Assembly: GCF_030651495.1 (NCBI RefSeq)
Contig: NZ_JAUSFI010000072.1
Coordinates: 1 to 64,000, forward strand
DNA from: Undibacterium sp.
GTDB lineage: Bacteria > Pseudomonadota > Gammaproteobacteria > Burkholderiales > Burkholderiaceae_D
DNA: 64,000 bases
Direction: 5' to 3'
Shown here: positions 1-64,000 of the stretch, in pieces
Position numbering within the stretch: position 1 is the stretch's first letter
Layout: each line of letters begins with the position of its first letter
Made by a program: the position numbers and the translations under genes
Notes under the pieces: generated by a model
The model's input: the letters and a program-made list of their open reading frames with translations, nothing else
Databases searched by the model: none
What the model was told of the DNA's origin: nothing

Positions 1-67
1 CTTCTCGCTGTGCCAGAGACAGGGCTTCAAGCTCCATTTCCAACCAGTGAAATGTGTCTATATCCAT
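1..67 (-). CDS. 5' end of a truncated CDS running off the window (MDIDTFHWLEMELEALSLAQRE...)
   Basis: Open frame from an ATG at 67..65 to the window edge; too short to identify. Confidence 0.35.
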   Translation of the reverse strand, partial: MDIDTFHWLEMELEALSLAQRE

Positions 68-150
68 GATGTGTCTCCACTTGTCTTTGCTTAATCTCTA
101 GTATAGAAGACACTTATCAACAGTCAATCTGAACATAGCCGCCACGTTCA

Positions 151-234
151 TATACTCCCCTATTTTTCATTAAAAACACCCTCTTTTGCGCATACAAATA
201 GAGCGCGATAAAAATATACTGGGGTGGGGTATAT
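151..234. repeat. 84-bp dispersed repeat, copy 1 (ends TATACTGGGGTGGGGTAT)
   Basis: Ungapped alignment to 54219-54302, about 64/84 identities by eye count. Confidence 0.7.
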
Positions 235-343
235 TTCATCAATGCCTATTCTCATCGTTTTAGCAATCCGCGCCAGCATTGCACTCCAGCGATGAAGCCA
301 GACTTCAAGAGTAAAAAAAATAGCAAATATAGATGCATGCATA

Positions 344-376
344 AAAAAAGCCCGAATTCACATTCGGGCTTTTTTG
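344..376 (-). terminator. Rho-independent terminator downstream of clpA
   Basis: AAAAAAGCCCGAATTCACATTCGGGCTTTTTT hairpin with T tract. Confidence 0.8.
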
Positions 377-402
377 TTGGCAATGAGCATAGGCTCAAGA
401 AT

Positions 403-2703
403 TTATTCCACTTCCACCACTTCCTGCGATGCCGTTGGCGGCGTAGTATCCCCTTCCAGAAATTCCAGTTTTACCTGGTCATTTTCATCCAGGTCAACCA
501 CAACCCGGCCGCCAGTAACCAGCTTGCCGAACAGGAGTTCGTCTGCCAGCGCCTTGCGTATCATGTCCTGGATCAGGCGCGCCATCGGTCTGGCACCCAT
601 CAATGGATCGAAACCTTTTTTACCCAGGAACTTGCGCAGATTATCGGTGAAGGTCGCCTCGACTTTTTTCTCATGCAATTGCTCTTCCAGCTGCATGAGG
701 AACTTGTCAACCACGCGCAAGATGATTTCTTCATCCAGTGCACGGAAGCTGATAATGGCATCCAGGCGATTGCGGAACTCTGGCGTAAACATGCGTTTGA
801 TGTCGATCATCTCGTCACCGGCTTCTTTGCTATTGCTAAAGCCTATCGAACGTTTTTGCAGGCTCTCGGCACCGGCATTGGTTGTCATGATGATGATGAC
901 GTTACGGAAATCCGCCTTACGTCCGTTGTTGTCAGTCAGCGTGCCATGATCCATCACCTGCAACAAGATGTTAAACACATCTGGATGCGCTTTCTCGATT
1001 TCATCGAGCAACAGCACCGCATGCGGCTTCTTGTTGATGGCTTCAGTCAATAAACCGCCCTGATCAAAGCCGACATAACCTGGCGGCGCACCGATCAGAC
1101 GGCTGACCGCATGACGCTCCATGTATTCAGACATATCAAAGCGGATCAGCTCTATCCCGAGCGTGAACGCCAGTTGCTTGGCCACTTCCGTCTTGCCGAC
1201 ACCGGTAGGTCCGGAGAACAGGAAGGAGCCGATCGGCTTATCCGTTTTACCCAAACCGGCACGCGCCATCTTGATCGAGGACGCTAGCGCTTCAATCGCC
1301 GGCTCTTGACCAAAGACAACGTTTTTCAGATCGCGGTCGATCGTCTGCAGCTTGCTGCGATCATCCTGATTGACAGTCTGCGGCGGAATCCGCGCAATCT
1401 TGGCAATAATGTCTTCGATATCCGCTTTACCGATAGTCTTCTTTTGCTTTGATTTCGGCAAGATACGCTGCGCCGCGCCAGCCTCGTCGATCACGTCAAT
1501 CGCCTTGTCAGGCAAATGCCGGTCGTTGATAAAGCGTGCGGACAACTCGGCCGCGGTGGTCAGCGCCGATGCAGTGTACTTGACGTTATGGTGCTCTTCA
1601 AATTTCGATTTCAGTCCGCGCAAAATCTGTACGGTTTGCTCTACCGTCGGCTCGTTGACATCGATTTTCTGGAAACGACGTGCCAGTGCGTGGTCTTTTT
1701 CGAACACGCCACGGTATTCGGTATAGGTAGTCGCACCGATGCACTTGAGCTGGCCATTTGACAGCGCCGGCTTCAAGAGATTGGACGCATCCAGTGTACC
1801 GCCGGAAGCCGAACCGGCACCGATAATCGTATGGATTTCGTCAATAAACAAAATGCCATTCGGGGTATCCTTAAGCTGTTTCAACACACCTTTCAGGCGC
1901 AATTCAAAATCGCCGCGGTATTTGGTTCCGGCCAGCAAGGCACCCATATCCAGCGAATAGACAATCGATTCCTGCAAGATATCAGGAACAGCACCCTGGG
2001 TAATCCGCCATGCCAGGCCTTCAGCGATGGCCGTTTTACCGACGCCGGCTTCACCGACCAACAGCGGATTATTTTTGCGTCGGCGACATAAAATCTGGAT
2101 CACGCGTTCGACTTCACTGTCGCGCCCGATCAAAGGGTCAATCCGGCCTTCGGCAGCGGCTTTATTCAGATTTTGGGTAAATTGGTCAAGCGGACTTTCT
2201 TTCGCCTGATTTTCTGCCTGCACCTCATCAATGCCATCCGGTGATTTTTGCGGCTCACTCAGATTATCCTTGCGTACGCCATGCGAAATAAAGTTGACGA
2301 CATCAAGACGGGTGACGCCTTGCTGATGCAGGTAATACACCGCATGCGAATCTTTCTCGCCAAAAATCGCCACCAGTACATTGGCACCGGTCACTTCTTT
2401 TTTGCCATTGGATGCCGATTGCACGTGCATGATGGCGCGCTGTATCACACGCTGAAAGCCCAGTGTAGGCTGAGTATCGACTTCGCCGGTACCTTGTACC
2501 GTAGGCGTGTTATCGCTAATGAAATTACTCAGGGTTTTGCGCAAATCTTCAATATTCACAGCGCAAGCACGCATCACTTCAGCAGCAGAGGGGTTATCCA
2601 GCAGCGCCAGTAATAAATGTTCTACCGTGATGAACTCATAACGTGCTTGTCTGGCCTCGACAAAAGCCATATGCAAACTTACTTCTAATTCTTGCGCAAT
2701 CAT
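403..2703 (-). CDS. clpA: ATP-dependent Clp protease ATP-binding subunit ClpA
   Basis: Two AAA+ modules ([26 protein letters not shown]), Clp N domain; start overlaps clpS stop by 4 bp (ATGA). Confidence 0.97.
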
Positions 2704-3008
2704 ACTTCCTCCATCACACATTGCAGGGGATGTCCTGCTTTACGAGCGTGCGTCAAAACCAACTCAACTTTGGTCAAAGCGATATCCTTCGAATACACGC
2801 CACAAATGCCTTTACCATCTCTGTGCACCTTCAGCATGATTTGCATCGCCGTTTCCCTATCTTTATTAAAGTACTCCTGAATAATCGACACAACAAATTC
2901 CATTGGCGTGTAATCATCATTGAGTAGCGTTACCTGAAACATGGACGGCGGCTTCAGCTTTTGCGCCTGCCGCTCCAGTATCGTACCGTTTTCGTGCTTG
3001 TTTCCCAT
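2700..3008 (-). CDS. clpS: ATP-dependent Clp protease adaptor ClpS
   Basis: [21 protein letters not shown] ClpS signature; adjacent to clpA. Confidence 0.96.
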
Positions 3009-3340
3009 ACGTCTATTCTAGTACGTTGATTCAATCGAGAGTCAAATATTAAACGAATAAAAGAAGCATAATTTCTGCTTATTTCAAATGTTACGCGTTT
3101 TCTACATTTCTCGCAGATGGAGCTTTAATCCCACAGATCAAGTCTGCGTATTAAGTAAAAATACAACAATGATACAAATGCAATAAAATTAACTTGACTT
3201 TAGTATTTATTCCGCCAAGAATGGTATTTATTGACAAGTATTTGTCAATATGAAGTGAGCAAGTTAAGGGAGAGGTAGCGTTTTGCTAGGTTTCTTGCTT
3301 TTACGGCTCGTGTGATTAGTTTATATTTGAAAGATGCATT

Positions 3341-3544
3341 ATGGCAACAGGTACCGTAAAGTGGTTCAATGATTCCAAAGGTTTCGGCTTCATCACTCCT
3401 GATGACGGCGGTGAAGATTTATTCGCCCACTTCTCAGCAATCCAGATGAATGGCTTCAAGACTCTCAAAGAAGGTCAAAAAGTTCAGTTCGAAGTCACGC
3501 AAGGCCCTAAAGGCAAGCAAGCTTCAAACATTCAGAATCCTTAA
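3341..3544 (+). CDS. Cold-shock protein (CspA family)
   Basis: [34 protein letters not shown]. Confidence 0.97.
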
Positions 3545-3576
3545 TTTATTCGACTTGTTCGATTAAATTTTGTGGT

Positions 3577-3606
3577 AAAGAACCCCGCTCTCGCGGGGTT
3601 CTTTTC
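3577..3606 (+). terminator. Rho-independent terminator of the csp gene
   Basis: AAAGAACCCCGCTCTCGCGGGGTTCTTTT. Confidence 0.85.
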
Positions 3607-3641
3607 GTTTACATTCAAATTTTTGTTTTGGCAGCGCCTAA

Positions 3642-5057
3642 GTGAAAATACAATTCGGAAGATTCTATTTTTCCTTACCAAGTAAATCAATGAAACTGCG
3701 CTACAAAATTATCATGTTTGCCATTACCCCATTGCTGTTGTCCTTTGCCGGCATTGCAGTCGCGGTATTCTATCAAGCGACCTTTCTCGCTAAACAGCAA
3801 CGCAATACGGTGGAGCAAGCCTATCTAGCCAGCAAAGAGGCGGAACTAAAGCACTACGTCACGCTAGGAACCGCTGCCATTGCCCATCTATACAACGCAG
3901 AGCAGCAAGACATAGCAAAACAGCTAGAGGCACAAAAAATCCTTGCCACGCTCGATTATGGCAATGATGGTTATTTTTTCATCTATGATATGCACGGCAA
4001 AAACCTGATGCACCCACGCCGCCCTGATTTGGTCGGGAGAGATTTGTGGAACATGGTAGATCCGGAAGGTAATTTCACCATACAAAGCTTGATCAACAAA
4101 GCGAAAGAAGGTGGCGGCGTGATTCGCTATTTATGGGAAAAACCATCCAGCCAAAAAGTAATTTTGAAACTGGGTTATGTGATTCCTTTAGAACGCTGGG
4201 GATGGATGCTCGGTACCGGTATCTATTTGGACGACGTCGATAGCGCATTAAACAAAATTGATATTCAGGTCGCCAGAAATATTCGAAATACAATGCTCTG
4301 GATCACAGGCATTGCCATTACCAGCGCACTGCTGATCGCCTTATCGGGACTGGCCTTGAATATCAGCGAATCACGGCTTGCCGAAGCCAAACTCAAAGTA
4401 CTGGCCCAAAGCGTGGTGCGCTCACAAGAAGACGAAAGAGCGCGCTTATCACGTGATTTACACGATGGCCTGAGCCAGTTATTAGTCTCCATCAAATTGC
4501 AAATAGAATCTGGCATGGCCAAGCTCGGTCAACAATGGCAAGTTTCCGATTCTGTTCGCCTGTCATTCACAAGAGCGACCAATCAACTCAATGATGCATT
4601 AAGCGAAGTTCGCAGAATTTCGCATGATTTACGCCCCGCTTTGCTGGATGATCTTGGTTTGGCCGCCGCGTTTAAACATCTCTCCGGCGAATTTGAAAGT
4701 GACTCAGGTTTGCCGATACAATTTGAATCTGATGGCGACTTCAGCATGCTCTCTGAGGTCAGCAACACGACTCTATTTAGAGTGGCACAAGAAGCCTTAA
4801 CCAACATACATAAACATGCTAAAAAAGTGACGCGGGTGCATATGCGCTTAACTAACGACGAACACTCAGTCACCCTCATCATCGCCGATAATGGAACTGG
4901 CTTTGATGTCGCTGGAATTGCCAAACACCCCAAACGCGGTATTGGCTTAAGCAATATGCGCGAGCGTCTCGCTACCGTCAACGGACAACTGGAATTGCAA
5001 TCGAACGGGAATGGCACTCAAGTGATTGCGCGCATCCCCTATGGAGAAATATCGTGA
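3642..5057 (+). CDS. Cache-domain sensor histidine kinase (NarX/HisKA_3 type)
   Basis: Two TM segments, single-cache ligand domain (YGNDGYFFIYDMHGKNLMHP), DLHDGLSQLL H-box, HATPase; start could be 3690. Confidence 0.9.
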   Translation: MKIQFGRFYFSLPSKSMKLRYKIIMFAITPLLLSFAGIAVAVFYQATFLAKQQRNTVEQAYLASKEAELKHYVTLGTAAIAHLYNAEQQDIAKQLEAQKILATLDYGNDGYFFIYDMHGKNLMHPRRPDLVGRDLWNMVDPEGNFTIQSLINKAKEGGGVIRYLWEKPSSQKVILKLGYVIPLERWGWMLGTGIYLDDVDSALNKIDIQVARNIRNTMLWITGIAITSALLIALSGLALNISESRLAEAKLKVLAQSVVRSQEDERARLSRDLHDGLSQLLVSIKLQIESGMAKLGQQWQVSDSVRLSFTRATNQLNDALSEVRRISHDLRPALLDDLGLAAAFKHLSGEFESDSGLPIQFESDGDFSMLSEVSNTTLFRVAQEALTNIHKHAKKVTRVHMRLTNDEHSVTLIIADNGTGFDVAGIAKHPKRGIGLSNMRERLATVNGQLELQSNGNGTQVIARIPYGEIS

Positions 5058-5689
5058 ATCAGTTAGCCATCGTCCATTTATTGATCGTCGATGATCACCC
5101 GCTGGTGAGGGACGGGCTCAGGGCAAGGCTAGAAACCATACCGCATTTCAAAATTGCCGGAGAAGCAGGAAGCGCAGAAGATGCTCTGCAAATGGCCGCC
5201 AGGGTGCCGATCAATTTAATATTAATGGATATCAATCTTGGGAGTTCAAGCGGCATCACACTGACAGCACGCTTTACCAGAGAGTATCCAGATATCGCGA
5301 TCATCATGTTATCAATGCATGAAAAAGCCGAGTATGTGGCACAGGCAATTCAGGCGGGCGCGCGCGCGTATGTATTAAAAGATGCGCCAGCAGCGGAGAT
5401 TATTGACGCCATCGATAGCGTTATCGCTGGTAAAAATTATTTCAGCTCAGGTCTTCTGACGCAGTCTGAACAATTCCCGGAAAAACAAATCCCCACACAG
5501 ATTTTGACGCAAAGAGAATTATGTATACTAAAAAGCATCGCCACCGGTAAGTCCAACAAGCACATCGCCCGCGAATTGGATCTCAGCGTCAGGACCGTTG
5601 AAACACACAGGCTCAATATCAAACGCAAACTCAATATTGAAGGGCAAGCTGATCTGATTCGTTATGCGCTCACCCAAGTGATTTTATAA
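5054..5689 (+). CDS. LuxR/NarL-family response regulator
   Basis: REC domain plus C-terminal LuxR HTH (LTQRELCILKSIATGKSNKHIARELDLSVRTVETH); GTGA overlap with the kinase stop. Confidence 0.93.
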   Translation: MNQLAIVHLLIVDDHPLVRDGLRARLETIPHFKIAGEAGSAEDALQMAARVPINLILMDINLGSSSGITLTARFTREYPDIAIIMLSMHEKAEYVAQAIQAGARAYVLKDAPAAEIIDAIDSVIAGKNYFSSGLLTQSEQFPEKQIPTQILTQRELCILKSIATGKSNKHIARELDLSVRTVETHRLNIKRKLNIEGQADLIRYALTQVIL

Positions 5690-5821
5690 GCGCATAACAT
5701 ACACAGCAATTGGCGCCCGCCCACAAAACCCGTCAATGAAATTATTGCAAACAAAAAGAGCGCCGAAGCCCCCTTTTTGTTTGCCGCCTTCGCTTTTCAG
5801 CGATGAACACATCACTAGTTT

Positions 5822-7240
5822 CTAAGTACGTTGATAGATATCCTCAAAACGCACGATATCATCTTCACCCAGATAGCTCCCCGATTGCACCTCGATCAAG
5901 TGCAAGGGCATCTTGCCCGGGTTTTCCAGCCGGTGATTTACACCGATGGGGATATAGGTAGATTCATTCTCAGTTAATAGCTTGACCACATCGCCACAGG
6001 TAACGCGCGCCGTACCGCTGACAACTACCCAGTGTTCGGCGCGATGATGATGCATTTGCAGAGAAAGTTTTTCACCGGGATTAACCGTGATCCGCTTCAC
6101 CTGAAAGCGGTCGCCAACATCGATACCCTCGTAACAACCCCAAGGCCGATACACACGGGTGTGGTTAATATGCTCGCTGCGCTTATTCTTTTTCAGATAA
6201 TCAACGATTTGCTTGACGCGCTGCACCTGGTCCTTGTGCGCCACCAAGACCGCATCATCAGTCTCTACCACCACCAGATCGCTTAAACCGATCACCGCCA
6301 CCATCCGGCTTTCGGCACGGATTAATGAATTTGTCACGCCGTCGGTATAAACGTCGCCACGCAGCACATTGCCTTGCGCATCCGATGGCTGGACTTCCCA
6401 CAGCGCCGACCACGAGCCGACGTCACTCCAGCCGATATCGGCCGGCACCACGACGGCGTGCCTGGTATGCTCCATCACGGCATAATCAATCGATTCTGAC
6501 GGGCAGGCGGCAAAAGAAGTCTCGTGCAAGCGACAAAAATCTAAATCACGATAGCCTTCACTGACCGCTTTTTTAGCGCATGCTGCGATGTCGGGGCGGA
6601 ATGTTTCCAGCTCTTCCAGATAACGCGCGGCACTGAATAAAAACATGCCGCTGTTCCACAGATAGCCCCCATCCGCGATAAAGGATACGGCCGTAGCCAG
6701 ATCTGGTTTCTCGACAAAACGCGCCACACTAAAGCAGCCATCCGAAGCTGGCACCGCGTCGCCACGGCAGATATAGCCATAACCGGTTTCTGGCCCGGAT
6801 GGCACGATACCAAAGGTGGCCAGCGACCCGGCTGCCACCGCACTGGCTGCACGCGCGATCGCCGCATGAAAAGCGGGCACATCCTCAATCACATGATCGG
6901 CAGGCAGTACCAGCATCACCGCGTCCAGGTCAGTCGCCAACAAGTAATGCGCCGCAGCAGCCACGGCCGGCGCGGTATTGCGCCCTTCTGGCTCGAGCAT
7001 GATACCCAGCGGGGTAATGCCGATCTGGCGCATCTGTTCGGCGATCATAAAGCGGTGCTCGTTACCACACACCATCAACGGCGGCATCAGATCAGCGGCG
7101 TCAGCCAGGCGCAGTGCCGTCTCTTGCAGCATGGTCTGGTCAGATACCAGAGCCAATAATTGCTTAGGTAAGGCGGCACGAGACAAGGGCCATAAACGGG
7201 TACCAGAACCGCCCGAAAGAATTACCGGATAAATTTTCAT
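5822..7240 (-). CDS. manC: Mannose-1-phosphate guanylyltransferase / mannose-6-phosphate isomerase
   Basis: MKIYPVILSGGSGTRLWPLSRAALPKQ; C-terminal cupin with VYRPWGCYEGID..KRITVNPGEKLSLQMHHHRAEHWVVVSGTA. Confidence 0.93.
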   Translation of the reverse strand: MKIYPVILSGGSGTRLWPLSRAALPKQLLALVSDQTMLQETALRLADAADLMPPLMVCGNEHRFMIAEQMRQIGITPLGIMLEPEGRNTAPAVAAAAHYLLATDLDAVMLVLPADHVIEDVPAFHAAIARAASAVAAGSLATFGIVPSGPETGYGYICRGDAVPASDGCFSVARFVEKPDLATAVSFIADGGYLWNSGMFLFSAARYLEELETFRPDIAACAKKAVSEGYRDLDFCRLHETSFAACPSESIDYAVMEHTRHAVVVPADIGWSDVGSWSALWEVQPSDAQGNVLRGDVYTDGVTNSLIRAESRMVAVIGLSDLVVVETDDAVLVAHKDQVQRVKQIVDYLKKNKRSEHINHTRVYRPWGCYEGIDVGDRFQVKRITVNPGEKLSLQMHHHRAEHWVVVSGTARVTCGDVVKLLTENESTYIPIGVNHRLENPGKMPLHLIEVQSGSYLGEDDIVRFEDIYQRT

Positions 7241-8391
7241 TCGACGCTTACCTTTCTTTTTTCAACCACACATTCCGAGGTAATACTGCGTCGATCACGC
7301 GCATTGCCCCAATCTTTCGTCGCCAGTTCTGATACATGCAGCATGTTACCGTTACGGTCTACGCTATATTCCTTGAAGACGATTTTTTCTTCAAGATGCA
7401 CATCGGCGGCAATCCGCGTGTATTCAAACAGCACGCTACGCACCACATGGGCACCGGCACAAATATGGCTGCCGTGGCCGATCCACGTTGGGCCGACGAT
7501 CTTGCAACCGGCCTCGATATGCGTACCCGCGCCGATATACACCGGCCCTTCTATCACTGTGCCTTCCCAATCGATGCGGGTATTGAGACCGGCCCAGATA
7601 CCCTCCTCTATTTGTATTCCTGGAATGCTCATCTGTGCCAGGCCACCCATCATTACACTTTGGGATACCGACCAAAAATCTTTCACGCTGCCGATATCAA
7701 TCCAGTTAAATTTACGGTTCTGGGCAAAAAACGGTATACCTTTTTCTACCAGCAAGGGGAAAAGTTCAGAACCGATATCGAACACCGTATCGACCGGGAT
7801 CAGATCAAGCACTTCTGGCTCAAAAATATAGATGCCCGTACTGGCACGATTTGACAGTGCCTTATCCTGCTGCGGTTTTTCCTGAAAAGCCTGAATACGG
7901 CCATTTGCGTCCGTCACTACCACACCGTAGTCTGAGACTTTGTCCCATGGCACTTCTTTGGTAATAATGCTCGCCAGCGCACCCTTGCGCTTATGCTCAA
8001 ACAAGGCCGATTGGATATCCAGATCGATGACCGCATCGCCACACATGACGATGGTCGTTTCGTCAAAGAACCCACCAAATTCCTGTATCTTTTTCATCCC
8101 GCCGGCAGAGCCCAGCGGCTGCGGCACTACCTCGCCTTCATCATTGGTATAGCCTTCAAACGAGTAACCTATCTGCACGCCAAACTGATGGCCATCGCCA
8201 AAGTATTCTTCGATTTTCTCATGCAGATAACTGACATTGACCATGATATCGCGCACGCCATACTTGGCTAAATGCTCGATCAGGTAAGCCATGACCGGCT
8301 TGCCGAGAATAGGAATCATCGGCTTAGGTAAATCGTAAGTCAGGGGCCGAACGCGAGTACCTTTACCCGCCGCTAAAATCATGGCTTTCAT
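7237..8391 (-). CDS. Nucleotidyltransferase / NDP-sugar pyrophosphorylase with left-handed beta-helix C-terminus
   Basis: MKAMILAAGKGTRVRPLTYDLPKPMIPILGKP; hexapeptide repeats at C-terminus; 4-bp overlap with manC. Confidence 0.9.
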   Translation of the reverse strand: MKAMILAAGKGTRVRPLTYDLPKPMIPILGKPVMAYLIEHLAKYGVRDIMVNVSYLHEKIEEYFGDGHQFGVQIGYSFEGYTNDEGEVVPQPLGSAGGMKKIQEFGGFFDETTIVMCGDAVIDLDIQSALFEHKRKGALASIITKEVPWDKVSDYGVVVTDANGRIQAFQEKPQQDKALSNRASTGIYIFEPEVLDLIPVDTVFDIGSELFPLLVEKGIPFFAQNRKFNWIDIGSVKDFWSVSQSVMMGGLAQMSIPGIQIEEGIWAGLNTRIDWEGTVIEGPVYIGAGTHIEAGCKIVGPTWIGHGSHICAGAHVVRSVLFEYTRIAADVHLEEKIVFKEYSVDRNGNMLHVSELATKDWGNARDRRSITSECVVEKRKVSVE

Positions 8392-8482
8392 CGTATCTTC
8401 TGTAAAGATTGAACATTTTTATTGGAATGACATCACCCAATACATGTCCAAGTAAATTCTGTAAAAAATGGGCCGCCCCAGC

Positions 8483-8582
8483 GCGCATAGCCCATGCGGG
8501 TTTCAGGGCATATGCCGCCAGGACCCGCATGGGCTATGCGCCTCAGGGCATGCCCCTCCAAAACCCGTATGAATACTGCGCA
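8483..8582. repeat. Dispersed palindromic intergenic repeat, copy 1 (plus adjacent partial copy)
   Basis: Perfect 19-bp inverted repeat GCGCATAGCCCATGCGGGT (8483-8501) / ACCCGCATGGGCTATGCGC (8523-8541), then AAACCCGTATGAATACTGCGC. Confidence 0.8.
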
Positions 8583-8705
8583 CTGAGCCTGCACCTCATC
8601 AATATTGGCAAATCCAGACCCGCCAGAACGACTAACAACAAAATCCATCGCCAAGACACAGTTGAAATTATTTCATTAATAATACAAATAGGCAATTTCT
8701 ACCCT

Positions 8706-9707
8706 CTACTCTTTAGGCGAAGACTGCCAGCGCCAGGAATCGATGCACATTTGTTCGATATTTTTCTCGGCGCGCCAGCCCAGCTCACGCTCGGCCAGAC
8801 CCGGGTCGGCGTAGCAAGTGGCAATATCACCGGGGCGTCGCGCCACAATTTTATACGGTACCGCTTTGCCGCTGGCTTTCTCAAACGCGCGCACCATCTC
8901 TAACACGCTATTGCCACGCCCGGTACCCAAATTGTAGGTAAATACCCCCGGTTGTGCTGTCAGCTTATTGAGTGTCTTGACATGGCCAATCGCCAGATCC
9001 ACCACGTGAATATAATCGCGCATGCCAGTACCATCGACGGTAGCATAATCATCGCCATAGACCGACAAGAATTCACGCCGTCCGTCCGCCACCTGGGCAA
9101 CGTAAGGCAGGAGATTATTCGGGATGCCATTAGGCTCTTCACCGATCAAGCCGCTCTCATGCGCACCAACCGGATTAAAGTAACGCAACAAGGCAATGCG
9201 CCAGGCTGGATCAGCCCGCACCACATCACGCAACATCTCTTCCACCATCAACTTACTGCGGCCATACGGGTTAGTCGCCGACAGCGGGAAACATTCTAAA
9301 ATTGGCACCGTCGCCGGGTCACCATACACCGTAGCCGACGAGCTAAACACCAGCGTCTTCACGCCAAACTTTGCCATTACGCGAAACAGCACCAGACTGC
9401 CAGTCACATTATTATCGTAATACTGCAGCGGCTGCTCTACCGATTCGCCCACCGCTTTTAAACCAGCGAAGTGAATCACCGCATCAGGTTGATGCTCGGC
9501 AAACACAGTTTCAAGATTCACCTGATCACGCACGTCGACCTGGGCAAACGCAAACGGCTTACCGGAGATCTTTTTGACCCTATCAAGCACCGACAATTTG
9601 CTATTGCTCAGGTTATCGACAATCACCACCTCATGACCGGCACTGAGCAATTCAACGCAGGTATGCGAGCCGATATAGCCGGCCCCGCCGGTTACCAATA
9701 TTTTCAT
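8706..9707 (-). CDS. galE: UDP-glucose 4-epimerase
   Basis: [41 protein letters not shown] active site. Confidence 0.96.
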
Positions 9708-9883
9708 GTAATCACCTCATTTTGACGTCATCGTGATTAAGAGCATAGTGCGGCACGACTGCCACAATCGCATCGGCACGCAGAAAGCCTACGTAGCCTA
9801 GACCGATAGCGGCAACAGTCGTCATGGAATATCCAGAAAAAATTTGATATTGCTTCATGTTTGCCACATTTGGCCGATGAAAG

Positions 9884-11020
9884 TCACTTGACGAGACTGT
9901 TAGCATTGCCAAATGCAAGTTCTTTTGCAAGGACCTCAACAATCCGTTCTGCCGCCTGACCATCCCATAAATGCGGTCTACGGCCTTGCTTGCCTTCTCC
10001 ACGCAACACTTTGCGTACTTCAGCCACAATCCGTACCGGGTCGGTACCCACCAACACGTTAGAGCCCTCATCCACCGTCACCGGGCGCTCGGTATTTTCA
10101 CGAATAGTGATGCATGGCACGCCAAGTGCGGTGGTTTCTTCTTGCAAACCACCGCTATCCGTCAACACCACCGCAGCGTCTTTCCACAAATTGAGAAAAG
10201 CCATATATGCCTGTGGCCCGACTAAAGTCACGTTAGGGCCAAGATCAATGCCAAACTTATCCAAGTTAGCTCTGGTGCGTGGATGTACCGGGAAGATCAG
10301 GGGTAATTCGACAGCGATCTGTTTCAAGGCACCAGCTATACGCGTCATCATCGCTGCGTCATCAACATTGCTTGGGCGATGCAGAGTAACCACGCCATAA
10401 CACCCGCCATTTTGGGTATGCGCCGCCTTAAATGCGCTGGTCTCATATCCAGAGGTATCCGCACTGGTTAACTTATCGGCTTGATATAAAACGTTATCAA
10501 CCATCACATGGCCAACATAATGAATCGCCGAATCGGCTTTACCTTCACGCTGCAAATGCGTCACTGCGCTAGGCTCGGTAACAAAAAACCAATCCGAAAT
10601 ACTATCGGTAACCAGACGGTTAATCTCTTCCGGCATGCTCATGTCGCCGCTACGCAAACCAGCCTCTACGTGTGCCACAGGGATATTCAATTTTTTGGCG
10701 ACAATAGAGCATGCCAGAGTCGAATTCACGTCCCCCACCACCAACACGGCATCTGGCCGCTCAGACTGACACAAGGTCTCAAAAGCCACCATGATCTTTG
10801 CCGTTTGCTCAGCATGGCTACCGCCACCGGCCGCCATAAAAATATCTGGCTCAGGAATACCAAGCTCTTCAAAGAAAACACCATTCATTTCATGGTCGTA
10901 GTGTTGACCGGTATGAATAATCTTAAAACCCAAACCGCCGTGCGCCTGCAAAGCGCGCACGATGGGCGCGATTTTCATGAAATTAGGTCGCGCACCAGCG
11001 ACTAAATAAATCGTTTTCAT
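9884..11020 (-). CDS. wecB: UDP-N-acetylglucosamine 2-epimerase (non-hydrolysing)
   Basis: GARPNFMKIAPIVRAL, HTGQHYDHEMNGVFFEELGIPEPD, DSGGLQEETTALGVPCITIRENTERP. Confidence 0.95.
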   Translation of the reverse strand: MKTIYLVAGARPNFMKIAPIVRALQAHGGLGFKIIHTGQHYDHEMNGVFFEELGIPEPDIFMAAGGGSHAEQTAKIMVAFETLCQSERPDAVLVVGDVNSTLACSIVAKKLNIPVAHVEAGLRSGDMSMPEEINRLVTDSISDWFFVTEPSAVTHLQREGKADSAIHYVGHVMVDNVLYQADKLTSADTSGYETSAFKAAHTQNGGCYGVVTLHRPSNVDDAAMMTRIAGALKQIAVELPLIFPVHPRTRANLDKFGIDLGPNVTLVGPQAYMAFLNLWKDAAVVLTDSGGLQEETTALGVPCITIRENTERPVTVDEGSNVLVGTDPVRIVAEVRKVLRGEGKQGRRPHLWDGQAAERIVEVLAKELAFGNANSLVK

Positions 11021-11297
11021 TGAATTCTCTTTCTATTCATAATTAATGTATCTTGCCCGCTACCCTGCTATCTGGATTAACTTGTGTATGTATCCATATT
11101 TTTTAAAAAATACTTATTTCATCATCTTTAGCGATATTTAATAACCGCGCTATTCGTCAAAAAACCCAATCAAATGGAATGTGTTATTAAGTATACAATG
11201 CTTCATAATGCTCTCGCTTGTCTAAATTAAGAATCTTCCAGATTAACCGCCCAAATGGAGGGATTTCGTGATTGCCTATGACACCAGAAAAAACAAA

Positions 11298-11331
11298 AGC
11301 CCTTGAATTTCCTAAGAAAATTCAAGGGCTT
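11298..11331 (-). terminator. Terminator downstream of icd
   Basis: AAGCCCTTGAATTT..AAATTCAAGGGCTT; on the minus strand followed by TTTGTTTTTTC. Confidence 0.7.
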
Positions 11332-11363
11332 ACAGAGCTCAATAAGAAGCAGCGAGACTCTTG

Positions 11364-12617
11364 TTACATATTTTCGATCATGACATCACCAAAACCGGAG
11401 CAAGATACTTGTGTCGCTCCTTCCATCAAGCGAGCAAAATCATAAGTTACTTTTTTGACTGTAATCGCTTTTTCTGTTGCAGAAATCAACAAATCAGCAG
11501 CTTCCAGCCAGCCCATGTGACGCAGCATCATTTCAGCGGACAAAATCAATGAACCTGGATTCACATAATCTTTACCGGCATATTTAGGTGCTGTGCCATG
11601 GGTTGCTTCGAACATCGCGATGGAATCAGACAAATTCGCGCCAGGAGCGATACCGATACCACCAACCTGAGCTGCCAATGCGTCGGAAATATAATCACCA
11701 TTTAAATTCAATGTGGCAATCACGCTATATTCGTTTGGACGCAACAAAATTTGTTGCAAGAAAGCATCAGCGATTGAATCTTTAACGATAATGTCTTTAC
11801 CGGTTTTTGGATTCTTGAACTTGCACCATGGGCCGCCATCAATCAGCTCAGCGCCGAATTCTTTTTGTGCCAAAGCATAGGCCCAATCACGGAAGCCACC
11901 TTCGGTGTACTTCATGATGTTGCCCTTATGAACGATGGTCACGGATGGCTTGTCATTGTCAATCGCATATTGGATTGCTTTACGAACCAAACGCTCAGTA
12001 CCTTCGATGGACACCGGCTTGATACCAATACCGGAAGTCTCTGGGAAGCGAATTTTTGTGACGCCCATTTCTGTCTTCAAAAATTCAATCAGCTTCTTCA
12101 CCTGTTCTGAACCTTGCTGGAATTCAATACCGGCATAGATGTCTTCCGAATTTTCACGGAAAATGACCATGTCTGTTTTATGTGGCTCACGCACAGGGGA
12201 AGGAACACCCTTGAAATAACGTACTGGACGCAGGCAAACATACAAATCGAGTTCTTGACGCAAAGCCACATTCAGGGAGCGTATGCCGCCGCCGACAGGT
12301 GTTGTCAATGGGCCCTTGATAGAAACAACGTAGTCTTTTAAGACACGCAGGGTTTCTTCAGGCAACCATACATCCGGGCCATAAACTTTGGTGGATTTTT
12401 CGCCAGCATAGATTTCCATCCAGCTGATCTTACGCTTGCCGCCGTATGCTTTGGCTACAGCTGCATCAACCACTTTCATCATGACAGGGCTGATATCTAC
12501 GCCAGTTCCATCGCCTTCGATAAAAGGAATAATAGGATTGTCTGGCACATTCAGCGAGAAATCAGCATTAACGGTAATTTTTTTACCTTCAGCGGGAACT
12601 TTAATATGTTGGTACAT
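11364..12617 (-). CDS. icd: NADP-dependent isocitrate dehydrogenase
   Basis: [82 protein letters not shown]. Confidence 0.97.
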
Positions 12618-12985
12618 CGTTTTCTCCGTAGATTCGAGTCATCAAGCGGGTTGCGCTTTTCTCATAATATGTCTTATCTGTGCTTTGTAGAATGTACTCA
12701 TTAAAAAATAAACTCTTATATAAGACAGAAGACCACCATTTCACATTATGCACCAGTATTTTACTAGATGCCATAATTTTGCGACACTAGTCGCTTTTCG
12801 AAATTGCGACTAGTCATCTGAAAAATCATGTAAACCATCAATATGGCACTGATTTTTGTGTCAATATACTCAGTATGAAGATCAAAACCAATGAAATATA
12901 CTCACTCTTCAACGTTTTTTTAAGCATCCATACGTCAAATCCTAAAGCCTACTTGCAATCCCAGCAGTCGCAATAACCTTCACTC

Positions 12986-13531
12986 ATGAAATTGATCTTA
13001 CTCAATAAACCCTATAACGTGATGTGCCAATTCTCGGCCCACCCCACTCGCCCCACACTGGCAAACTACTTGAACATTCCCGGCGTTTATCCCGCCGGTC
13101 GTCTTGACGCTGACAGCGAAGGCTTAGTTCTGCTAACCGATGACGGACAGCTACAGCATAGCATTAGCCACCCAAATCACAAGCAAGCAAAAACCTACCT
13201 AGTTCAGGTCGAAGGGAAACCGTCTATCGAGCAACTCCATACGCTCGCCCGCCCGCTCGACTTAGGCGACTTTGTCACCCAAGCCTGCATAGTCAAACAT
13301 ATCCAACCGCCAAGCTGGATATGGGATCGGCAGCCACCGATACGGCAACGAGAAGAAATCCCTACCAGTTGGCTATGCATCATTCTTTCTGAGGGAAAAA
13401 ATCGGCAGGTCAGACGTATGACAGCCGCAGTCGGGCTGCCCACGCTGAGGCTTATACGAACCGCCATTAGCGATTTTTCGTTAGAGACGCATCCACTACT
13501 GCCCGGAGAATGGATGGAAGTCAGTCTGTAA
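12986..13531 (+). CDS. rluE: RluE-like 23S rRNA pseudouridine synthase (RsuA family)
   Basis: GRLDADSEGLVLLTDDG motif, SEGKNRQVRRMTAAVGLPTLRLIR. Confidence 0.9.
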   Translation: MKLILLNKPYNVMCQFSAHPTRPTLANYLNIPGVYPAGRLDADSEGLVLLTDDGQLQHSISHPNHKQAKTYLVQVEGKPSIEQLHTLARPLDLGDFVTQACIVKHIQPPSWIWDRQPPIRQREEIPTSWLCIILSEGKNRQVRRMTAAVGLPTLRLIRTAISDFSLETHPLLPGEWMEVSL

Positions 13532-13797
13532 GCAATTCCAGATCAACGTCTGCCTATATGACCCATCTTGATTTCAATGAATGCGAAGCTAAGCAATGCT
13601 CTCGTTCACAGGCAATTTAGCAAGCAATGCAGAAATGGTTACGGCATGGCTTTTTTACTAAAAATTTCAACAAGATATTTTATTTTGTCGCACCAACACT
13701 GCTGCAAACGTAATTACCTATTTTTAGGTCATGTGATCTAGCCGTAGTACACTATGCACTGCCTAGAAGTTTATAAAATATTCTATTAATTCTTTCA

Positions 13798-14250
13798 ATG
13801 ATCGCCATGCAAAGTATTTACCTTCGCCTACTCTCCGTAACCACTCTCGCACTAGCGGCCGCATCGGCTGGCAACGCACAAACAAAATTACCCGTAACAC
13901 AATTGTCGGCGGGTATTTACGTGATTCAGGCAGAGGTGGCTGCGACAGATGCAGAGCGTCAGCAAGGATTGATGATGCGTACAAAAATGGGGCCCAGCGA
14001 AGGTATGGTATTTGATTTTGGCGCACCTGCAGGAGTGTGCATGTGGATGAAAAACACCTTGATTCCTTTGTCCGTCGCTTTTATAGATAACGAAGGAAAA
14101 ATCATCAACATAGAAGACATGCAACCGGAAACACTAGATTCACATTGCGCCAAGAAAGTCGTTCGTTATGCGCTTGAAATGAACCAAGCTTGGTTTAAGC
14201 AAAAAAACATTAAGCCAGGCAGCAAAATTAACGGCTTGCCACTGCATTGA
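13798..14250 (+). CDS. DUF192 family secreted/periplasmic protein
   Basis: Signal peptide, EVAATDAERQQGLMMRTKMGPSEGMVFDFG..CMWMKNTLIPLSVAFID. Confidence 0.88.
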   Translation: MIAMQSIYLRLLSVTTLALAAASAGNAQTKLPVTQLSAGIYVIQAEVAATDAERQQGLMMRTKMGPSEGMVFDFGAPAGVCMWMKNTLIPLSVAFIDNEGKIINIEDMQPETLDSHCAKKVVRYALEMNQAWFKQKNIKPGSKINGLPLH

Positions 14251-14322
14251 TTTATGCGGAGAGTAAAGGAACGTAAATAATAGTAAAAAGCTACTCAATG
14301 ACAATATTGAGTATTGGAACGC

Positions 14323-14351
14323 AAAAAACCGCAATTTGATTGCGGTTTTTT
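14323..14351. terminator. Bidirectional terminator between DUF192 gene and rpsT
   Basis: AAAAAACCGCAATTTGATTGCGGTTTTTT between convergent genes. Confidence 0.8.
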
Positions 14352-14410
14352 ATTTCACTGCTAATAAACATTATGTACGCACCAAAGATGCGTCACAATT
14401 AAAGCGTTTA

Positions 14411-14674
14411 TTAAGCCAATGCTTTCAAAGCTGAAGACAAACGGCTCTTATGACGAGCTGCTTTGTTTTTATGGATAATTTTCTTATCAGCAATGCGATC
14501 AATCGTAGAGATTGAATTTTGGTAAATTACAGCTGCAGCAGCTTTATCACCGGCTTCGATTGCTTTACGAACAGCTTTGATTGCTGTGCGCAGAGTCGAA
14601 CGCTGGCTAGAGTTGTGTGCGTTTTGTTTTACTGCTTGACGAGCACGCTTGCGTGCTTGTGCGGTATTTGCCAT
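14411..14674 (-). CDS. rpsT: 30S ribosomal protein S20
   Basis: [39 protein letters not shown]. Confidence 0.97.
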
Positions 14675-14970
14675 GAGATTTCCTAAACGTGGTCAAAGCG
14701 ACGGGTTCAAAGTGACCTCACAAGATTGCCACGCCGCATAATTTCTTTACAGCTTTGCAGTATAACTTCTTTTTTTTACATTAGCAAGCAACGTACTGCT
14801 TTTGCAGGAAACAGCAAAAAAACCTCAAACACCTGTTGTATTCATCACTAAATCAACATCAAAACTATTCACTGATTTGCTTATTTTAAACGACAGTATC
14901 TGCGTTTATTTACTCAAAACCTACGCACTTTTCTTTTACACTGCAATTATTACGGCTTTGGACTATTTTT

Positions 14971-15571
14971 ATGCAATGCTTCGATCTGACACGGCAAGGA
15001 CAGCATGCCCGTCTGAAACCATTAATACAAGATCACCTATCAGACCTTCGATCCGCCGTAGCTGATGGCAAATTATGGTAACTGTTCTTTACAATAGTCC
15101 CGATTTTTGACAACACGCAAAATTGGTTGAACTCTGCACTAGAAATGTAACTGCAGCAAAATGCGATTCCTTTTATTGTAAGAAACAGGCTCAGCGGAAA
15201 TTATAGGTTCCACACGCTACGGCAATATAGACCATAATAATAAACGCTTGGCGATAGGCGATAGCTGGTACGCCAGCAGTGCACAAAGAACCGCCATCAA
15301 CACCGAATGCAGGCGCTTGTTATTGACGCATGTTTTTGAGGTTTTTGAGCGTAATGCGGTGGAGTTTCGTACCGACTGGTTTAACCGAAAGTCGCAAGCT
15401 CGATTGAACGACTCGGGGGCAAAACGCGATGGCGTATAGCGTAGTCACACCAGTCACACCATATTGCCCGATGGCCGTGTACGTGGCACCGTGGTGTGCA
15501 GCATCCTCCAGCACCAGTGGATGAACATCAAAAAGAATTTGCAATATATATTGAATAAAGATAGGGGCTAA
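14971..15571 (+). pseudogene. Decayed GNAT (RimJ/RimL-like) N-acetyltransferase gene
   Basis: Fragments in order but interrupted: MQCFDLTRQGQHARLKPLIQDHLSDLRSAVADGKLW* / FDNTQNWLNSALEM* / IPFIVRNRLSG (frameshift) EIIGSTRYGNIDHNNKRLAIGDSWYASSAQRTAINTECRRLLLTHVFEVFERNAVEFRTDWFNRKSQARLNDSGAKRDGV* / DGRVRGTVVCSILQHQWMNIKKNL. Confidence 0.82.
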
Positions 15572-15572
15572 T

Positions 15573-16742
15573 GTGCTAATCGATTTTTTCTTTACCTTGA
15601 AGGACGCCAAAATTCCGGTCTCTATCAAGGAGTTTTTAATGTTGCTGGAGGCCATGGAAAAAGGCCTGATCAGCATGTCTATGGATGATTTTTATTTTCT
15701 GTCGCGCACCATCATGGTCAAGGATGAGGCGCACTATGATAAATTCGATAAGGCTTTTGGTTTATATTTCAAAGGCATAGACACCATTTTTGAAAAACAT
15801 CCGGAAATTCCGCTCGAATGGCTAAGCAAACGGATGGAGCGAGAACTAACCGATGAGCAAAAAGCGGCGATAGAAAAATTTGGCTACGATAAATTAATGG
15901 ATAGGCTGCAAGAGCTATTCAAAGAACAAAAAGAGCGGCATGAAGGCGGTAATAAATGGATAGGTACCGGCGGCACCTCACCATTTGGTAACGGTGGTCA
16001 AAATCCTGAAGGCATACGCATCGGCGGTAAAGGCGGCAGCCGCACAGCCGTCAAGGTTTGGGAGGCCCGTGCCTTTCGCGACTACGACACCGAGCGCGAA
16101 TTAGGCACCCGCAACATCAAGGTGGCACTACGCCGCCTGCGTAAGTTTGCGCGCCATGGCGCAGAAGATGAATTGGCGTTGGATGCCACCATCAAAGCCA
16201 CGGCCAACAATGCCGGCTATCTGGATATAAAGATGCAGCCAGAGCGAAAAAATAATATCAAGGTGCTCATGCTGCTAGATGTAGGCGGCACCATGGATGA
16301 CCATATTGCGCGCACCGAAGAATTGTTTTCAGCAGCGAAAACCGAATTCAAGAATATGGAATTTTTCTATTTTCATAACTGCGTCTATGATCACTTATGG
16401 AAAAACAACCGTCGGCGCCATGCAGAAAAATTCCCGACCTGGGATATCTTGCGCAAATACACACCAGATACCAAGGTCATTTTTGTCGGCGACGCCACCA
16501 TGAGTCCCTATGAAATTCTTCAACCCGGTGGTTCGGTTGAATATAACAATGAAGAAGCCGGGTCGACATGGCTGCAACGATTTACCTCCAGTTTCCCCAA
16601 ATTTATCTGGCTCAACCCGGAACCGGAAGGTTTATGGCAGTACAGGCAATCAGTTTCTGTGATCCGGCAAATTATGAATAATCGAATGTTCCCCGTCACC
16701 ATTGATGGATTAGAACGTGGGATGCGATTATTAAGCAAGTAG
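15573..16742 (+). CDS. VWA/CoxE-like domain protein
   Basis: MLIDFFFTLKDAKIPVSIKEFLMLLEAMEKGL..; MLLDVGGTMDDHIARTEELFSAAK MIDAS-like segment; GTG start. Confidence 0.85.
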   Translation: MLIDFFFTLKDAKIPVSIKEFLMLLEAMEKGLISMSMDDFYFLSRTIMVKDEAHYDKFDKAFGLYFKGIDTIFEKHPEIPLEWLSKRMERELTDEQKAAIEKFGYDKLMDRLQELFKEQKERHEGGNKWIGTGGTSPFGNGGQNPEGIRIGGKGGSRTAVKVWEARAFRDYDTERELGTRNIKVALRRLRKFARHGAEDELALDATIKATANNAGYLDIKMQPERKNNIKVLMLLDVGGTMDDHIARTEELFSAAKTEFKNMEFFYFHNCVYDHLWKNNRRRHAEKFPTWDILRKYTPDTKVIFVGDATMSPYEILQPGGSVEYNNEEAGSTWLQRFTSSFPKFIWLNPEPEGLWQYRQSVSVIRQIMNNRMFPVTIDGLERGMRLLSK

Positions 16743-16904
16743 CGTGCAAATGAGCGAAGCGCCTCTGCCAATTTCACTGTACATAAAATCAGCAATTGCA
16801 GCTACAATAGCCCTTCTACATTGCCAGGCATTTGATTTATCATGCCCGCAATAAAAAATTGCACGCTTAAAATTGATCATCAGTAGTCTTACCAAATTCA
16901 TCGC

Positions 16905-18896
16905 ATGGCCACTAAAAAAAACACTTCTCCATCCGACTATAGCGAATCATCCATCCGTGTCCTCAAAGGACTGGAACCGGTCAAGCAAAGACCGGGTATG
17001 TACACCCGCACCGAGAATCCGCTGCACATTATTCAAGAGGTCATCGACAATGCCTCCGATGAGGCTTTGGGTGGCCATTGCCAACATATTCTGGTCACAG
17101 TGAATGCCGACAGCAGTATCAGCGTAGAGGATGACGGGCGTGGCATTCCAGTGGGCTTGCATCCGGAAGAGCAAGTGCCGACGGTAGAAATCGTCTTCAC
17201 GCGCCTGCATGCCGGTGGCAAGTTTGACAAAGGCTCTGGTGGCGCTTACGCTTTTTCTGGCGGCTTGCATGGCGTGGGTGTATCCGTTACCAATGCGCTC
17301 TCTAAACGACTCGAAATCACGGTCTGGCGCGAAGCTGGCATGCACAAACTGACCTTTGCCAATGGCGATGTGATTGAACCCTTGAGCAGCCAGCCTTTAG
17401 CGCGTGGCGACAAAAAAAGCGGCACCCGCGTAACGATCTGGCCCGACGCCAAATATTTTGATTCACCGAACATCTCGACCAACGAACTGCAAAGACTGCT
17501 GCGCTCGAAAGCGGTATTGCTGCCCGGCGTCAAAGTTACCCTGAACAATCTGAAAACGGGCGAAAGCCAGACCTGGCAATACGATCAGGGCTTACGCGGC
17601 TACCTGACCGAGGCGCTGGCGCAATCATCGCATGGTGAACCGCTGATCCCGCTGTTTGAAGGCGAACAATTTGCCAGTGCCGATGCCGACGGCTTTGCCG
17701 AAGGCGAAGGGGCATCCTGGGTCGTGGCATGGACCGAGGAAGGCACGGTAGTGCGCGAATCTTTCGTCAATCTGATTCCCACCACGGCCGGCGGCACCCA
17801 TGAATCCGGTTTGCGCGAAGGCCTGTTTGGCGCGGTGAAGGGTTTTGTCGAAATGCACTCGCTGCTGCCGAAAGGCGTCAAGCTATTGCCCGAAGATGTC
17901 TTTGCACGCGTCTCTTTTGTCTTATCCGCCAAAGTACTCGACCCACAATTTCAAGGGCAGATCAAGGAAAGACTCAATTCGCGCGATGCCGTGCGACTGG
18001 TATCGAGCTTCACCAAACCTCCGCTAGAATTGTGGCTCAATTCTCATGTGGATTATGGCAAAAAGCTGGCAGAACTGGTCATCAAACAGGCGCAATCGCG
18101 TTTGCGCTCATTGCAAAAAGTCGAAAAGAAAAAGTCCTCGGGCGTGGCGGTCTTGCCGGGCAAACTGACGGATTGCGAATCCAGTGACATCACCCGCAAT
18201 GAGCTGTTTCTGGTAGAGGGTGACTCTGCCGGCGGCTCCGCCAAAATGGGGCGCGACAAAGAATTTCAGGCCATTTTACCTTTACGCGGCAAGGTGCTGA
18301 ACACCTGGGAATCTGAACGCGATCGCCTGTTTGCCAACAATGAGATACACGACATTGCCGTCGCGATCGGTGTTGATCCGCACGGCATTAAAGATAATCC
18401 GGATATCTCGAATCTGCGCTACGGAAAAATTTGCATACTCTCGGATGCGGACGTCGATGGTTCGCACATCCAGGTCTTGTTGCTGACCCTGTTTTTCAAA
18501 CATTTTCCGCAGTTGATAGCGCGCGGACACATCTGCATCGCACGTCCACCTTTGTACCGTGTCGATGCGCCGGCACGCGGCAAAAAACCGGCACAAAAAA
18601 TCTATGCGCTGGACCAGGGGGAGCTGATCGCAATAGAAGATAAATTACGCAAAGATGGCGTCAAGGAAGGCGCCTGGGCAATCTCGCGCTTTAAAGGTCT
18701 GGGTGAAATGAATGCCGGACAATTATGGGAAACCACCATGAACCCCGACACCCGCCGCCTGTTGCCAGTCGCCCTCGGTGAATTCGATCAAGACTTTTCA
18801 GAAGCGCGCTTCACTATGCTGATGGGCAAAGGCGAAGCGGCAGCCAGGCGCGCCTGGCTGGAAGAGCACGGCAATGAAGCCGAAGCGGATATTTAG
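16905..18896 (+). CDS. parE: DNA topoisomerase IV subunit B
   Basis: GHKL ATPase and TOPRIM (LFLVEGDSAGGSAKMGRDKEFQAILPLRGKVLN); paired with parC. Confidence 0.96.
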   Translation: MATKKNTSPSDYSESSIRVLKGLEPVKQRPGMYTRTENPLHIIQEVIDNASDEALGGHCQHILVTVNADSSISVEDDGRGIPVGLHPEEQVPTVEIVFTRLHAGGKFDKGSGGAYAFSGGLHGVGVSVTNALSKRLEITVWREAGMHKLTFANGDVIEPLSSQPLARGDKKSGTRVTIWPDAKYFDSPNISTNELQRLLRSKAVLLPGVKVTLNNLKTGESQTWQYDQGLRGYLTEALAQSSHGEPLIPLFEGEQFASADADGFAEGEGASWVVAWTEEGTVVRESFVNLIPTTAGGTHESGLREGLFGAVKGFVEMHSLLPKGVKLLPEDVFARVSFVLSAKVLDPQFQGQIKERLNSRDAVRLVSSFTKPPLELWLNSHVDYGKKLAELVIKQAQSRLRSLQKVEKKKSSGVAVLPGKLTDCESSDITRNELFLVEGDSAGGSAKMGRDKEFQAILPLRGKVLNTWESERDRLFANNEIHDIAVAIGVDPHGIKDNPDISNLRYGKICILSDADVDGSHIQVLLLTLFFKHFPQLIARGHICIARPPLYRVDAPARGKKPAQKIYALDQGELIAIEDKLRKDGVKEGAWAISRFKGLGEMNAGQLWETTMNPDTRRLLPVALGEFDQDFSEARFTMLMGKGEAAARRAWLEEHGNEAEADI

Positions 18897-18914
18897 CCAT
18901 CTAAAAACAGAACA

Positions 18915-18972
18915 CGCACTATCCATGCGCCTTACAGGCCATAAATGCCTGAAAACCCGCATGGATAGTGCG
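18915..18972. repeat. Dispersed palindromic intergenic repeat, copy 2
   Basis: 15-bp perfect inverted repeat CGCACTATCCATGCG / CGCATGGATAGTGCG with inner CAGGC..GCCTG stem. Confidence 0.85.
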
Positions 18973-19042
18973 CAAGCAATTAATGAATCTACATTGGTGA
19001 AGCTAATTCACCAAACACTCTAACGAATAAAACCCTGGCACC

Positions 19043-21358
19043 ATGAGCGAACAAGCAAATTTATTTGAAGAATCCGCCGGCGGCGGCAATGCCGGCGAAA
19101 CACTGACACTGGCCAGCTTTGCCGAGCGAGCCTATCTGGATTACGCCATTTCAGTCGTCAAGGGCCGCGCCCTGCCCGACGTCTGCGATGGCCAAAAACC
19201 GGTGCAACGGCGCATTCTGTATTCGATGAACGAGCTGGGCTTAAATTCAGCCGCCAAACCGCGCAAATCAGCCACCGTGGTCGGTGATGTGCTCGGTAAG
19301 CTGCATCCGCATGGCGACCAGTCGGTGTATGACGCCATGGTGCGGATGGCGCAAGATTTTTCGCTGCGTTACCCTTTAGTTGATGGTCAGGGTAACTTCG
19401 GCTCACGCGACGGTGACGGTGCAGCGGCGATGCGATATACCGAAGCACGCCTGACGCCGATTTCCAAGCTGCTGCTAGATGAAATCGATTTTGGCACGGT
19501 AGATTTCCAGCCCAATTATGATGGCTCTTATAAAGAACCCACTTTACTGCCAGGCCGTTTGCCGTTTGTGCTGCTCAATGGCGCATCGGGCATCGCGGTG
19601 GGTATGGCGACCGAGATCCCTTCGCATAATCTGACTGAAGTGGCGAAAGCGGCAGTCGCCCTGATCCGCAACCCGGCTTTGAGCCACAGTGAATTGATGA
19701 GTCTGGTCCCCGGTCCGGACTTCCCTGGCGGTGGCCAAATCATCACGCCGACAGCGGCGATTGCCGACATCTACGCGAATGGCCGTGGCAGCATAAAGGT
19801 CAGGGCGCGCTGGAAGATAGAAGAGTTGGCACGTGGCCAGTGGCAGGCGGTCATTACCGAACTGCCGCCGGGCACGTCATCACAAAAAGTATTGGAAGAG
19901 ATAGAGGAAATCACCAATCCGAAAATCAAGATGGGGAAAAAATCCCTCTCGCCTGAACAGATCAGCTTAAAACAAACACTGCTGTCGGTGCTTGATACGG
20001 TACGTGATGAATCCGGCAGGGATGCGGCAGTGCGCCTGGTGTTGGAGCCAAAATCGAAGAATCAGGACCAAGCCGAATTCATGCAAATGTTGCTGGCGCA
20101 TACCTCGCTGGAAACTTCAAACTCGCTCAATCTGGTGATGATAGGTGGCGATGGCCGGCCACGCCAGAAAGGTTTGCTGGAAATTTTGAGCGAGTGGATT
20201 GCCTTCCGCTTCGCCACCGTCACGCGTCGCACCCAGTACAAACTGAAAAAAGTCGATGATCGCATTCACATTTTAGAAGGACGCGAAACAGTTTTACTCA
20301 ATATCGACAAGGTCATCAAAATCATTCGTGAAGCGGATGAACCTAAAGCGGCACTGATACAAGCTTTCAAGCTTTCTGACCGCCAGGCGGAAGACATCCT
20401 TGAAATCCGTTTACGTCAATTAGCACGGCTCGAATCGATTAAAATTCAACAAGAATTAGCCGAACTGCGCGATGAAAAAACCGGCTTACAACATTTGCTG
20501 GACGATCCTGGCGCAATGAAAAAATGCATCATCAAGGAAATTGAAACGGATGCGAAACAATACGGTGACGCCCGTCGCACCCTGATTGAAGAGGCGCAAA
20601 GAGCGTCGATAGAACAAAAAATCATCGACGAGCCAGTGACTGTCGTGATTTCAGAAAAAGGCTGGGTACGCGCTCGTACTGGTCATGAGCACGATGCAGC
20701 GCAATTCACCTTTAAGGCAGGCGATGCTTTGTATGGCACCTTTGAATGCCGTACCATAGACAATATGCTGGTATTTGGCTCGAATGGCCGCGTATATTCA
20801 GTGGCGGTCTCCGCCCTGCCCGGCGCGCGTGGAGACGGCATCCCGATTACTACCTTGATTGATCTCGCCAGCGGCACACGCATCTTGCATTATTTTGCCG
20901 GCAACACTGAATCCAATTTATTGTTAGCGTCGACGGCGGGTTATGGCTTCACTGCCAAAGTCGCCGACATGATGGGACGAATGAAGGCAGGCAAAGCCTT
21001 TATGACCCTCGATGAGGGTGATAAGCCATTGCCGCCTGCATTGATCGCCACAGACGCCAGTGCGATAGCCTGTCTATCTGAAAAAGGGCGATTATTGGTC
21101 TTTGGTCTGGCCGAAATCAAGCAACTCTCCAGCGGCGGACGTGGCGTGATCCTAATGGAGCTGGAAGACAAGGAGAAACTCTTGGCGGTTACAGCCATCA
21201 GTCAAAAAGGTGTCAGGGTATCGGGTATTGGTCGCGCTGCAAAACCGCAAGAGATCAATTTAAGCGCGAATGGGCTTGCACTGCATATTGGCAAACGTGC
21301 GCGCAAAGGCAAAGCCTTGGAGTCAAAAATAAAAGCAACAGAAATTCATCGCCTGTAA
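19043..21358 (+). CDS. parC: DNA topoisomerase IV subunit A
   Basis: [49 protein letters not shown]. Confidence 0.96.
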
Positions 21359-21413
21359 AAGCTTTTCATACGACAGAGAGTGTGCAGATGTTCGCTTGCA
21401 CACTCTCGTCAAT

Positions 21414-23066
21414 TCAGCTATTGGCAAGAACAATACAATTTTTTCCGCTATGCTTGGCACTATATAAAGCAGTATCAGCGGCATCAAATAATTCGTCTGC
21501 ATCGACAGTCGACCCCAAATCAGCGATACCAGCAGAAAAACTGACAGAAAACTCACCTTGATCCGAGTATTGTTGCAATTTTTTAAATGCAACTCTGATT
21601 TCATCAAGCACCTTGCGCGCTGTCACTGCGGTAATGCCGGGAAAAATCACCACGAATTCCTCTCCGCCATAACGACCGATGACATCACTTCTGCGCAGGC
21701 GCTGCCTGAGCAAACGTGACAAGGTACGCAATACCTGATCGCCAACGGGATGACCATACGTGTCATTCACGTTTTTAAAATTATCCAGATCGATCATCGC
21801 CAATGCCAGATCCGTACTCTTACGTCCGGCAATCGATATTTCAGCGACCAGTTCCTCCTTGATCGCCGTATGATTATAGAGTCCCGTCAAGCCATCACGC
21901 ATAATCAGTGCCCGCAGAGCACGGTAGCGCTCTGCACGAGTAGACAGGGCAGAGACTAAAAATTCTGGCGAAATAGGTTTTGTCAGAAAATCATCGGCCC
22001 CCGCCTTGACTGCATCGAGTTGCTTACCTAAGTCATTTTCACTAGAAAGAAAAACAATAGGTACATCAAGATAAGAGTTATCCTGACGTATCATTTTTGA
22101 TATCTCGACCCCGCTACACATGGGCATGTAGACGTCCATCAATAGCAATTCTGGACGAAAGTTTGCCATCACATTGAGTATTTGAGCCGGATTACTCAAC
22201 ACCTGCACGTTCATACCGGCATCACGCAACACGACAGCATAATATTCAGCCGTAGTAACATCGTCATCAATGATCAACACCCGATATCTCTTGGTCTGGG
22301 TGCGTGCGACTAAAGCATCGATTCTTTCGGTTAATGCGACGATATCAATGGGTTTAGTGAAGTAACCATCGCCGCCGGCACGCACTGCATGCAGACGGCT
22401 TTCAAAACTACTGGAATTGGAGATAAATATAATGCAACTATTCAAATGGCCAGATTGTCGAATTCGCTCAATTTCTTCTGCGCCGGCAAAACGTCCTTCA
22501 GGAAAGCCAAGATCAACCACCAGCACTTCAGGAGTTCTTGCATGAAGTGCATCAGATAAGTCTTTTAACTGATTAAACAACACAACTTCATAACCAAAAT
22601 GCTGTAGTTGCAGAGTAATTGCCTCGGTCAACAGCGGATCATCATCCATTAAGTAGATCAACCTAGATGAAGTGTCCTCTAAGGATACGCCATCAGCATT
22701 TTTTTCCTGTAACGGCTCGCCCTTATTGTCCATGACTGGCAAAGCCGTCGACAAATAAGCGCGTACATCTACTGCAAAACTAGTTAACTCAGAAGCTGAC
22801 CAGGTAACACCAGCAAGCAAAGGTTTTAACCGTAGTTCAAGACGACGAGACTGCACACCCAGTTCATCGAAACCGAAAGTGCCTGCGGATCCTGACATAT
22901 TGTGCAACAGGCGATGTAGCAGAGCCAATGTTTCAGTATTTTTTGGCTGAAGAATAAATTGATTTAAGGCATCTTCTATTTCAAGAAGTTTGGATGGCAG
23001 CTTTGCGGCAAACATCACTTCTAATGCGTGCAAGGCTTCCTGTAAGCTATCCGATTGATCGTTCAT
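21414..23066 (-). CDS. Hpt-REC-REC-GGDEF protein (diguanylate cyclase)
   Basis: Hpt-like LLHNMSGSAGTFGF; two receiver domains; GRYGGEEFVVIFPG; DGLTGLYNH. Confidence 0.9.
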   Translation of the reverse strand: MNDQSDSLQEALHALEVMFAAKLPSKLLEIEDALNQFILQPKNTETLALLHRLLHNMSGSAGTFGFDELGVQSRRLELRLKPLLAGVTWSASELTSFAVDVRAYLSTALPVMDNKGEPLQEKNADGVSLEDTSSRLIYLMDDDPLLTEAITLQLQHFGYEVVLFNQLKDLSDALHARTPEVLVVDLGFPEGRFAGAEEIERIRQSGHLNSCIIFISNSSSFESRLHAVRAGGDGYFTKPIDIVALTERIDALVARTQTKRYRVLIIDDDVTTAEYYAVVLRDAGMNVQVLSNPAQILNVMANFRPELLLMDVYMPMCSGVEISKMIRQDNSYLDVPIVFLSSENDLGKQLDAVKAGADDFLTKPISPEFLVSALSTRAERYRALRALIMRDGLTGLYNHTAIKEELVAEISIAGRKSTDLALAMIDLDNFKNVNDTYGHPVGDQVLRTLSRLLRQRLRRSDVIGRYGGEEFVVIFPGITAVTARKVLDEIRVAFKKLQQYSDQGEFSVSFSAGIADLGSTVDADELFDAADTALYSAKHSGKNCIVLANS

Positions 23067-23459
23067 TTAGCTTACCTTGTTCCATAAAGCGGTAACTTGA
23101 GCCGATAATTCCATAGGATCAAAAGGTTTGGCAATGACGCCAATTGCGCCCAGAGACGTATAAAAATCTAATTCAGCCGACTGCACCTTGGCTGTCATGA
23201 AGATGACAGGAGTTGATGCTGTAGCGGGTAATTTGCGCAATTCTGCCAACGTGGTCGGGCCGTCCATATTTGGCATCATGACATCGAGTAACAACAAATC
23301 GGGCATAAAGCCACTATTGGCAGCGGCAAGTGCTTCGACGCCAGAACTACAAGTTTTTAGACTGAGCCCACCAACAACTTCCAATGCTATTTGGGCCACA
23401 GCCTGAATGTCCAAATCATCTTCCACATACAGAATATTGGTAAGCGTTTTTTCAGACAT
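23067..23459 (-). CDS. CheY-like single-domain response regulator
   Basis: ILYVEDDLDIQAVAQIALE..LLLLDVMMPNMDGPTTL..VIFMTAKVQ; directly upstream of the Hpt-REC-REC-GGDEF gene. Confidence 0.9.
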   Translation of the reverse strand: MSEKTLTNILYVEDDLDIQAVAQIALEVVGGLSLKTCSSGVEALAAANSGFMPDLLLLDVMMPNMDGPTTLAELRKLPATASTPVIFMTAKVQSAELDFYTSLGAIGVIAKPFDPMELSAQVTALWNKVS

Positions 23460-23660
23460 AACTATCCTTTGGGTCAAAAAATTTGAACAATGTGCGGCGC
23501 ATAAATTTAGTTCTTTTTAGCACATTTTTAAATACTCTGCATTCTAAGAAAATAGAGTATTGCACACTGATAAAAAAATATAGTAACAAACAATCAAAAA
23601 TGCATCCACATCGATGCAAAAAGCTTGGGGTTTATAAGGGAATAACAGAGATTTTTTAGC

Positions 23661-23710
23661 GGCCGTAGCAGGATGCCATACCAGAAGCTCATTGCGCACC
23701 TGCTACGGCC
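23661..23710. repeat. Intergenic hairpin (12-bp perfect stem)
   Basis: GGCCGTAGCAGG (23661-23672) / CCTGCTACGGCC (23699-23710). Confidence 0.7.
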
Positions 23711-23742
23711 AGGTAAAAAAATTCATTTATACTGACCAGTCC

Positions 23743-26700
23743 TTACTTTAAGGAAAAATCGACTCTATTTGGCACGCCTTTATCCTTAATATCATCACTA
23801 TCTAGTTTCGGAGCAATCAGGAATAAACGTTGTTGACTAATACCCGCTTTCTGCTCCAGGTAATCACGCACTATATCGGCACGACTTTGTGCCAGCAAAC
23901 GCAGCGCTTCTGGTGTTACTACGGTATTACTCAATATCAAAGCCATCATTTCTTCCTGCGGCAAGGTTTTCGCGATACCGATCAGATTGCGTGGTTTGGC
24001 AAATTTTTCGGCTCGGTAAATTTCTTCCATATAGCCTTTACGATCAGCATCATCGATGGTCAGCGCTTCTGGCAGGATTTCAGGGTTTTTCTTTTGCAAG
24101 TCACGCAATTTAATACTTCTGATTTTTTTATCCAAGCTCTCTTTGCGTAAGCCTTCGGTATCCGATTTTGGGTCAATCCGGCCAGTGATATCCAACTTTA
24201 ATCCAGGTCGTTTATTGAGCGCGATTACCAGACTGTCTAGCTTACTGGTAGCATCCGATGTTAAAGCCGCCCGACCTGGGGCAAACTCGACATAGGCCAG
24301 CTCCGCTCCGCCGCCAAAAGCCGCACTCAACAATGAGAAAGGTGAAGTGATGGCCTTGGTAATCAGGTTGACAAATACTTTACCAATAATCCCGCCAACC
24401 GAAAACTGCGGGTCGGTCAGCGCGCCAGTGATCGGCAGGTTGATCGCAATCTGTCCATCGTTATCGCGCAATAAGGCCAGTGCCAGATTCACAGGTAATT
24501 TGGTTGCATCCGGACCATCAATTCTTTCTCCAAAACTGAGTTGATCCAACATAACCTGATTCTCGGCCCGCAGTTGCTGGTTTTCTACGTGATAGCTCAT
24601 TTGTACCGACAACTGCCCTTTCTCTATCGCATAACCGGCATATTTGGCTGAATACTGCGATAAGCGGGTTAATTGTATGCCATTCGCGCTACCTTTAATA
24701 TCGACAAAAATGGGCGAACTCAATGGATTGACGGTGCCAGAAATAAGCAGTGGCGCATCATTATCTATTTTCCCAGACAATTCCAACATTGCCGCCTCTG
24801 GCTTATCCGAAGAAATGGCACCAATGCTCCCACCGACTCCAGTCAAATTGGCTTTGTAATTGGGTCTGATAAAATTATCGGTAAAGTTAATATTGCCGCC
24901 GCGCAGCGTTGTTTGTGCAATTTGTATAGAGAATGGATTTGGATTCTCAGCGACGGCATTTGGCTTAGTCAGCGTCGCGACAGTAGTACTGTCAATGGCT
25001 GTTGCAGTAGTAGTAGTTTTTGTTGTGGCCGTCACCACATCTGCTGCAAGCGTCTGGTCGTGGACGAGAATATTTCGCAGATTTAATTTCCCTGCCTGAG
25101 ATAAAATCAGTTTTGCATAGAAATCATTCAAGGCCAGTTTGCGTAAAAAGACAAACTGCTTTGCTCCACCAACACTGGCATTAATTCCCTCCAGACTAAT
25201 CGCTTTCCACTCAAGAAAATCTTCAGTTTCTCCATTCTCGACAATCTGGAAATCATTCAGGCTTAACATTCCTTCATAACTGCTTACCGGCGGCTTCCCA
25301 TCAACATTGCTGATACTTAGTTTTCCTTTCGCATTGGCAGTACCGCGCACCAACCCTATATTCAAGAGATGCGAAAAATAGGGTGACAAGGACGCAACGG
25401 GTAAAAACTGCCCATCCAGATTGAGCGTAATTTTTTTAAATTGTGGTGTCGCATTGCCGCTGAATGTGAGTTTCCCTTTACGATTGATGGTCGATGCCCA
25501 CTTCATATTGACAGGCTGCGCCATATCGCTGCTGAGATTGTCCAGGCTAACACTGATCCCCTCGGCTTTCATGGTCACCGCCGGGCTCACTGCCTGGTCG
25601 GTAAACGAAATACTACTGCCATTCAAGACAAAATTTTGCAGACCAATGTTCCATTCTGGCTGGATCGTGGTTTGCGCTGCGCCACCGCTGGAGATAGACG
25701 AGGCTTTGACTGGCAAGAGTAGTTTTTGCAGGTTCAGCCTCGATTGGGCATCGCGCCGAAGATCGGCATTGAGTTCGATAACCTGTAGGTTAGCAGCAGT
25801 GACTGAACGATTTTCTGTGCTCATGCTCAACTTATCGAGAATCAGTGATTTGATCGCTAGTCCGCCTTCGTTTTTGGCTTTTGGCGTGATGCTGAAATCG
25901 TCAAGCGCGATGGCTGCCTCATCCAGTTTCAATTGTCCCTGACGCACGCTGACGTGAGATTTTAGCGCGACGCGTCCACTCAGCGTCGCTGCCAGAAAGC
26001 GATTCAAGTACCCTTGATATGCCTGCAGTTGCAGCGCATCACAGGCCAGGTTTCCTGTGACATCGCCATTTGCAGGAGAAAACTCACCGTCAAACTGCAA
26101 GGTTTGATTTTGTTCAGCTTTTGCATGCAGTGTAAAAGAAGCTCGCTTACTAGTGGCAGCGGTAGAAAATTGTTTAATGCTTAGCTTGATATCGCTTAAC
26201 TGCGTCGTTTGAGTCGGCGTGGCATGCAGCGCATCGGTAAAGTGGACGACGCCTTGTTGCAGTAGCAAGGTATCGAAAGAGATGGCTGGCGCTGGCCCTT
26301 TATCTGTCGGTTTTACTTCTGCTGGCGGTTGACTATTTACCTGCTGACGGCTTGCACTCGTCAGGCGACTCCAGTTCATCTGGCCTTTTTCATCGATGCC
26401 AAGCCAAACTTCAGGCGCATCAATTTTCAGGGCGTCAATACTAGCGGCGCTGTTGAACAGATTAAGTTGTTTGATATGCGCTTGCATGCTACGTACCCGC
26501 AGCAAAGGCTGAGCCGTTTTATCCAGCAGTGACAAGACATCGAGTTTTACATCTCCGGATAGCAAGAATTCGGACTGGTGACTTTTACGACTAAAAACCA
26601 AATCTAGCTTGGTCGTTAGTTTGGCGCTCTCCACTTGCACGGGCAATGGCACAGGCAGATAGGCAATATAACTGGCTAGATCGAGCTGATCAATATCGAT

Positions 26701-27396
26701 CGCCAGCGCCGTATCGAGGCTATCGATGAAAGGCTTGCTGCGTCCCTTTAGCGAAAAGGGCCTGCCGTTGAGCTTGGCCGAAAACTGTGGCAGAACAAAA
26801 CTGTTGACGGAAGTGGGGAAATTCGAGACGAATGGCAACCCTAAAGACAAGGCGTCGACCTGAAACTGCTTGCCGGATACTTGATCGTCAAATTGTATCG
26901 AGCCGCTTTGTACTTGCACATTGGCAAGCGAAAACAGGAAAGGAGCCGCGCTTTTTGGCATTGCGACAACACGATCCACTATATCGGAAAAATTATAGCG
27001 ACCGTAGCCGTTCACCGAAGTGCGAACCAGGTGCAACACCGGTTGCTCCAGCTGGATTTCATCCATTACCAGGGCAGCATGCCACAGAGACGTTAGCGAA
27101 AGATTGAGTACTGCAGATTTCAGCGACAACGCAGGCGTTTTTTGGTCCGGCTCAAATAATGTAACGCCACTGGCCTTCAGATTCAGTGTCAGCGGAGAAA
27201 AGCTGATTTCTGTTATCTCCAGCTTACGTCCCAGCTGTTGCTGCACCTGTTCTGTCGCCAGCCGTTTGACGTATGAGGGCAAGATCAGCCAACTCATCAG
27301 TATCAAAAACAGGGTTATTAACAGAAGTCCGAGAGCAAATTTTCTTGTTCGTCCTTGCCAGGATTGTTGCCATTGCGTTAAACCAAATCGGGACAC
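23743..27396 (-). CDS. Large AsmA-like / DUF748 family protein, N-terminal TM anchor
   Basis: 1217 aa; LGRKLEITEISFSPLTLNLKASGVTLFEPD; repetitive beta-rich body; C-terminal region resembling DUF748 proteins. Confidence 0.8.
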   Translation of the reverse strand: MSRFGLTQWQQSWQGRTRKFALGLLLITLFLILMSWLILPSYVKRLATEQVQQQLGRKLEITEISFSPLTLNLKASGVTLFEPDQKTPALSLKSAVLNLSLTSLWHAALVMDEIQLEQPVLHLVRTSVNGYGRYNFSDIVDRVVAMPKSAAPFLFSLANVQVQSGSIQFDDQVSGKQFQVDALSLGLPFVSNFPTSVNSFVLPQFSAKLNGRPFSLKGRSKPFIDSLDTALAIDIDQLDLASYIAYLPVPLPVQVESAKLTTKLDLVFSRKSHQSEFLLSGDVKLDVLSLLDKTAQPLLRVRSMQAHIKQLNLFNSAASIDALKIDAPEVWLGIDEKGQMNWSRLTSASRQQVNSQPPAEVKPTDKGPAPAISFDTLLLQQGVVHFTDALHATPTQTTQLSDIKLSIKQFSTAATSKRASFTLHAKAEQNQTLQFDGEFSPANGDVTGNLACDALQLQAYQGYLNRFLAATLSGRVALKSHVSVRQGQLKLDEAAIALDDFSITPKAKNEGGLAIKSLILDKLSMSTENRSVTAANLQVIELNADLRRDAQSRLNLQKLLLPVKASSISSGGAAQTTIQPEWNIGLQNFVLNGSSISFTDQAVSPAVTMKAEGISVSLDNLSSDMAQPVNMKWASTINRKGKLTFSGNATPQFKKITLNLDGQFLPVASLSPYFSHLLNIGLVRGTANAKGKLSISNVDGKPPVSSYEGMLSLNDFQIVENGETEDFLEWKAISLEGINASVGGAKQFVFLRKLALNDFYAKLILSQAGKLNLRNILVHDQTLAADVVTATTKTTTTATAIDSTTVATLTKPNAVAENPNPFSIQIAQTTLRGGNINFTDNFIRPNYKANLTGVGGSIGAISSDKPEAAMLELSGKIDNDAPLLISGTVNPLSSPIFVDIKGSANGIQLTRLSQYSAKYAGYAIEKGQLSVQMSYHVENQQLRAENQVMLDQLSFGERIDGPDATKLPVNLALALLRDNDGQIAINLPITGALTDPQFSVGGIIGKVFVNLITKAITSPFSLLSAAFGGGAELAYVEFAPGRAALTSDATSKLDSLVIALNKRPGLKLDITGRIDPKSDTEGLRKESLDKKIRSIKLRDLQKKNPEILPEALTIDDADRKGYMEEIYRAEKFAKPRNLIGIAKTLPQEEMMALILSNTVVTPEALRLLAQSRADIVRDYLEQKAGISQQRLFLIAPKLDSDDIKDKGVPNRVDFSLK

Positions 27397-27525
27397 AGCA
27401 TTTCCTTTATCCAGCTAAACCGACAGTTTAACCAAGCATGCGGGATGCTGCCATTCATTTCCACTTAATTGAACTCAGATGTAGGAACTCATTGTCAAAG
27501 ATTGTCAAACTTTACGGCCCAACAA

Positions 27526-28743
27526 TTAGCAACTGGCTCTCGATGATCCGGAAAAGACGGTAGCAACACAGGGATTGCCGCCGATAGCATAGGCCAAATC
27601 GCCAGGCCGGTCGATCGCCCACAAAGCAAAATCAGCCGCTTTACCGAGTTCCAAAGTACCGATCTGACGCTGGCACCCCAAAGCTTGCGCGGCATGCCGC
27701 GTTACCCCTTGCAATGCCTCCAGCGGTGTCAGGCGAAACAAGGTGCACGCCATATTCATCGCCAGCAATAATGAAGTCATGGGTGAAGTGCCGGGATTAC
27801 AGTCGGTCGCGATGGCGATTGGCACATTTGCTTCGCGCAAGGCAGCAATCGGCGGCAATTGGGTTTCACGCAAAAAATAATAGGCGCCGGGTAGCAATAC
27901 GGCCACCGTGTTGTGCGCTTGCATGGCCGCGATCCCTGCCGGCGACAGATATTCCAAATGATCGGCGGACAAACCCTGATAGCGCGCTGTCAGTGCAGCA
28001 CCGCCCTGGTCCGACAGCTGTTCTGCATGGAGCTTGACGGGCAAACCGTGCTGCCGTGCCGCCTGAAAAACGCGCTCGGTTTGCGCCGGAGAAAAGCCGA
28101 TATTCTCACAAAATGCATCGACCGCGTCGACCAGCCCCTCGGCTACCAAGGCTGGTAGCATGTGGTCACATACGTCGGTCAGATAGGCATCGGCGTGTCC
28201 CGCGTATTCTGGCGGCAAGGCATGCGCACCGAGAAAAGTCGTTTTGATACGCACCGGAAAATCACGCCCCAACTGGCGCGCTACCCGCAGCATTTTGGCT
28301 TCGGTTGCCAGATCCAGGCCATAGCCGGATTTGATTTCCAGGGTAGTCACGCCCTCACGCAGCAGATGGTGTACACGCGGCAAACTCGCCTGCATCAATG
28401 CATCCGCGCTCGCGGCGCGGGTAGCGCGCACGGTGGATAAAATACCGCCGCCCTGGCGTGCGATTTCTTCATAAGAGGCACCATTGAGGCGGGCTTCGAA
28501 TTCATCGCTGCGGTTGCCTGCATACACGATATGGCTATGGCAATCGATCAACCCGGGGGTGATCCAGCAGCCTTTGCCATCGTGCTGCTTCACTGCCGCA
28601 TAGTCAGCAGGCAATGCAGCGCGCACACCCAGCCAGGCAATTTTGCCATCTTGAACGGCGATAGCGGCGTCACGGATTTCACCATAGCCATCATGCATGG
28701 TCGCCAGATGCACATTGAGCCAGAGGCTATCCCATTGCTGCAT
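27526..28743 (-). CDS. hutI: Imidazolonepropionase
   Basis: [38 protein letters not shown]; hut operon context. Confidence 0.96.
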
Positions 28744-29353
28744 AGTTGCCTTCGCCCTGATTCAAGAAACTGATGCGCATCAGGTACAAAACCGCGCTCT
28801 CTTCTGCATTGATATGCAGCTCGATACCGGCATGCTCATGCTCTTCTTCAAACAAGATCAGATCACCTGCCTGCAGGCTATCGCCGGACCCGAGACTGGC
28901 GTTACCTTGCGCGCAATATAACAACACCTGCTGCGCATCGGTGGCGACGACATGATGCTCGCCAGCCAGCAGTCTTTGCATAAAGTGCTGACACACGTCG
29001 CGTCGCGTCATCAAGTTCAGGTCCAGCACCGCTCCACCGCACGGCTCTGCATGGATGGCGGTTTCTCCGGCAAAGCGATACGGCATACTGGATGGATCGA
29101 GCGTGACACTGAAAGCGCTACTGAGCTCGCTGTCGCTATGCAAGATCAAACCATCGCCGGACAAAATCGCCAGACTGCGGTCGATGCGTGCAAAATGCGA
29201 AAATGGCCCGGCAGTACTCACTTGTGCCGTGCTCAGGCGCCAGAAAAAATTCTCCAGGCTTGCCCCTTCCGGAAAAATCGCCAGCTCAGTGGTGCTGCCA
29301 CCGCCGTTTTTCCAGGGCATGGTTTGATAGTCTTGCCTGCTCCATTTACGCAT
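28727..29353 (-). CDS. hutD: HutD family protein
   Basis: [41 protein letters not shown]; overlaps hutI. Confidence 0.92.
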
Positions 29354-29379
29354 AGTGTGGACTCAGATTATTTTTTAGC

Positions 29380-30921
29380 TTATTTGAGATACAGATGTTG
29401 ATACAGGTGTTGACATTGTGCGCTCAAAGTCCCTTGCAAGACCATCTCTTTTGCGGCGGCGATATCCGGTGCAAAAAACCGGTCTTTATCGTAGAACGCC
29501 ACTTGAGCGCGCAAGGCCTGATGGACCGTTGTCAGGCTGGCAGAGGTGTGCAACGGCTGATGAAAATCCACCCCCTGCGCCGCGGCCAGTAATTCTATGC
29601 CGATGATGGTGGCAGTATTGTGCGCCATCTCGTGCAGGCGACGGCCGGCGAAGGTCGCCATACTGACGTGATCTTCCTGATTGGCCGAAGTCGGAATGGT
29701 ATCGACACTGGCAGGATGGGCATGCGATTTATTTTCCGATGCCAGGGCCGCGGCCGTGACATGGGCAATCATGAAGCCCGAATTGAGACCGGAGGCCGGC
29801 ACCAAAAATGGCGGCAAGCCAGAGATAGAAGCATCAATCAGCAAGGCGATACGGCGCTCGGAAATCGAACCGATCTCGGCAATCGCCAGCGCCAGGGTAT
29901 CGGCGGCAAAGGCGACTGGCTCAGCATGGAAGTTACCGCCGGAAAGCACTTCGCCGGTATCGACAAATACCAGCGGATTATCCGTCACCGCATTGGCTTC
30001 AATCAATAAGGTACGCGCCGCGTTGTTGATGATATCGAGGCAGGCGCCCATGACTTGCGGCTGGCAACGCAGGCAATACGGGTCTTGCACGCGCTCGTCA
30101 TTCTCCAGATGCGAGCGGCGGATTTCGCTGCCTTGCAACAGTTCACGATAGATGCCCGCCGTGGCGATTTGGCCAGGTTGGCCACGTACCGCGTGAATAC
30201 GCGGATCAAAAGGCGCATCACTGCCCTTGGCGGCATCGACTGACATGGCGCCAGTGATAGTGGCAGCCTCAAGTAAGCGCTCAGCCAAAAACAAACCGTT
30301 TAGCGTCAAAGCAGTCGAGACCTGGGTGCCATTGATCAGCGCCAGGCCCTCTTTTGCTGCCAGTACCACCGGTGTAATACCGACTGCCTGCAAGGCGGCT
30401 TTGGCATCGACCAGCTTGCCATCGACCCTGACTTCACCCTCGCCCATCAAGGCCAGCGTCATATGCGACAAAGGCGCCAGATCGCCCGATGCGCCGACCG
30501 ACCCTTTGACCGGAATCGCCGGCATAATGCCGGCGTTGTACAGCGCGATCATGCTGTCGATCACCGAAGCGCGGATACCGGAAAAACCCCGCGCCAGGCT
30601 GCCTATCTTCATCGCCAGGATCAGCCGCACGACTTCGTCAGCAATCAAGTCACCCGAACCGACCGAGTGCGACAGGATCAAATTGCGCTGCAACAGTTCT
30701 AATTGCTCATCGGGAATGCGCGTCTTGGCCAGTTTGCCAAAGCCGGTATTGATGCCATACGCCGCATCACCTTTGGCAACGATCTTATGGATGGTAGCGG
30801 CGGCTTCGTTGATGGCGGCATAGGCGCTGTCGGCCAATGCCAGTGGCACAGGCTGCCGCCAGATCGCGCGCAAGTCCGATAAGCGGAACTGGCCCGGTTG
30901 TATCACTAAGGTCGTTGTCAT
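29380..30921 (-). CDS. hutH: Histidine ammonia-lyase
   Basis: [23 protein letters not shown] (MIO-forming ASG); start chosen at [10 protein letters not shown]. Confidence 0.96.
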
Positions 30922-30950
30922 GGTGGTTTCCTTCAATTTTAAAATGCCTG

Positions 30951-31010
30951 GCGCACTGTTCATGCGGGTTTCAAGCCATTTATGCGCCAGAAGGCGCATG
31001 GATATTGCGC
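30951..31010. repeat. Dispersed palindromic intergenic repeat, copy 3 (between hutU and hutH)
   Basis: GCGCACTGTTCATGCG / CGCATGGATATTGCGC; the mismatches include two G-U compatible positions. Confidence 0.75.
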
Positions 31011-31029
31011 ATTGCCTTTTGAGAACACT

Positions 31030-32721
31030 TTACTTCATCATCGGCAAATTCAAATGATTCCGTTTGGCACAAGCCACCGCGCTCTCGTAACCTGCATCGG
31101 CATGGCGCATCACGCCAGAGCCACTATCATTGACCAGCACCCGCGCTAAACGTTTAGCCGCGGCATCGCTGCCATCGGCCACAATCACCATCCCGGAATG
31201 TTGCGAGTAGCCCATGCCGACGCCGCCGCCATGATGCAAGGATACCCAACTGGCGCCGCCGGCAGTGTTCAGCAAAGCGTTCAGCAAAGGCCAGTCGGAT
31301 ACCGCATCGGTGCCATCGAGCATGCCTTCGGTTTCACGATTCGGGCTGGCCACGGAACCGGTATCGAGGTGATCGCGACCAATCACGATCGGCGCTTTCA
31401 GCTCGCCGCTCCTGACCATCTCGTTAAACGCCAGACCGGCCAGATGACGTTCGCCCAAACCTAACCAGCAAATGCGGGCCGGCAAACCCTGGAAGGCGAT
31501 GCGCTCTTTCGCCATATCCAGCCAATTGTGTACGGCTTTGTTTTCAGGGAAAAGTTCCTTAATCTTGGCATCGGTTTTATAGATATCTTCCGGGTCACCA
31601 GACAGCGCCACCCAGCGAAATGGCCCTTTGCCATCGCAAAACAAGGGGCGGATATACGCCGGGACAAAGCCAGGGAAGGTAAACGCATTTTTGATACCCG
31701 TATCAAATGCCACCTGACGGATGTTATTGCCATAATCGACCGTGGCAATGCCCATCGCATGAAAAGCGAGCATGGCTTGCACATGCACGGCGCAGGAGTG
31801 CGCTGCATCGGCAGTCAGTTTGGCGTGTTGCGTCTGGTCATGTTGTGCCGCTTTCCATTCTGCCACGCTCCAGCCTATCGGCAGATAGCCGTTGATCAGG
31901 TCATGTGCCGAAGTCTGGTCGGTCACCAGATCGGGCTTGATGCTACCCGCGTTGGCACGTTTGACCAACTCAGGCAAGATCTCTGCCGCATTGCCCAGCA
32001 AGGCGATCGACACCGCCTCTTTGCGTTCGCAATGGTATTGCACCAGCGCCAGCGCATCGTCAATATCCTTGGCTTGCTTGTCGACATAACGCGTGCGCAG
32101 GCGAAAATCGATACTGCTTTGCTGGCATTCTATCGTCAAAGAAACTGCCCCTGCCAGCGTGGCGGCTAAAGGCTGTGCCCCGCCCATGCCACCCAGGCCT
32201 GCGGTCAAAATCCAGCGCCCGCCCCAGTCACCGTTGAAATGTTGTTTGCCCGCTTCGACAAAGGTTTCATAAGTGCCCTGCACGATGCCCTGGCTACCGA
32301 TGTAGATCCAGCTGCCGGCAGTCATCTGGCCATACATGAACAGGCCCTTACGGTCCAGTTCATTAAAATGTTCCCAATTGGCCCATTTCGGTACCAGGTT
32401 GGAATTGGCGATCAGCACGCGCGGTGCATCTTCGTGGGTTTTAAAGATGCCGACAGGCTTGCCGGATTGAATCAGCAGGGTTTCGTCTTCGCCCAAGTCC
32501 TTGAGGCTGGCGAGTATCTGATCAAAACATGCCCAGTTGCGTGCGGCGCGACCGATGCCGCCGTACACCACCAGATGCTTTGGGTTCTCGGCCACTTCCG
32601 GATCGAGATTATTCTGGATCATGCGGTAAGCGGCTTCGGCCACCCAGGTCTTGCAGACTTTTTCAGCACCGCGTGGAGCCCGGATTTCGCGGCTTGCGTC
32701 CCAGCGTGGATCATTGTTCAT
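31030..32721 (-). CDS. hutU: Urocanate hydratase
   Basis: [55 protein letters not shown]. Confidence 0.96.
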
Positions 32722-32807
32722 TGACTGCTCCTACAAGTTGAATGAATACCCGTTGATTGAATAAAAACCAGGCCAGTGCCGGTCGGATCATCGATGAAAA
32801 GGAGTTT

Positions 32808-32825
32808 AAGTTGTATATACAACTT
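32808..32825. promoter_or_regulatory. Putative HutC operator upstream of hutU
   Basis: Perfect 18-bp palindrome AAGTTGTATATACAACTT; resembles the HutC-type TTGTAtnTACAA operator; hutC is encoded nearby. Confidence 0.7.
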
Positions 32826-33087
32826 TAGCAAGCGGATTTTTTCAAGCTTCATCAAATGATGGGCTTAGAAAAATGTAGACACATTATTCACTGCAAACTC
32901 GAACCGGCTCAATACTTGCCCTAGGGGAAAATATGGCGGAGTTAATATTTCTCAAAAGAAACTACCACTTGATCCAAATCAAGAATAAAATATTGCCGAC
33001 TTCTATTTTTCATTCTCGATTGAAATCTTCAATTTAATGCATTCCCCTGCATCATATCTATTAGCAAGCAATTGAAAAGGCAGCAGT

Positions 33088-34791
33088 ATGCGTATCAACA
33101 CACCGGTGACCCAGATTGAATATATCTTCAGAGATGGCGAATCTATTGTCTCCACCACGGATCTCAACGGCAATATCAATTATGCCAACCCCTATTTCAT
33201 TGAAGCCAGCGGGTATGAAGAACAAGAGCTGATAGGCGCACCGCAAAACATCTTGCGCCATCCCGATATGCCAGCCGAAGCGTTCGCCGATATGTGGGCG
33301 ACCATCAAGAGCGGCCTGCCTTGGTCGGGCATGGTCAAGAACCGCCGCAAAAACGGTGACTATTACTGGGTGCTAGCCAACGTCACACCGGTCATCGAAA
33401 ACGGCAAACCCAGCGGTTACATGTCCGTCCGCAACAAGCCAGACCGGGAGCAAATCAAGCGGGCCGAGGCAATTTACCAGGAGCTGCGCAACGGCAATCC
33501 GCATCAGCTGCGCATACGCCAAGGCCGGGTGCTGGACAGCGGTGTAGGCAGTCAACTGGCCGCCTTCAAGAATCTGTCATTAGGCACACGCATCAAGCTC
33601 AATTTAGGTTTTACCGCTATCAGCACCCTACTGCTGGCGCTCGCCGCACTACTGCCTGAATTCGTCATTAGCTATCAATTGCAATCCTGGCTCTGCACGC
33701 TTGCGCTGAGCTCAACGGCCCTTACGCTACTGTTCTGGCGCTATTTGTATACCGCCATCGTCCACCCGGTAACGGCGGCAATCAAGATCAGCAGAACCAT
33801 GGCAGGCGGCGATCTCACCAGCAAGATAGAGAGTGAACGGGACGATGAAATCGGTCACTTATTGCGCTCATTACGTCAGCTCAATATCAATCTCTGCTCT
33901 ATCATTGGCGACGTTCGCAAAAATTTTGGCGAAATCAGCATGGCGACTCAGGAAATCGCCGATGGTAATATGGATTTATCCGGACGCACCGAATCGCAGG
34001 CATCGGCACTGGAGCAGACCGCTTCCAGCATGGAGCAACTGGCAGCAACCGTCGATCAAAACACCGACAATGCGATACACGCTCACAAAATGGCCAGCAA
34101 CGCCGCTACCGTCGCACAAAACGGCGGCAAGATCGTCGCCGAAGTGATCAGCACTATCAGCGAAATCAGCACTTCCTCGAAAAAAATCGTCGACATCATC
34201 AGCATCATCGACGGCATAGCGTTTCAGACCAATATCCTGGCACTGAACGCTGCAGTGGAAGCGGCGCGCGCCGGCGAACAGGGACGCGGCTTTGCCGTAG
34301 TGGCATCCGAAGTGCGTAGCCTGGCGCAACGCAGCGCTGCCGCGGCCAAAGAAATCACCGCACTGATCAAGCTTTCCGTGGAAAAAGTCGATGCTGGCAC
34401 CGTGCTGGCAGAGCGCTCCGGCAGCGCCATGACGGAAATTATTGCCTCCGTCAAACGCGTTACCGATACCATGAGCGAGATCGCCTCCGCCTCCACCGAA
34501 CAACGTGACGGCATTTCGCAAGTCAACAATGCTGTCACGCAGATGGATGAAGTCACGCAACAAAACGCCGCACTGGTAGAACAGGCCGCCGCAGCGGCAG
34601 CCTGTCTCAACGAACAAACCTTCAGGCTCACCAGGGCGATGGACATCTTTAAGTTGCAAAATAAGTTGCAAAATAAGTTGCAAAACCAGGCGCGCGCAAA
34701 ACCCGTGGCAACACGTGCCCCTTCCGGCAGCATTAGCACGCTAGCCAAGCGCCCCACACTGCTGGCAAACCCCCAGCGGCAACAGCGCTAG
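33088..34791 (+). CDS. PAS-domain methyl-accepting chemotaxis protein (Aer-like)
   Basis: N-terminal PAS ([31 protein letters not shown]), TM pair, HAMP, hairpin tip ([45 protein letters not shown]). Confidence 0.94.
34651..34686 (+). repeat. 12-bp tandem repeat in the MCP C-terminus (encodes [14 protein letters not shown])
   Basis: AAGTTGCAAAATAAGTTGCAAAATAAGTTGCAAAAC. Confidence 0.8.
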
Positions 34792-34996
34792 TCCTTCAGA
34801 CGGTCAGCGTCCAGGGCGATTATATGAAGGGAGATCACATTTAAAACGATTTTATTTTGCCAGGAAAAGACACAAAAAAGCACGAAAACATGCTGAACAA
34901 TACGCTCCCACTTTCGCCGGCAAGTGTTACCATGCCAGCCAAATCTGACTGACACAGCATGGCGTCAGCAACGCATATTTTTCGCCTGAGGCTAGC

Positions 34997-35731
34997 GTGG
35001 CAAATCAAAAAACCTTTTCCTCCGTAAGCGCTACTGAAGCGGTGCCCATCTATCAGCGCATCAAAGACTATCTACTCAAGGAAATCCAATCCGGCACCTG
35101 GAAAGAAGGCGAGGCCATCCCTTCTGAAGCCATGCTGGCAGAGCAATTTGGCGTCTCGCGCATGACCGTCAACCGTGCCGTGCGCGAACTCACCACCGAG
35201 CAAATCCTCAATCGCATCCAAGGTTCGGGGACTTATGTGGCGCAGCATAAATATCAGGCGACGCTGGTCGAGATCAAAAGTATCGCGGAAGAAATCCGCT
35301 CACGCGGGCATGTCCATAGGAGCGAGCTGCACCAGCTTAACGTCGTTGCGGCGAATGAGCTGATGGCAACACAGTTTCAAGTGGACCTTGCGTACCCCCT
35401 GTTCCATTCCATCATCGTCCATTTTGAAAATGATGTGGCGATACAGGTGGAAGACCGCTGGGTGAATTCGGCGCTGGCACCGGATTATCTGACGCAAAAT
35501 TTCTCTGCAATCACACCCAACGAATACCTGGTTGCGGTTGCTCCGCTACAAGGTGTCGATTACCGGATTGAGGCAGTGTTGCCGCCCAAAGCGATTGCCG
35601 ACATGCTGCATATTTCCAGTAAAGAAGCCTGCTTGGTATTGCACAGAAAAACGCTGTCGCAGGGACAAATCGCCACGATTGTGACGATGTGGCATCCGGG
35701 CAATCGTTATCAGTTTGCCGGCAGTTTTTGA
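34997..35731 (+). CDS. hutC: Histidine utilisation repressor (GntR/HutC family)
   Basis: wHTH PIYQRIKDYLLKEIQSGTWKEGEAIPSEAMLAEQFGVSRMTVNRAVREL plus UTRA domain; GTG start. Confidence 0.92.
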   Translation: MANQKTFSSVSATEAVPIYQRIKDYLLKEIQSGTWKEGEAIPSEAMLAEQFGVSRMTVNRAVRELTTEQILNRIQGSGTYVAQHKYQATLVEIKSIAEEIRSRGHVHRSELHQLNVVAANELMATQFQVDLAYPLFHSIIVHFENDVAIQVEDRWVNSALAPDYLTQNFSAITPNEYLVAVAPLQGVDYRIEAVLPPKAIADMLHISSKEACLVLHRKTLSQGQIATIVTMWHPGNRYQFAGSF

Positions 35732-35778
35732 GTCACCCTGATTAGTAACGCCGCCATTCGTGGCAATGGTTCTGCGCG

Positions 35779-36579
35779 CTATCTTTTTCTTGGTCCGGTC
35801 TGGTGAATTTGATGCACCACACTGCTTTTTGCGTCCGCCATCATGCTGGGGCGGCGCAAGACAGTAAAGGCGGCAAATTCCCATGAACGAAAACCCAGCA
35901 ACAGGGTAAACCCATCGCGTTCATCCACAGGCAAGCGCCTATCCTCCTGTTGCAGGCGCGCCAGCTCAGCCGCCAATTGCTGTATTTTTTGCAGCATTGC
36001 GGCCGCACTCGCGAGCGACAAACGGGCCGGTACGCACATCAAGGTTTCCCCCACACCATCAAACCGGCCATTAAAATAATCGGTCACGACAAATTCTCTA
36101 AAGTACTCTTGCACCGGGCCGTCAGCGCGCCAGTGAAAGGCACTGGAAACCCGCAGACGGTAACGGTTCATCGGTTTTAACTCAATGAACTCCAGCTTAT
36201 CGAGTTCAATCAGACCAAGAATACACTCGGCCTCAGACAAATCGTAGGTCTCAATAATTTGTTCCAGCGTCCAATGGCCAAGGCAGCAAATGGCCACCAG
36301 CAGCAGCTTCGGATTGGCCATCACCGAACGCTCCTGCGCTAAAGTCAGGGTATCGGCGTGCGGCGTCACATCGGCAGCCTGACGCAGTACATCCTCCATC
36401 GCCACCCCTGCCGCCTTGCAAATCTGCGCCAGGCGCGACAAGGACATGTCTTTTTGCCCGAACATGCGCTTCACGCTAGATTCACTCATCGCTATGCGCT
36501 CGGCCAAGGCTTTGTAAGTTATCCCGGCACGGCGCAATTCGGTACGCAGCACCTGCAACACCAATTCAGGTGAACTCAT
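35779..36579 (-). CDS. XRE-family (HTH) transcriptional regulator
   Basis: ELRRAGITYKALAERIAMSESSVKRMFGQKDMSLSRLAQICKAAGVAMEDVL. Confidence 0.88.
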   Translation of the reverse strand: MSSPELVLQVLRTELRRAGITYKALAERIAMSESSVKRMFGQKDMSLSRLAQICKAAGVAMEDVLRQAADVTPHADTLTLAQERSVMANPKLLLVAICCLGHWTLEQIIETYDLSEAECILGLIELDKLEFIELKPMNRYRLRVSSAFHWRADGPVQEYFREFVVTDYFNGRFDGVGETLMCVPARLSLASAAAMLQKIQQLAAELARLQQEDRRLPVDERDGFTLLLGFRSWEFAAFTVLRRPSMMADAKSSVVHQIHQTGPRKR

Positions 36580-36641
36580 ATGCGCATCCTCTATTCAAAA
36601 TGAATGAAGTAAAACCGATATGAACAGGCAAGTTCATGACA

Positions 36642-37088
36642 TCATGAGGTTAAAAAATTCACATTCGGGAATTTTTCGAGAAATGCCTCAGGCATCGCCA
36701 CCACGCGTTTTTGCTGGTAACTATAAAAAACAAAACCCGATTTTGCCATCGCTATCAAAGCCTGGTCGGCAGGACGCGTGATGCGAAAAGTAATATCGCC
36801 GCCATACGCATTGAAATCCATCACGCCCACTTCAAACAATAACTGATCACGCGCATGCGCTTCAGTTTTATAGGTGGTGGCCAGATCGGTGACGATGATA
36901 CCGATACCGTCGTTTTCGGTTTCACGTATGCCGAACTCAAACAAAAATCGCGCCCGTGCCTCAGAGATCATCGAAATCATCGAATCATTACCCAAATGAT
37001 TCGCACCATTAATATCGGTGACGCGCACGGTGAGCTGGGTTGAATAGTAATATTGCTGCTCGGGAAACTGAAGACTAAGTCTGGCCAT
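36642..37088 (-). CDS. Acyl-CoA thioesterase (hotdog fold, 4HBT-like)
   Basis: YYYSTQLTVRVTDINGANHLGNDSMISMISEARARFLFEFG. Confidence 0.82.
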   Translation of the reverse strand: MARLSLQFPEQQYYYSTQLTVRVTDINGANHLGNDSMISMISEARARFLFEFGIRETENDGIGIIVTDLATTYKTEAHARDQLLFEVGVMDFNAYGGDITFRITRPADQALIAMAKSGFVFYSYQQKRVVAMPEAFLEKFPNVNFLTS

Positions 37089-37242
37089 AATAATTTTCTA
37101 AAATCTAAGGTAAAAAAATAAGGTAAAAATGTACCGCAATACGGGGTTAAGAATGACTTTACATTGTAGCGCAGACTAATAACGCAGTTAGCGTACAATT
37201 TGGCTCTACCGTACAGCAAGTACATTGCAGAAAAGTTTGTCT

Positions 37243-37821
37243 ATGCTCAAATCGTTTTATGCCAGCCCCATGGCACTGCTGGTCGTCACGCTGGCACTCT
37301 TGTCGGCTTGTTCCAGCACCAAATCGAACGTTTATAAATATGAAGAATTCGGCTCAACCAACGTTTTCTCTCATTCCTTCGCCGGATCGGATAAAGCCTC
37401 GTGCGAAGCGGCCAGACGTGCACTGCTGAGTCAGGGTTATATCATCAGCGAATTCAATGCTTCATTTGTCAAGGGACGCAAAAAATTCCAGCCCGAAAGC
37501 GATATTCATGTCGAAATAGAGTTTAGTGTAGTCTGCGCGAAGGACAGCAAAGGCAGCAATAGCACGACCGTATTTGCCAATGCGGTTCGTGACCGCTACT
37601 CACTCAAAAAGAGCAGTAATTCCGCCAGCATCGGGGTCGGCGGAGTCGGATCGGTCTCCCTGCCGTTTGGCGCCAGTGACGATTCGCTGGTCAAAGTGGC
37701 CAGCGAGACCATCCCGACGGGGCGGTTATATGATCGATTCTTTGAATTGGTAGAACGCTATCTCGATGACTCTTCAGTCATTATCGAAGAAGAGCCAGAA
37801 AATAAAAAAGCGTTGGAATAA
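37243..37821 (+). CDS. DUF2242-like lipoprotein
   Basis: Lipobox LLSACSS; start chosen at MLKSFYA. Confidence 0.75.
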   Translation: MLKSFYASPMALLVVTLALLSACSSTKSNVYKYEEFGSTNVFSHSFAGSDKASCEAARRALLSQGYIISEFNASFVKGRKKFQPESDIHVEIEFSVVCAKDSKGSNSTTVFANAVRDRYSLKKSSNSASIGVGGVGSVSLPFGASDDSLVKVASETIPTGRLYDRFFELVERYLDDSSVIIEEEPENKKALE

Positions 37822-37902
37822 CCCGCCTCCGAAATAAAGCGACGATGGCAAACTTGCTTCAAAAACGGCATCGGAGCAATATTACCGTGAACGTCACAGC
37901 AA

Positions 37903-38730
37903 TTAAGCTGCTTGCTCCAGCCTGACCGGTGTCGCTGCGATGGCATTGAGTTGATCGACGATATCCTGATCAGGCTGCATGGCACGTGCCGGAGGGATCA
38001 CCAGCGTGGTGATTTGCTGTAGTGACGCCGCCGGCAAATCTTTCAGCAAGATAGTATCCATACGCGTCTGTTCTAACGGATGGGTCGCGGCTTCGTACAG
38101 GATCACCGGATGATCGAGTGGATAATCACGCGCCAGCTTATTCACCAGTATTTGCAAGCGCGCCGGGTTGGTATCAAAACGTTTTAGGCTCAGCTCACCG
38201 GCCAGGCCAGGTTGCCACAAGATCAGCAAGGCAGTCGGATCGATCTTGCGTTGGTAAATCATGAACTGGGTAGTCTCCATCGATTGCGCGCCAAACTGGG
38301 CGGGATCAATACCCAGATCGGCGACCAGGCAATCTTCGGCCGAAATACCCGGCTCCATTTGGGCGCTATAGCCTTCGGCACGGGCTTCAAGAATCGCCAT
38401 ATGACCGACACAGGCAAAGACTCCAGGGTGTCCGTAAAAAGCTGCACACACCGTTTTACCGGCGCGCACTTGAGCCAGAATAGTATCAACCATACGGCGA
38501 TACGTATCGCGCCGGCTTTTACCCTCGACATCGCAATCGCTGTAGTAACCCAGTAGGCAAATGTATTCTTTAGCGATACCTTGCAACCATTTGCGTGCAA
38601 AGATATTCGGCACCGCCGCGATCACCACATCCGAAGTTTCGATATAACTTTGCGCTATCGGCGTCAGTTGCCCCGCCATGCGCATGCCCGTACCGACACA
38701 GATCAATTTACCTTGTTTTTTATTTATCAT
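37903..38730 (-). CDS. SonM-like peptide alpha-N-methyltransferase (tetrapyrrole methylase fold; split-borosin type)
   Basis: GKLICVGTGMRMAGQLTPIAQSYIETSDVVIAAVPN..; SRRDTYRRMVDTILAQVRAGKTVCAAFYGHPGVFACVGHMAILEARAEGYSAQMEPGISAEDCLVADLGIDPAQFGAQSMETTQFM; same-strand partner short peptide upstream. Confidence 0.85.
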   Translation of the reverse strand: MINKKQGKLICVGTGMRMAGQLTPIAQSYIETSDVVIAAVPNIFARKWLQGIAKEYICLLGYYSDCDVEGKSRRDTYRRMVDTILAQVRAGKTVCAAFYGHPGVFACVGHMAILEARAEGYSAQMEPGISAEDCLVADLGIDPAQFGAQSMETTQFMIYQRKIDPTALLILWQPGLAGELSLKRFDTNPARLQILVNKLARDYPLDHPVILYEAATHPLEQTRMDTILLKDLPAASLQQITTLVIPPARAMQPDQDIVDQLNAIAATPVRLEQAA

Positions 38731-38771
38731 TTTATCTGACTGATGGAAGTGAAAACGGATTATTGAACGGA

Positions 38772-40523
38772 TTATTGAAATACCGAGACGCGATTGCGCC
38801 CTTCATTTTTAGAGAAATACAGGGCTTTATCGGCTGCCGCCAAGGTATCTTCAAAGCTGAGCAAACCTTGAATACCGCGGCTGGCGATGCCGAAACTGGC
38901 AGAAAGCGGGAAGTGAAAACCGCAGGGAGAAGTATCAATCGAGGCAACCGCAGCGCGACAGCACTCAGTCAAGGCCAACACTTCTGCAGCGCTGGAGCCG
39001 TGCATGCAGATGCCAAACTCTTCGCCACCAAGACGCCCCAGCATAGTCGTTTTACTTAGCTGCGATTTGACGGTGGCGCTAACGGTTTTAAGCACCCAAT
39101 CGCCCACCGCATGACCAAAAGTATCGTTAATATTTTTAAACTTATCCATATCAAACAACACCACGCTCACTGTAGTGCTGGCACTGTTGAATAATTGCGT
39201 CGAGACCGCCATAAAATGCGCCCGATTATAAACCTGAGTCAGCCCATCTATCTGCGATGAAGTGCGGAATAAATTCTTTTGCTGCAAAGTCCTGATCAGC
39301 CATGCCGCAAGTATGCTCAGCAGAATTGCAGCCAGGGCAATGAGCAACAGCAAACGCTCTTTGTTGCGTTGTTGCAGCTTCTTTTCTACCGTCAGTATCT
39401 TGTTTTTTTGTTCCAGCAAAGTCAATTGATTGGCCTTATCCTGCGTATCAAATTTCACGCGCTGATACGCCAGATTTTTTTGCAATTGATCGTCCAGCAC
39501 ATCCTTTTTTAGGGCCAGATTGATGTCGTAGTATTCCAGAGCGCTGGTCAACTGACCTTGTGCCCGTTTAATTGCCGCCATGGTTTCGCTGGATTTTTCC
39601 ATGAGATGAACCACGTGCTCAGATTTTGCGCGCTGGAAAGCTTGCAGACCGTAGTGCTCGGCAAGCGTCAGATGGTCTGCTGTCAAATAAGCGCGGGCGA
39701 TGGCTTCTTCCAGTTGTGTGACGTAATCTGAGTTTTGATTTGTTTCTGAAAATTCATGCAGCAGGGGTAAACCCGCTTTGATGCCTTGTTCACCCCGTCC
39801 GGTATCAATCAAATCGACTGTCGCCAAACTTTTTACAATCAAGCTAATCACTTTTCGGTTGCTTGCATCACAGGTTCGTGTTGCTTCGCTAAGCAAGGAT
39901 TGCGCTTTTTGGCTATCCCCGCGCAAAAAACCAATCTCGATACGATTGGCCAGGCCATAGCACTTTGAAAGTGTATTGACTGCATTTCCCTCTAGCGCAT
40001 ACATGCGATCCGCATAAGTCATGGCTTCATCGTAGGCATGCAAGGAATTAAGCAGAGTAATCGCTGCCTGCAATGTTGTTACTTTCGAGCCCAATTCGAC
40101 CAGATTTGGCAATAACACGATGCTCTGGTTCATTGCCTTTAAAGCACTGGCATGATCGCCAAGAAGAGTATATCCATCGGACAATTGATATAAAAATTTG
40201 ACACGAAATTCTGGATCGTTCACTTTATCGATAAATGATTCAACCAGGCTGACGCTCTCTTTATGCTTTCCCATAAAACTAAGGGAAAGCGCAGAAATAA
40301 AGTAATATCGTCCTCTTTGTTTTTCATTAAATGTTGGTTGAAGCACATGCAATTTTGTAAGTACATCAATTGACTTTTCCGGAGCAGAATTTAGATATTG
40401 GGATGATAGGTCAAGTAATGCATCAACATCGTCTTGCTTTTCAAGAGCGAGGCAAGGCGAAATGCCCATTCCTGTGAGTAGCAGTATGGGCAATATAAAT
40501 CTCAAAATAGTCTGAGACATCAC
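38772..40523 (-). CDS. TPR - transmembrane - GGDEF protein (diguanylate cyclase)
   Basis: Signal peptide, TPR-like helices, TM LLLLIALAAILLSILAAWLI, DGLTQVYNR and GRLGGEEFGICMHG. Confidence 0.9.
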   Translation of the reverse strand: MMSQTILRFILPILLLTGMGISPCLALEKQDDVDALLDLSSQYLNSAPEKSIDVLTKLHVLQPTFNEKQRGRYYFISALSLSFMGKHKESVSLVESFIDKVNDPEFRVKFLYQLSDGYTLLGDHASALKAMNQSIVLLPNLVELGSKVTTLQAAITLLNSLHAYDEAMTYADRMYALEGNAVNTLSKCYGLANRIEIGFLRGDSQKAQSLLSEATRTCDASNRKVISLIVKSLATVDLIDTGRGEQGIKAGLPLLHEFSETNQNSDYVTQLEEAIARAYLTADHLTLAEHYGLQAFQRAKSEHVVHLMEKSSETMAAIKRAQGQLTSALEYYDINLALKKDVLDDQLQKNLAYQRVKFDTQDKANQLTLLEQKNKILTVEKKLQQRNKERLLLLIALAAILLSILAAWLIRTLQQKNLFRTSSQIDGLTQVYNRAHFMAVSTQLFNSASTTVSVVLFDMDKFKNINDTFGHAVGDWVLKTVSATVKSQLSKTTMLGRLGGEEFGICMHGSSAAEVLALTECCRAAVASIDTSPCGFHFPLSASFGIASRGIQGLLSFEDTLAAADKALYFSKNEGRNRVSVFQ

Positions 40524-40545
40524 AATAACGATTAGTTATCGTGAT
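40519..40545 (-). other. Stem-loop between precursor gene and GGDEF gene
   Basis: Minus strand ATCACGATAAC-TAATC-GTTATTGTGAT; 11-bp stem with one G-U pair, spans the GGDEF gene's start codon, no U tract. Confidence 0.6.
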
Positions 40546-40548
40546 TAT

Positions 40549-40764
40549 CTAAAATGTAGCGATGTTTACCAAAATAGATGGAAGTGCATCCTCATTGATA
40601 CCAACCAGAGCCGCCACCTTCTTTTTATCCCCAGACATCAAGGCAGCCTGCTCATCAGCAGTCAATCCAAATGCCGTCATTGCCGCAGTAGGGTCTTTGG
40701 CATGCGCTTCACGGGCTGCCGCATCTTTATCGAGGGCGTTGAGGTAATCTAATAATTTTGACAT
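40549..40764 (-). CDS. Candidate split-borosin precursor peptide, 71 aa
   Basis: MSKLLDYLNALDKDAAAREAHAKDPTAAMTAFGLTADEQAALMSGDKKKVAALVGINEDALPSILVNIATF: helical LigA-like/borosin-binding-like N-terminal part and hydrophobic C-terminal tail; 25 nt upstream of the GGDEF gene in a cluster with the methyltransferase. Confidence 0.8.
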   Translation of the reverse strand: MSKLLDYLNALDKDAAAREAHAKDPTAAMTAFGLTADEQAALMSGDKKKVAALVGINEDALPSILVNIATF

Positions 40765-40947
40765 TTTTTTCACTTTACTTGTAAACGTAAATTAATTGTA
40801 ACCAAATGCAACTAATGATTTTAGTGTATTTCCCATGTATCAGGAGAAATATTCTCTAGCCTAAAATGATCATGCAGGAATAATGAATGCCCCCAATGAT
40901 CCGATAGGAGATACCAATCCGTATCAGTTTGTTGATATCTAGTGAAC

Positions 40948-41133
40948 TTACTCATTGCCCTTGTTCAAGGCTTGATCGGGCAAGCCCAGATCGATGCCAT
41001 CCGTATCCGCTAACTCGCGCAAAGTGCCGACGCGCCCGACGAAGGGGCTGCGCTCGCTCCAGCCGTCCTGCCGTGCCGGTACCAGCCAATAGCCATCCTC
41101 GTCGCGTGCGATCCAGTAGCGCGGTTGCTGCAT
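40948..41133 (-). CDS. Small hypothetical protein (61 aa)
   Basis: MQQPRYWIARDEDGYWLVPARQDGWSERSPFVGRVGTLRELADTDGIDLGLPDQALNKGNE; plausible protein-like composition. Confidence 0.55.
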   Translation of the reverse strand: MQQPRYWIARDEDGYWLVPARQDGWSERSPFVGRVGTLRELADTDGIDLGLPDQALNKGNE

Positions 41134-41177
41134 ATATTCGTAGAGTGTGATCACTGCATCTCCGGTAGTAAAATAAG

Positions 41178-42887
41178 CTAAGGCAAAGTAAGTAAAGAAA
41201 ATACCGGATATCGCTGCCACTCTGGTTCATTAAAGCGCTTGCCGCTGGCAAAAATAAAGCCCAGCACGGCGTCCTGATTGGCTAACAGTTCGGGATGAAG
41301 TAATTTCCAGGCGTCGAATTTGGCTTGCAATCCCGGTTCTTCCTGCAGCATTTTCAGCGCGCTGTCTTCAAACACGTAATCTGAGTAAGCTTCTTTTTTT
41401 TCCAGCACGCTGTTAAAAAATCCCCAGCGGAAAAAGCTGTCATGCGCTTGCGGTTCCAGCGTCTCCACCGCATAGCGGGCATTTTCCTGATCCAACATCA
41501 GCAGGTAATCACCGGCTCTTGCCTGTATGGTTTCGTTTTGCGTGCTGAGTGTCAGCTCGTCGTGAAACAGGTGGCCCTCATAGGCATGCTCGCGCGAGAT
41601 GAGGTTTTTGATACGGTAGGTTTGCACCTCCAGCGTTTGATCTGCGCCCAGCCTTTGCAGCGTCAGCTTATTCCATTGCAGGCGGGCGATGACTTCGCGC
41701 CAGGCTTGCGGTATCAGGTAGGCTTTGGGCGCCTTGACCGTGACATCGGCGACAAAATGATCGTAGTAGGCAATGTCTTTCTCCCACGGCTGGCTGCGGT
41801 CGTAAGACAGGCGGGTGTAATTGCCTAGCTTGCTGGGGCTGTACACCGCCTGATAGCCTTTGAAGCGGAAGCTCGATGGCTGGCTGTGATCGGCTTTCCA
41901 TTGCACTGGCCATTGCGTTTTATGTTTTGCGGCCTGCTTGGCGTCGGACCGCAAAGCCTGAATCTGTGCGGCGTGACTGACCGTGAAGGCCAGCACCACC
42001 TCGACCAAGGCGCGCATCGAGGCGTAGCGGTCGGCATACGGTTTGAGCATATGGGTTTCGGGCATGAAACCGATGGTGTGATGCAAGGCGGCGTAACCGG
42101 TAGAGAAACGCGGCACTTCCAAAAAATCTTCGATACCGTCATCCGGTGTGACTTTAACCGGATTGACATACGGGCAAGTCGGCCAGCCGCGTTGCTGCAT
42201 CTCCCGGTAAATCGCCGGCAACATGGTCTGGCGCAAGAACGGGCCGAGGCCGTCGCCTAGTTTGTCTGCCTGGGTTTGGATCAGGGTCATGGTATAGCTG
42301 TAATCGGCCCCGTTTGAGGTATGGGTATCGACCATCACATCCGGGTCCCAGGCGCTAAAGAATTGATTGAAGACTTGCGCCGCCAGGCTATCGCATTTAA
42401 TAAAATCGCGGTTCAGGTCGAGATTGCGACCATTGGCACGAAAGCCAAATAACTCGGGCCCCTCCTGATTCACGCGCGACGTGTTTTGCCGGTTCAGGCA
42501 ACCGTCGACGTTATAAATCGGGATAAACAGGAATACCGTCTGCCCCAAGCTTGCCAGGCGTTCTGGCTGGGTACAAAAATCCCTGACCAGCGCCATACAG
42601 GCGTCGATGCCTTCAGGCTCGCCCGGATGGATGCCGTTGTTATTGAAAAAGATAGGGCGGCCCATGTGCTTCAGCTGTTCGCGCTGAAATACGCCATCCT
42701 GACTGATCACACCCGCATGCATCGCGATACCGTTGTCCGATACGCCGATCTGGGTAAAATGCAGCACCGAAGGGAAAGCAGCCGCTAGCTGTTCATAAAA
42801 CGAGATGCATTGTTGCCAAGTCGTGGTTTGATTTTGATTACCTAATTCGTAAGGCGTCTGGTAGGCGCTTGATGAGTTAGCTGGCAT
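41178..42887 (-). CDS. M14-family zinc carboxypeptidase-like protein
   Basis: FNNNGIHPGEPEGIDACMALVRDF (HxxE) and MVDTHTSNGADYSYTMTL. Confidence 0.88.
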   Translation of the reverse strand: MPANSSSAYQTPYELGNQNQTTTWQQCISFYEQLAAAFPSVLHFTQIGVSDNGIAMHAGVISQDGVFQREQLKHMGRPIFFNNNGIHPGEPEGIDACMALVRDFCTQPERLASLGQTVFLFIPIYNVDGCLNRQNTSRVNQEGPELFGFRANGRNLDLNRDFIKCDSLAAQVFNQFFSAWDPDVMVDTHTSNGADYSYTMTLIQTQADKLGDGLGPFLRQTMLPAIYREMQQRGWPTCPYVNPVKVTPDDGIEDFLEVPRFSTGYAALHHTIGFMPETHMLKPYADRYASMRALVEVVLAFTVSHAAQIQALRSDAKQAAKHKTQWPVQWKADHSQPSSFRFKGYQAVYSPSKLGNYTRLSYDRSQPWEKDIAYYDHFVADVTVKAPKAYLIPQAWREVIARLQWNKLTLQRLGADQTLEVQTYRIKNLISREHAYEGHLFHDELTLSTQNETIQARAGDYLLMLDQENARYAVETLEPQAHDSFFRWGFFNSVLEKKEAYSDYVFEDSALKMLQEEPGLQAKFDAWKLLHPELLANQDAVLGFIFASGKRFNEPEWQRYPVFSLLTLP

Positions 42888-43016
42888 GATGTTGGCCGCA
42901 CTTTCTGTAAAATCGGGGGGAGCTTAGAGGGTAAAAAAGCGTGGCGCAAATTGTAACATTTCGCTACACTTTTCCTTCCTGTATTTTGCCGACCACTCCA
43001 CCGCTGAAATGAAGCC

Positions 43017-43229
43017 ATGCAGCCTGAAGACTTACAATTATTAGTGACGCGCGAAATGCCGTTTGGCAAATACCAGGGACGTCTGATCGCCGACTTGCCC
43101 GGTGACTATCTGGGCTGGTTTGCCCGCAAGGGCTTTCCTAATGGGGAGATTGGGCGTTTGCTGGCCCTGATGTATGAGATTGATCATAATAATCTGGCGG
43201 CTTTGCTGGTACCGCTGCGCCGTAAATAA
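43017..43229 (+). CDS. DUF3820 family protein
   Basis: EMPFGKYQGRLIADLPGDYLGWFARKGFPNGEIGRLLALMYEIDHN. Confidence 0.9.
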   Translation: MQPEDLQLLVTREMPFGKYQGRLIADLPGDYLGWFARKGFPNGEIGRLLALMYEIDHNNLAALLVPLRRK

Positions 43230-44553
43230 GCGCCTGCACCCGCTTGCGCACAAATTGGATATGGCTGCGCAAGCCATATAATTCTTCGGCATAGGACAAG
43301 GGAATCGAAATATGATTAACCTTGTTTTCGATTTCATCCAATTTTTGTAATTGAATCTCGCCGACTTGCTGGCGCTGTCCTGCAGGGACCTGTTCGATGG
43401 CTTGCTCAACAGCTTGTTCCACGCTGCGCAATTGACCGTACCAGCGATAAATACGCGAGCGAATGCGCCAGACATACAGGGGCGGAATGATCTTCGAGAG
43501 CGGTAAAAACAAGGCGCCGAGTGCGAGTAACACGACCCACATGCGTTCGACAAAATTGGCGAGCCAAAAACTCAGATAACGCTGAAAAAACGGCGGTCCA
43601 TTTTTATAAAATTTTTCTGCCTGTCCTGCCACGGGGATTTCGGTATAGCGATCCGACGGAAATTCTCCTTGCTTGCTGAACCAGCCCGCCCCGCCGTGAA
43701 TTTTTTGTGCAGCCTGGAGTAATTGTCCGATCAGCGCCGGATGCAGGCTCTCATGCGCGACCAGTGTCGCGGTCGGTGAAATCAAATGATAATCCCTGGC
43801 CGGGATATCGCGCCCCAGATCGACGATGCCGCGTGGCAGTACCACATGCGATAAAAAGGGAAAGCGCCGGCTATACGCCTCGGCCTGGACAAAATCAAAC
43901 AGCTTGATGCCAGGGGTCTGCAATAGCATTTGCAACAAAGGGGAATCCGAGGCCGAACTCATGACCAGCGCATCAATTTTACCGTCGAGTAGCGCCACCG
44001 TGGCAGGCGTGCTGGACAGGCGTTCCAGCTTGACCTCCGACTCTTCCATATTATTGACGGACAAAATTTGCTTGAACAAACGCGCCACGCCCATGCCTTC
44101 GGTGCCGACGTTGATCTTTTTCCCTTTGAACTGGGTAATGCTGCTCAGCTCTTGCTTGCCGCGATAAAAAATCCAGATCGGTTCGTAAAACAGGCTCCCT
44201 AGCGAAACCAGGCCCTTGCTCTTGGCCTCGGCTTCATCGGTCGAGCCGCTTTGTACAAAGCCAATCTCAATCTCGGAATCAGGGTCGCTGATTTTTTGCA
44301 AATTTTCTTGCGAACCTTGCGAGGATTGCAGTCGCAACGCTATCTGGCTCTTGGCCAATTCATCGGCATAGCGTTTGGCAAAACCTTCGTAGGCGCTGTT
44401 TTCCTGTCCGGTCGAAAAATCAATGCTGCGCGGTGGTGCAGGATCAACCAGCTTATAGCCGATGCCGCAGACCACGATGATCATCAAGGTCATCGGGCCA
44501 AAAGCAACCAACAAGTCCTTCAGGGAAAACAGGGTGAATTTAATTTTTTGCAT
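43138..44553 (-). CDS. TAXI-family TRAP transporter solute-binding protein
   Basis: DFSTGQENSAYEGFAKRYADELAKSQIALRLQSSQGSQENL; KINVGTEGMGVARLFKQIL. Confidence 0.87.
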   Translation of the reverse strand: MQKIKFTLFSLKDLLVAFGPMTLMIIVVCGIGYKLVDPAPPRSIDFSTGQENSAYEGFAKRYADELAKSQIALRLQSSQGSQENLQKISDPDSEIEIGFVQSGSTDEAEAKSKGLVSLGSLFYEPIWIFYRGKQELSSITQFKGKKINVGTEGMGVARLFKQILSVNNMEESEVKLERLSSTPATVALLDGKIDALVMSSASDSPLLQMLLQTPGIKLFDFVQAEAYSRRFPFLSHVVLPRGIVDLGRDIPARDYHLISPTATLVAHESLHPALIGQLLQAAQKIHGGAGWFSKQGEFPSDRYTEIPVAGQAEKFYKNGPPFFQRYLSFWLANFVERMWVVLLALGALFLPLSKIIPPLYVWRIRSRIYRWYGQLRSVEQAVEQAIEQVPAGQRQQVGEIQLQKLDEIENKVNHISIPLSYAEELYGLRSHIQFVRKRVQALIYGAAVPAKPPDYYDQSHTSGPANAQSPH

Positions 44554-44570
44554 AATCGCGGCAATCCACC

Positions 44571-45356
44571 TCAGGCGGGTACATATTCGGCGTCAAACTG
44601 ATCCAGGCCTGCCAGCATTTCATCAAATGCCGCAGCGACCTGCAGTGGCTCGCCTTTGACACCGAGTTCGATATGACGGCGTATTTGCTGATTGCCGACA
44701 CTGGGCAGGCTGAACACTTTAATCAAGGGATACTTGGCTTCCAGCGCTTCCATTAAGGGTGTCAGCGTCGATTCCATGGCCTCGAAGACCAGCACGGCTT
44801 TTTCATCCCGCGCTTCCTGATGGAATAAATGCGCGTAATGGGTATCGAGCACCCATTCCAGCATCGGCCACGCCATGACCGGGAAGCCTGGCACAAAGTA
44901 ATGGTTGTGGAGCGCAAACCCCGGTATTTTATTGTAAGGGTTCGGAATTAAGCTTGCGCCTTGCGGAAACTCGCCCATCTTCAGCCGATGCAGATTTTCA
45001 GGCGAATCCAGATCCAGCGGCTTGCCCGCTTCCAGTGTAGTTTCGGAAATTCTTTGCTGTATCAGGCGCTTGGCATCCGGATGCAAAACCAAGGGTAAAT
45101 TCAAGGCGGCAGCGGCGCACTGGCGGGTGTGGTCATCCGGCGTGGCACCAATCCCGCCGGTAGAAAACACGATGTCGTTGCCGGCAAAACTGCGCTGCAA
45201 AGTCGCGACGATACGCGCCCTGTCATCACCGATATATTCGGCCCAGTCCAGCGACAAACCGCGCGCCTTGAGCAATTCAATGACTTGCGGCAAATGCTTG
45301 TCGCTGCGTTTACCGGACAAAATTTCATCGCCGATGATAATGAGACCAATCGCCAT
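44571..45356 (-). CDS. CinA-like / molybdopterin-binding domain protein
   Basis: IGLIIIGDEILSGKRSDKHLPQVIELLKARGLSLDWAEYIGDDRARI..FSTGGIGATPDDHTRQCAA. Confidence 0.92.
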   Translation of the reverse strand: MAIGLIIIGDEILSGKRSDKHLPQVIELLKARGLSLDWAEYIGDDRARIVATLQRSFAGNDIVFSTGGIGATPDDHTRQCAAAALNLPLVLHPDAKRLIQQRISETTLEAGKPLDLDSPENLHRLKMGEFPQGASLIPNPYNKIPGFALHNHYFVPGFPVMAWPMLEWVLDTHYAHLFHQEARDEKAVLVFEAMESTLTPLMEALEAKYPLIKVFSLPSVGNQQIRRHIELGVKGEPLQVAAAFDEMLAGLDQFDAEYVPA

Positions 45357-45440
45357 GCCTGCCTCCGTTGAGATTGTTAAGATAAAGACACAAAAACTTA
45401 AGGATAAAAACTAAAAACCCCAAAGTGAGCAGGCCGCTCA

Positions 45441-45497
45441 CGCATTATCCATGCGGGTTCTGGCAGCATGTGCTCTGAAACCCGCATGGATAATGCG
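45441..45497. repeat. Dispersed palindromic intergenic repeat, copy 4
   Basis: 17-bp perfect inverted repeat CGCATTATCCATGCGGG / CCCGCATGGATAATGCG. Confidence 0.85.
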
Positions 45498-45515
45498 CAG
45501 TGGGCCTGCCTGCTT

Positions 45516-46331
45516 TCAGGTTTGCAAGGTCGCTGCATTTCTATGCTGCTGCAACGCGGCCATGCAATAGTATTGAAACCATAATCCGGTAAAAATAAAT
45601 ACCACCACATACAACCAGATCGCCAAGCCGGCAAAGAACGGAAAAAATACCACCGACATCGCGCCGCCCAGCCATAACAGCGTCGGTGCCGCACCAAGTA
45701 TGCCGGTAATCGTACCGATGATCAGCAGGGGCTTGCGATGCTGGAGCGTCAGCGTTTTTCGCTCTTGCGGATCGGCATGCTCTGCCAGCGCATCATATGC
45801 CATGACACGATACGTCAGCCATCCCCATAGCATGGGTTGGAGGATGAAATGCACCGGGGGGATTAGCACCAGCGGCAAGCTCAATATCCACAGGAAAAGA
45901 AAGATCAGGAAGGAGGAAAAAGAATGCCACAGGCTGCCAAACATCGAGCCGCCTTTGCGCTGCTCCAGTTGTGGGTAATCGCGGCTACTGACATGACGGC
46001 TAATCACCGGCATCGCCATCACCCCGATCATCAGCAAGGATGTGCTGACCATGAATGGCAATAGCAGCCACATCGCGATCAGCGGCACGATCACGGTCTT
46101 AAACGCCAGCATCCCCGTCATGCTGAGCAGCTCACCGGAAGTCTTAAAACCATCATGGGCAACAAAAAATGCCTGCACATAATCGATCAAGGCCTGCATG
46201 CCCCACCACATGGCAAGCCCCCACAGCAGCAAGGAGAGCAAAAATGGCAACAAGCTTAGCAACAAAATCCGATAGTGAAATTGCGCTACCACGGCCTTGC
46301 CCCATGCGCGTACTACGCCTTGCAGATTCAT
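45516..46331 (-). CDS. EI24-domain membrane protein
   Basis: Multi-TM; FILQPMLWGWLTYRVMAYDALAEHADPQERKTL. Confidence 0.85.
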   Translation of the reverse strand: MNLQGVVRAWGKAVVAQFHYRILLLSLLPFLLSLLLWGLAMWWGMQALIDYVQAFFVAHDGFKTSGELLSMTGMLAFKTVIVPLIAMWLLLPFMVSTSLLMIGVMAMPVISRHVSSRDYPQLEQRKGGSMFGSLWHSFSSFLIFLFLWILSLPLVLIPPVHFILQPMLWGWLTYRVMAYDALAEHADPQERKTLTLQHRKPLLIIGTITGILGAAPTLLWLGGAMSVVFFPFFAGLAIWLYVVVFIFTGLWFQYYCMAALQQHRNAATLQT

Positions 46332-47317
46332 TTATTCTGTTCCTTATCAAAGCCCAACAAACGTCGTAGCCCCAGCCACTGCTGCGACCAAAAACCCTGC
46401 CCATACTCTCTAGAACAGCCGTCAGGAAACGGCAACTGATCACGGATGCCGGTCAAAAAATAGGTTTTACTAAACAAGGCGGTGCCAAACAAGATATCCC
46501 AGACCGGAAACAAGACCGCAAAATTATGCCCGCCGATGCTGCCCTTGCCATGCGTTTCATGCCCGAGACCTATCGCATGATGCGTGCGGTGATAACGCGG
46601 CGACACCAGCAGGCGCTCGCCGACAACACCGAAGTGTATCCGTACATTGGCGTGTTGCAAACTTTGCAGCATGCGCGACACCACTACCAGCATGATGTAT
46701 TGCCCCGGCTGCACACCGATCGCAATGGCAATCAAACCCATGTAAATATCGCGCAAAACGTCATCGAGTAGGTGATTGCGGTTATCGCTCCAGAGATTCA
46801 TATTGCGCTGGCTGTGATGCAGACTGTGCAAGGCCCACCACCATGTAAACTGATGCTCGGCGCGGTGATACCCATAATCAAAAAAATCCAGCACCAGTAA
46901 ATACAGCAAGAACACCAGCACCGGATGTCCTTGCATCGCCGACCACAGATTATCCAGATTAAACGGGTTCATGCCTTGCAGATGCAGCAAAGCGGTCAAG
47001 CTATCGAGGAAGGGATCAAGCAGCAAAAAAATGACGACCGAAAAAATACCCAGGCGATGCAGCGCGGTATACATGAAATCGTTCCAGCGCGCATAAGGGT
47101 CGCTGATTTTATGCACAGGGATCAGGGCTTCGAGAGGACGTAATACGACAAACAACAGCAGCAATTCGGCCACGCCCATCAAAAACCATTCGACGCCGTG
47201 AAAGGCGTCTTCAACGAATTCGCCCAGGCCGACTTGAAAAATCAAAGGCTGAACAATGCTTTCAAAAATCCAGGCCTGCAGATCAGAAAAAAACGAAAAA
47301 TCACTGAGGAAATTCAT
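46328..47317 (-). CDS. Sterol desaturase / fatty acid hydroxylase family protein
   Basis: HRAEHQFTWWWALHSLHHSQRNMN and HRTHHAIG histidine boxes. Confidence 0.92.
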   Translation of the reverse strand: MNFLSDFSFFSDLQAWIFESIVQPLIFQVGLGEFVEDAFHGVEWFLMGVAELLLLFVVLRPLEALIPVHKISDPYARWNDFMYTALHRLGIFSVVIFLLLDPFLDSLTALLHLQGMNPFNLDNLWSAMQGHPVLVFLLYLLVLDFFDYGYHRAEHQFTWWWALHSLHHSQRNMNLWSDNRNHLLDDVLRDIYMGLIAIAIGVQPGQYIMLVVVSRMLQSLQHANVRIHFGVVGERLLVSPRYHRTHHAIGLGHETHGKGSIGGHNFAVLFPVWDILFGTALFSKTYFLTGIRDQLPFPDGCSREYGQGFWSQQWLGLRRLLGFDKEQNK

Positions 47318-48084
47318 TTATTTTTTACGAGATAATGAGGATGCTCGCGCATAGTCGCAAAACAAAACCCTTTTTGTTCCAGACCGGCAATCAAAGGCTC
47401 CAGATTCTCGGGCGCCCAGGCGTTCTTGCGTGACCAGATGCCCAGGTGCGCCATAAAAATATCACCGTCTTGCAAACCGTCGAGTGCGCGTTTCAGTAGC
47501 CGCGGATTACTCCAGCTCTCGCTGGGCAATTCATCGCCAGAGAAGCCTGCCGGTGACCAGCCTACGTGCTGATAACCACAAGCCTGGCCGGCTTTTTCCA
47601 GGCTCGGGCTGAGTTTGCCGCCAGGGGCGCGCCAATACGGATCAAGTCTGGCACCGGTTAATTGTGTGAAACGCTGATCGACGCGGCGCAATTCTGCACA
47701 ATACTGTGCGGCGGTCCACGCCAGTTTTTTACCGGCCTGCGCGCCAAACTGCGGCTTCACTTCGATGCGGCCATCGGGCAAATCACGCGACAGATACACA
47801 TGATCGAAGGTATGGCGGCCAAAAGCATGGCCGTCCTGGACCAATTGTTTCCAATACGGCGCCCAAGCCTGATCTAGCGAATAATCGCCGTTGATGGTTT
47901 TTTCATTCGCCAGAAAAAATGTTGCCTTGATGTGATGCTTGCGTAAGGTCTGCGCTATCAGCTCGGCCTGTGACTGGCTGCCGGTATCAAAGGTAAGATA
48001 AATGCTGCCCCGGCAGACCGGCGCAGCAAATACTGGTGACAGCATCCCCAGCAGGCATAAGACGGCATATCGGCTTGCGTTCAT
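47314..48084 (-). CDS. Polysaccharide deacetylase family protein
   Basis: IYLTFDTGSQSQAELIAQTLRKHHIKATFFLANEKT; DGHAFGRHTFDH; signal peptide. Confidence 0.9.
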   Translation of the reverse strand: MNASRYAVLCLLGMLSPVFAAPVCRGSIYLTFDTGSQSQAELIAQTLRKHHIKATFFLANEKTINGDYSLDQAWAPYWKQLVQDGHAFGRHTFDHVYLSRDLPDGRIEVKPQFGAQAGKKLAWTAAQYCAELRRVDQRFTQLTGARLDPYWRAPGGKLSPSLEKAGQACGYQHVGWSPAGFSGDELPSESWSNPRLLKRALDGLQDGDIFMAHLGIWSRKNAWAPENLEPLIAGLEQKGFCFATMREHPHYLVKNK

Positions 48085-48102
48085 AGTGGACAGGGTCGGC
48101 CT

Positions 48103-49077
48103 TTACATGTTGGCGGCACGATTAGAAAAATACACCCCGTGCGGTGAACGGCCAACGGGGATTAACTTGATGACTTTTTTGCTGGCGACATCAATCACCG
48201 CCACTTTTTTAATCCAGCGCAAAGTCGACCAGAGTGTCTTGCCGTCAGCACTGAGCTCCATGCAATCGGGGCCGCCGGGAACCGGAATCGTGCCGACATT
48301 TTCCAGCGTCAGCTGATCGATGATATTAATCGTGTTAGAGGTACGGTTAGAGACAAACACATGACGCTTATCGCCCATGGAGCGAAAATTATGGGTGCCG
48401 GCACCGGCCTGAATGCGCTTGACCGTTTTTTGCGTGCGCCAGTCAATCACTTCGACATAATCCTTGCCCATGATACCGACCAGTAAATACTTGTCATCCG
48501 GCGTCATGACTATACCTGCGGGCAACTTGCCAACCGGCATCGTCCATTTAACTTTTTGTGTCGCCAGATCAATAGCAGAAACTTGATCGCTCCCCTGCTG
48601 GGTAATGAAGACGGTCGTACTGGCGGCGTCAAATGCCATGTGGCTAGGCAATTTGGCTAAGGATGTGCGATTGACCAGGGTCAGATCTTTGCCGTCATAT
48701 TTGTAAAAATCGACCCGATCGAGGCGCAGCGAATTCGAGACAAACCATTTTTGGTCAGGCGAAAAACCGATTTGATAAGGATCGGCAACATCCTTGATGC
48801 GGCGCTGAACCTGGCCCGTTTTTGGGTCAAGAAAGACCAATTCATCCCCCACCGCATTGGCCACAATCAGGGACTTATTGTCTGGCGTCGCCATCAAATG
48901 GTGCGGTTCTTTGCCGATAGGAAAAGTACTCAGCTCTTGGTACGTGTCTTGATCCAGCAAACTGACGGTAGCATCACGTGAATTAAGAACCACTACCACG
49001 CTCGCCTGAACTTGAGAAGAAATGACAGATAACAGCAGGGGAAATACCAGAGACAAACCACAAAAACGAAGCTGCAT
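48103..49077 (-). CDS. YVTN/YncE-like beta-propeller protein, secreted
   Basis: Signal peptide; repeated PHHLMATPDNKSLIVAN / PAGIVMTPDDKYLLVG blades. Confidence 0.9.
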   Translation of the reverse strand: MQLRFCGLSLVFPLLLSVISSQVQASVVVVLNSRDATVSLLDQDTYQELSTFPIGKEPHHLMATPDNKSLIVANAVGDELVFLDPKTGQVQRRIKDVADPYQIGFSPDQKWFVSNSLRLDRVDFYKYDGKDLTLVNRTSLAKLPSHMAFDAASTTVFITQQGSDQVSAIDLATQKVKWTMPVGKLPAGIVMTPDDKYLLVGIMGKDYVEVIDWRTQKTVKRIQAGAGTHNFRSMGDKRHVFVSNRTSNTINIIDQLTLENVGTIPVPGGPDCMELSADGKTLWSTLRWIKKVAVIDVASKKVIKLIPVGRSPHGVYFSNRAANM

Positions 49078-49101
49078 AAAAGATGACCGCTCAAAAAAGT
49101 T

Positions 49102-49215
49102 TTAAGACTTACGCAAAACCGCCCCAGCGTCGTTGCACTCGCCTTGCCGTACTGAAGTACTGAAGTACTGTCTTCGGCGGTACGTCTAGCTGGAACAATT
49201 TTGCGTAAGTCCTAA
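49102..49215. mobile_element. MITE-like element, ~114 bp, without coding capacity
   Basis: Terminal inverted repeats TTAAGACTTACGCAAAA (49102-49118) / TTTTGCGTAAGTCCTAA (49199-49215), 16/17 complementary. Confidence 0.6.
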
Positions 49216-49410
49216 GTTGAATAGATAACTGCCCCCCCATTTTACCGCGCCAAACCGGCAGAATCGGCTTAGCGAAAAAAAAGCGCCCTTCTTTTCACAT
49301 GATTTTGCAAATAATTAATGCTCATGGGCAATTCCACCTATTTTCAAATCCAGTATTGGTGGAAAATGTAGTCTACAATTGCGCCAGTTTTTTAATCAAA
49401 AAAAGGAAAA

Positions 49411-49769
49411 ATATGTCGACTATCACTACAGTATCCGGTTTGCAATACGAAGACAAAACCGTAGGCACAGGCGCAGAAGCCCAGGCTGGCAATAACGTTG
49501 TCGTGCATTACACCGGCTGGTTGCAAAACACCGACGGCAGCGCCGGTAAAAAATTCGATTCCAGCAAGGACCGTGGCGATCCATTCTCGTTCGCACTCGG
49601 CGCCGGCCAAGTGATCAAGGGCTGGGACGAAGGCGTGCAAGGCATGAAAATCGGCGGCACGCGCGTGTTGACGATTCCATCGAGCTTAGGCTACGGCCCG
49701 CGCGGTGCCGGCGGCGTGATCCCACCCAATGCAACCTTGATTTTTGAAGTCGAATTATTGGGCGTTTAA
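49411..49769 (+). CDS. FKBP-type peptidyl-prolyl cis-trans isomerase
   Basis: NNVVVHYTGWLQNTDGSAGKKFDSSKDRGDPFSFALGAGQVIKGWDEGVQGMKIGG; start at MSTITTV after AAGGA. Confidence 0.95.
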
Positions 49770-49868
49770 TTACGTTAATAATTGCCTCAATAATTCAAAA
49801 CAGGGGGAGTATCGCACCATGCACGCCCACTGCGCATGATATTCGTGCGAAAGCTAAGCGTACACGGC

Positions 49869-49887
49869 TATACCCACCCCAGTATAT
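49869..49887 (-). repeat. Partial third copy of the TATACTGGGGTGGGTATA terminal motif
   Basis: Plus strand TATACCCACCCCAGTATAT, reverse complement of the 3' end of the 84-bp repeats. Confidence 0.55.
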
Positions 49888-49918
49888 AAAAATGGCTCCT
49901 GCGAAGGAGCCATTTTTT
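49888..49918. terminator. Bidirectional terminator between the FKBP gene and orn
   Basis: AAAAATGGCTCCTGCGAAGGAGCCATTTTT. Confidence 0.8.
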
Positions 49919-49975
49919 ATGCAGCAAATCATCTTACCGGAACAAAATTATTCCTTGCGCATTACTCTTTACGCA

Positions 49976-50563
49976 TTACTCCTTAATGAAATGCTCACGG
50001 TAGTACTTCAGTTCTTCTATCGATTCAATGATATCGGCCAGCGCCGTATGTTTTTGGTGCTTTTTAAAACCACTGATCAGTTCTGGCTTCCAGCGGCGGC
50101 AGAGTTCTTTCAGCGTCGACACATCCAGGTTGCGATAGTGAAAAAATGATTCCAGCTTAGGCATGCCACGCACCATGAAGCGTCGATCCTGGCAAATGGT
50201 GTTGCCGCACATGGGCGATTTTCCAGCAGGGACAAAATGTTTCAAAAAATCAACTAAAGTTTTTTCGGCATCCGCTTCGGTCACGGTCGATGCTTTAACG
50301 CGCTCGATCAAACCAGAGCGGCCATGCGTGCCCTTGTTCCAGGCATCCATCTTGTCCAGGGTTTCATCAGACTGATGAATCGCGAACACCGGGCCTTCTG
50401 CCAGCACGTTCAATTGCATGTCGGTGACAACTACCGCGACCTCAATGATACGATCCGTATCCGGATCTAGCCCGGTCATTTCCATATCGACCCAGATCAG
50501 ATTCATCTCGTTGGGTTTGGTCGGTTTGCTGCTGTTTGCTTGAATGTCGGTCGCTTGTGACAT
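49976..50563 (-). CDS. orn: Oligoribonuclease
   Basis: [28 protein letters not shown]. Confidence 0.97.
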
Positions 50564-50610
50564 AATTCTTCCTTGGCTTGATAATTACTTTTTGAATGCG
50601 GCATTTTCCC

Positions 50611-51864
50611 ATGATTTCTGTAGCGTTTTCTGTTTTATTCGTCGCTTTTTTAATCTTGACGATGATATTGCAATTTTGGCTAGGCTCACGCCATATCCGC
50701 CACATACTGCAACATCGCACCACCGTACCGGCTGAATTTGCCAATAAGATCCCCCTGGTGGCCCATCAGAAAGCCGCCGACTACACCATTGCCAAAACAA
50801 AACTAGGCATGTTGATGCTGGTGGTGAATGCCGCCGTATTGATGGGCTTTACCTTATTTGGCGGTTTACAGTGGCTGTCCGTGACTTTGGTCAAACTCAC
50901 TGGCCCTGGCATGGGTTATCAAATGAGCTTGCTGGCTTGTTTTGCCGTGATCGGCAGCCTGATCGATTTGCCTTTTGATTATTACAAGCAATTTGTCCTG
51001 GAACAGAAGTTTGGTTTTAACAAAATGAGCCTGAAACTCTTTTTTGGCGACATGATAAAAGGCGCGCTGCTCGGCGCCGCGATCGGTTTGCCGCTGATCT
51101 GGGTCATGCTGACGCTGATGGAGAAGTCCGGCGCGCTCTGGTGGCTCTATGCCTGGCTGGTATGGAGCGGCTTCCAGCTATTGATGATGCTGATTTTCCC
51201 GACTTTTATTGCGCCTTTATTCAATAAATTTACCCCTTTAGAAGATCACGCCTTGCGTCATCGCATAGAGGATTTGATGCTGCGCGTTGGTTTTGCGTCC
51301 AAAGGCTTGTTTGTCATGGATGGATCAAAACGCAGCGCCCACGGCAATGCGTATTTTTCAGGTTTTGGCGCATCCAAGCGCATTGTTTTTTTCGATACCC
51401 TGCTATCCCGTTTAACGCCGGAAGAAATTGAAGCGGTGCTGGCGCATGAACTCGGGCATTTTAAGCTCAAGCATATCGTCAAACGCATCGGCGTCCTATT
51501 TTTAGTGTCTTTAGGATTTTTAGCCTTATTGGGATATTTAAAAGAGCAAATCTGGTTTTATACCGGACTCGGGGTCGACCCTATGCTGCTGGCATCAAAT
51601 GATGCGATGGCGCTTATTTTATTTATGCTGACGCTGCCGGTGTTCACTTTTATACTGTCACCACTGACGTCAATCAGTTCGCGCAAGCATGAGTTTGAAG
51701 CCGATGCCTTCGCCGCCAAACATACGAAAGCCGAGAATCTGGTGGCGGCCCTGGTCAAACTGTATGAAGATAATGCATCGACGCTGACGCCGGACCCTTT
51801 GCATTCGGCGTTCTATGACTCCCACCCGCCGGCCTCATTACGCATTAGCAAGTTACAAAAATAA
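50611..51864 (+). CDS. M48-family (Ste24-type) metallopeptidase
   Basis: VLAHELGHFKLKHI HExxH motif, multi-TM. Confidence 0.94.
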   Translation: MISVAFSVLFVAFLILTMILQFWLGSRHIRHILQHRTTVPAEFANKIPLVAHQKAADYTIAKTKLGMLMLVVNAAVLMGFTLFGGLQWLSVTLVKLTGPGMGYQMSLLACFAVIGSLIDLPFDYYKQFVLEQKFGFNKMSLKLFFGDMIKGALLGAAIGLPLIWVMLTLMEKSGALWWLYAWLVWSGFQLLMMLIFPTFIAPLFNKFTPLEDHALRHRIEDLMLRVGFASKGLFVMDGSKRSAHGNAYFSGFGASKRIVFFDTLLSRLTPEEIEAVLAHELGHFKLKHIVKRIGVLFLVSLGFLALLGYLKEQIWFYTGLGVDPMLLASNDAMALILFMLTLPVFTFILSPLTSISSRKHEFEADAFAAKHTKAENLVAALVKLYEDNASTLTPDPLHSAFYDSHPPASLRISKLQK

Positions 51865-51963
51865 GTACTAAATTAGTACAAAATAAGTACCGGATAAGCG
51901 GCAACATTAGCTCTACCAACAATGACAACACCCATAATTGGTGCGTTCACTGGACATTACATC

Positions 51964-52314
51964 ATGATCAAGACTACCGAACTACTGGCAAAAAAATCTC
52001 ACCCTACAGAAACCGCCCTGGAGCCAGCCAGCCTGCCCGCTTACTTTGCCGCCACCCCCGGCTGGACACAAGATGGTGCGCGCATAGTGAAAACTTTTCA
52101 GTTCAAAAATTATTACGAGACACTGGCGTTCATCAACGCCATTGCCTACGTGATTCACGCGGAAGATCATCACCCTGAACTGGTGGTGACGTATAACCGT
52201 TGCGCCATCAAATTCGATACCCATACCGCCAATGGCGGCAAGGGCGGGATTTCGGAAAATGATTTTATTTGCGCGGCCAAAGTCGATGCCATTTATCAGC
52301 AAAGTTTTTCCTGA
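51964..52314 (+). CDS. phhB: Pterin-4a-carbinolamine dehydratase
   Basis: [48 protein letters not shown]; alternative start 51922. Confidence 0.9.
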
Positions 52315-53228
52315 TGAGTAAGAAAGAAAACAGTTTAGGCACGGTCATTGCGGCGCATGGCCGTCATTACTTAGTGCAGGCCGAAGACATCAAACTGCAT
52401 TGCGTTACCCGTGGCAAAAAGAGTGATGTGGCGGTCGGTGATGTGGTCGAATATCAGCTCACGTCCAAGAATCAGGGCGTGATCGAAGCTATCACGCCGC
52501 GCAAGACCTTGCTGTATCGCTCGGATCAGTACAAATCAAAGATGCTGGCGGCCAATCTGACGCAACTGGTGGTCGTCGTCGCCACTGAGCCGAGTTTTTC
52601 TGATGACCTGATATCGCGTGCCTTAGTGGCATCGGAATCGTCCGGCATCAAGGCGCACATCATTTTAAACAAGATCGATGTCACCGCGAGCTTGCCCAAG
52701 GCACGCGAGCGGGTCGGCCTGTATGCCAAATTAGGCTATCCGGTGCACGAAGTCTCGGTCACCGGCATGCCTGACAGCACGCGCGCGACCTTAATGGAAT
52801 TATTGCAGGGGCAAAGCACGATATTGATAGGCCAGTCCGGCATGGGTAAATCGTCGCTGATCAACCTGATTATTCCGGATGCCGAAATCGCCACGCGGGA
52901 AATCTCGGCGGCACTCGATACCGGCAAGCACACCACTACCTTCACCCGCTGGTTCCAGATGGAACCCTATCAAGGGCAGCCAACTGCGGTGATCGATTCT
53001 CCGGGTTTTCAAGAGTTCGGCTTACATCATCTGAGTGAAGGCATGCTGGAGCGCGCTTTTCCAGAATTTTTGCCGTATCTTGGCCACTGTAAATTCTACA
53101 ATTGCCATCATCACGCCGAACCCAACTGCGCCGTGACTGCGGCCATCAAAACCGGCGAAATCAGTGCCATGCGGCATGACTTATTCAAGCAACTGGTGCA
53201 TGAAGCGGCGCAAACCATCGGTTATTGA
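52314..53228 (+). CDS. rsgA: Ribosome small-subunit-dependent GTPase RsgA
   Basis: Circularly permuted GTPase: [30 protein letters not shown]; Zn motif; start overlaps the phhB stop. Confidence 0.95.
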
Positions 53229-53254
53229 GTGCCGATACCTCCATCATTATTAAT

Positions 53255-54079
53255 TCAGCTGCGCTCTTCGTGTCGTCCGACAACTTCACGGTAAGCGTGC
53301 CAGGTGGCATGCCCTACCACGGGCATCGCCACGATCAAGCCCAAATTCCAGGTAAAAAACCCCAGCACGACCAAGGCAACAATCATCAAGGCCCAGACCA
53401 TCGTCACCGGCACGTTGACGAACAAGGCAACCGTACTGATGATCATCGCGGTAATCGCGTCGGTATCGCGATCGAGCATCAGGGGAATCGAGACCCAGCT
53501 GATGGCAAACACGATGCTGGCGAAGATAAAGCCGATGCAGCAATACACCGCAATGAATTCCAGATTACCCAGCGAAAACAGCTGTGACAAAAACCCGTGC
53601 AGGGTCGGCATCCCCTTGTTATAGAACAGGGCGAACACCACCAGCGAGGCGCGCGCCCATACCAGCATGATCACCGCCAGCACCAGCGCCAGAATGCCGA
53701 TATTGCTCCAGCGTCCACGCATCGAAAACAAAGTAACCAGCATGCGGGATTTTTCGCTTTCAAGACGGCGACTTATATCGTACAAGCCGAGCGACAGCAA
53801 AGGCCCCAGCAACAAAAATCCGCAAGACATTGCCGACAAATATTGCGGCGCATTGGACAGTATCGTGCTTAGCAACAAACCCATTCCGGCGAAACAAAGG
53901 CCATAAAACAAACTGGCCTTGGGCGAAGCGCAAAAATCCTGCCAGCCCAGTTTCAGCCAGGCAAAAGGCCGCAAAACACCCACCCGCCGGATAGGGGGAA
54001 AAGGAGATTCTTCATCGATGACGCTTTTAATATCTGGTGCGGCACTATCGCCCGACCTTCCGCCAGCCTGATCCTGCAT
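53255..54079 (-). CDS. BPSS1780-like membrane protein
   Basis: Multi-TM; VGVLRPFAWLKLGWQDFCASPKASLFYGLCFAGMG. Confidence 0.8.
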   Translation of the reverse strand: MQDQAGGRSGDSAAPDIKSVIDEESPFPPIRRVGVLRPFAWLKLGWQDFCASPKASLFYGLCFAGMGLLLSTILSNAPQYLSAMSCGFLLLGPLLSLGLYDISRRLESEKSRMLVTLFSMRGRWSNIGILALVLAVIMLVWARASLVVFALFYNKGMPTLHGFLSQLFSLGNLEFIAVYCCIGFIFASIVFAISWVSIPLMLDRDTDAITAMIISTVALFVNVPVTMVWALMIVALVVLGFFTWNLGLIVAMPVVGHATWHAYREVVGRHEERS

Positions 54080-54218
54080 ACTTGTCTCCTAGATTTGTCA
54101 ATTATTTTTATAAGTACTTGCGTCATTTTTCATGATCTACATCAACGTTATGCTAAAACACTTATCGCAGTTTAGGCAATGCTTACCTGAAAATTCCCAA
54201 AAAACTATTCCACTCATA

Positions 54219-54302
54219 TATACCCCCCATATTTCATAAAAAAATACCCCCTTTTGCGCATGAAAATAGAGCCTCATGAAAATATACTGGGGTGGAGTAT
54301 TA
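54219..54302. repeat. 84-bp dispersed repeat, copy 2
   Basis: Same length and spacing as 151-234, shared TTTTGCGCAT and AAAATATACTGGGGTGG blocks. Confidence 0.7.
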
Positions 54303-54423
54303 ATTTATATAAAGAATTTTAAAAAATATAGTTCGGATGGCCATAGTTCCAATAGGTAATTGTGAGTGAGCAACAGTTTCAGTAGGATCAGGCGTATTTA
54401 CCCTATCAATCTGAAAGAAGTGC

Positions 54424-55218
54424 ATGAAACGCAGAAATTTCCTGGCTGGTGGCCTGTTACTGGTAAGTCACTTGGGATGGCTACCGACTGCCCAGGCGCA
54501 AGTGAGCAACAGCGCCGATGCCATCAATAAATCGGGGCGGCAACGCATGCTGTCTCAACGCTTAGCCAAAAGCTACTTACAAATCGGCTTGGATATCGAC
54601 ACCGAGCATTCCAAAAAAAACCTCGACCTGTCGCTGGCCCTGTTTGACCGTCAATTGGTAGAGCTGCGCGCATTCGCCCCTACCCCCAACATCAAATCTG
54701 CTTTGGACGAAATGGAAAAAGCATGGCTCAGCTACAAAGATCTGCTAGTCGGGAAAACGCCGAATAAAATCGATGGCAAAACCGTTATTACGCTGAGCGA
54801 AGACATTTTGCGCATGGCAGAAAGGGTGACGTCACAGCTAGAAAAATATGCCGGCAGCAGCAATGGGCAGCTAGTCAACTTATCCGGCCGTCAGCGCATG
54901 TTGTCACAAAGAATGGCCAAGTATTATCAGGCGGCACAGTGGAATATTGCCTCATCAGATGACAGCGGCAAACTAGATACCATGCGCAAGGAGTTTGTAG
55001 CCGGTTTGGCGGCACTGAACAACGCCCCCGGCAATACGACAAAAATCAAGGAAGAGCTGGCAATGGCGCAGCAGCAATGGCTATTTTTCGATGCGGCATT
55101 GAAGCAAACCGAAGATGCTAAAGGACGTCGCGTAGCGGCGACCAATGTCGCCACCACCAGCGAGCGCCTGCTTGAGATCATGGATAAGGTGACGGGACTG
55201 TATCAGCAAATTTCCTGA
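54424..55218 (+). CDS. Exported protein with two PilJ/NarX-like N-terminal domains
   Basis: MKRRNFLAGGLLL signal; SGRQRMLSQRLAKSYLQIGL and SGRQRMLSQRMAKYYQAAQW repeats. Confidence 0.85.
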   Translation: MKRRNFLAGGLLLVSHLGWLPTAQAQVSNSADAINKSGRQRMLSQRLAKSYLQIGLDIDTEHSKKNLDLSLALFDRQLVELRAFAPTPNIKSALDEMEKAWLSYKDLLVGKTPNKIDGKTVITLSEDILRMAERVTSQLEKYAGSSNGQLVNLSGRQRMLSQRMAKYYQAAQWNIASSDDSGKLDTMRKEFVAGLAALNNAPGNTTKIKEELAMAQQQWLFFDAALKQTEDAKGRRVAATNVATTSERLLEIMDKVTGLYQQIS

Positions 55219-55334
55219 TGACCGAATAGCACCTAAGAAGAGTGACTTCAGTTGACCTGGGGTTGCTCTGATTTTCACTGAGAACAACTCAGGACAGCGT
55301 AATTGTGATGATTCGCAAGCTTACTATTTCAATA

Positions 55335-56357
55335 TCAAGCCGCCATGCGTACGGTATTTCTTCCCGACTGTTTCGCCTCATACAGCATGGCATCTGCACG
55401 CTGAAACCATGCATCGCCGCTTTCGGCATGATTTCGCTGCGCGACGCCAATCGATACTGTCACCGGGTAATTGGCAATAAACTCCGTCTTCGCTACCAGC
55501 ATGCGCAGCTCTTCCGCGAGATGGCTGACAGTATCGACATTGACACCAACGGCGACGATGACAAACTCCTCGCCACCAAAGCGAAATAAACTATCAATCA
55601 CGCGAATTCTGGAACGTATCAGGTCACAAAACTTAATCAACACCTGATCACCGGCCGCATGCCCAAATTGATCATTGACGTTCTTAAAATAATCCAGATC
55701 CAATACAAACAAACAGGCGCTAACATCTGCATTATTCGGCTTATAAAGATCCGTCAACATATGGTCAAAAGCACGTCGATTGCCCACACCGGTAAGGAAA
55801 TCAATTTCAGCCTGATGATTCAATTCCAAATGTTGCAAGCTAGTGCGATGAGAAAATATATACGAAAACAGGTTAATCAACACCAGGGTCACGACCACAC
55901 TTAATAAATCCACCATCGGCATTTTCCCTATCAAAATAACAACAAGGGAAAATAAAGACGCCATGTTAATAACGAATGCTTCCCGTGCTTTGAGCATGAA
56001 AAAAGCAGCAATCATGGTCGGGTAGACCCAATACACGATGGATGAGCCTTTGACAGAAATCGAGGCGAGCATGCCTATCGAATAGAATATCGTGATGACA
56101 ATACTACCGAGACGCACTCTGCGGGTAACCCAGACAAAAGTCAGCACAGCAATCATCCCGGCCACAATCGCCATATCGACCGCCGCCAGCGCCCAATTGC
56201 GCTGCATCATCCGGATAATGCCGAAAGGAAGAATACTGGGAATACTCAGCCCACCGAGCAGCATTAAAATAATTTCTTCTGTCGAGCGTTTTGAGATGGC
56301 GTGTATGAGCTTCACATTAATTATGCCTTTGGTGTCGTGGCTATCCATTCTATGCAT
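55335..56357 (-). CDS. Membrane-bound GGDEF diguanylate cyclase
   Basis: Several TM segments; DFLTGVGNRRAFDHML; FRFGGEEFVIVAVG. Confidence 0.92.
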   Translation of the reverse strand: MHRMDSHDTKGIINVKLIHAISKRSTEEIILMLLGGLSIPSILPFGIIRMMQRNWALAAVDMAIVAGMIAVLTFVWVTRRVRLGSIVITIFYSIGMLASISVKGSSIVYWVYPTMIAAFFMLKAREAFVINMASLFSLVVILIGKMPMVDLLSVVVTLVLINLFSYIFSHRTSLQHLELNHQAEIDFLTGVGNRRAFDHMLTDLYKPNNADVSACLFVLDLDYFKNVNDQFGHAAGDQVLIKFCDLIRSRIRVIDSLFRFGGEEFVIVAVGVNVDTVSHLAEELRMLVAKTEFIANYPVTVSIGVAQRNHAESGDAWFQRADAMLYEAKQSGRNTVRMAA

Positions 56358-56670
56358 CGATAATTAAAGTGCTAACCCAGGTATCCCAGTCTCAGAATAC
56401 CCATCACGACGCAAAGAATAAACAACAAAAAATTATCCGTATTCCGTGAGTTTCAGATCTTAAAAATTAAATATAGATATAGATATAGAAATGGGATCGC
56501 CAGAAGTGTCTTTTAGTGTCTGCTCTCAAAACAATCAAACCATGCTTTCAGCTGATTGGAATCTCACAGATCTCTTAGGTACAGACTACTACAAAATATA
56601 TTGCTCACGGGAAAACTTTTTTAGTGGTGATTGCCTAAATCCCAAAAAACCACAGTATGAGGAACTTGAA

Positions 56671-56710
56671 ATTGCGCGAGAAAGGCTGCTAATCAACTTT
56701 CTCGCGCAAT
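56671..56710. terminator. Strong hairpin downstream of the 56711-57154 gene
   Basis: ATTGCGCGAGAAAG / CTTTCTCGCGCAAT 14-bp perfect stem. Confidence 0.65.
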
Positions 56711-57154
56711 TTATTTGACGACAGCGGGCGCAGACGCTGGAGCCGCTGGCTCAGCCTCATCGGTGTGAACAACCACACCAGGTGACAAAGAAATATCATT
56801 GGCAACAGTCACCTTGGTAACGTAATGACGTGTTTCACCAAAGCAAGTGGTTGGCAAGCCGACTTTCTCTTCATAATGCAAAGTGACTCGTCTGCCCATC
56901 ACCTTGGCGATCTCGGCTGCGACTACATCATCGTGTACGGTGAATAAAAACTTCTCTACCGTTGCGCTGCCAGGCAAAGAAACCAGTGCCAATTCACCTT
57001 CCCAAGTCTTACAGAGCCAGCCTTTATTCGACAATTTTTGAATCCAGCCAGCCCGCTCGCCCGATGAATAACTCCAGTTGAGTGCCCATGCAAAATACGC
57101 TGTCACCAGCAAGATAAGTACCAGTAAAGCAAGAAAAATTCTTTTGAAAGTCAT
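56711..57154 (-). CDS. Hypothetical membrane-anchored protein
   Basis: N-terminal TM; coherent 147-aa ORF followed by a hairpin. Confidence 0.75.
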   Translation of the reverse strand: MTFKRIFLALLVLILLVTAYFAWALNWSYSSGERAGWIQKLSNKGWLCKTWEGELALVSLPGSATVEKFLFTVHDDVVAAEIAKVMGRRVTLHYEEKVGLPTTCFGETRHYVTKVTVANDISLSPGVVVHTDEAEPAAPASAPAVVK

Positions 57155-57489
57155 GTCAGGATTAGTTTCTTTAAGTTAAGTAAAGTTAAGTAAAAAGTAA
57201 ATAAGTTGATACCTAGTGTATCAATGAAGTGTATTGGATTCGATCAAACATGGTCAATCAATGATTTATTTCGTATGAAATCATGTGCTGACATATAAAA
57301 AAATACTCAATGCACAACAATGACAAGCTAATCAACGGCTGCAAAGCATGGGCTGGCTTGGCATGGATTTCTCGCTAAAATAGTTAACTGGCTTAGCTTA
57401 AATTAAACATTCACAGATGATTGACAGCCGCGCCAAAGAAAAAACGAGCCACTCCGACCCGTTTTTTCTATCGGAATATGGCTAGGCGA

Positions 57490-58107
57490 TTACTTTGACG
57501 GAGCCGGAATCGGATACCTGGCAAAGGCGGCAAGCACAGCCGTATTGATCGCTGCCGGTATGTTATTGAGATCCTTATCAGTAACACTACCTGTCACCAC
57601 CGCTTCCCACACCAGTTGCTTGCGAGCAGCGTCAACTACGTCAATATTCACCGTACCTTCTTTATAGTGAGAAACGATTGTCTCATCTGCATACAATGGC
57701 CATGCCGAGTAGATACCGGTACGATAACCATAATAGCCACCGCCCATGCCCATACCCATCCCGAAAGTCGGCCCTGGCCTGGTGGTGACACGGATTTTCT
57801 CATTCAGTTCGGCATTAAAATTGACCAATAACTGTGGCGCTGCGGTGACCAAACGCATACCGCGCGCTTCCATCTCGCGTTGCGTACCCGCCTTTAACTC
57901 TTGCGATACGATACTTTGGTAATCGCCGCGATCAGTACCCAGTGGGCTGACAAATGCAAAGGTTTTATATTGCGTGAAGTCGATCGAACGATCAAATGCG
58001 GTACGCACCTCAGGCGCGCTAGCGCAACCGCCCAAGACTAGCAATCCGCTTGCCAAAGCTAATGGCATTAGCAATAGCAGTAATTTATTTATCAGTTGAG
58101 ATTTCAT
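57490..58107 (-). CDS. DUF4136-like lipoprotein
   Basis: Lipobox LVLGGCAS; FDRSIDFTQYKTFAFVSPLG; GMGMGGGYYGYRTG. Confidence 0.85.
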   Translation of the reverse strand: MKSQLINKLLLLLMPLALASGLLVLGGCASAPEVRTAFDRSIDFTQYKTFAFVSPLGTDRGDYQSIVSQELKAGTQREMEARGMRLVTAAPQLLVNFNAELNEKIRVTTRPGPTFGMGMGMGGGYYGYRTGIYSAWPLYADETIVSHYKEGTVNIDVVDAARKQLVWEAVVTGSVTDKDLNNIPAAINTAVLAAFARYPIPAPSK

Positions 58108-58366
58108 ATCTATTTCGCTTTCTTTATTGGTTTAAAAATGAAACAAGGTTTGATCGGCGCATTCAACATCTTAAAATTCATCCTGATTCGATACCAAATA
58201 GATGCTAAATAGACGCTAAATAGATACCTGATTCAAAATACCCAGTCATAACCGCCATCTGCAGGGAGTCTGGCACTCAGGACTCTTGCTCACCAGCCCC
58301 GAGCATCTGGCGACCACCACTAAAGAGCATCAGGTATTGTTAAATTCTATACATCTTCTGATAAAT

Positions 58367-59032
58367 TTACCACATCGACATCAAGCTCGCGGCGCGTTGT
58401 GACAGCGCGTCGGCTGCGGCATTTTTATGACGCGGAATCCAGCGCAAGCTGACCTGGTGCAGTTGCGCCATCAAGTCTTGAACCCGGCTACGATGGGCAT
58501 ACAGACTGAGCGCGGCGGCGTCTTCAGATTGCATGGCATCGACGATCACGACCTGGCTGTCGCCATAGATGACCAACGGCGACGCTTGCAGCCGTAGCGC
58601 CATTTCTAGCACGGCAATCAAGGCGCAGTATTCGGCATCACTACTGCTGCCGTAGCCAGCATCCTGGCAAATTTCATGCTGCTCTCCATTCGGGTCTGTT
58701 AGCACCGCACCAATGCCGCAGCGGCCAGGATTGGGCCGCGCCGAACCGTCGAACCAGGCTACCCAGGCACCTTCTGGCACCTGGGTAGCAGTCAATTTTA
58801 AGGCGCGCGCATCTTGTCTGCTCTGGCGCAATCCCGCGCGCCGATTGGCGTCCGTCACACGTTGCGCCTGCCGGTCTTGCAGCAATTGGGCCAAGCCATC
58901 TGCGCCGGCGACTAATTCCAGCGTTTGCCGTAGCGCCTGCGCTTCGCTTAGCGATGCCTTGATCGCAAGACGCCGACTCGCGACCCGTTCGGCACGATAA
59001 GCAACAGCAATAAGTTGTTCAAATTCTGTCAT
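58367..59032 (-). CDS. RNase HI-like protein with N-terminal extension
   Basis: AWFDGSARPNPGRCGIGAVLTDPNGEQHEIC; AEYCALIAVLEMALRL; IYGDSQVVI; RHKNAAADALS. Confidence 0.88.
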   Translation of the reverse strand: MTEFEQLIAVAYRAERVASRRLAIKASLSEAQALRQTLELVAGADGLAQLLQDRQAQRVTDANRRAGLRQSRQDARALKLTATQVPEGAWVAWFDGSARPNPGRCGIGAVLTDPNGEQHEICQDAGYGSSSDAEYCALIAVLEMALRLQASPLVIYGDSQVVIVDAMQSEDAAALSLYAHRSRVQDLMAQLHQVSLRWIPRHKNAAADALSQRAASLMSMW

Positions 59033-59380
59033 GGGCTATGTTGACTAGCGTCGATTGGCTGGGTTTATTTATCTTCGTTTCAGTATAAGCGCCGTGTGCG
59101 GTCACAGGCGAATTGATCGTTTCACGAAAATGTTCATCGCCTCCCTGCCAGCGTATCCGGCATGCCGCCTTTCAGAATCTCAAGATGAATCTGAATATTG
59201 ATTTTATGACTTATGTCAAAATATCAAGCGATATGCATCGATGCCAGCATGCACGCCATCTTCGTTACATTTAATTTTTCGCGCATAATATTTTCTTAAG
59301 CTTTGACTCGCAAAATGTCGATAAAGCAGCGCCTGATTTCATTTGGCCGCCTGCTTCGTTGCATCCGTCAAGGAGAAATC

Positions 59381-59758
59381 ATGAAAAAATATTTGTTTCC
59401 GTTAGTGTTGCTCAGTGCTAATGCCGCCTGGGCTGTCAGTCCGTCCGAGATGCTGCAGTCGTATGAGGCGTCTTCCGGCAAAGCTTCGGCCCAGCGTGGT
59501 GAACAGTTCTTTACCGGCAAGCATGGCAAGGACTGGAGTTGCGCCAGTTGCCATACCGCCACCCCGAACAAAACGACTGAACATATCGTTACCGGCAAAA
59601 GCATAGAGCCACTAGCGCCTGCCGCCAATGCCAAACGCTTCACCGACCTGGCCAAGTCAGAAAAATGGTTCAAACGCAACTGCAAGGATGTGCTATCCAG
59701 AGAATGTAGTGCGCAAGAAAAAGCCGATGTCATTGCCTGGTTGCTCACCATTAAATAG
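59381..59758 (+). CDS. SHP-like (DUF1924) monohaem cytochrome c
   Basis: Signal peptide; CASCHT; WFKRNCKDVLSREC; AGGAG Shine-Dalgarno upstream of ATG. Confidence 0.88.
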   Translation: MKKYLFPLVLLSANAAWAVSPSEMLQSYEASSGKASAQRGEQFFTGKHGKDWSCASCHTATPNKTTEHIVTGKSIEPLAPAANAKRFTDLAKSEKWFKRNCKDVLSRECSAQEKADVIAWLLTIK

Positions 59759-59767
59759 GGGTCTATC

Positions 59768-60247
59768 ATGAAAAAACCATACAGCCGATTCATCGCAGGC
59801 GCAGTCGTATGCGCAGGTATGACGCTGGCATCCGCTCTGGCAATGGCCGACCATATCGGCATGCCCGGCAATATGCCGAAATCCTATGCAGCCGAATGTG
59901 CCAGCTGCCATACGCAGTATGCCCCCGGCCTGCTTCCCGCCAAATCCTGGCACAGCATCATGAATTCGCTCGATAAACACTATGGCAGCGATGCCAGTAT
60001 CGATGCCAAATCGGTCAGCGAAATTTCTGCCTGGCTGGCAACGAATGCCGCCAGCTCGCGCAAATTTGCCGAGGCCCCACCAGACAACCGTATCACTAGC
60101 AGCGCCTGGTTTACCCGCAAGCATAGCGAAATCAAAAAAGAAACCTGGTCGCGTGCCGCCATCAAAAGCCGCTCCAACTGTATGGCTTGCCATCAACAAG
60201 CCGCCAAGGGTGATTTCGATGAAGACAGTGTCAGGATTCCACGATGA
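59768..60247 (+). CDS. Dihaem cytochrome c (DHC-like)
   Basis: CASCHT and CMACH haem motifs; signal peptide; follows the SHP-like gene. Confidence 0.88.
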   Translation: MKKPYSRFIAGAVVCAGMTLASALAMADHIGMPGNMPKSYAAECASCHTQYAPGLLPAKSWHSIMNSLDKHYGSDASIDAKSVSEISAWLATNAASSRKFAEAPPDNRITSSAWFTRKHSEIKKETWSRAAIKSRSNCMACHQQAAKGDFDEDSVRIPR

Positions 60248-60882
60248 ACACGCCAAATACACCAAATACACCAAATACCCCAGCGGGACTGGTCTGGGAT
60301 CTGCCCGTCAGGATTTTTCACTGGTCGCTCGCGCTCTGCTTTGCGGGTGCCTGGCTGACTGCCGAGAGCGAATACTGGAAACTATGGCATGTCAGCTTCG
60401 GCTATTCGATGGCGCTGCTGGTCGGCTTTCGGCTGGTCTGGGGCGTAGTTGGCACCCGCTATGCGCGGTTTAGTCAATTTGTAAAGGGCCCTGCTGCACT
60501 AAAAAAATATTTCCTGTCGTATTTGCATGGCGCGCCTGAGCATCATACCGGCCACAATCCAGCCGGTGCATGGGCTATTCTGGCGATCCTGCTGACGGTC
60601 ATGATGACGGTGGCAACTGGCTACGCCAGCTACGAAGAAATCGGCGGGGATATCCTGTCCGAGATTCACGAGGCAATGGCAAGTATCTTGATGGGCATCG
60701 TCGTGATTCACATTGCCGCAGTCATACTGACCAGTGTGCTACATCACGAAAATCTGGTACGCGCCATGTTCACGGGAAAAAAAATCATCGCGCCCGGCGA
60801 GGCAATCAGGCGTTCCTGGAGCATCATTGCGCTGCTGCTGTTAGGTGCACTGGCTGGCGTCTGGTGGCTGATGTTCCGCTAA
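60244..60882 (+). CDS. Cytochrome b561-type membrane protein
   Basis: VWDLPVRIFHWSLALCFAGAWLT; multi-TM with conserved His; ATGA overlap with the DHC gene. Confidence 0.9.
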   Translation: MNTPNTPNTPNTPAGLVWDLPVRIFHWSLALCFAGAWLTAESEYWKLWHVSFGYSMALLVGFRLVWGVVGTRYARFSQFVKGPAALKKYFLSYLHGAPEHHTGHNPAGAWAILAILLTVMMTVATGYASYEEIGGDILSEIHEAMASILMGIVVIHIAAVILTSVLHHENLVRAMFTGKKIIAPGEAIRRSWSIIALLLLGALAGVWWLMFR

Positions 60883-61111
60883 GGGCTGGCGCCAGCATTG
60901 TCTTGATTAGCGACTGATCTCAGGTGAGAAGACATCATGGACCTTCGCTATTTGCCAAGTTTGAATTATTTCTGGAAAATCGGGTCATATAAAAGCGGCC
61001 TGCTTTTTCTGCTCAATCCGATTCAAGTTAATCGTCAAGTTTTCCTTGCTGCCGACAAGAGTGAAAAATATTGTTGTACTATCCACACTCATTTTTAGAT
61101 TAGGCGAACCA

Positions 61112-63940
61112 ATGACGAACCCTTTGCTGCGAAAAAAAACGCTTGCCAGCACGCTCTTGCTGACGTTCGTGACGTGCTTCTGGTCTGCGCAAGCGGCGAT
61201 CAATTTGGCCGATCCGATACCGGTCGGCCCACAAGTCAAAGTCGGCAAACTGGCCAATGGCCTGAGCTATTACATCCATCAAAACAGCAAACCAGAGAAA
61301 AGAGTCGAGTTGCGTCTGGTAGTGAAGGTCGGCTCTGTGATGGAAGATGACGATCAGCAAGGTCTGGCGCACTTTACCGAACACATGGCCTTCAATGGCT
61401 CACGTCATTTTAAAAAGCACGAACTAATTTCCTACCTGCAATCGATAGGCGTGAAATTTGGCGCCGACCTGAATGCTTACACCAGCTTTGACGAAACCGT
61501 CTACATCTTGCCGATACCGACCGACAAGCCAGAAAACCTTGAAACCGGTTTTCAGGTACTGGAAGATTGGGCGCAAGGAATAGAAATGAAAGACGCCGAT
61601 ATCGATAAGGAGCGTGACATTATTCTGGAAGAGGCACGCTTGGGTAAAGGCGCGAGCGACCGCATGAACAAAGTGCTGCTACCGGCGTTATTTAACGGCT
61701 CCCAATACGCCGAGCGCTTACCGATCGGCAAGGAAACCATCCTCAAGAACTTTCATTATGACGCCCTCAAACGCTTTTATACCGACTGGTACCGCCCCGA
61801 CCTGATGGCCGTGGTGGTAGTCGGTGACGTAGCACCGGCGCAGGCTGAAAAAATGATCCAGGCACATTTCTCACAACTGAAAAACCCGGTTCAAGAACGA
61901 GCGCGTGACTACACCAAGATTGCCACACGCACCGCATCAAGCGGCTTAGTCATCACCGATAAAGAAGCCACCAAGAATACCCTGATCATTCACTATCCCA
62001 TCCACGCAACGGAACCAAAGACAATATTGGCCGATTACCGTCAAGATATGATCAAAAACCTGAGCACGGCGATGCTGGGGCAGCGCATGCAAGAACTCAC
62101 CCAACAAGCTAATCCACCGTTCCTGGGCGCTGCCAGTTCACAAGGAAAAATAGCCCCGGGTTACGAATTATTCAGCTCTTTCGCGATGCTGGGGCGCGGC
62201 GGCGTCGCTCCTGCCATGAACGCTGTAGTGCAAGAAAATGAACGGGCACGCCAACTCGGCTTCAGCGTCGATGAACTTGAGCGCAGCAAGAAAAACATGT
62301 TACGCAGCACTGAACGCGGCTATAGCGAACGCGACAAAACCAATTCGGACAGCTATGCAGCCGAGTACATTCGCAATTTCCTGGTACATGAAGAGATCCC
62401 GGGCATCGTGAACGAATATGCCTATGTCACTGAACTGCTGCCGGGCATCACGTTAGCCGAGGTGAACTCTTACGCGCAGCAGAATATTCCAAACAGTAGC
62501 CAAAAACTAGTGGTCTACATGGGATCAAGTAAGCACGATGAGCTTACCCCATCAAGTACGCAACTAGTGGCGCTTGTCAACACGGCCGAAAAAGCGCCAG
62601 TGCTGGCCAGAGAGGAAAAAACGCTCGCCACCAGCCTGATGACACAGCCTCCCAAAGCGGGCCGCATCGTATCTGAAACACAAAATAAGGAACTGGGTCT
62701 TTTTGAACTGACACTCTCGAACGGTATCAAGGTCATCCTTAAACCTACCGATTTCAAAAATGATGAGGTACTCATCAGCGCCACACGTTTTGGCGGTCAG
62801 TCTCGTTTTGATGATGCAGACATGTTTAATGCACGTTACGCTAACACGGTCGTTGGGGTGATGGGCTTGAAAACGTTCACCCCCATCGATGTGCAAAAAA
62901 TTCTGGCGGGAAAAACACTAGGCTTGCAAATGAGCATGGGCAATTATACCGAGCAGGTTAACGGCAATGCAGGCAGCGCCGATATAGAAGCGATGTTCCA
63001 GGTACTCTACCTGCGTCTGGCGAGTCCGCGCAAAGATGAGGCCTTGTACCAAGCCTTCATCAGCAACGCACAAGAACAGACAAAAAATACCATGGCGAGC
63101 CCAGAATCGGTCTTTAACGACGTAGTGCAAACCACCCTATATAACCATCATCCACGTCTGGGGCGGGCCCCCAAGCCGGAAGATTTTAGCCAGATCAATC
63201 TGGCGCGCAGCATGGCGATTTACGATGAACGTTTCAATAGTGCCAAGGATCTGACTTTCATCATTGTGGGGAGCTTTGATCCAGACAAGATCAAACCGCT
63301 GATCGCGACCTATCTGGCCAGCCTGCCAACACCAGACATCATCAGCGAATACAAGGATCTGGGCATGCGTCCGGTGGCCGGTGTAGTGAAAAAAGAAGTC
63401 CGCAGTGGCTCCGAGCAAAAGAGCCTGGTCTCACTCAATTTCACTGGCGCGGCGACCTATTCGACAGAAGAGCATCTGCGTTTTGCTGCACTGATCGAAG
63501 TAATGAATCTTAAAATCACCGACGTTTTGCGCGAGAAGCTGACCTTGATCTATGGCGGCGGCATGAACGGATCGTTCGACCGGATTCCGTACGCCAATTA
63601 CCATATCGGCGTCAGCCTGCCATGCGGCCCGGACAATGTAGACAAAGTGATCGCTGCCACCTTCGGCGAAATAGAAAAAATCAAGAATGAAGGACCGCAA
63701 CAGGCGGATCTGGATAAGGTCAAACAAAACTGGATTAAGGCGCGCCAGATAGCGATGCGCACTAACGGCCATTGGCTAGGATCGCTGCAGGACGCGACTT
63801 TGTACGGCACCGATCCAGCCATCATCTTGAGCTACGAAAAGCGCATCAACGCCATTACCCTGGACGAGATTAAGGACGCGGCCAAGCGTTACTTCAATAT
63901 GGAAAATTATGTACAGGTGGTGCTGTATCCAGAGAAGTAA
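61112..63940 (+). CDS. M16-family (insulinase-like) zinc peptidase
   Basis: GLAHFTEHMAFNGSRHF (HxxEH) and paired M16 domains; start chosen at MTNPLLRKK. Confidence 0.94.
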   Translation: MTNPLLRKKTLASTLLLTFVTCFWSAQAAINLADPIPVGPQVKVGKLANGLSYYIHQNSKPEKRVELRLVVKVGSVMEDDDQQGLAHFTEHMAFNGSRHFKKHELISYLQSIGVKFGADLNAYTSFDETVYILPIPTDKPENLETGFQVLEDWAQGIEMKDADIDKERDIILEEARLGKGASDRMNKVLLPALFNGSQYAERLPIGKETILKNFHYDALKRFYTDWYRPDLMAVVVVGDVAPAQAEKMIQAHFSQLKNPVQERARDYTKIATRTASSGLVITDKEATKNTLIIHYPIHATEPKTILADYRQDMIKNLSTAMLGQRMQELTQQANPPFLGAASSQGKIAPGYELFSSFAMLGRGGVAPAMNAVVQENERARQLGFSVDELERSKKNMLRSTERGYSERDKTNSDSYAAEYIRNFLVHEEIPGIVNEYAYVTELLPGITLAEVNSYAQQNIPNSSQKLVVYMGSSKHDELTPSSTQLVALVNTAEKAPVLAREEKTLATSLMTQPPKAGRIVSETQNKELGLFELTLSNGIKVILKPTDFKNDEVLISATRFGGQSRFDDADMFNARYANTVVGVMGLKTFTPIDVQKILAGKTLGLQMSMGNYTEQVNGNAGSADIEAMFQVLYLRLASPRKDEALYQAFISNAQEQTKNTMASPESVFNDVVQTTLYNHHPRLGRAPKPEDFSQINLARSMAIYDERFNSAKDLTFIIVGSFDPDKIKPLIATYLASLPTPDIISEYKDLGMRPVAGVVKKEVRSGSEQKSLVSLNFTGAATYSTEEHLRFAALIEVMNLKITDVLREKLTLIYGGGMNGSFDRIPYANYHIGVSLPCGPDNVDKVIAATFGEIEKIKNEGPQQADLDKVKQNWIKARQIAMRTNGHWLGSLQDATLYGTDPAIILSYEKRINAITLDEIKDAAKRYFNMENYVQVVLYPEK

Positions 63941-64000
63941 TCTGACAACGCACTGTACATTCTATCTGCGGTCGCCACGTTCGGATAACTGCATTGTTAG

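Follow-up and report, generated by a model that had tools for sequence, protein, structure and literature searches.

The window analysed here, 64,000 nucleotides of DNA from Undibacterium sp., contains three consecutive minus-strand genes, A, D and M in that order, with a gap of 28 nt between A and D (25 nt if D starts at GTG) and of 41 nt between D and M. A (40549..40764, minus strand, ATG start after AAGTGAAAAAA) encodes a predicted borosin precursor of 71 aa; D (38772..40520 on the minus strand and 582 aa from ATG, or to 40523 and 583 aa from GTG) encodes a TPR-TM-GGDEF protein; and M (37903..38730, minus strand) encodes a protein of 275 aa assigned, from phmmer matches and conserved SonM residues, as a SonM-type peptide backbone alpha-N-methyltransferase. 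Among the named relatives, those nearest to the locus in a species-genome scan were mostly Undibacterium, and no relatives were found in viral contigs. A neighbouring M14 carboxypeptidase gene was rejected as a member of the unit because it belongs to the core genes of the genus (42/44 genomes), while the unit occurs in 18-19/44.

Assignment of the methyltransferase and its precursor

M was compared by phmmer with solved structures in the PDB, where its nearest match was SonM (7ltc; E=4.2e-81, 51% identity). The fungal enzymes OphMA, dbOphMA and MroMA, in which a homologous methyltransferase domain is fused to the precursor rather than encoded apart from it as here, were matched with E values of 1e-41 to 1e-45, and no cobalamin, siroheme or RsmI enzyme appeared among the structure matches at E<0.001. 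In SonM the active site is formed by Y58, R67, Y71 and Y93, with F99, E146, W166 and Q167 as lock residues (PMC8429565), and all of these checked residues were conserved in M in a pairwise alignment. Pfam placed M in the generic TP_methylase family only. Similarity of M to four further tetrapyrrole-type methylases encoded in the same genome was not significant; pairwise similarities were used for this comparison, and a small TP-methylase tree had long branches. That M is a SonM-type borosin alpha-N-methyltransferase, with the corresponding chemistry, is nearly certain from these comparisons.

The 71-aa product of A matched SonA over residues 1-56 (E=4e-6, phmmer against the PDB), and this match, the genus alignment and the structural model together define a SonA-type leader, the putative borosin-binding domain, at residues 1-55 and a variable core at about residues 56-71 (INEDALPSILVNIATF). 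Across the genus, mean identity was 66% for the leader, which has invariant positions, 25% for the last ~15 residues and 76% for M. A conserved leader followed by a hypervariable C-terminus is what one would expect to see in a RiPP precursor. The model of A was helical over residues 3-54 (mean pLDDT 80), with low confidence in the C-terminal core. Methylation of SonA falls on L63 and I65 (PMC8429565), and the stretch of A that aligns with these positions, and that may be modified likewise, reads SILVNIATF. Pfam returned for A a sub-threshold LigA match, and SonA itself gave the same weak match. No signal peptide was found on A.

Since M matches SonM at E=4e-81, A matches SonA at E=4e-6 and the three genes occur together in 18/44 genomes of the genus, their grouping is not due to chance, and the unit is almost certainly a type IV split borosin of known kind. 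The original prediction of a split-borosin pathway was therefore upheld, by the proximity of M to SonM rather than to cobalamin/siroheme methylases or RsmI, by the SonA-type leader, and by the retention of the 71-aa ORF wherever M is retained, save on one truncated contig. Its description of three same-strand genes with gaps of about 25 and 41 nt was reproduced in coordinates, strand and spacing, the motifs it quoted from M (GTGMRMAGQ among them) were found as quoted, and its reading of the products as a 71-aa peptide, a TPR-TM-GGDEF protein and a tetrapyrrole-methylase-fold protein was borne out.

Several further precursor-like ORFs were observed. An orphan copy of A lies close to a contig end, beside M14, in genome G031, and a lone SonA-like ORF of 88 aa (L145:6147-6413, G004:C17) has no methyltransferase or GGDEF gene visible nearby, the full unit lying elsewhere in that genome. 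Long acidic-tail precursors with a recurring core, such as CPDxVCxxxPAEDE, unlike SonA-type cores, were seen in loci L101-L134 (the second loci of Shewanella, and loci of Xanthomonadales and Rheinheimera).

The GGDEF protein and its conserved pairing with the precursor

Topology prediction for D gave, from the N-terminus, a hydrophobic signal segment, a TPR region (about 25-385, predicted to be periplasmic), a single TM segment (about 391-409) and a GGDEF domain (about 423-577, with GGEEF at 498). The last was recognised by Pfam at E=2e-33 with DxDxFKxxND and GGEEF intact, and by sequence criteria D carries a predicted diguanylate cyclase domain. The product-inhibition I-site is absent from D (window 38772-40520), which has SKTT where most relatives have RxxD, and the cyclase may therefore escape feedback inhibition. 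Only C187 and C217 were invariant in the outer domain among 35-37 aligned D proteins, a cysteine pair that fits a disulfide outside the cytoplasm. The TPR domain was modelled with a pLDDT of 92, and the structural neighbours of the model included peptide-bound TPR proteins, Rap and NprR (bacterial pheromone receptors) among them; the match is generic in fold (TM about 0.6), with eukaryotic LGN first and a designed TPR also ranking above Rap and NprR. At E<=1e-10 the sensor domain was confined to borosin loci in the genus, and the Shewanella genome checked had just two near-full-length relatives of D, both at borosin loci.

The species-genome scan yielded 80 loci, found in Undibacterium, Shewanella, Lysobacter, Dyella, Rhodanobacter, Rheinheimera and Colwellia, among others. 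These loci scored highest against a profile of M's clade, so that the counts given here describe the SonM clade and not all borosins. A same-strand GGDEF gene lay <=1.2 kb from M in 76/80, where chance would place one in about 2% (an expectation taken from 33 GGDEF hits in 4.2 Mb of one Shewanella genome). The remaining four were L077 and L114, cut by contig ends, L094, with its GGDEF gene slightly beyond 1.2 kb, and L070, in which A and M stand beside a divergent GAF-GGDEF-EAL gene. Among the 44 genomes of the genus, 18 had both M and D, one had M without D (on a truncated contig) and 25 had neither (p=2e-11). In one genome with a SonM 100% identical to the protein that was crystallised, M and SonA are followed by a TPR-TM-GGDEF gene immediately after the sonA stop. 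SonM-clade clusters thus normally have the GGDEF gene as their third gene, and a position between precursor and methyltransferase, rather than after an M-A pair, is the usual order in Burkholderiales loci. The earlier suggestion that the GGDEF gene is linked to the pathway gains support from this constant adjacency (76/80 loci; 18 of the 19 genus genomes with M), while its description as an unusual arrangement is refuted by the same 76/80 and by its presence directly after sonA in the archetypal cluster.

The closest characterised system, SonM/SonA of Shewanella oneidensis (PMC8429565; PDB 7LTC-7LTS), resembles the present unit in having a methyltransferase separate from a precursor of ~71 aa, a homologous leader, the same catalytic residues and the GGDEF gene downstream of sonA; it differs in gene order (M-A-D, against A-D-M here), in cores that are unrelated in detail, and in the I-site that D lacks here. 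The gene is partly recognised in the literature, in that one article (PMC11395268) defines a GGDEF domain in the legend to Figure 1, where borosin architectures are drawn. Our literature search, outside which the main surveys (Imani 2022, Cho 2022) lay, returned no paper joining a borosin with a diguanylate cyclase or c-di-GMP and no biological role for split borosins.

Iteration of the precursor profile over every ORF in the 80 loci recovered 98 A-like ORFs, of which none lay on the opposite strand or exceeded 250 aa. An A-like ORF directly preceded 87/97 D genes, with a median A-D gap of 12.5 nt (82 pairs). The methyltransferase gene stood either before or after the A-D pairs, and these were duplicated around a single M; the layouts included MAD (44), ADM (9), MADD (5), MADAD (4) and ADAM (4), as well as ADADM and ADADADMD. 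One methyltransferase therefore appears to serve several precursor-cyclase pairs. The precursor-GGDEF pair, as read from these gene orders, is the tightest unit, conserved across the genus and across orders.

Some loci showed other features. In several Undibacterium genomes (L035, L037, L038, L039 and L042) a second A-like ORF, with a divergent and often longer tail (74-90 aa in total), lies between D and M (A-D-A-M). The unit of one relative, at L028 (G013:C1:188000-199000), looks decayed, with a disrupted precursor frame, a broken GGDEF gene and stops near the end of M. In two Shewanella genomes the son cluster is followed, on the opposite strand, by a TonB-dependent receptor gene (L150:8498-10960 and L099:10940-13426), called by Pfam in L150 and by resemblance in L099.

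Exchange of the output domain and distant relatives

Three class-level relatives (L135:7751-10819, L137:7474-10434 and L138:7883-11131) carry a TPR-TM-hybrid histidine kinase gene in place of the TPR-GGDEF gene, adjoining a SonA-like precursor and a SonM-like methyltransferase, and the TPR regions of these kinases matched D only weakly. Some clades thus have a hybrid histidine kinase in place of GGDEF while keeping a predicted TPR sensor. Five distant class-level methylases had neither a SonA-like ORF nor a TPR sensor, and the partnership therefore seems limited to the SonM clade. In L139, L141 and L143, distant borosin-like methylases follow different ORFs of 61-77 aa; these loci have neither a SonA-like peptide nor a TPR sensor, and transporter-like ORFs lie downstream of the methylase in L139 and L141.

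We also compared similarity of the precursor cores with similarity of the periplasmic domains while controlling for M and GGDEF. The two were correlated, with a partial r of 0.36 in Burkholderiales (permutation p=0.0065) and of 0.63 in SonA-like loci (p=0.0005); in the long acidic-tail group the core-sensor correlation vanished after control for the leader. The test was exploratory, and because the pairs share ancestry, and so are phylogenetically non-independent, and several combinations were tried, this co-variation is suggestive only.

Possible role of D as a peptide receptor and alternative explanations

The sequences show the gene identities, the intact catalytic motifs, the conservation of the A-D pair within the genus and across orders, and the sensor/output architecture. 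Built on these, our proposal is that M would bind the helical leader of A and methylate backbone amides near its C-terminus, a reaction suggested by homology that extends to the catalytic residues. The methylated A, or a methylated C-terminal fragment of it, would then reach the periplasm, where the TPR superhelix of D would bind it, and binding would change the signal passed along the long helix and the TM segment and so set the c-di-GMP output of the GGDEF domain. The peptide would in this case be the ligand, as a self-signal or a pheromone, of a dedicated receptor encoded beside its precursor gene. Methylation, periplasmic export, TPR binding and the direction of the c-di-GMP effect are steps that we infer. 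We consider the whole scheme, in which the methylated peptide of a type IV split borosin would be sensed by a periplasmic TPR receptor setting c-di-GMP, to have an even chance of being correct, and the receptor role of D, argued from linkage, architecture and co-variation, to fall just short of that. The receptor reading is the best mechanistic account, with the A-D linkage, the core-sensor co-variation and the TPR fold resemblance as indirect evidence. Counted against it are the generic TPR fold match, the loss of correlation in the acidic-tail group, the 10/97 D genes that have no adjacent A, and, for the passage of the product to the periplasm, the finding that the conserved unit contains no exporter or protease and A no signal peptide.

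GGDEF proteins commonly sense envelope cues, and D could accordingly be a regulator of the operon or of a lifestyle switch, sensing some other periplasmic cue and using c-di-GMP to time the making or use of the borosin. Such a role is a possibility of some substance, if clearly a lesser one, and it agrees with the indirect nature of the ligand evidence and with the lack of a conserved peptide exporter in the unit. However, D is locked to A and not to M and is duplicated together with A, core and sensor co-vary in two subgroups, and the output can be swapped for a hybrid kinase while the TPR sensor remains, all of which argue against this role. TPR domains are also common scaffolds, and the A-D adjacency with its short gaps suggests coupled synthesis, so that the TPR domain might act in biosynthesis or trafficking of the peptide (as scaffold, chaperone or export dock) while the GGDEF domain or kinase reports flux. 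This is unlikely, as the signal segment and TM segment place the TPR domain beyond the cytoplasmic membrane, apart from M, and SonM and SonA suffice for methylation (PMC8429565). The generic Pfam assignment of M and the sub-threshold LigA match of the peptide would, taken by themselves, allow M to be an ordinary tetrapyrrole-type methylase with an unrelated 71-aa ORF and GGDEF gene as neighbours; this very improbable explanation was refuted by structure matches specific to SonM/OphMA, among which no cobalamin or RsmI enzyme appeared at E<0.001, by the comparison with the TP methylases of the same genome, and by the strict co-occurrence of A, D and M.

As for the peptide receptor favoured here, its TPR domain resembles RRNPP-type Rap and NprR, known binders of short peptides with a TPR superhelix of similar size, by fold alone. 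Rap and NprR are cytoplasmic proteins of Gram-positive bacteria, whereas the TPR domain of D is predicted to lie in the periplasm, with a TM helix linking it to GGDEF. More generally, and with somewhat less than even confidence, we suggest that backbone-N-methylated borosins of the SonM clade may be peptide signals, each with its own periplasmic TPR receptor encoded beside the precursor and with interchangeable outputs, either c-di-GMP synthesis or a hybrid-kinase phosphorelay. If D is such a receptor, split borosins would gain a function that is directly testable in Shewanella oneidensis. If true, this would constitute a Gram-negative peptide-signalling system, would explain the fast variation of the core sequences, and would provide peptide-receptor pairs with backbone-methylated ligands.
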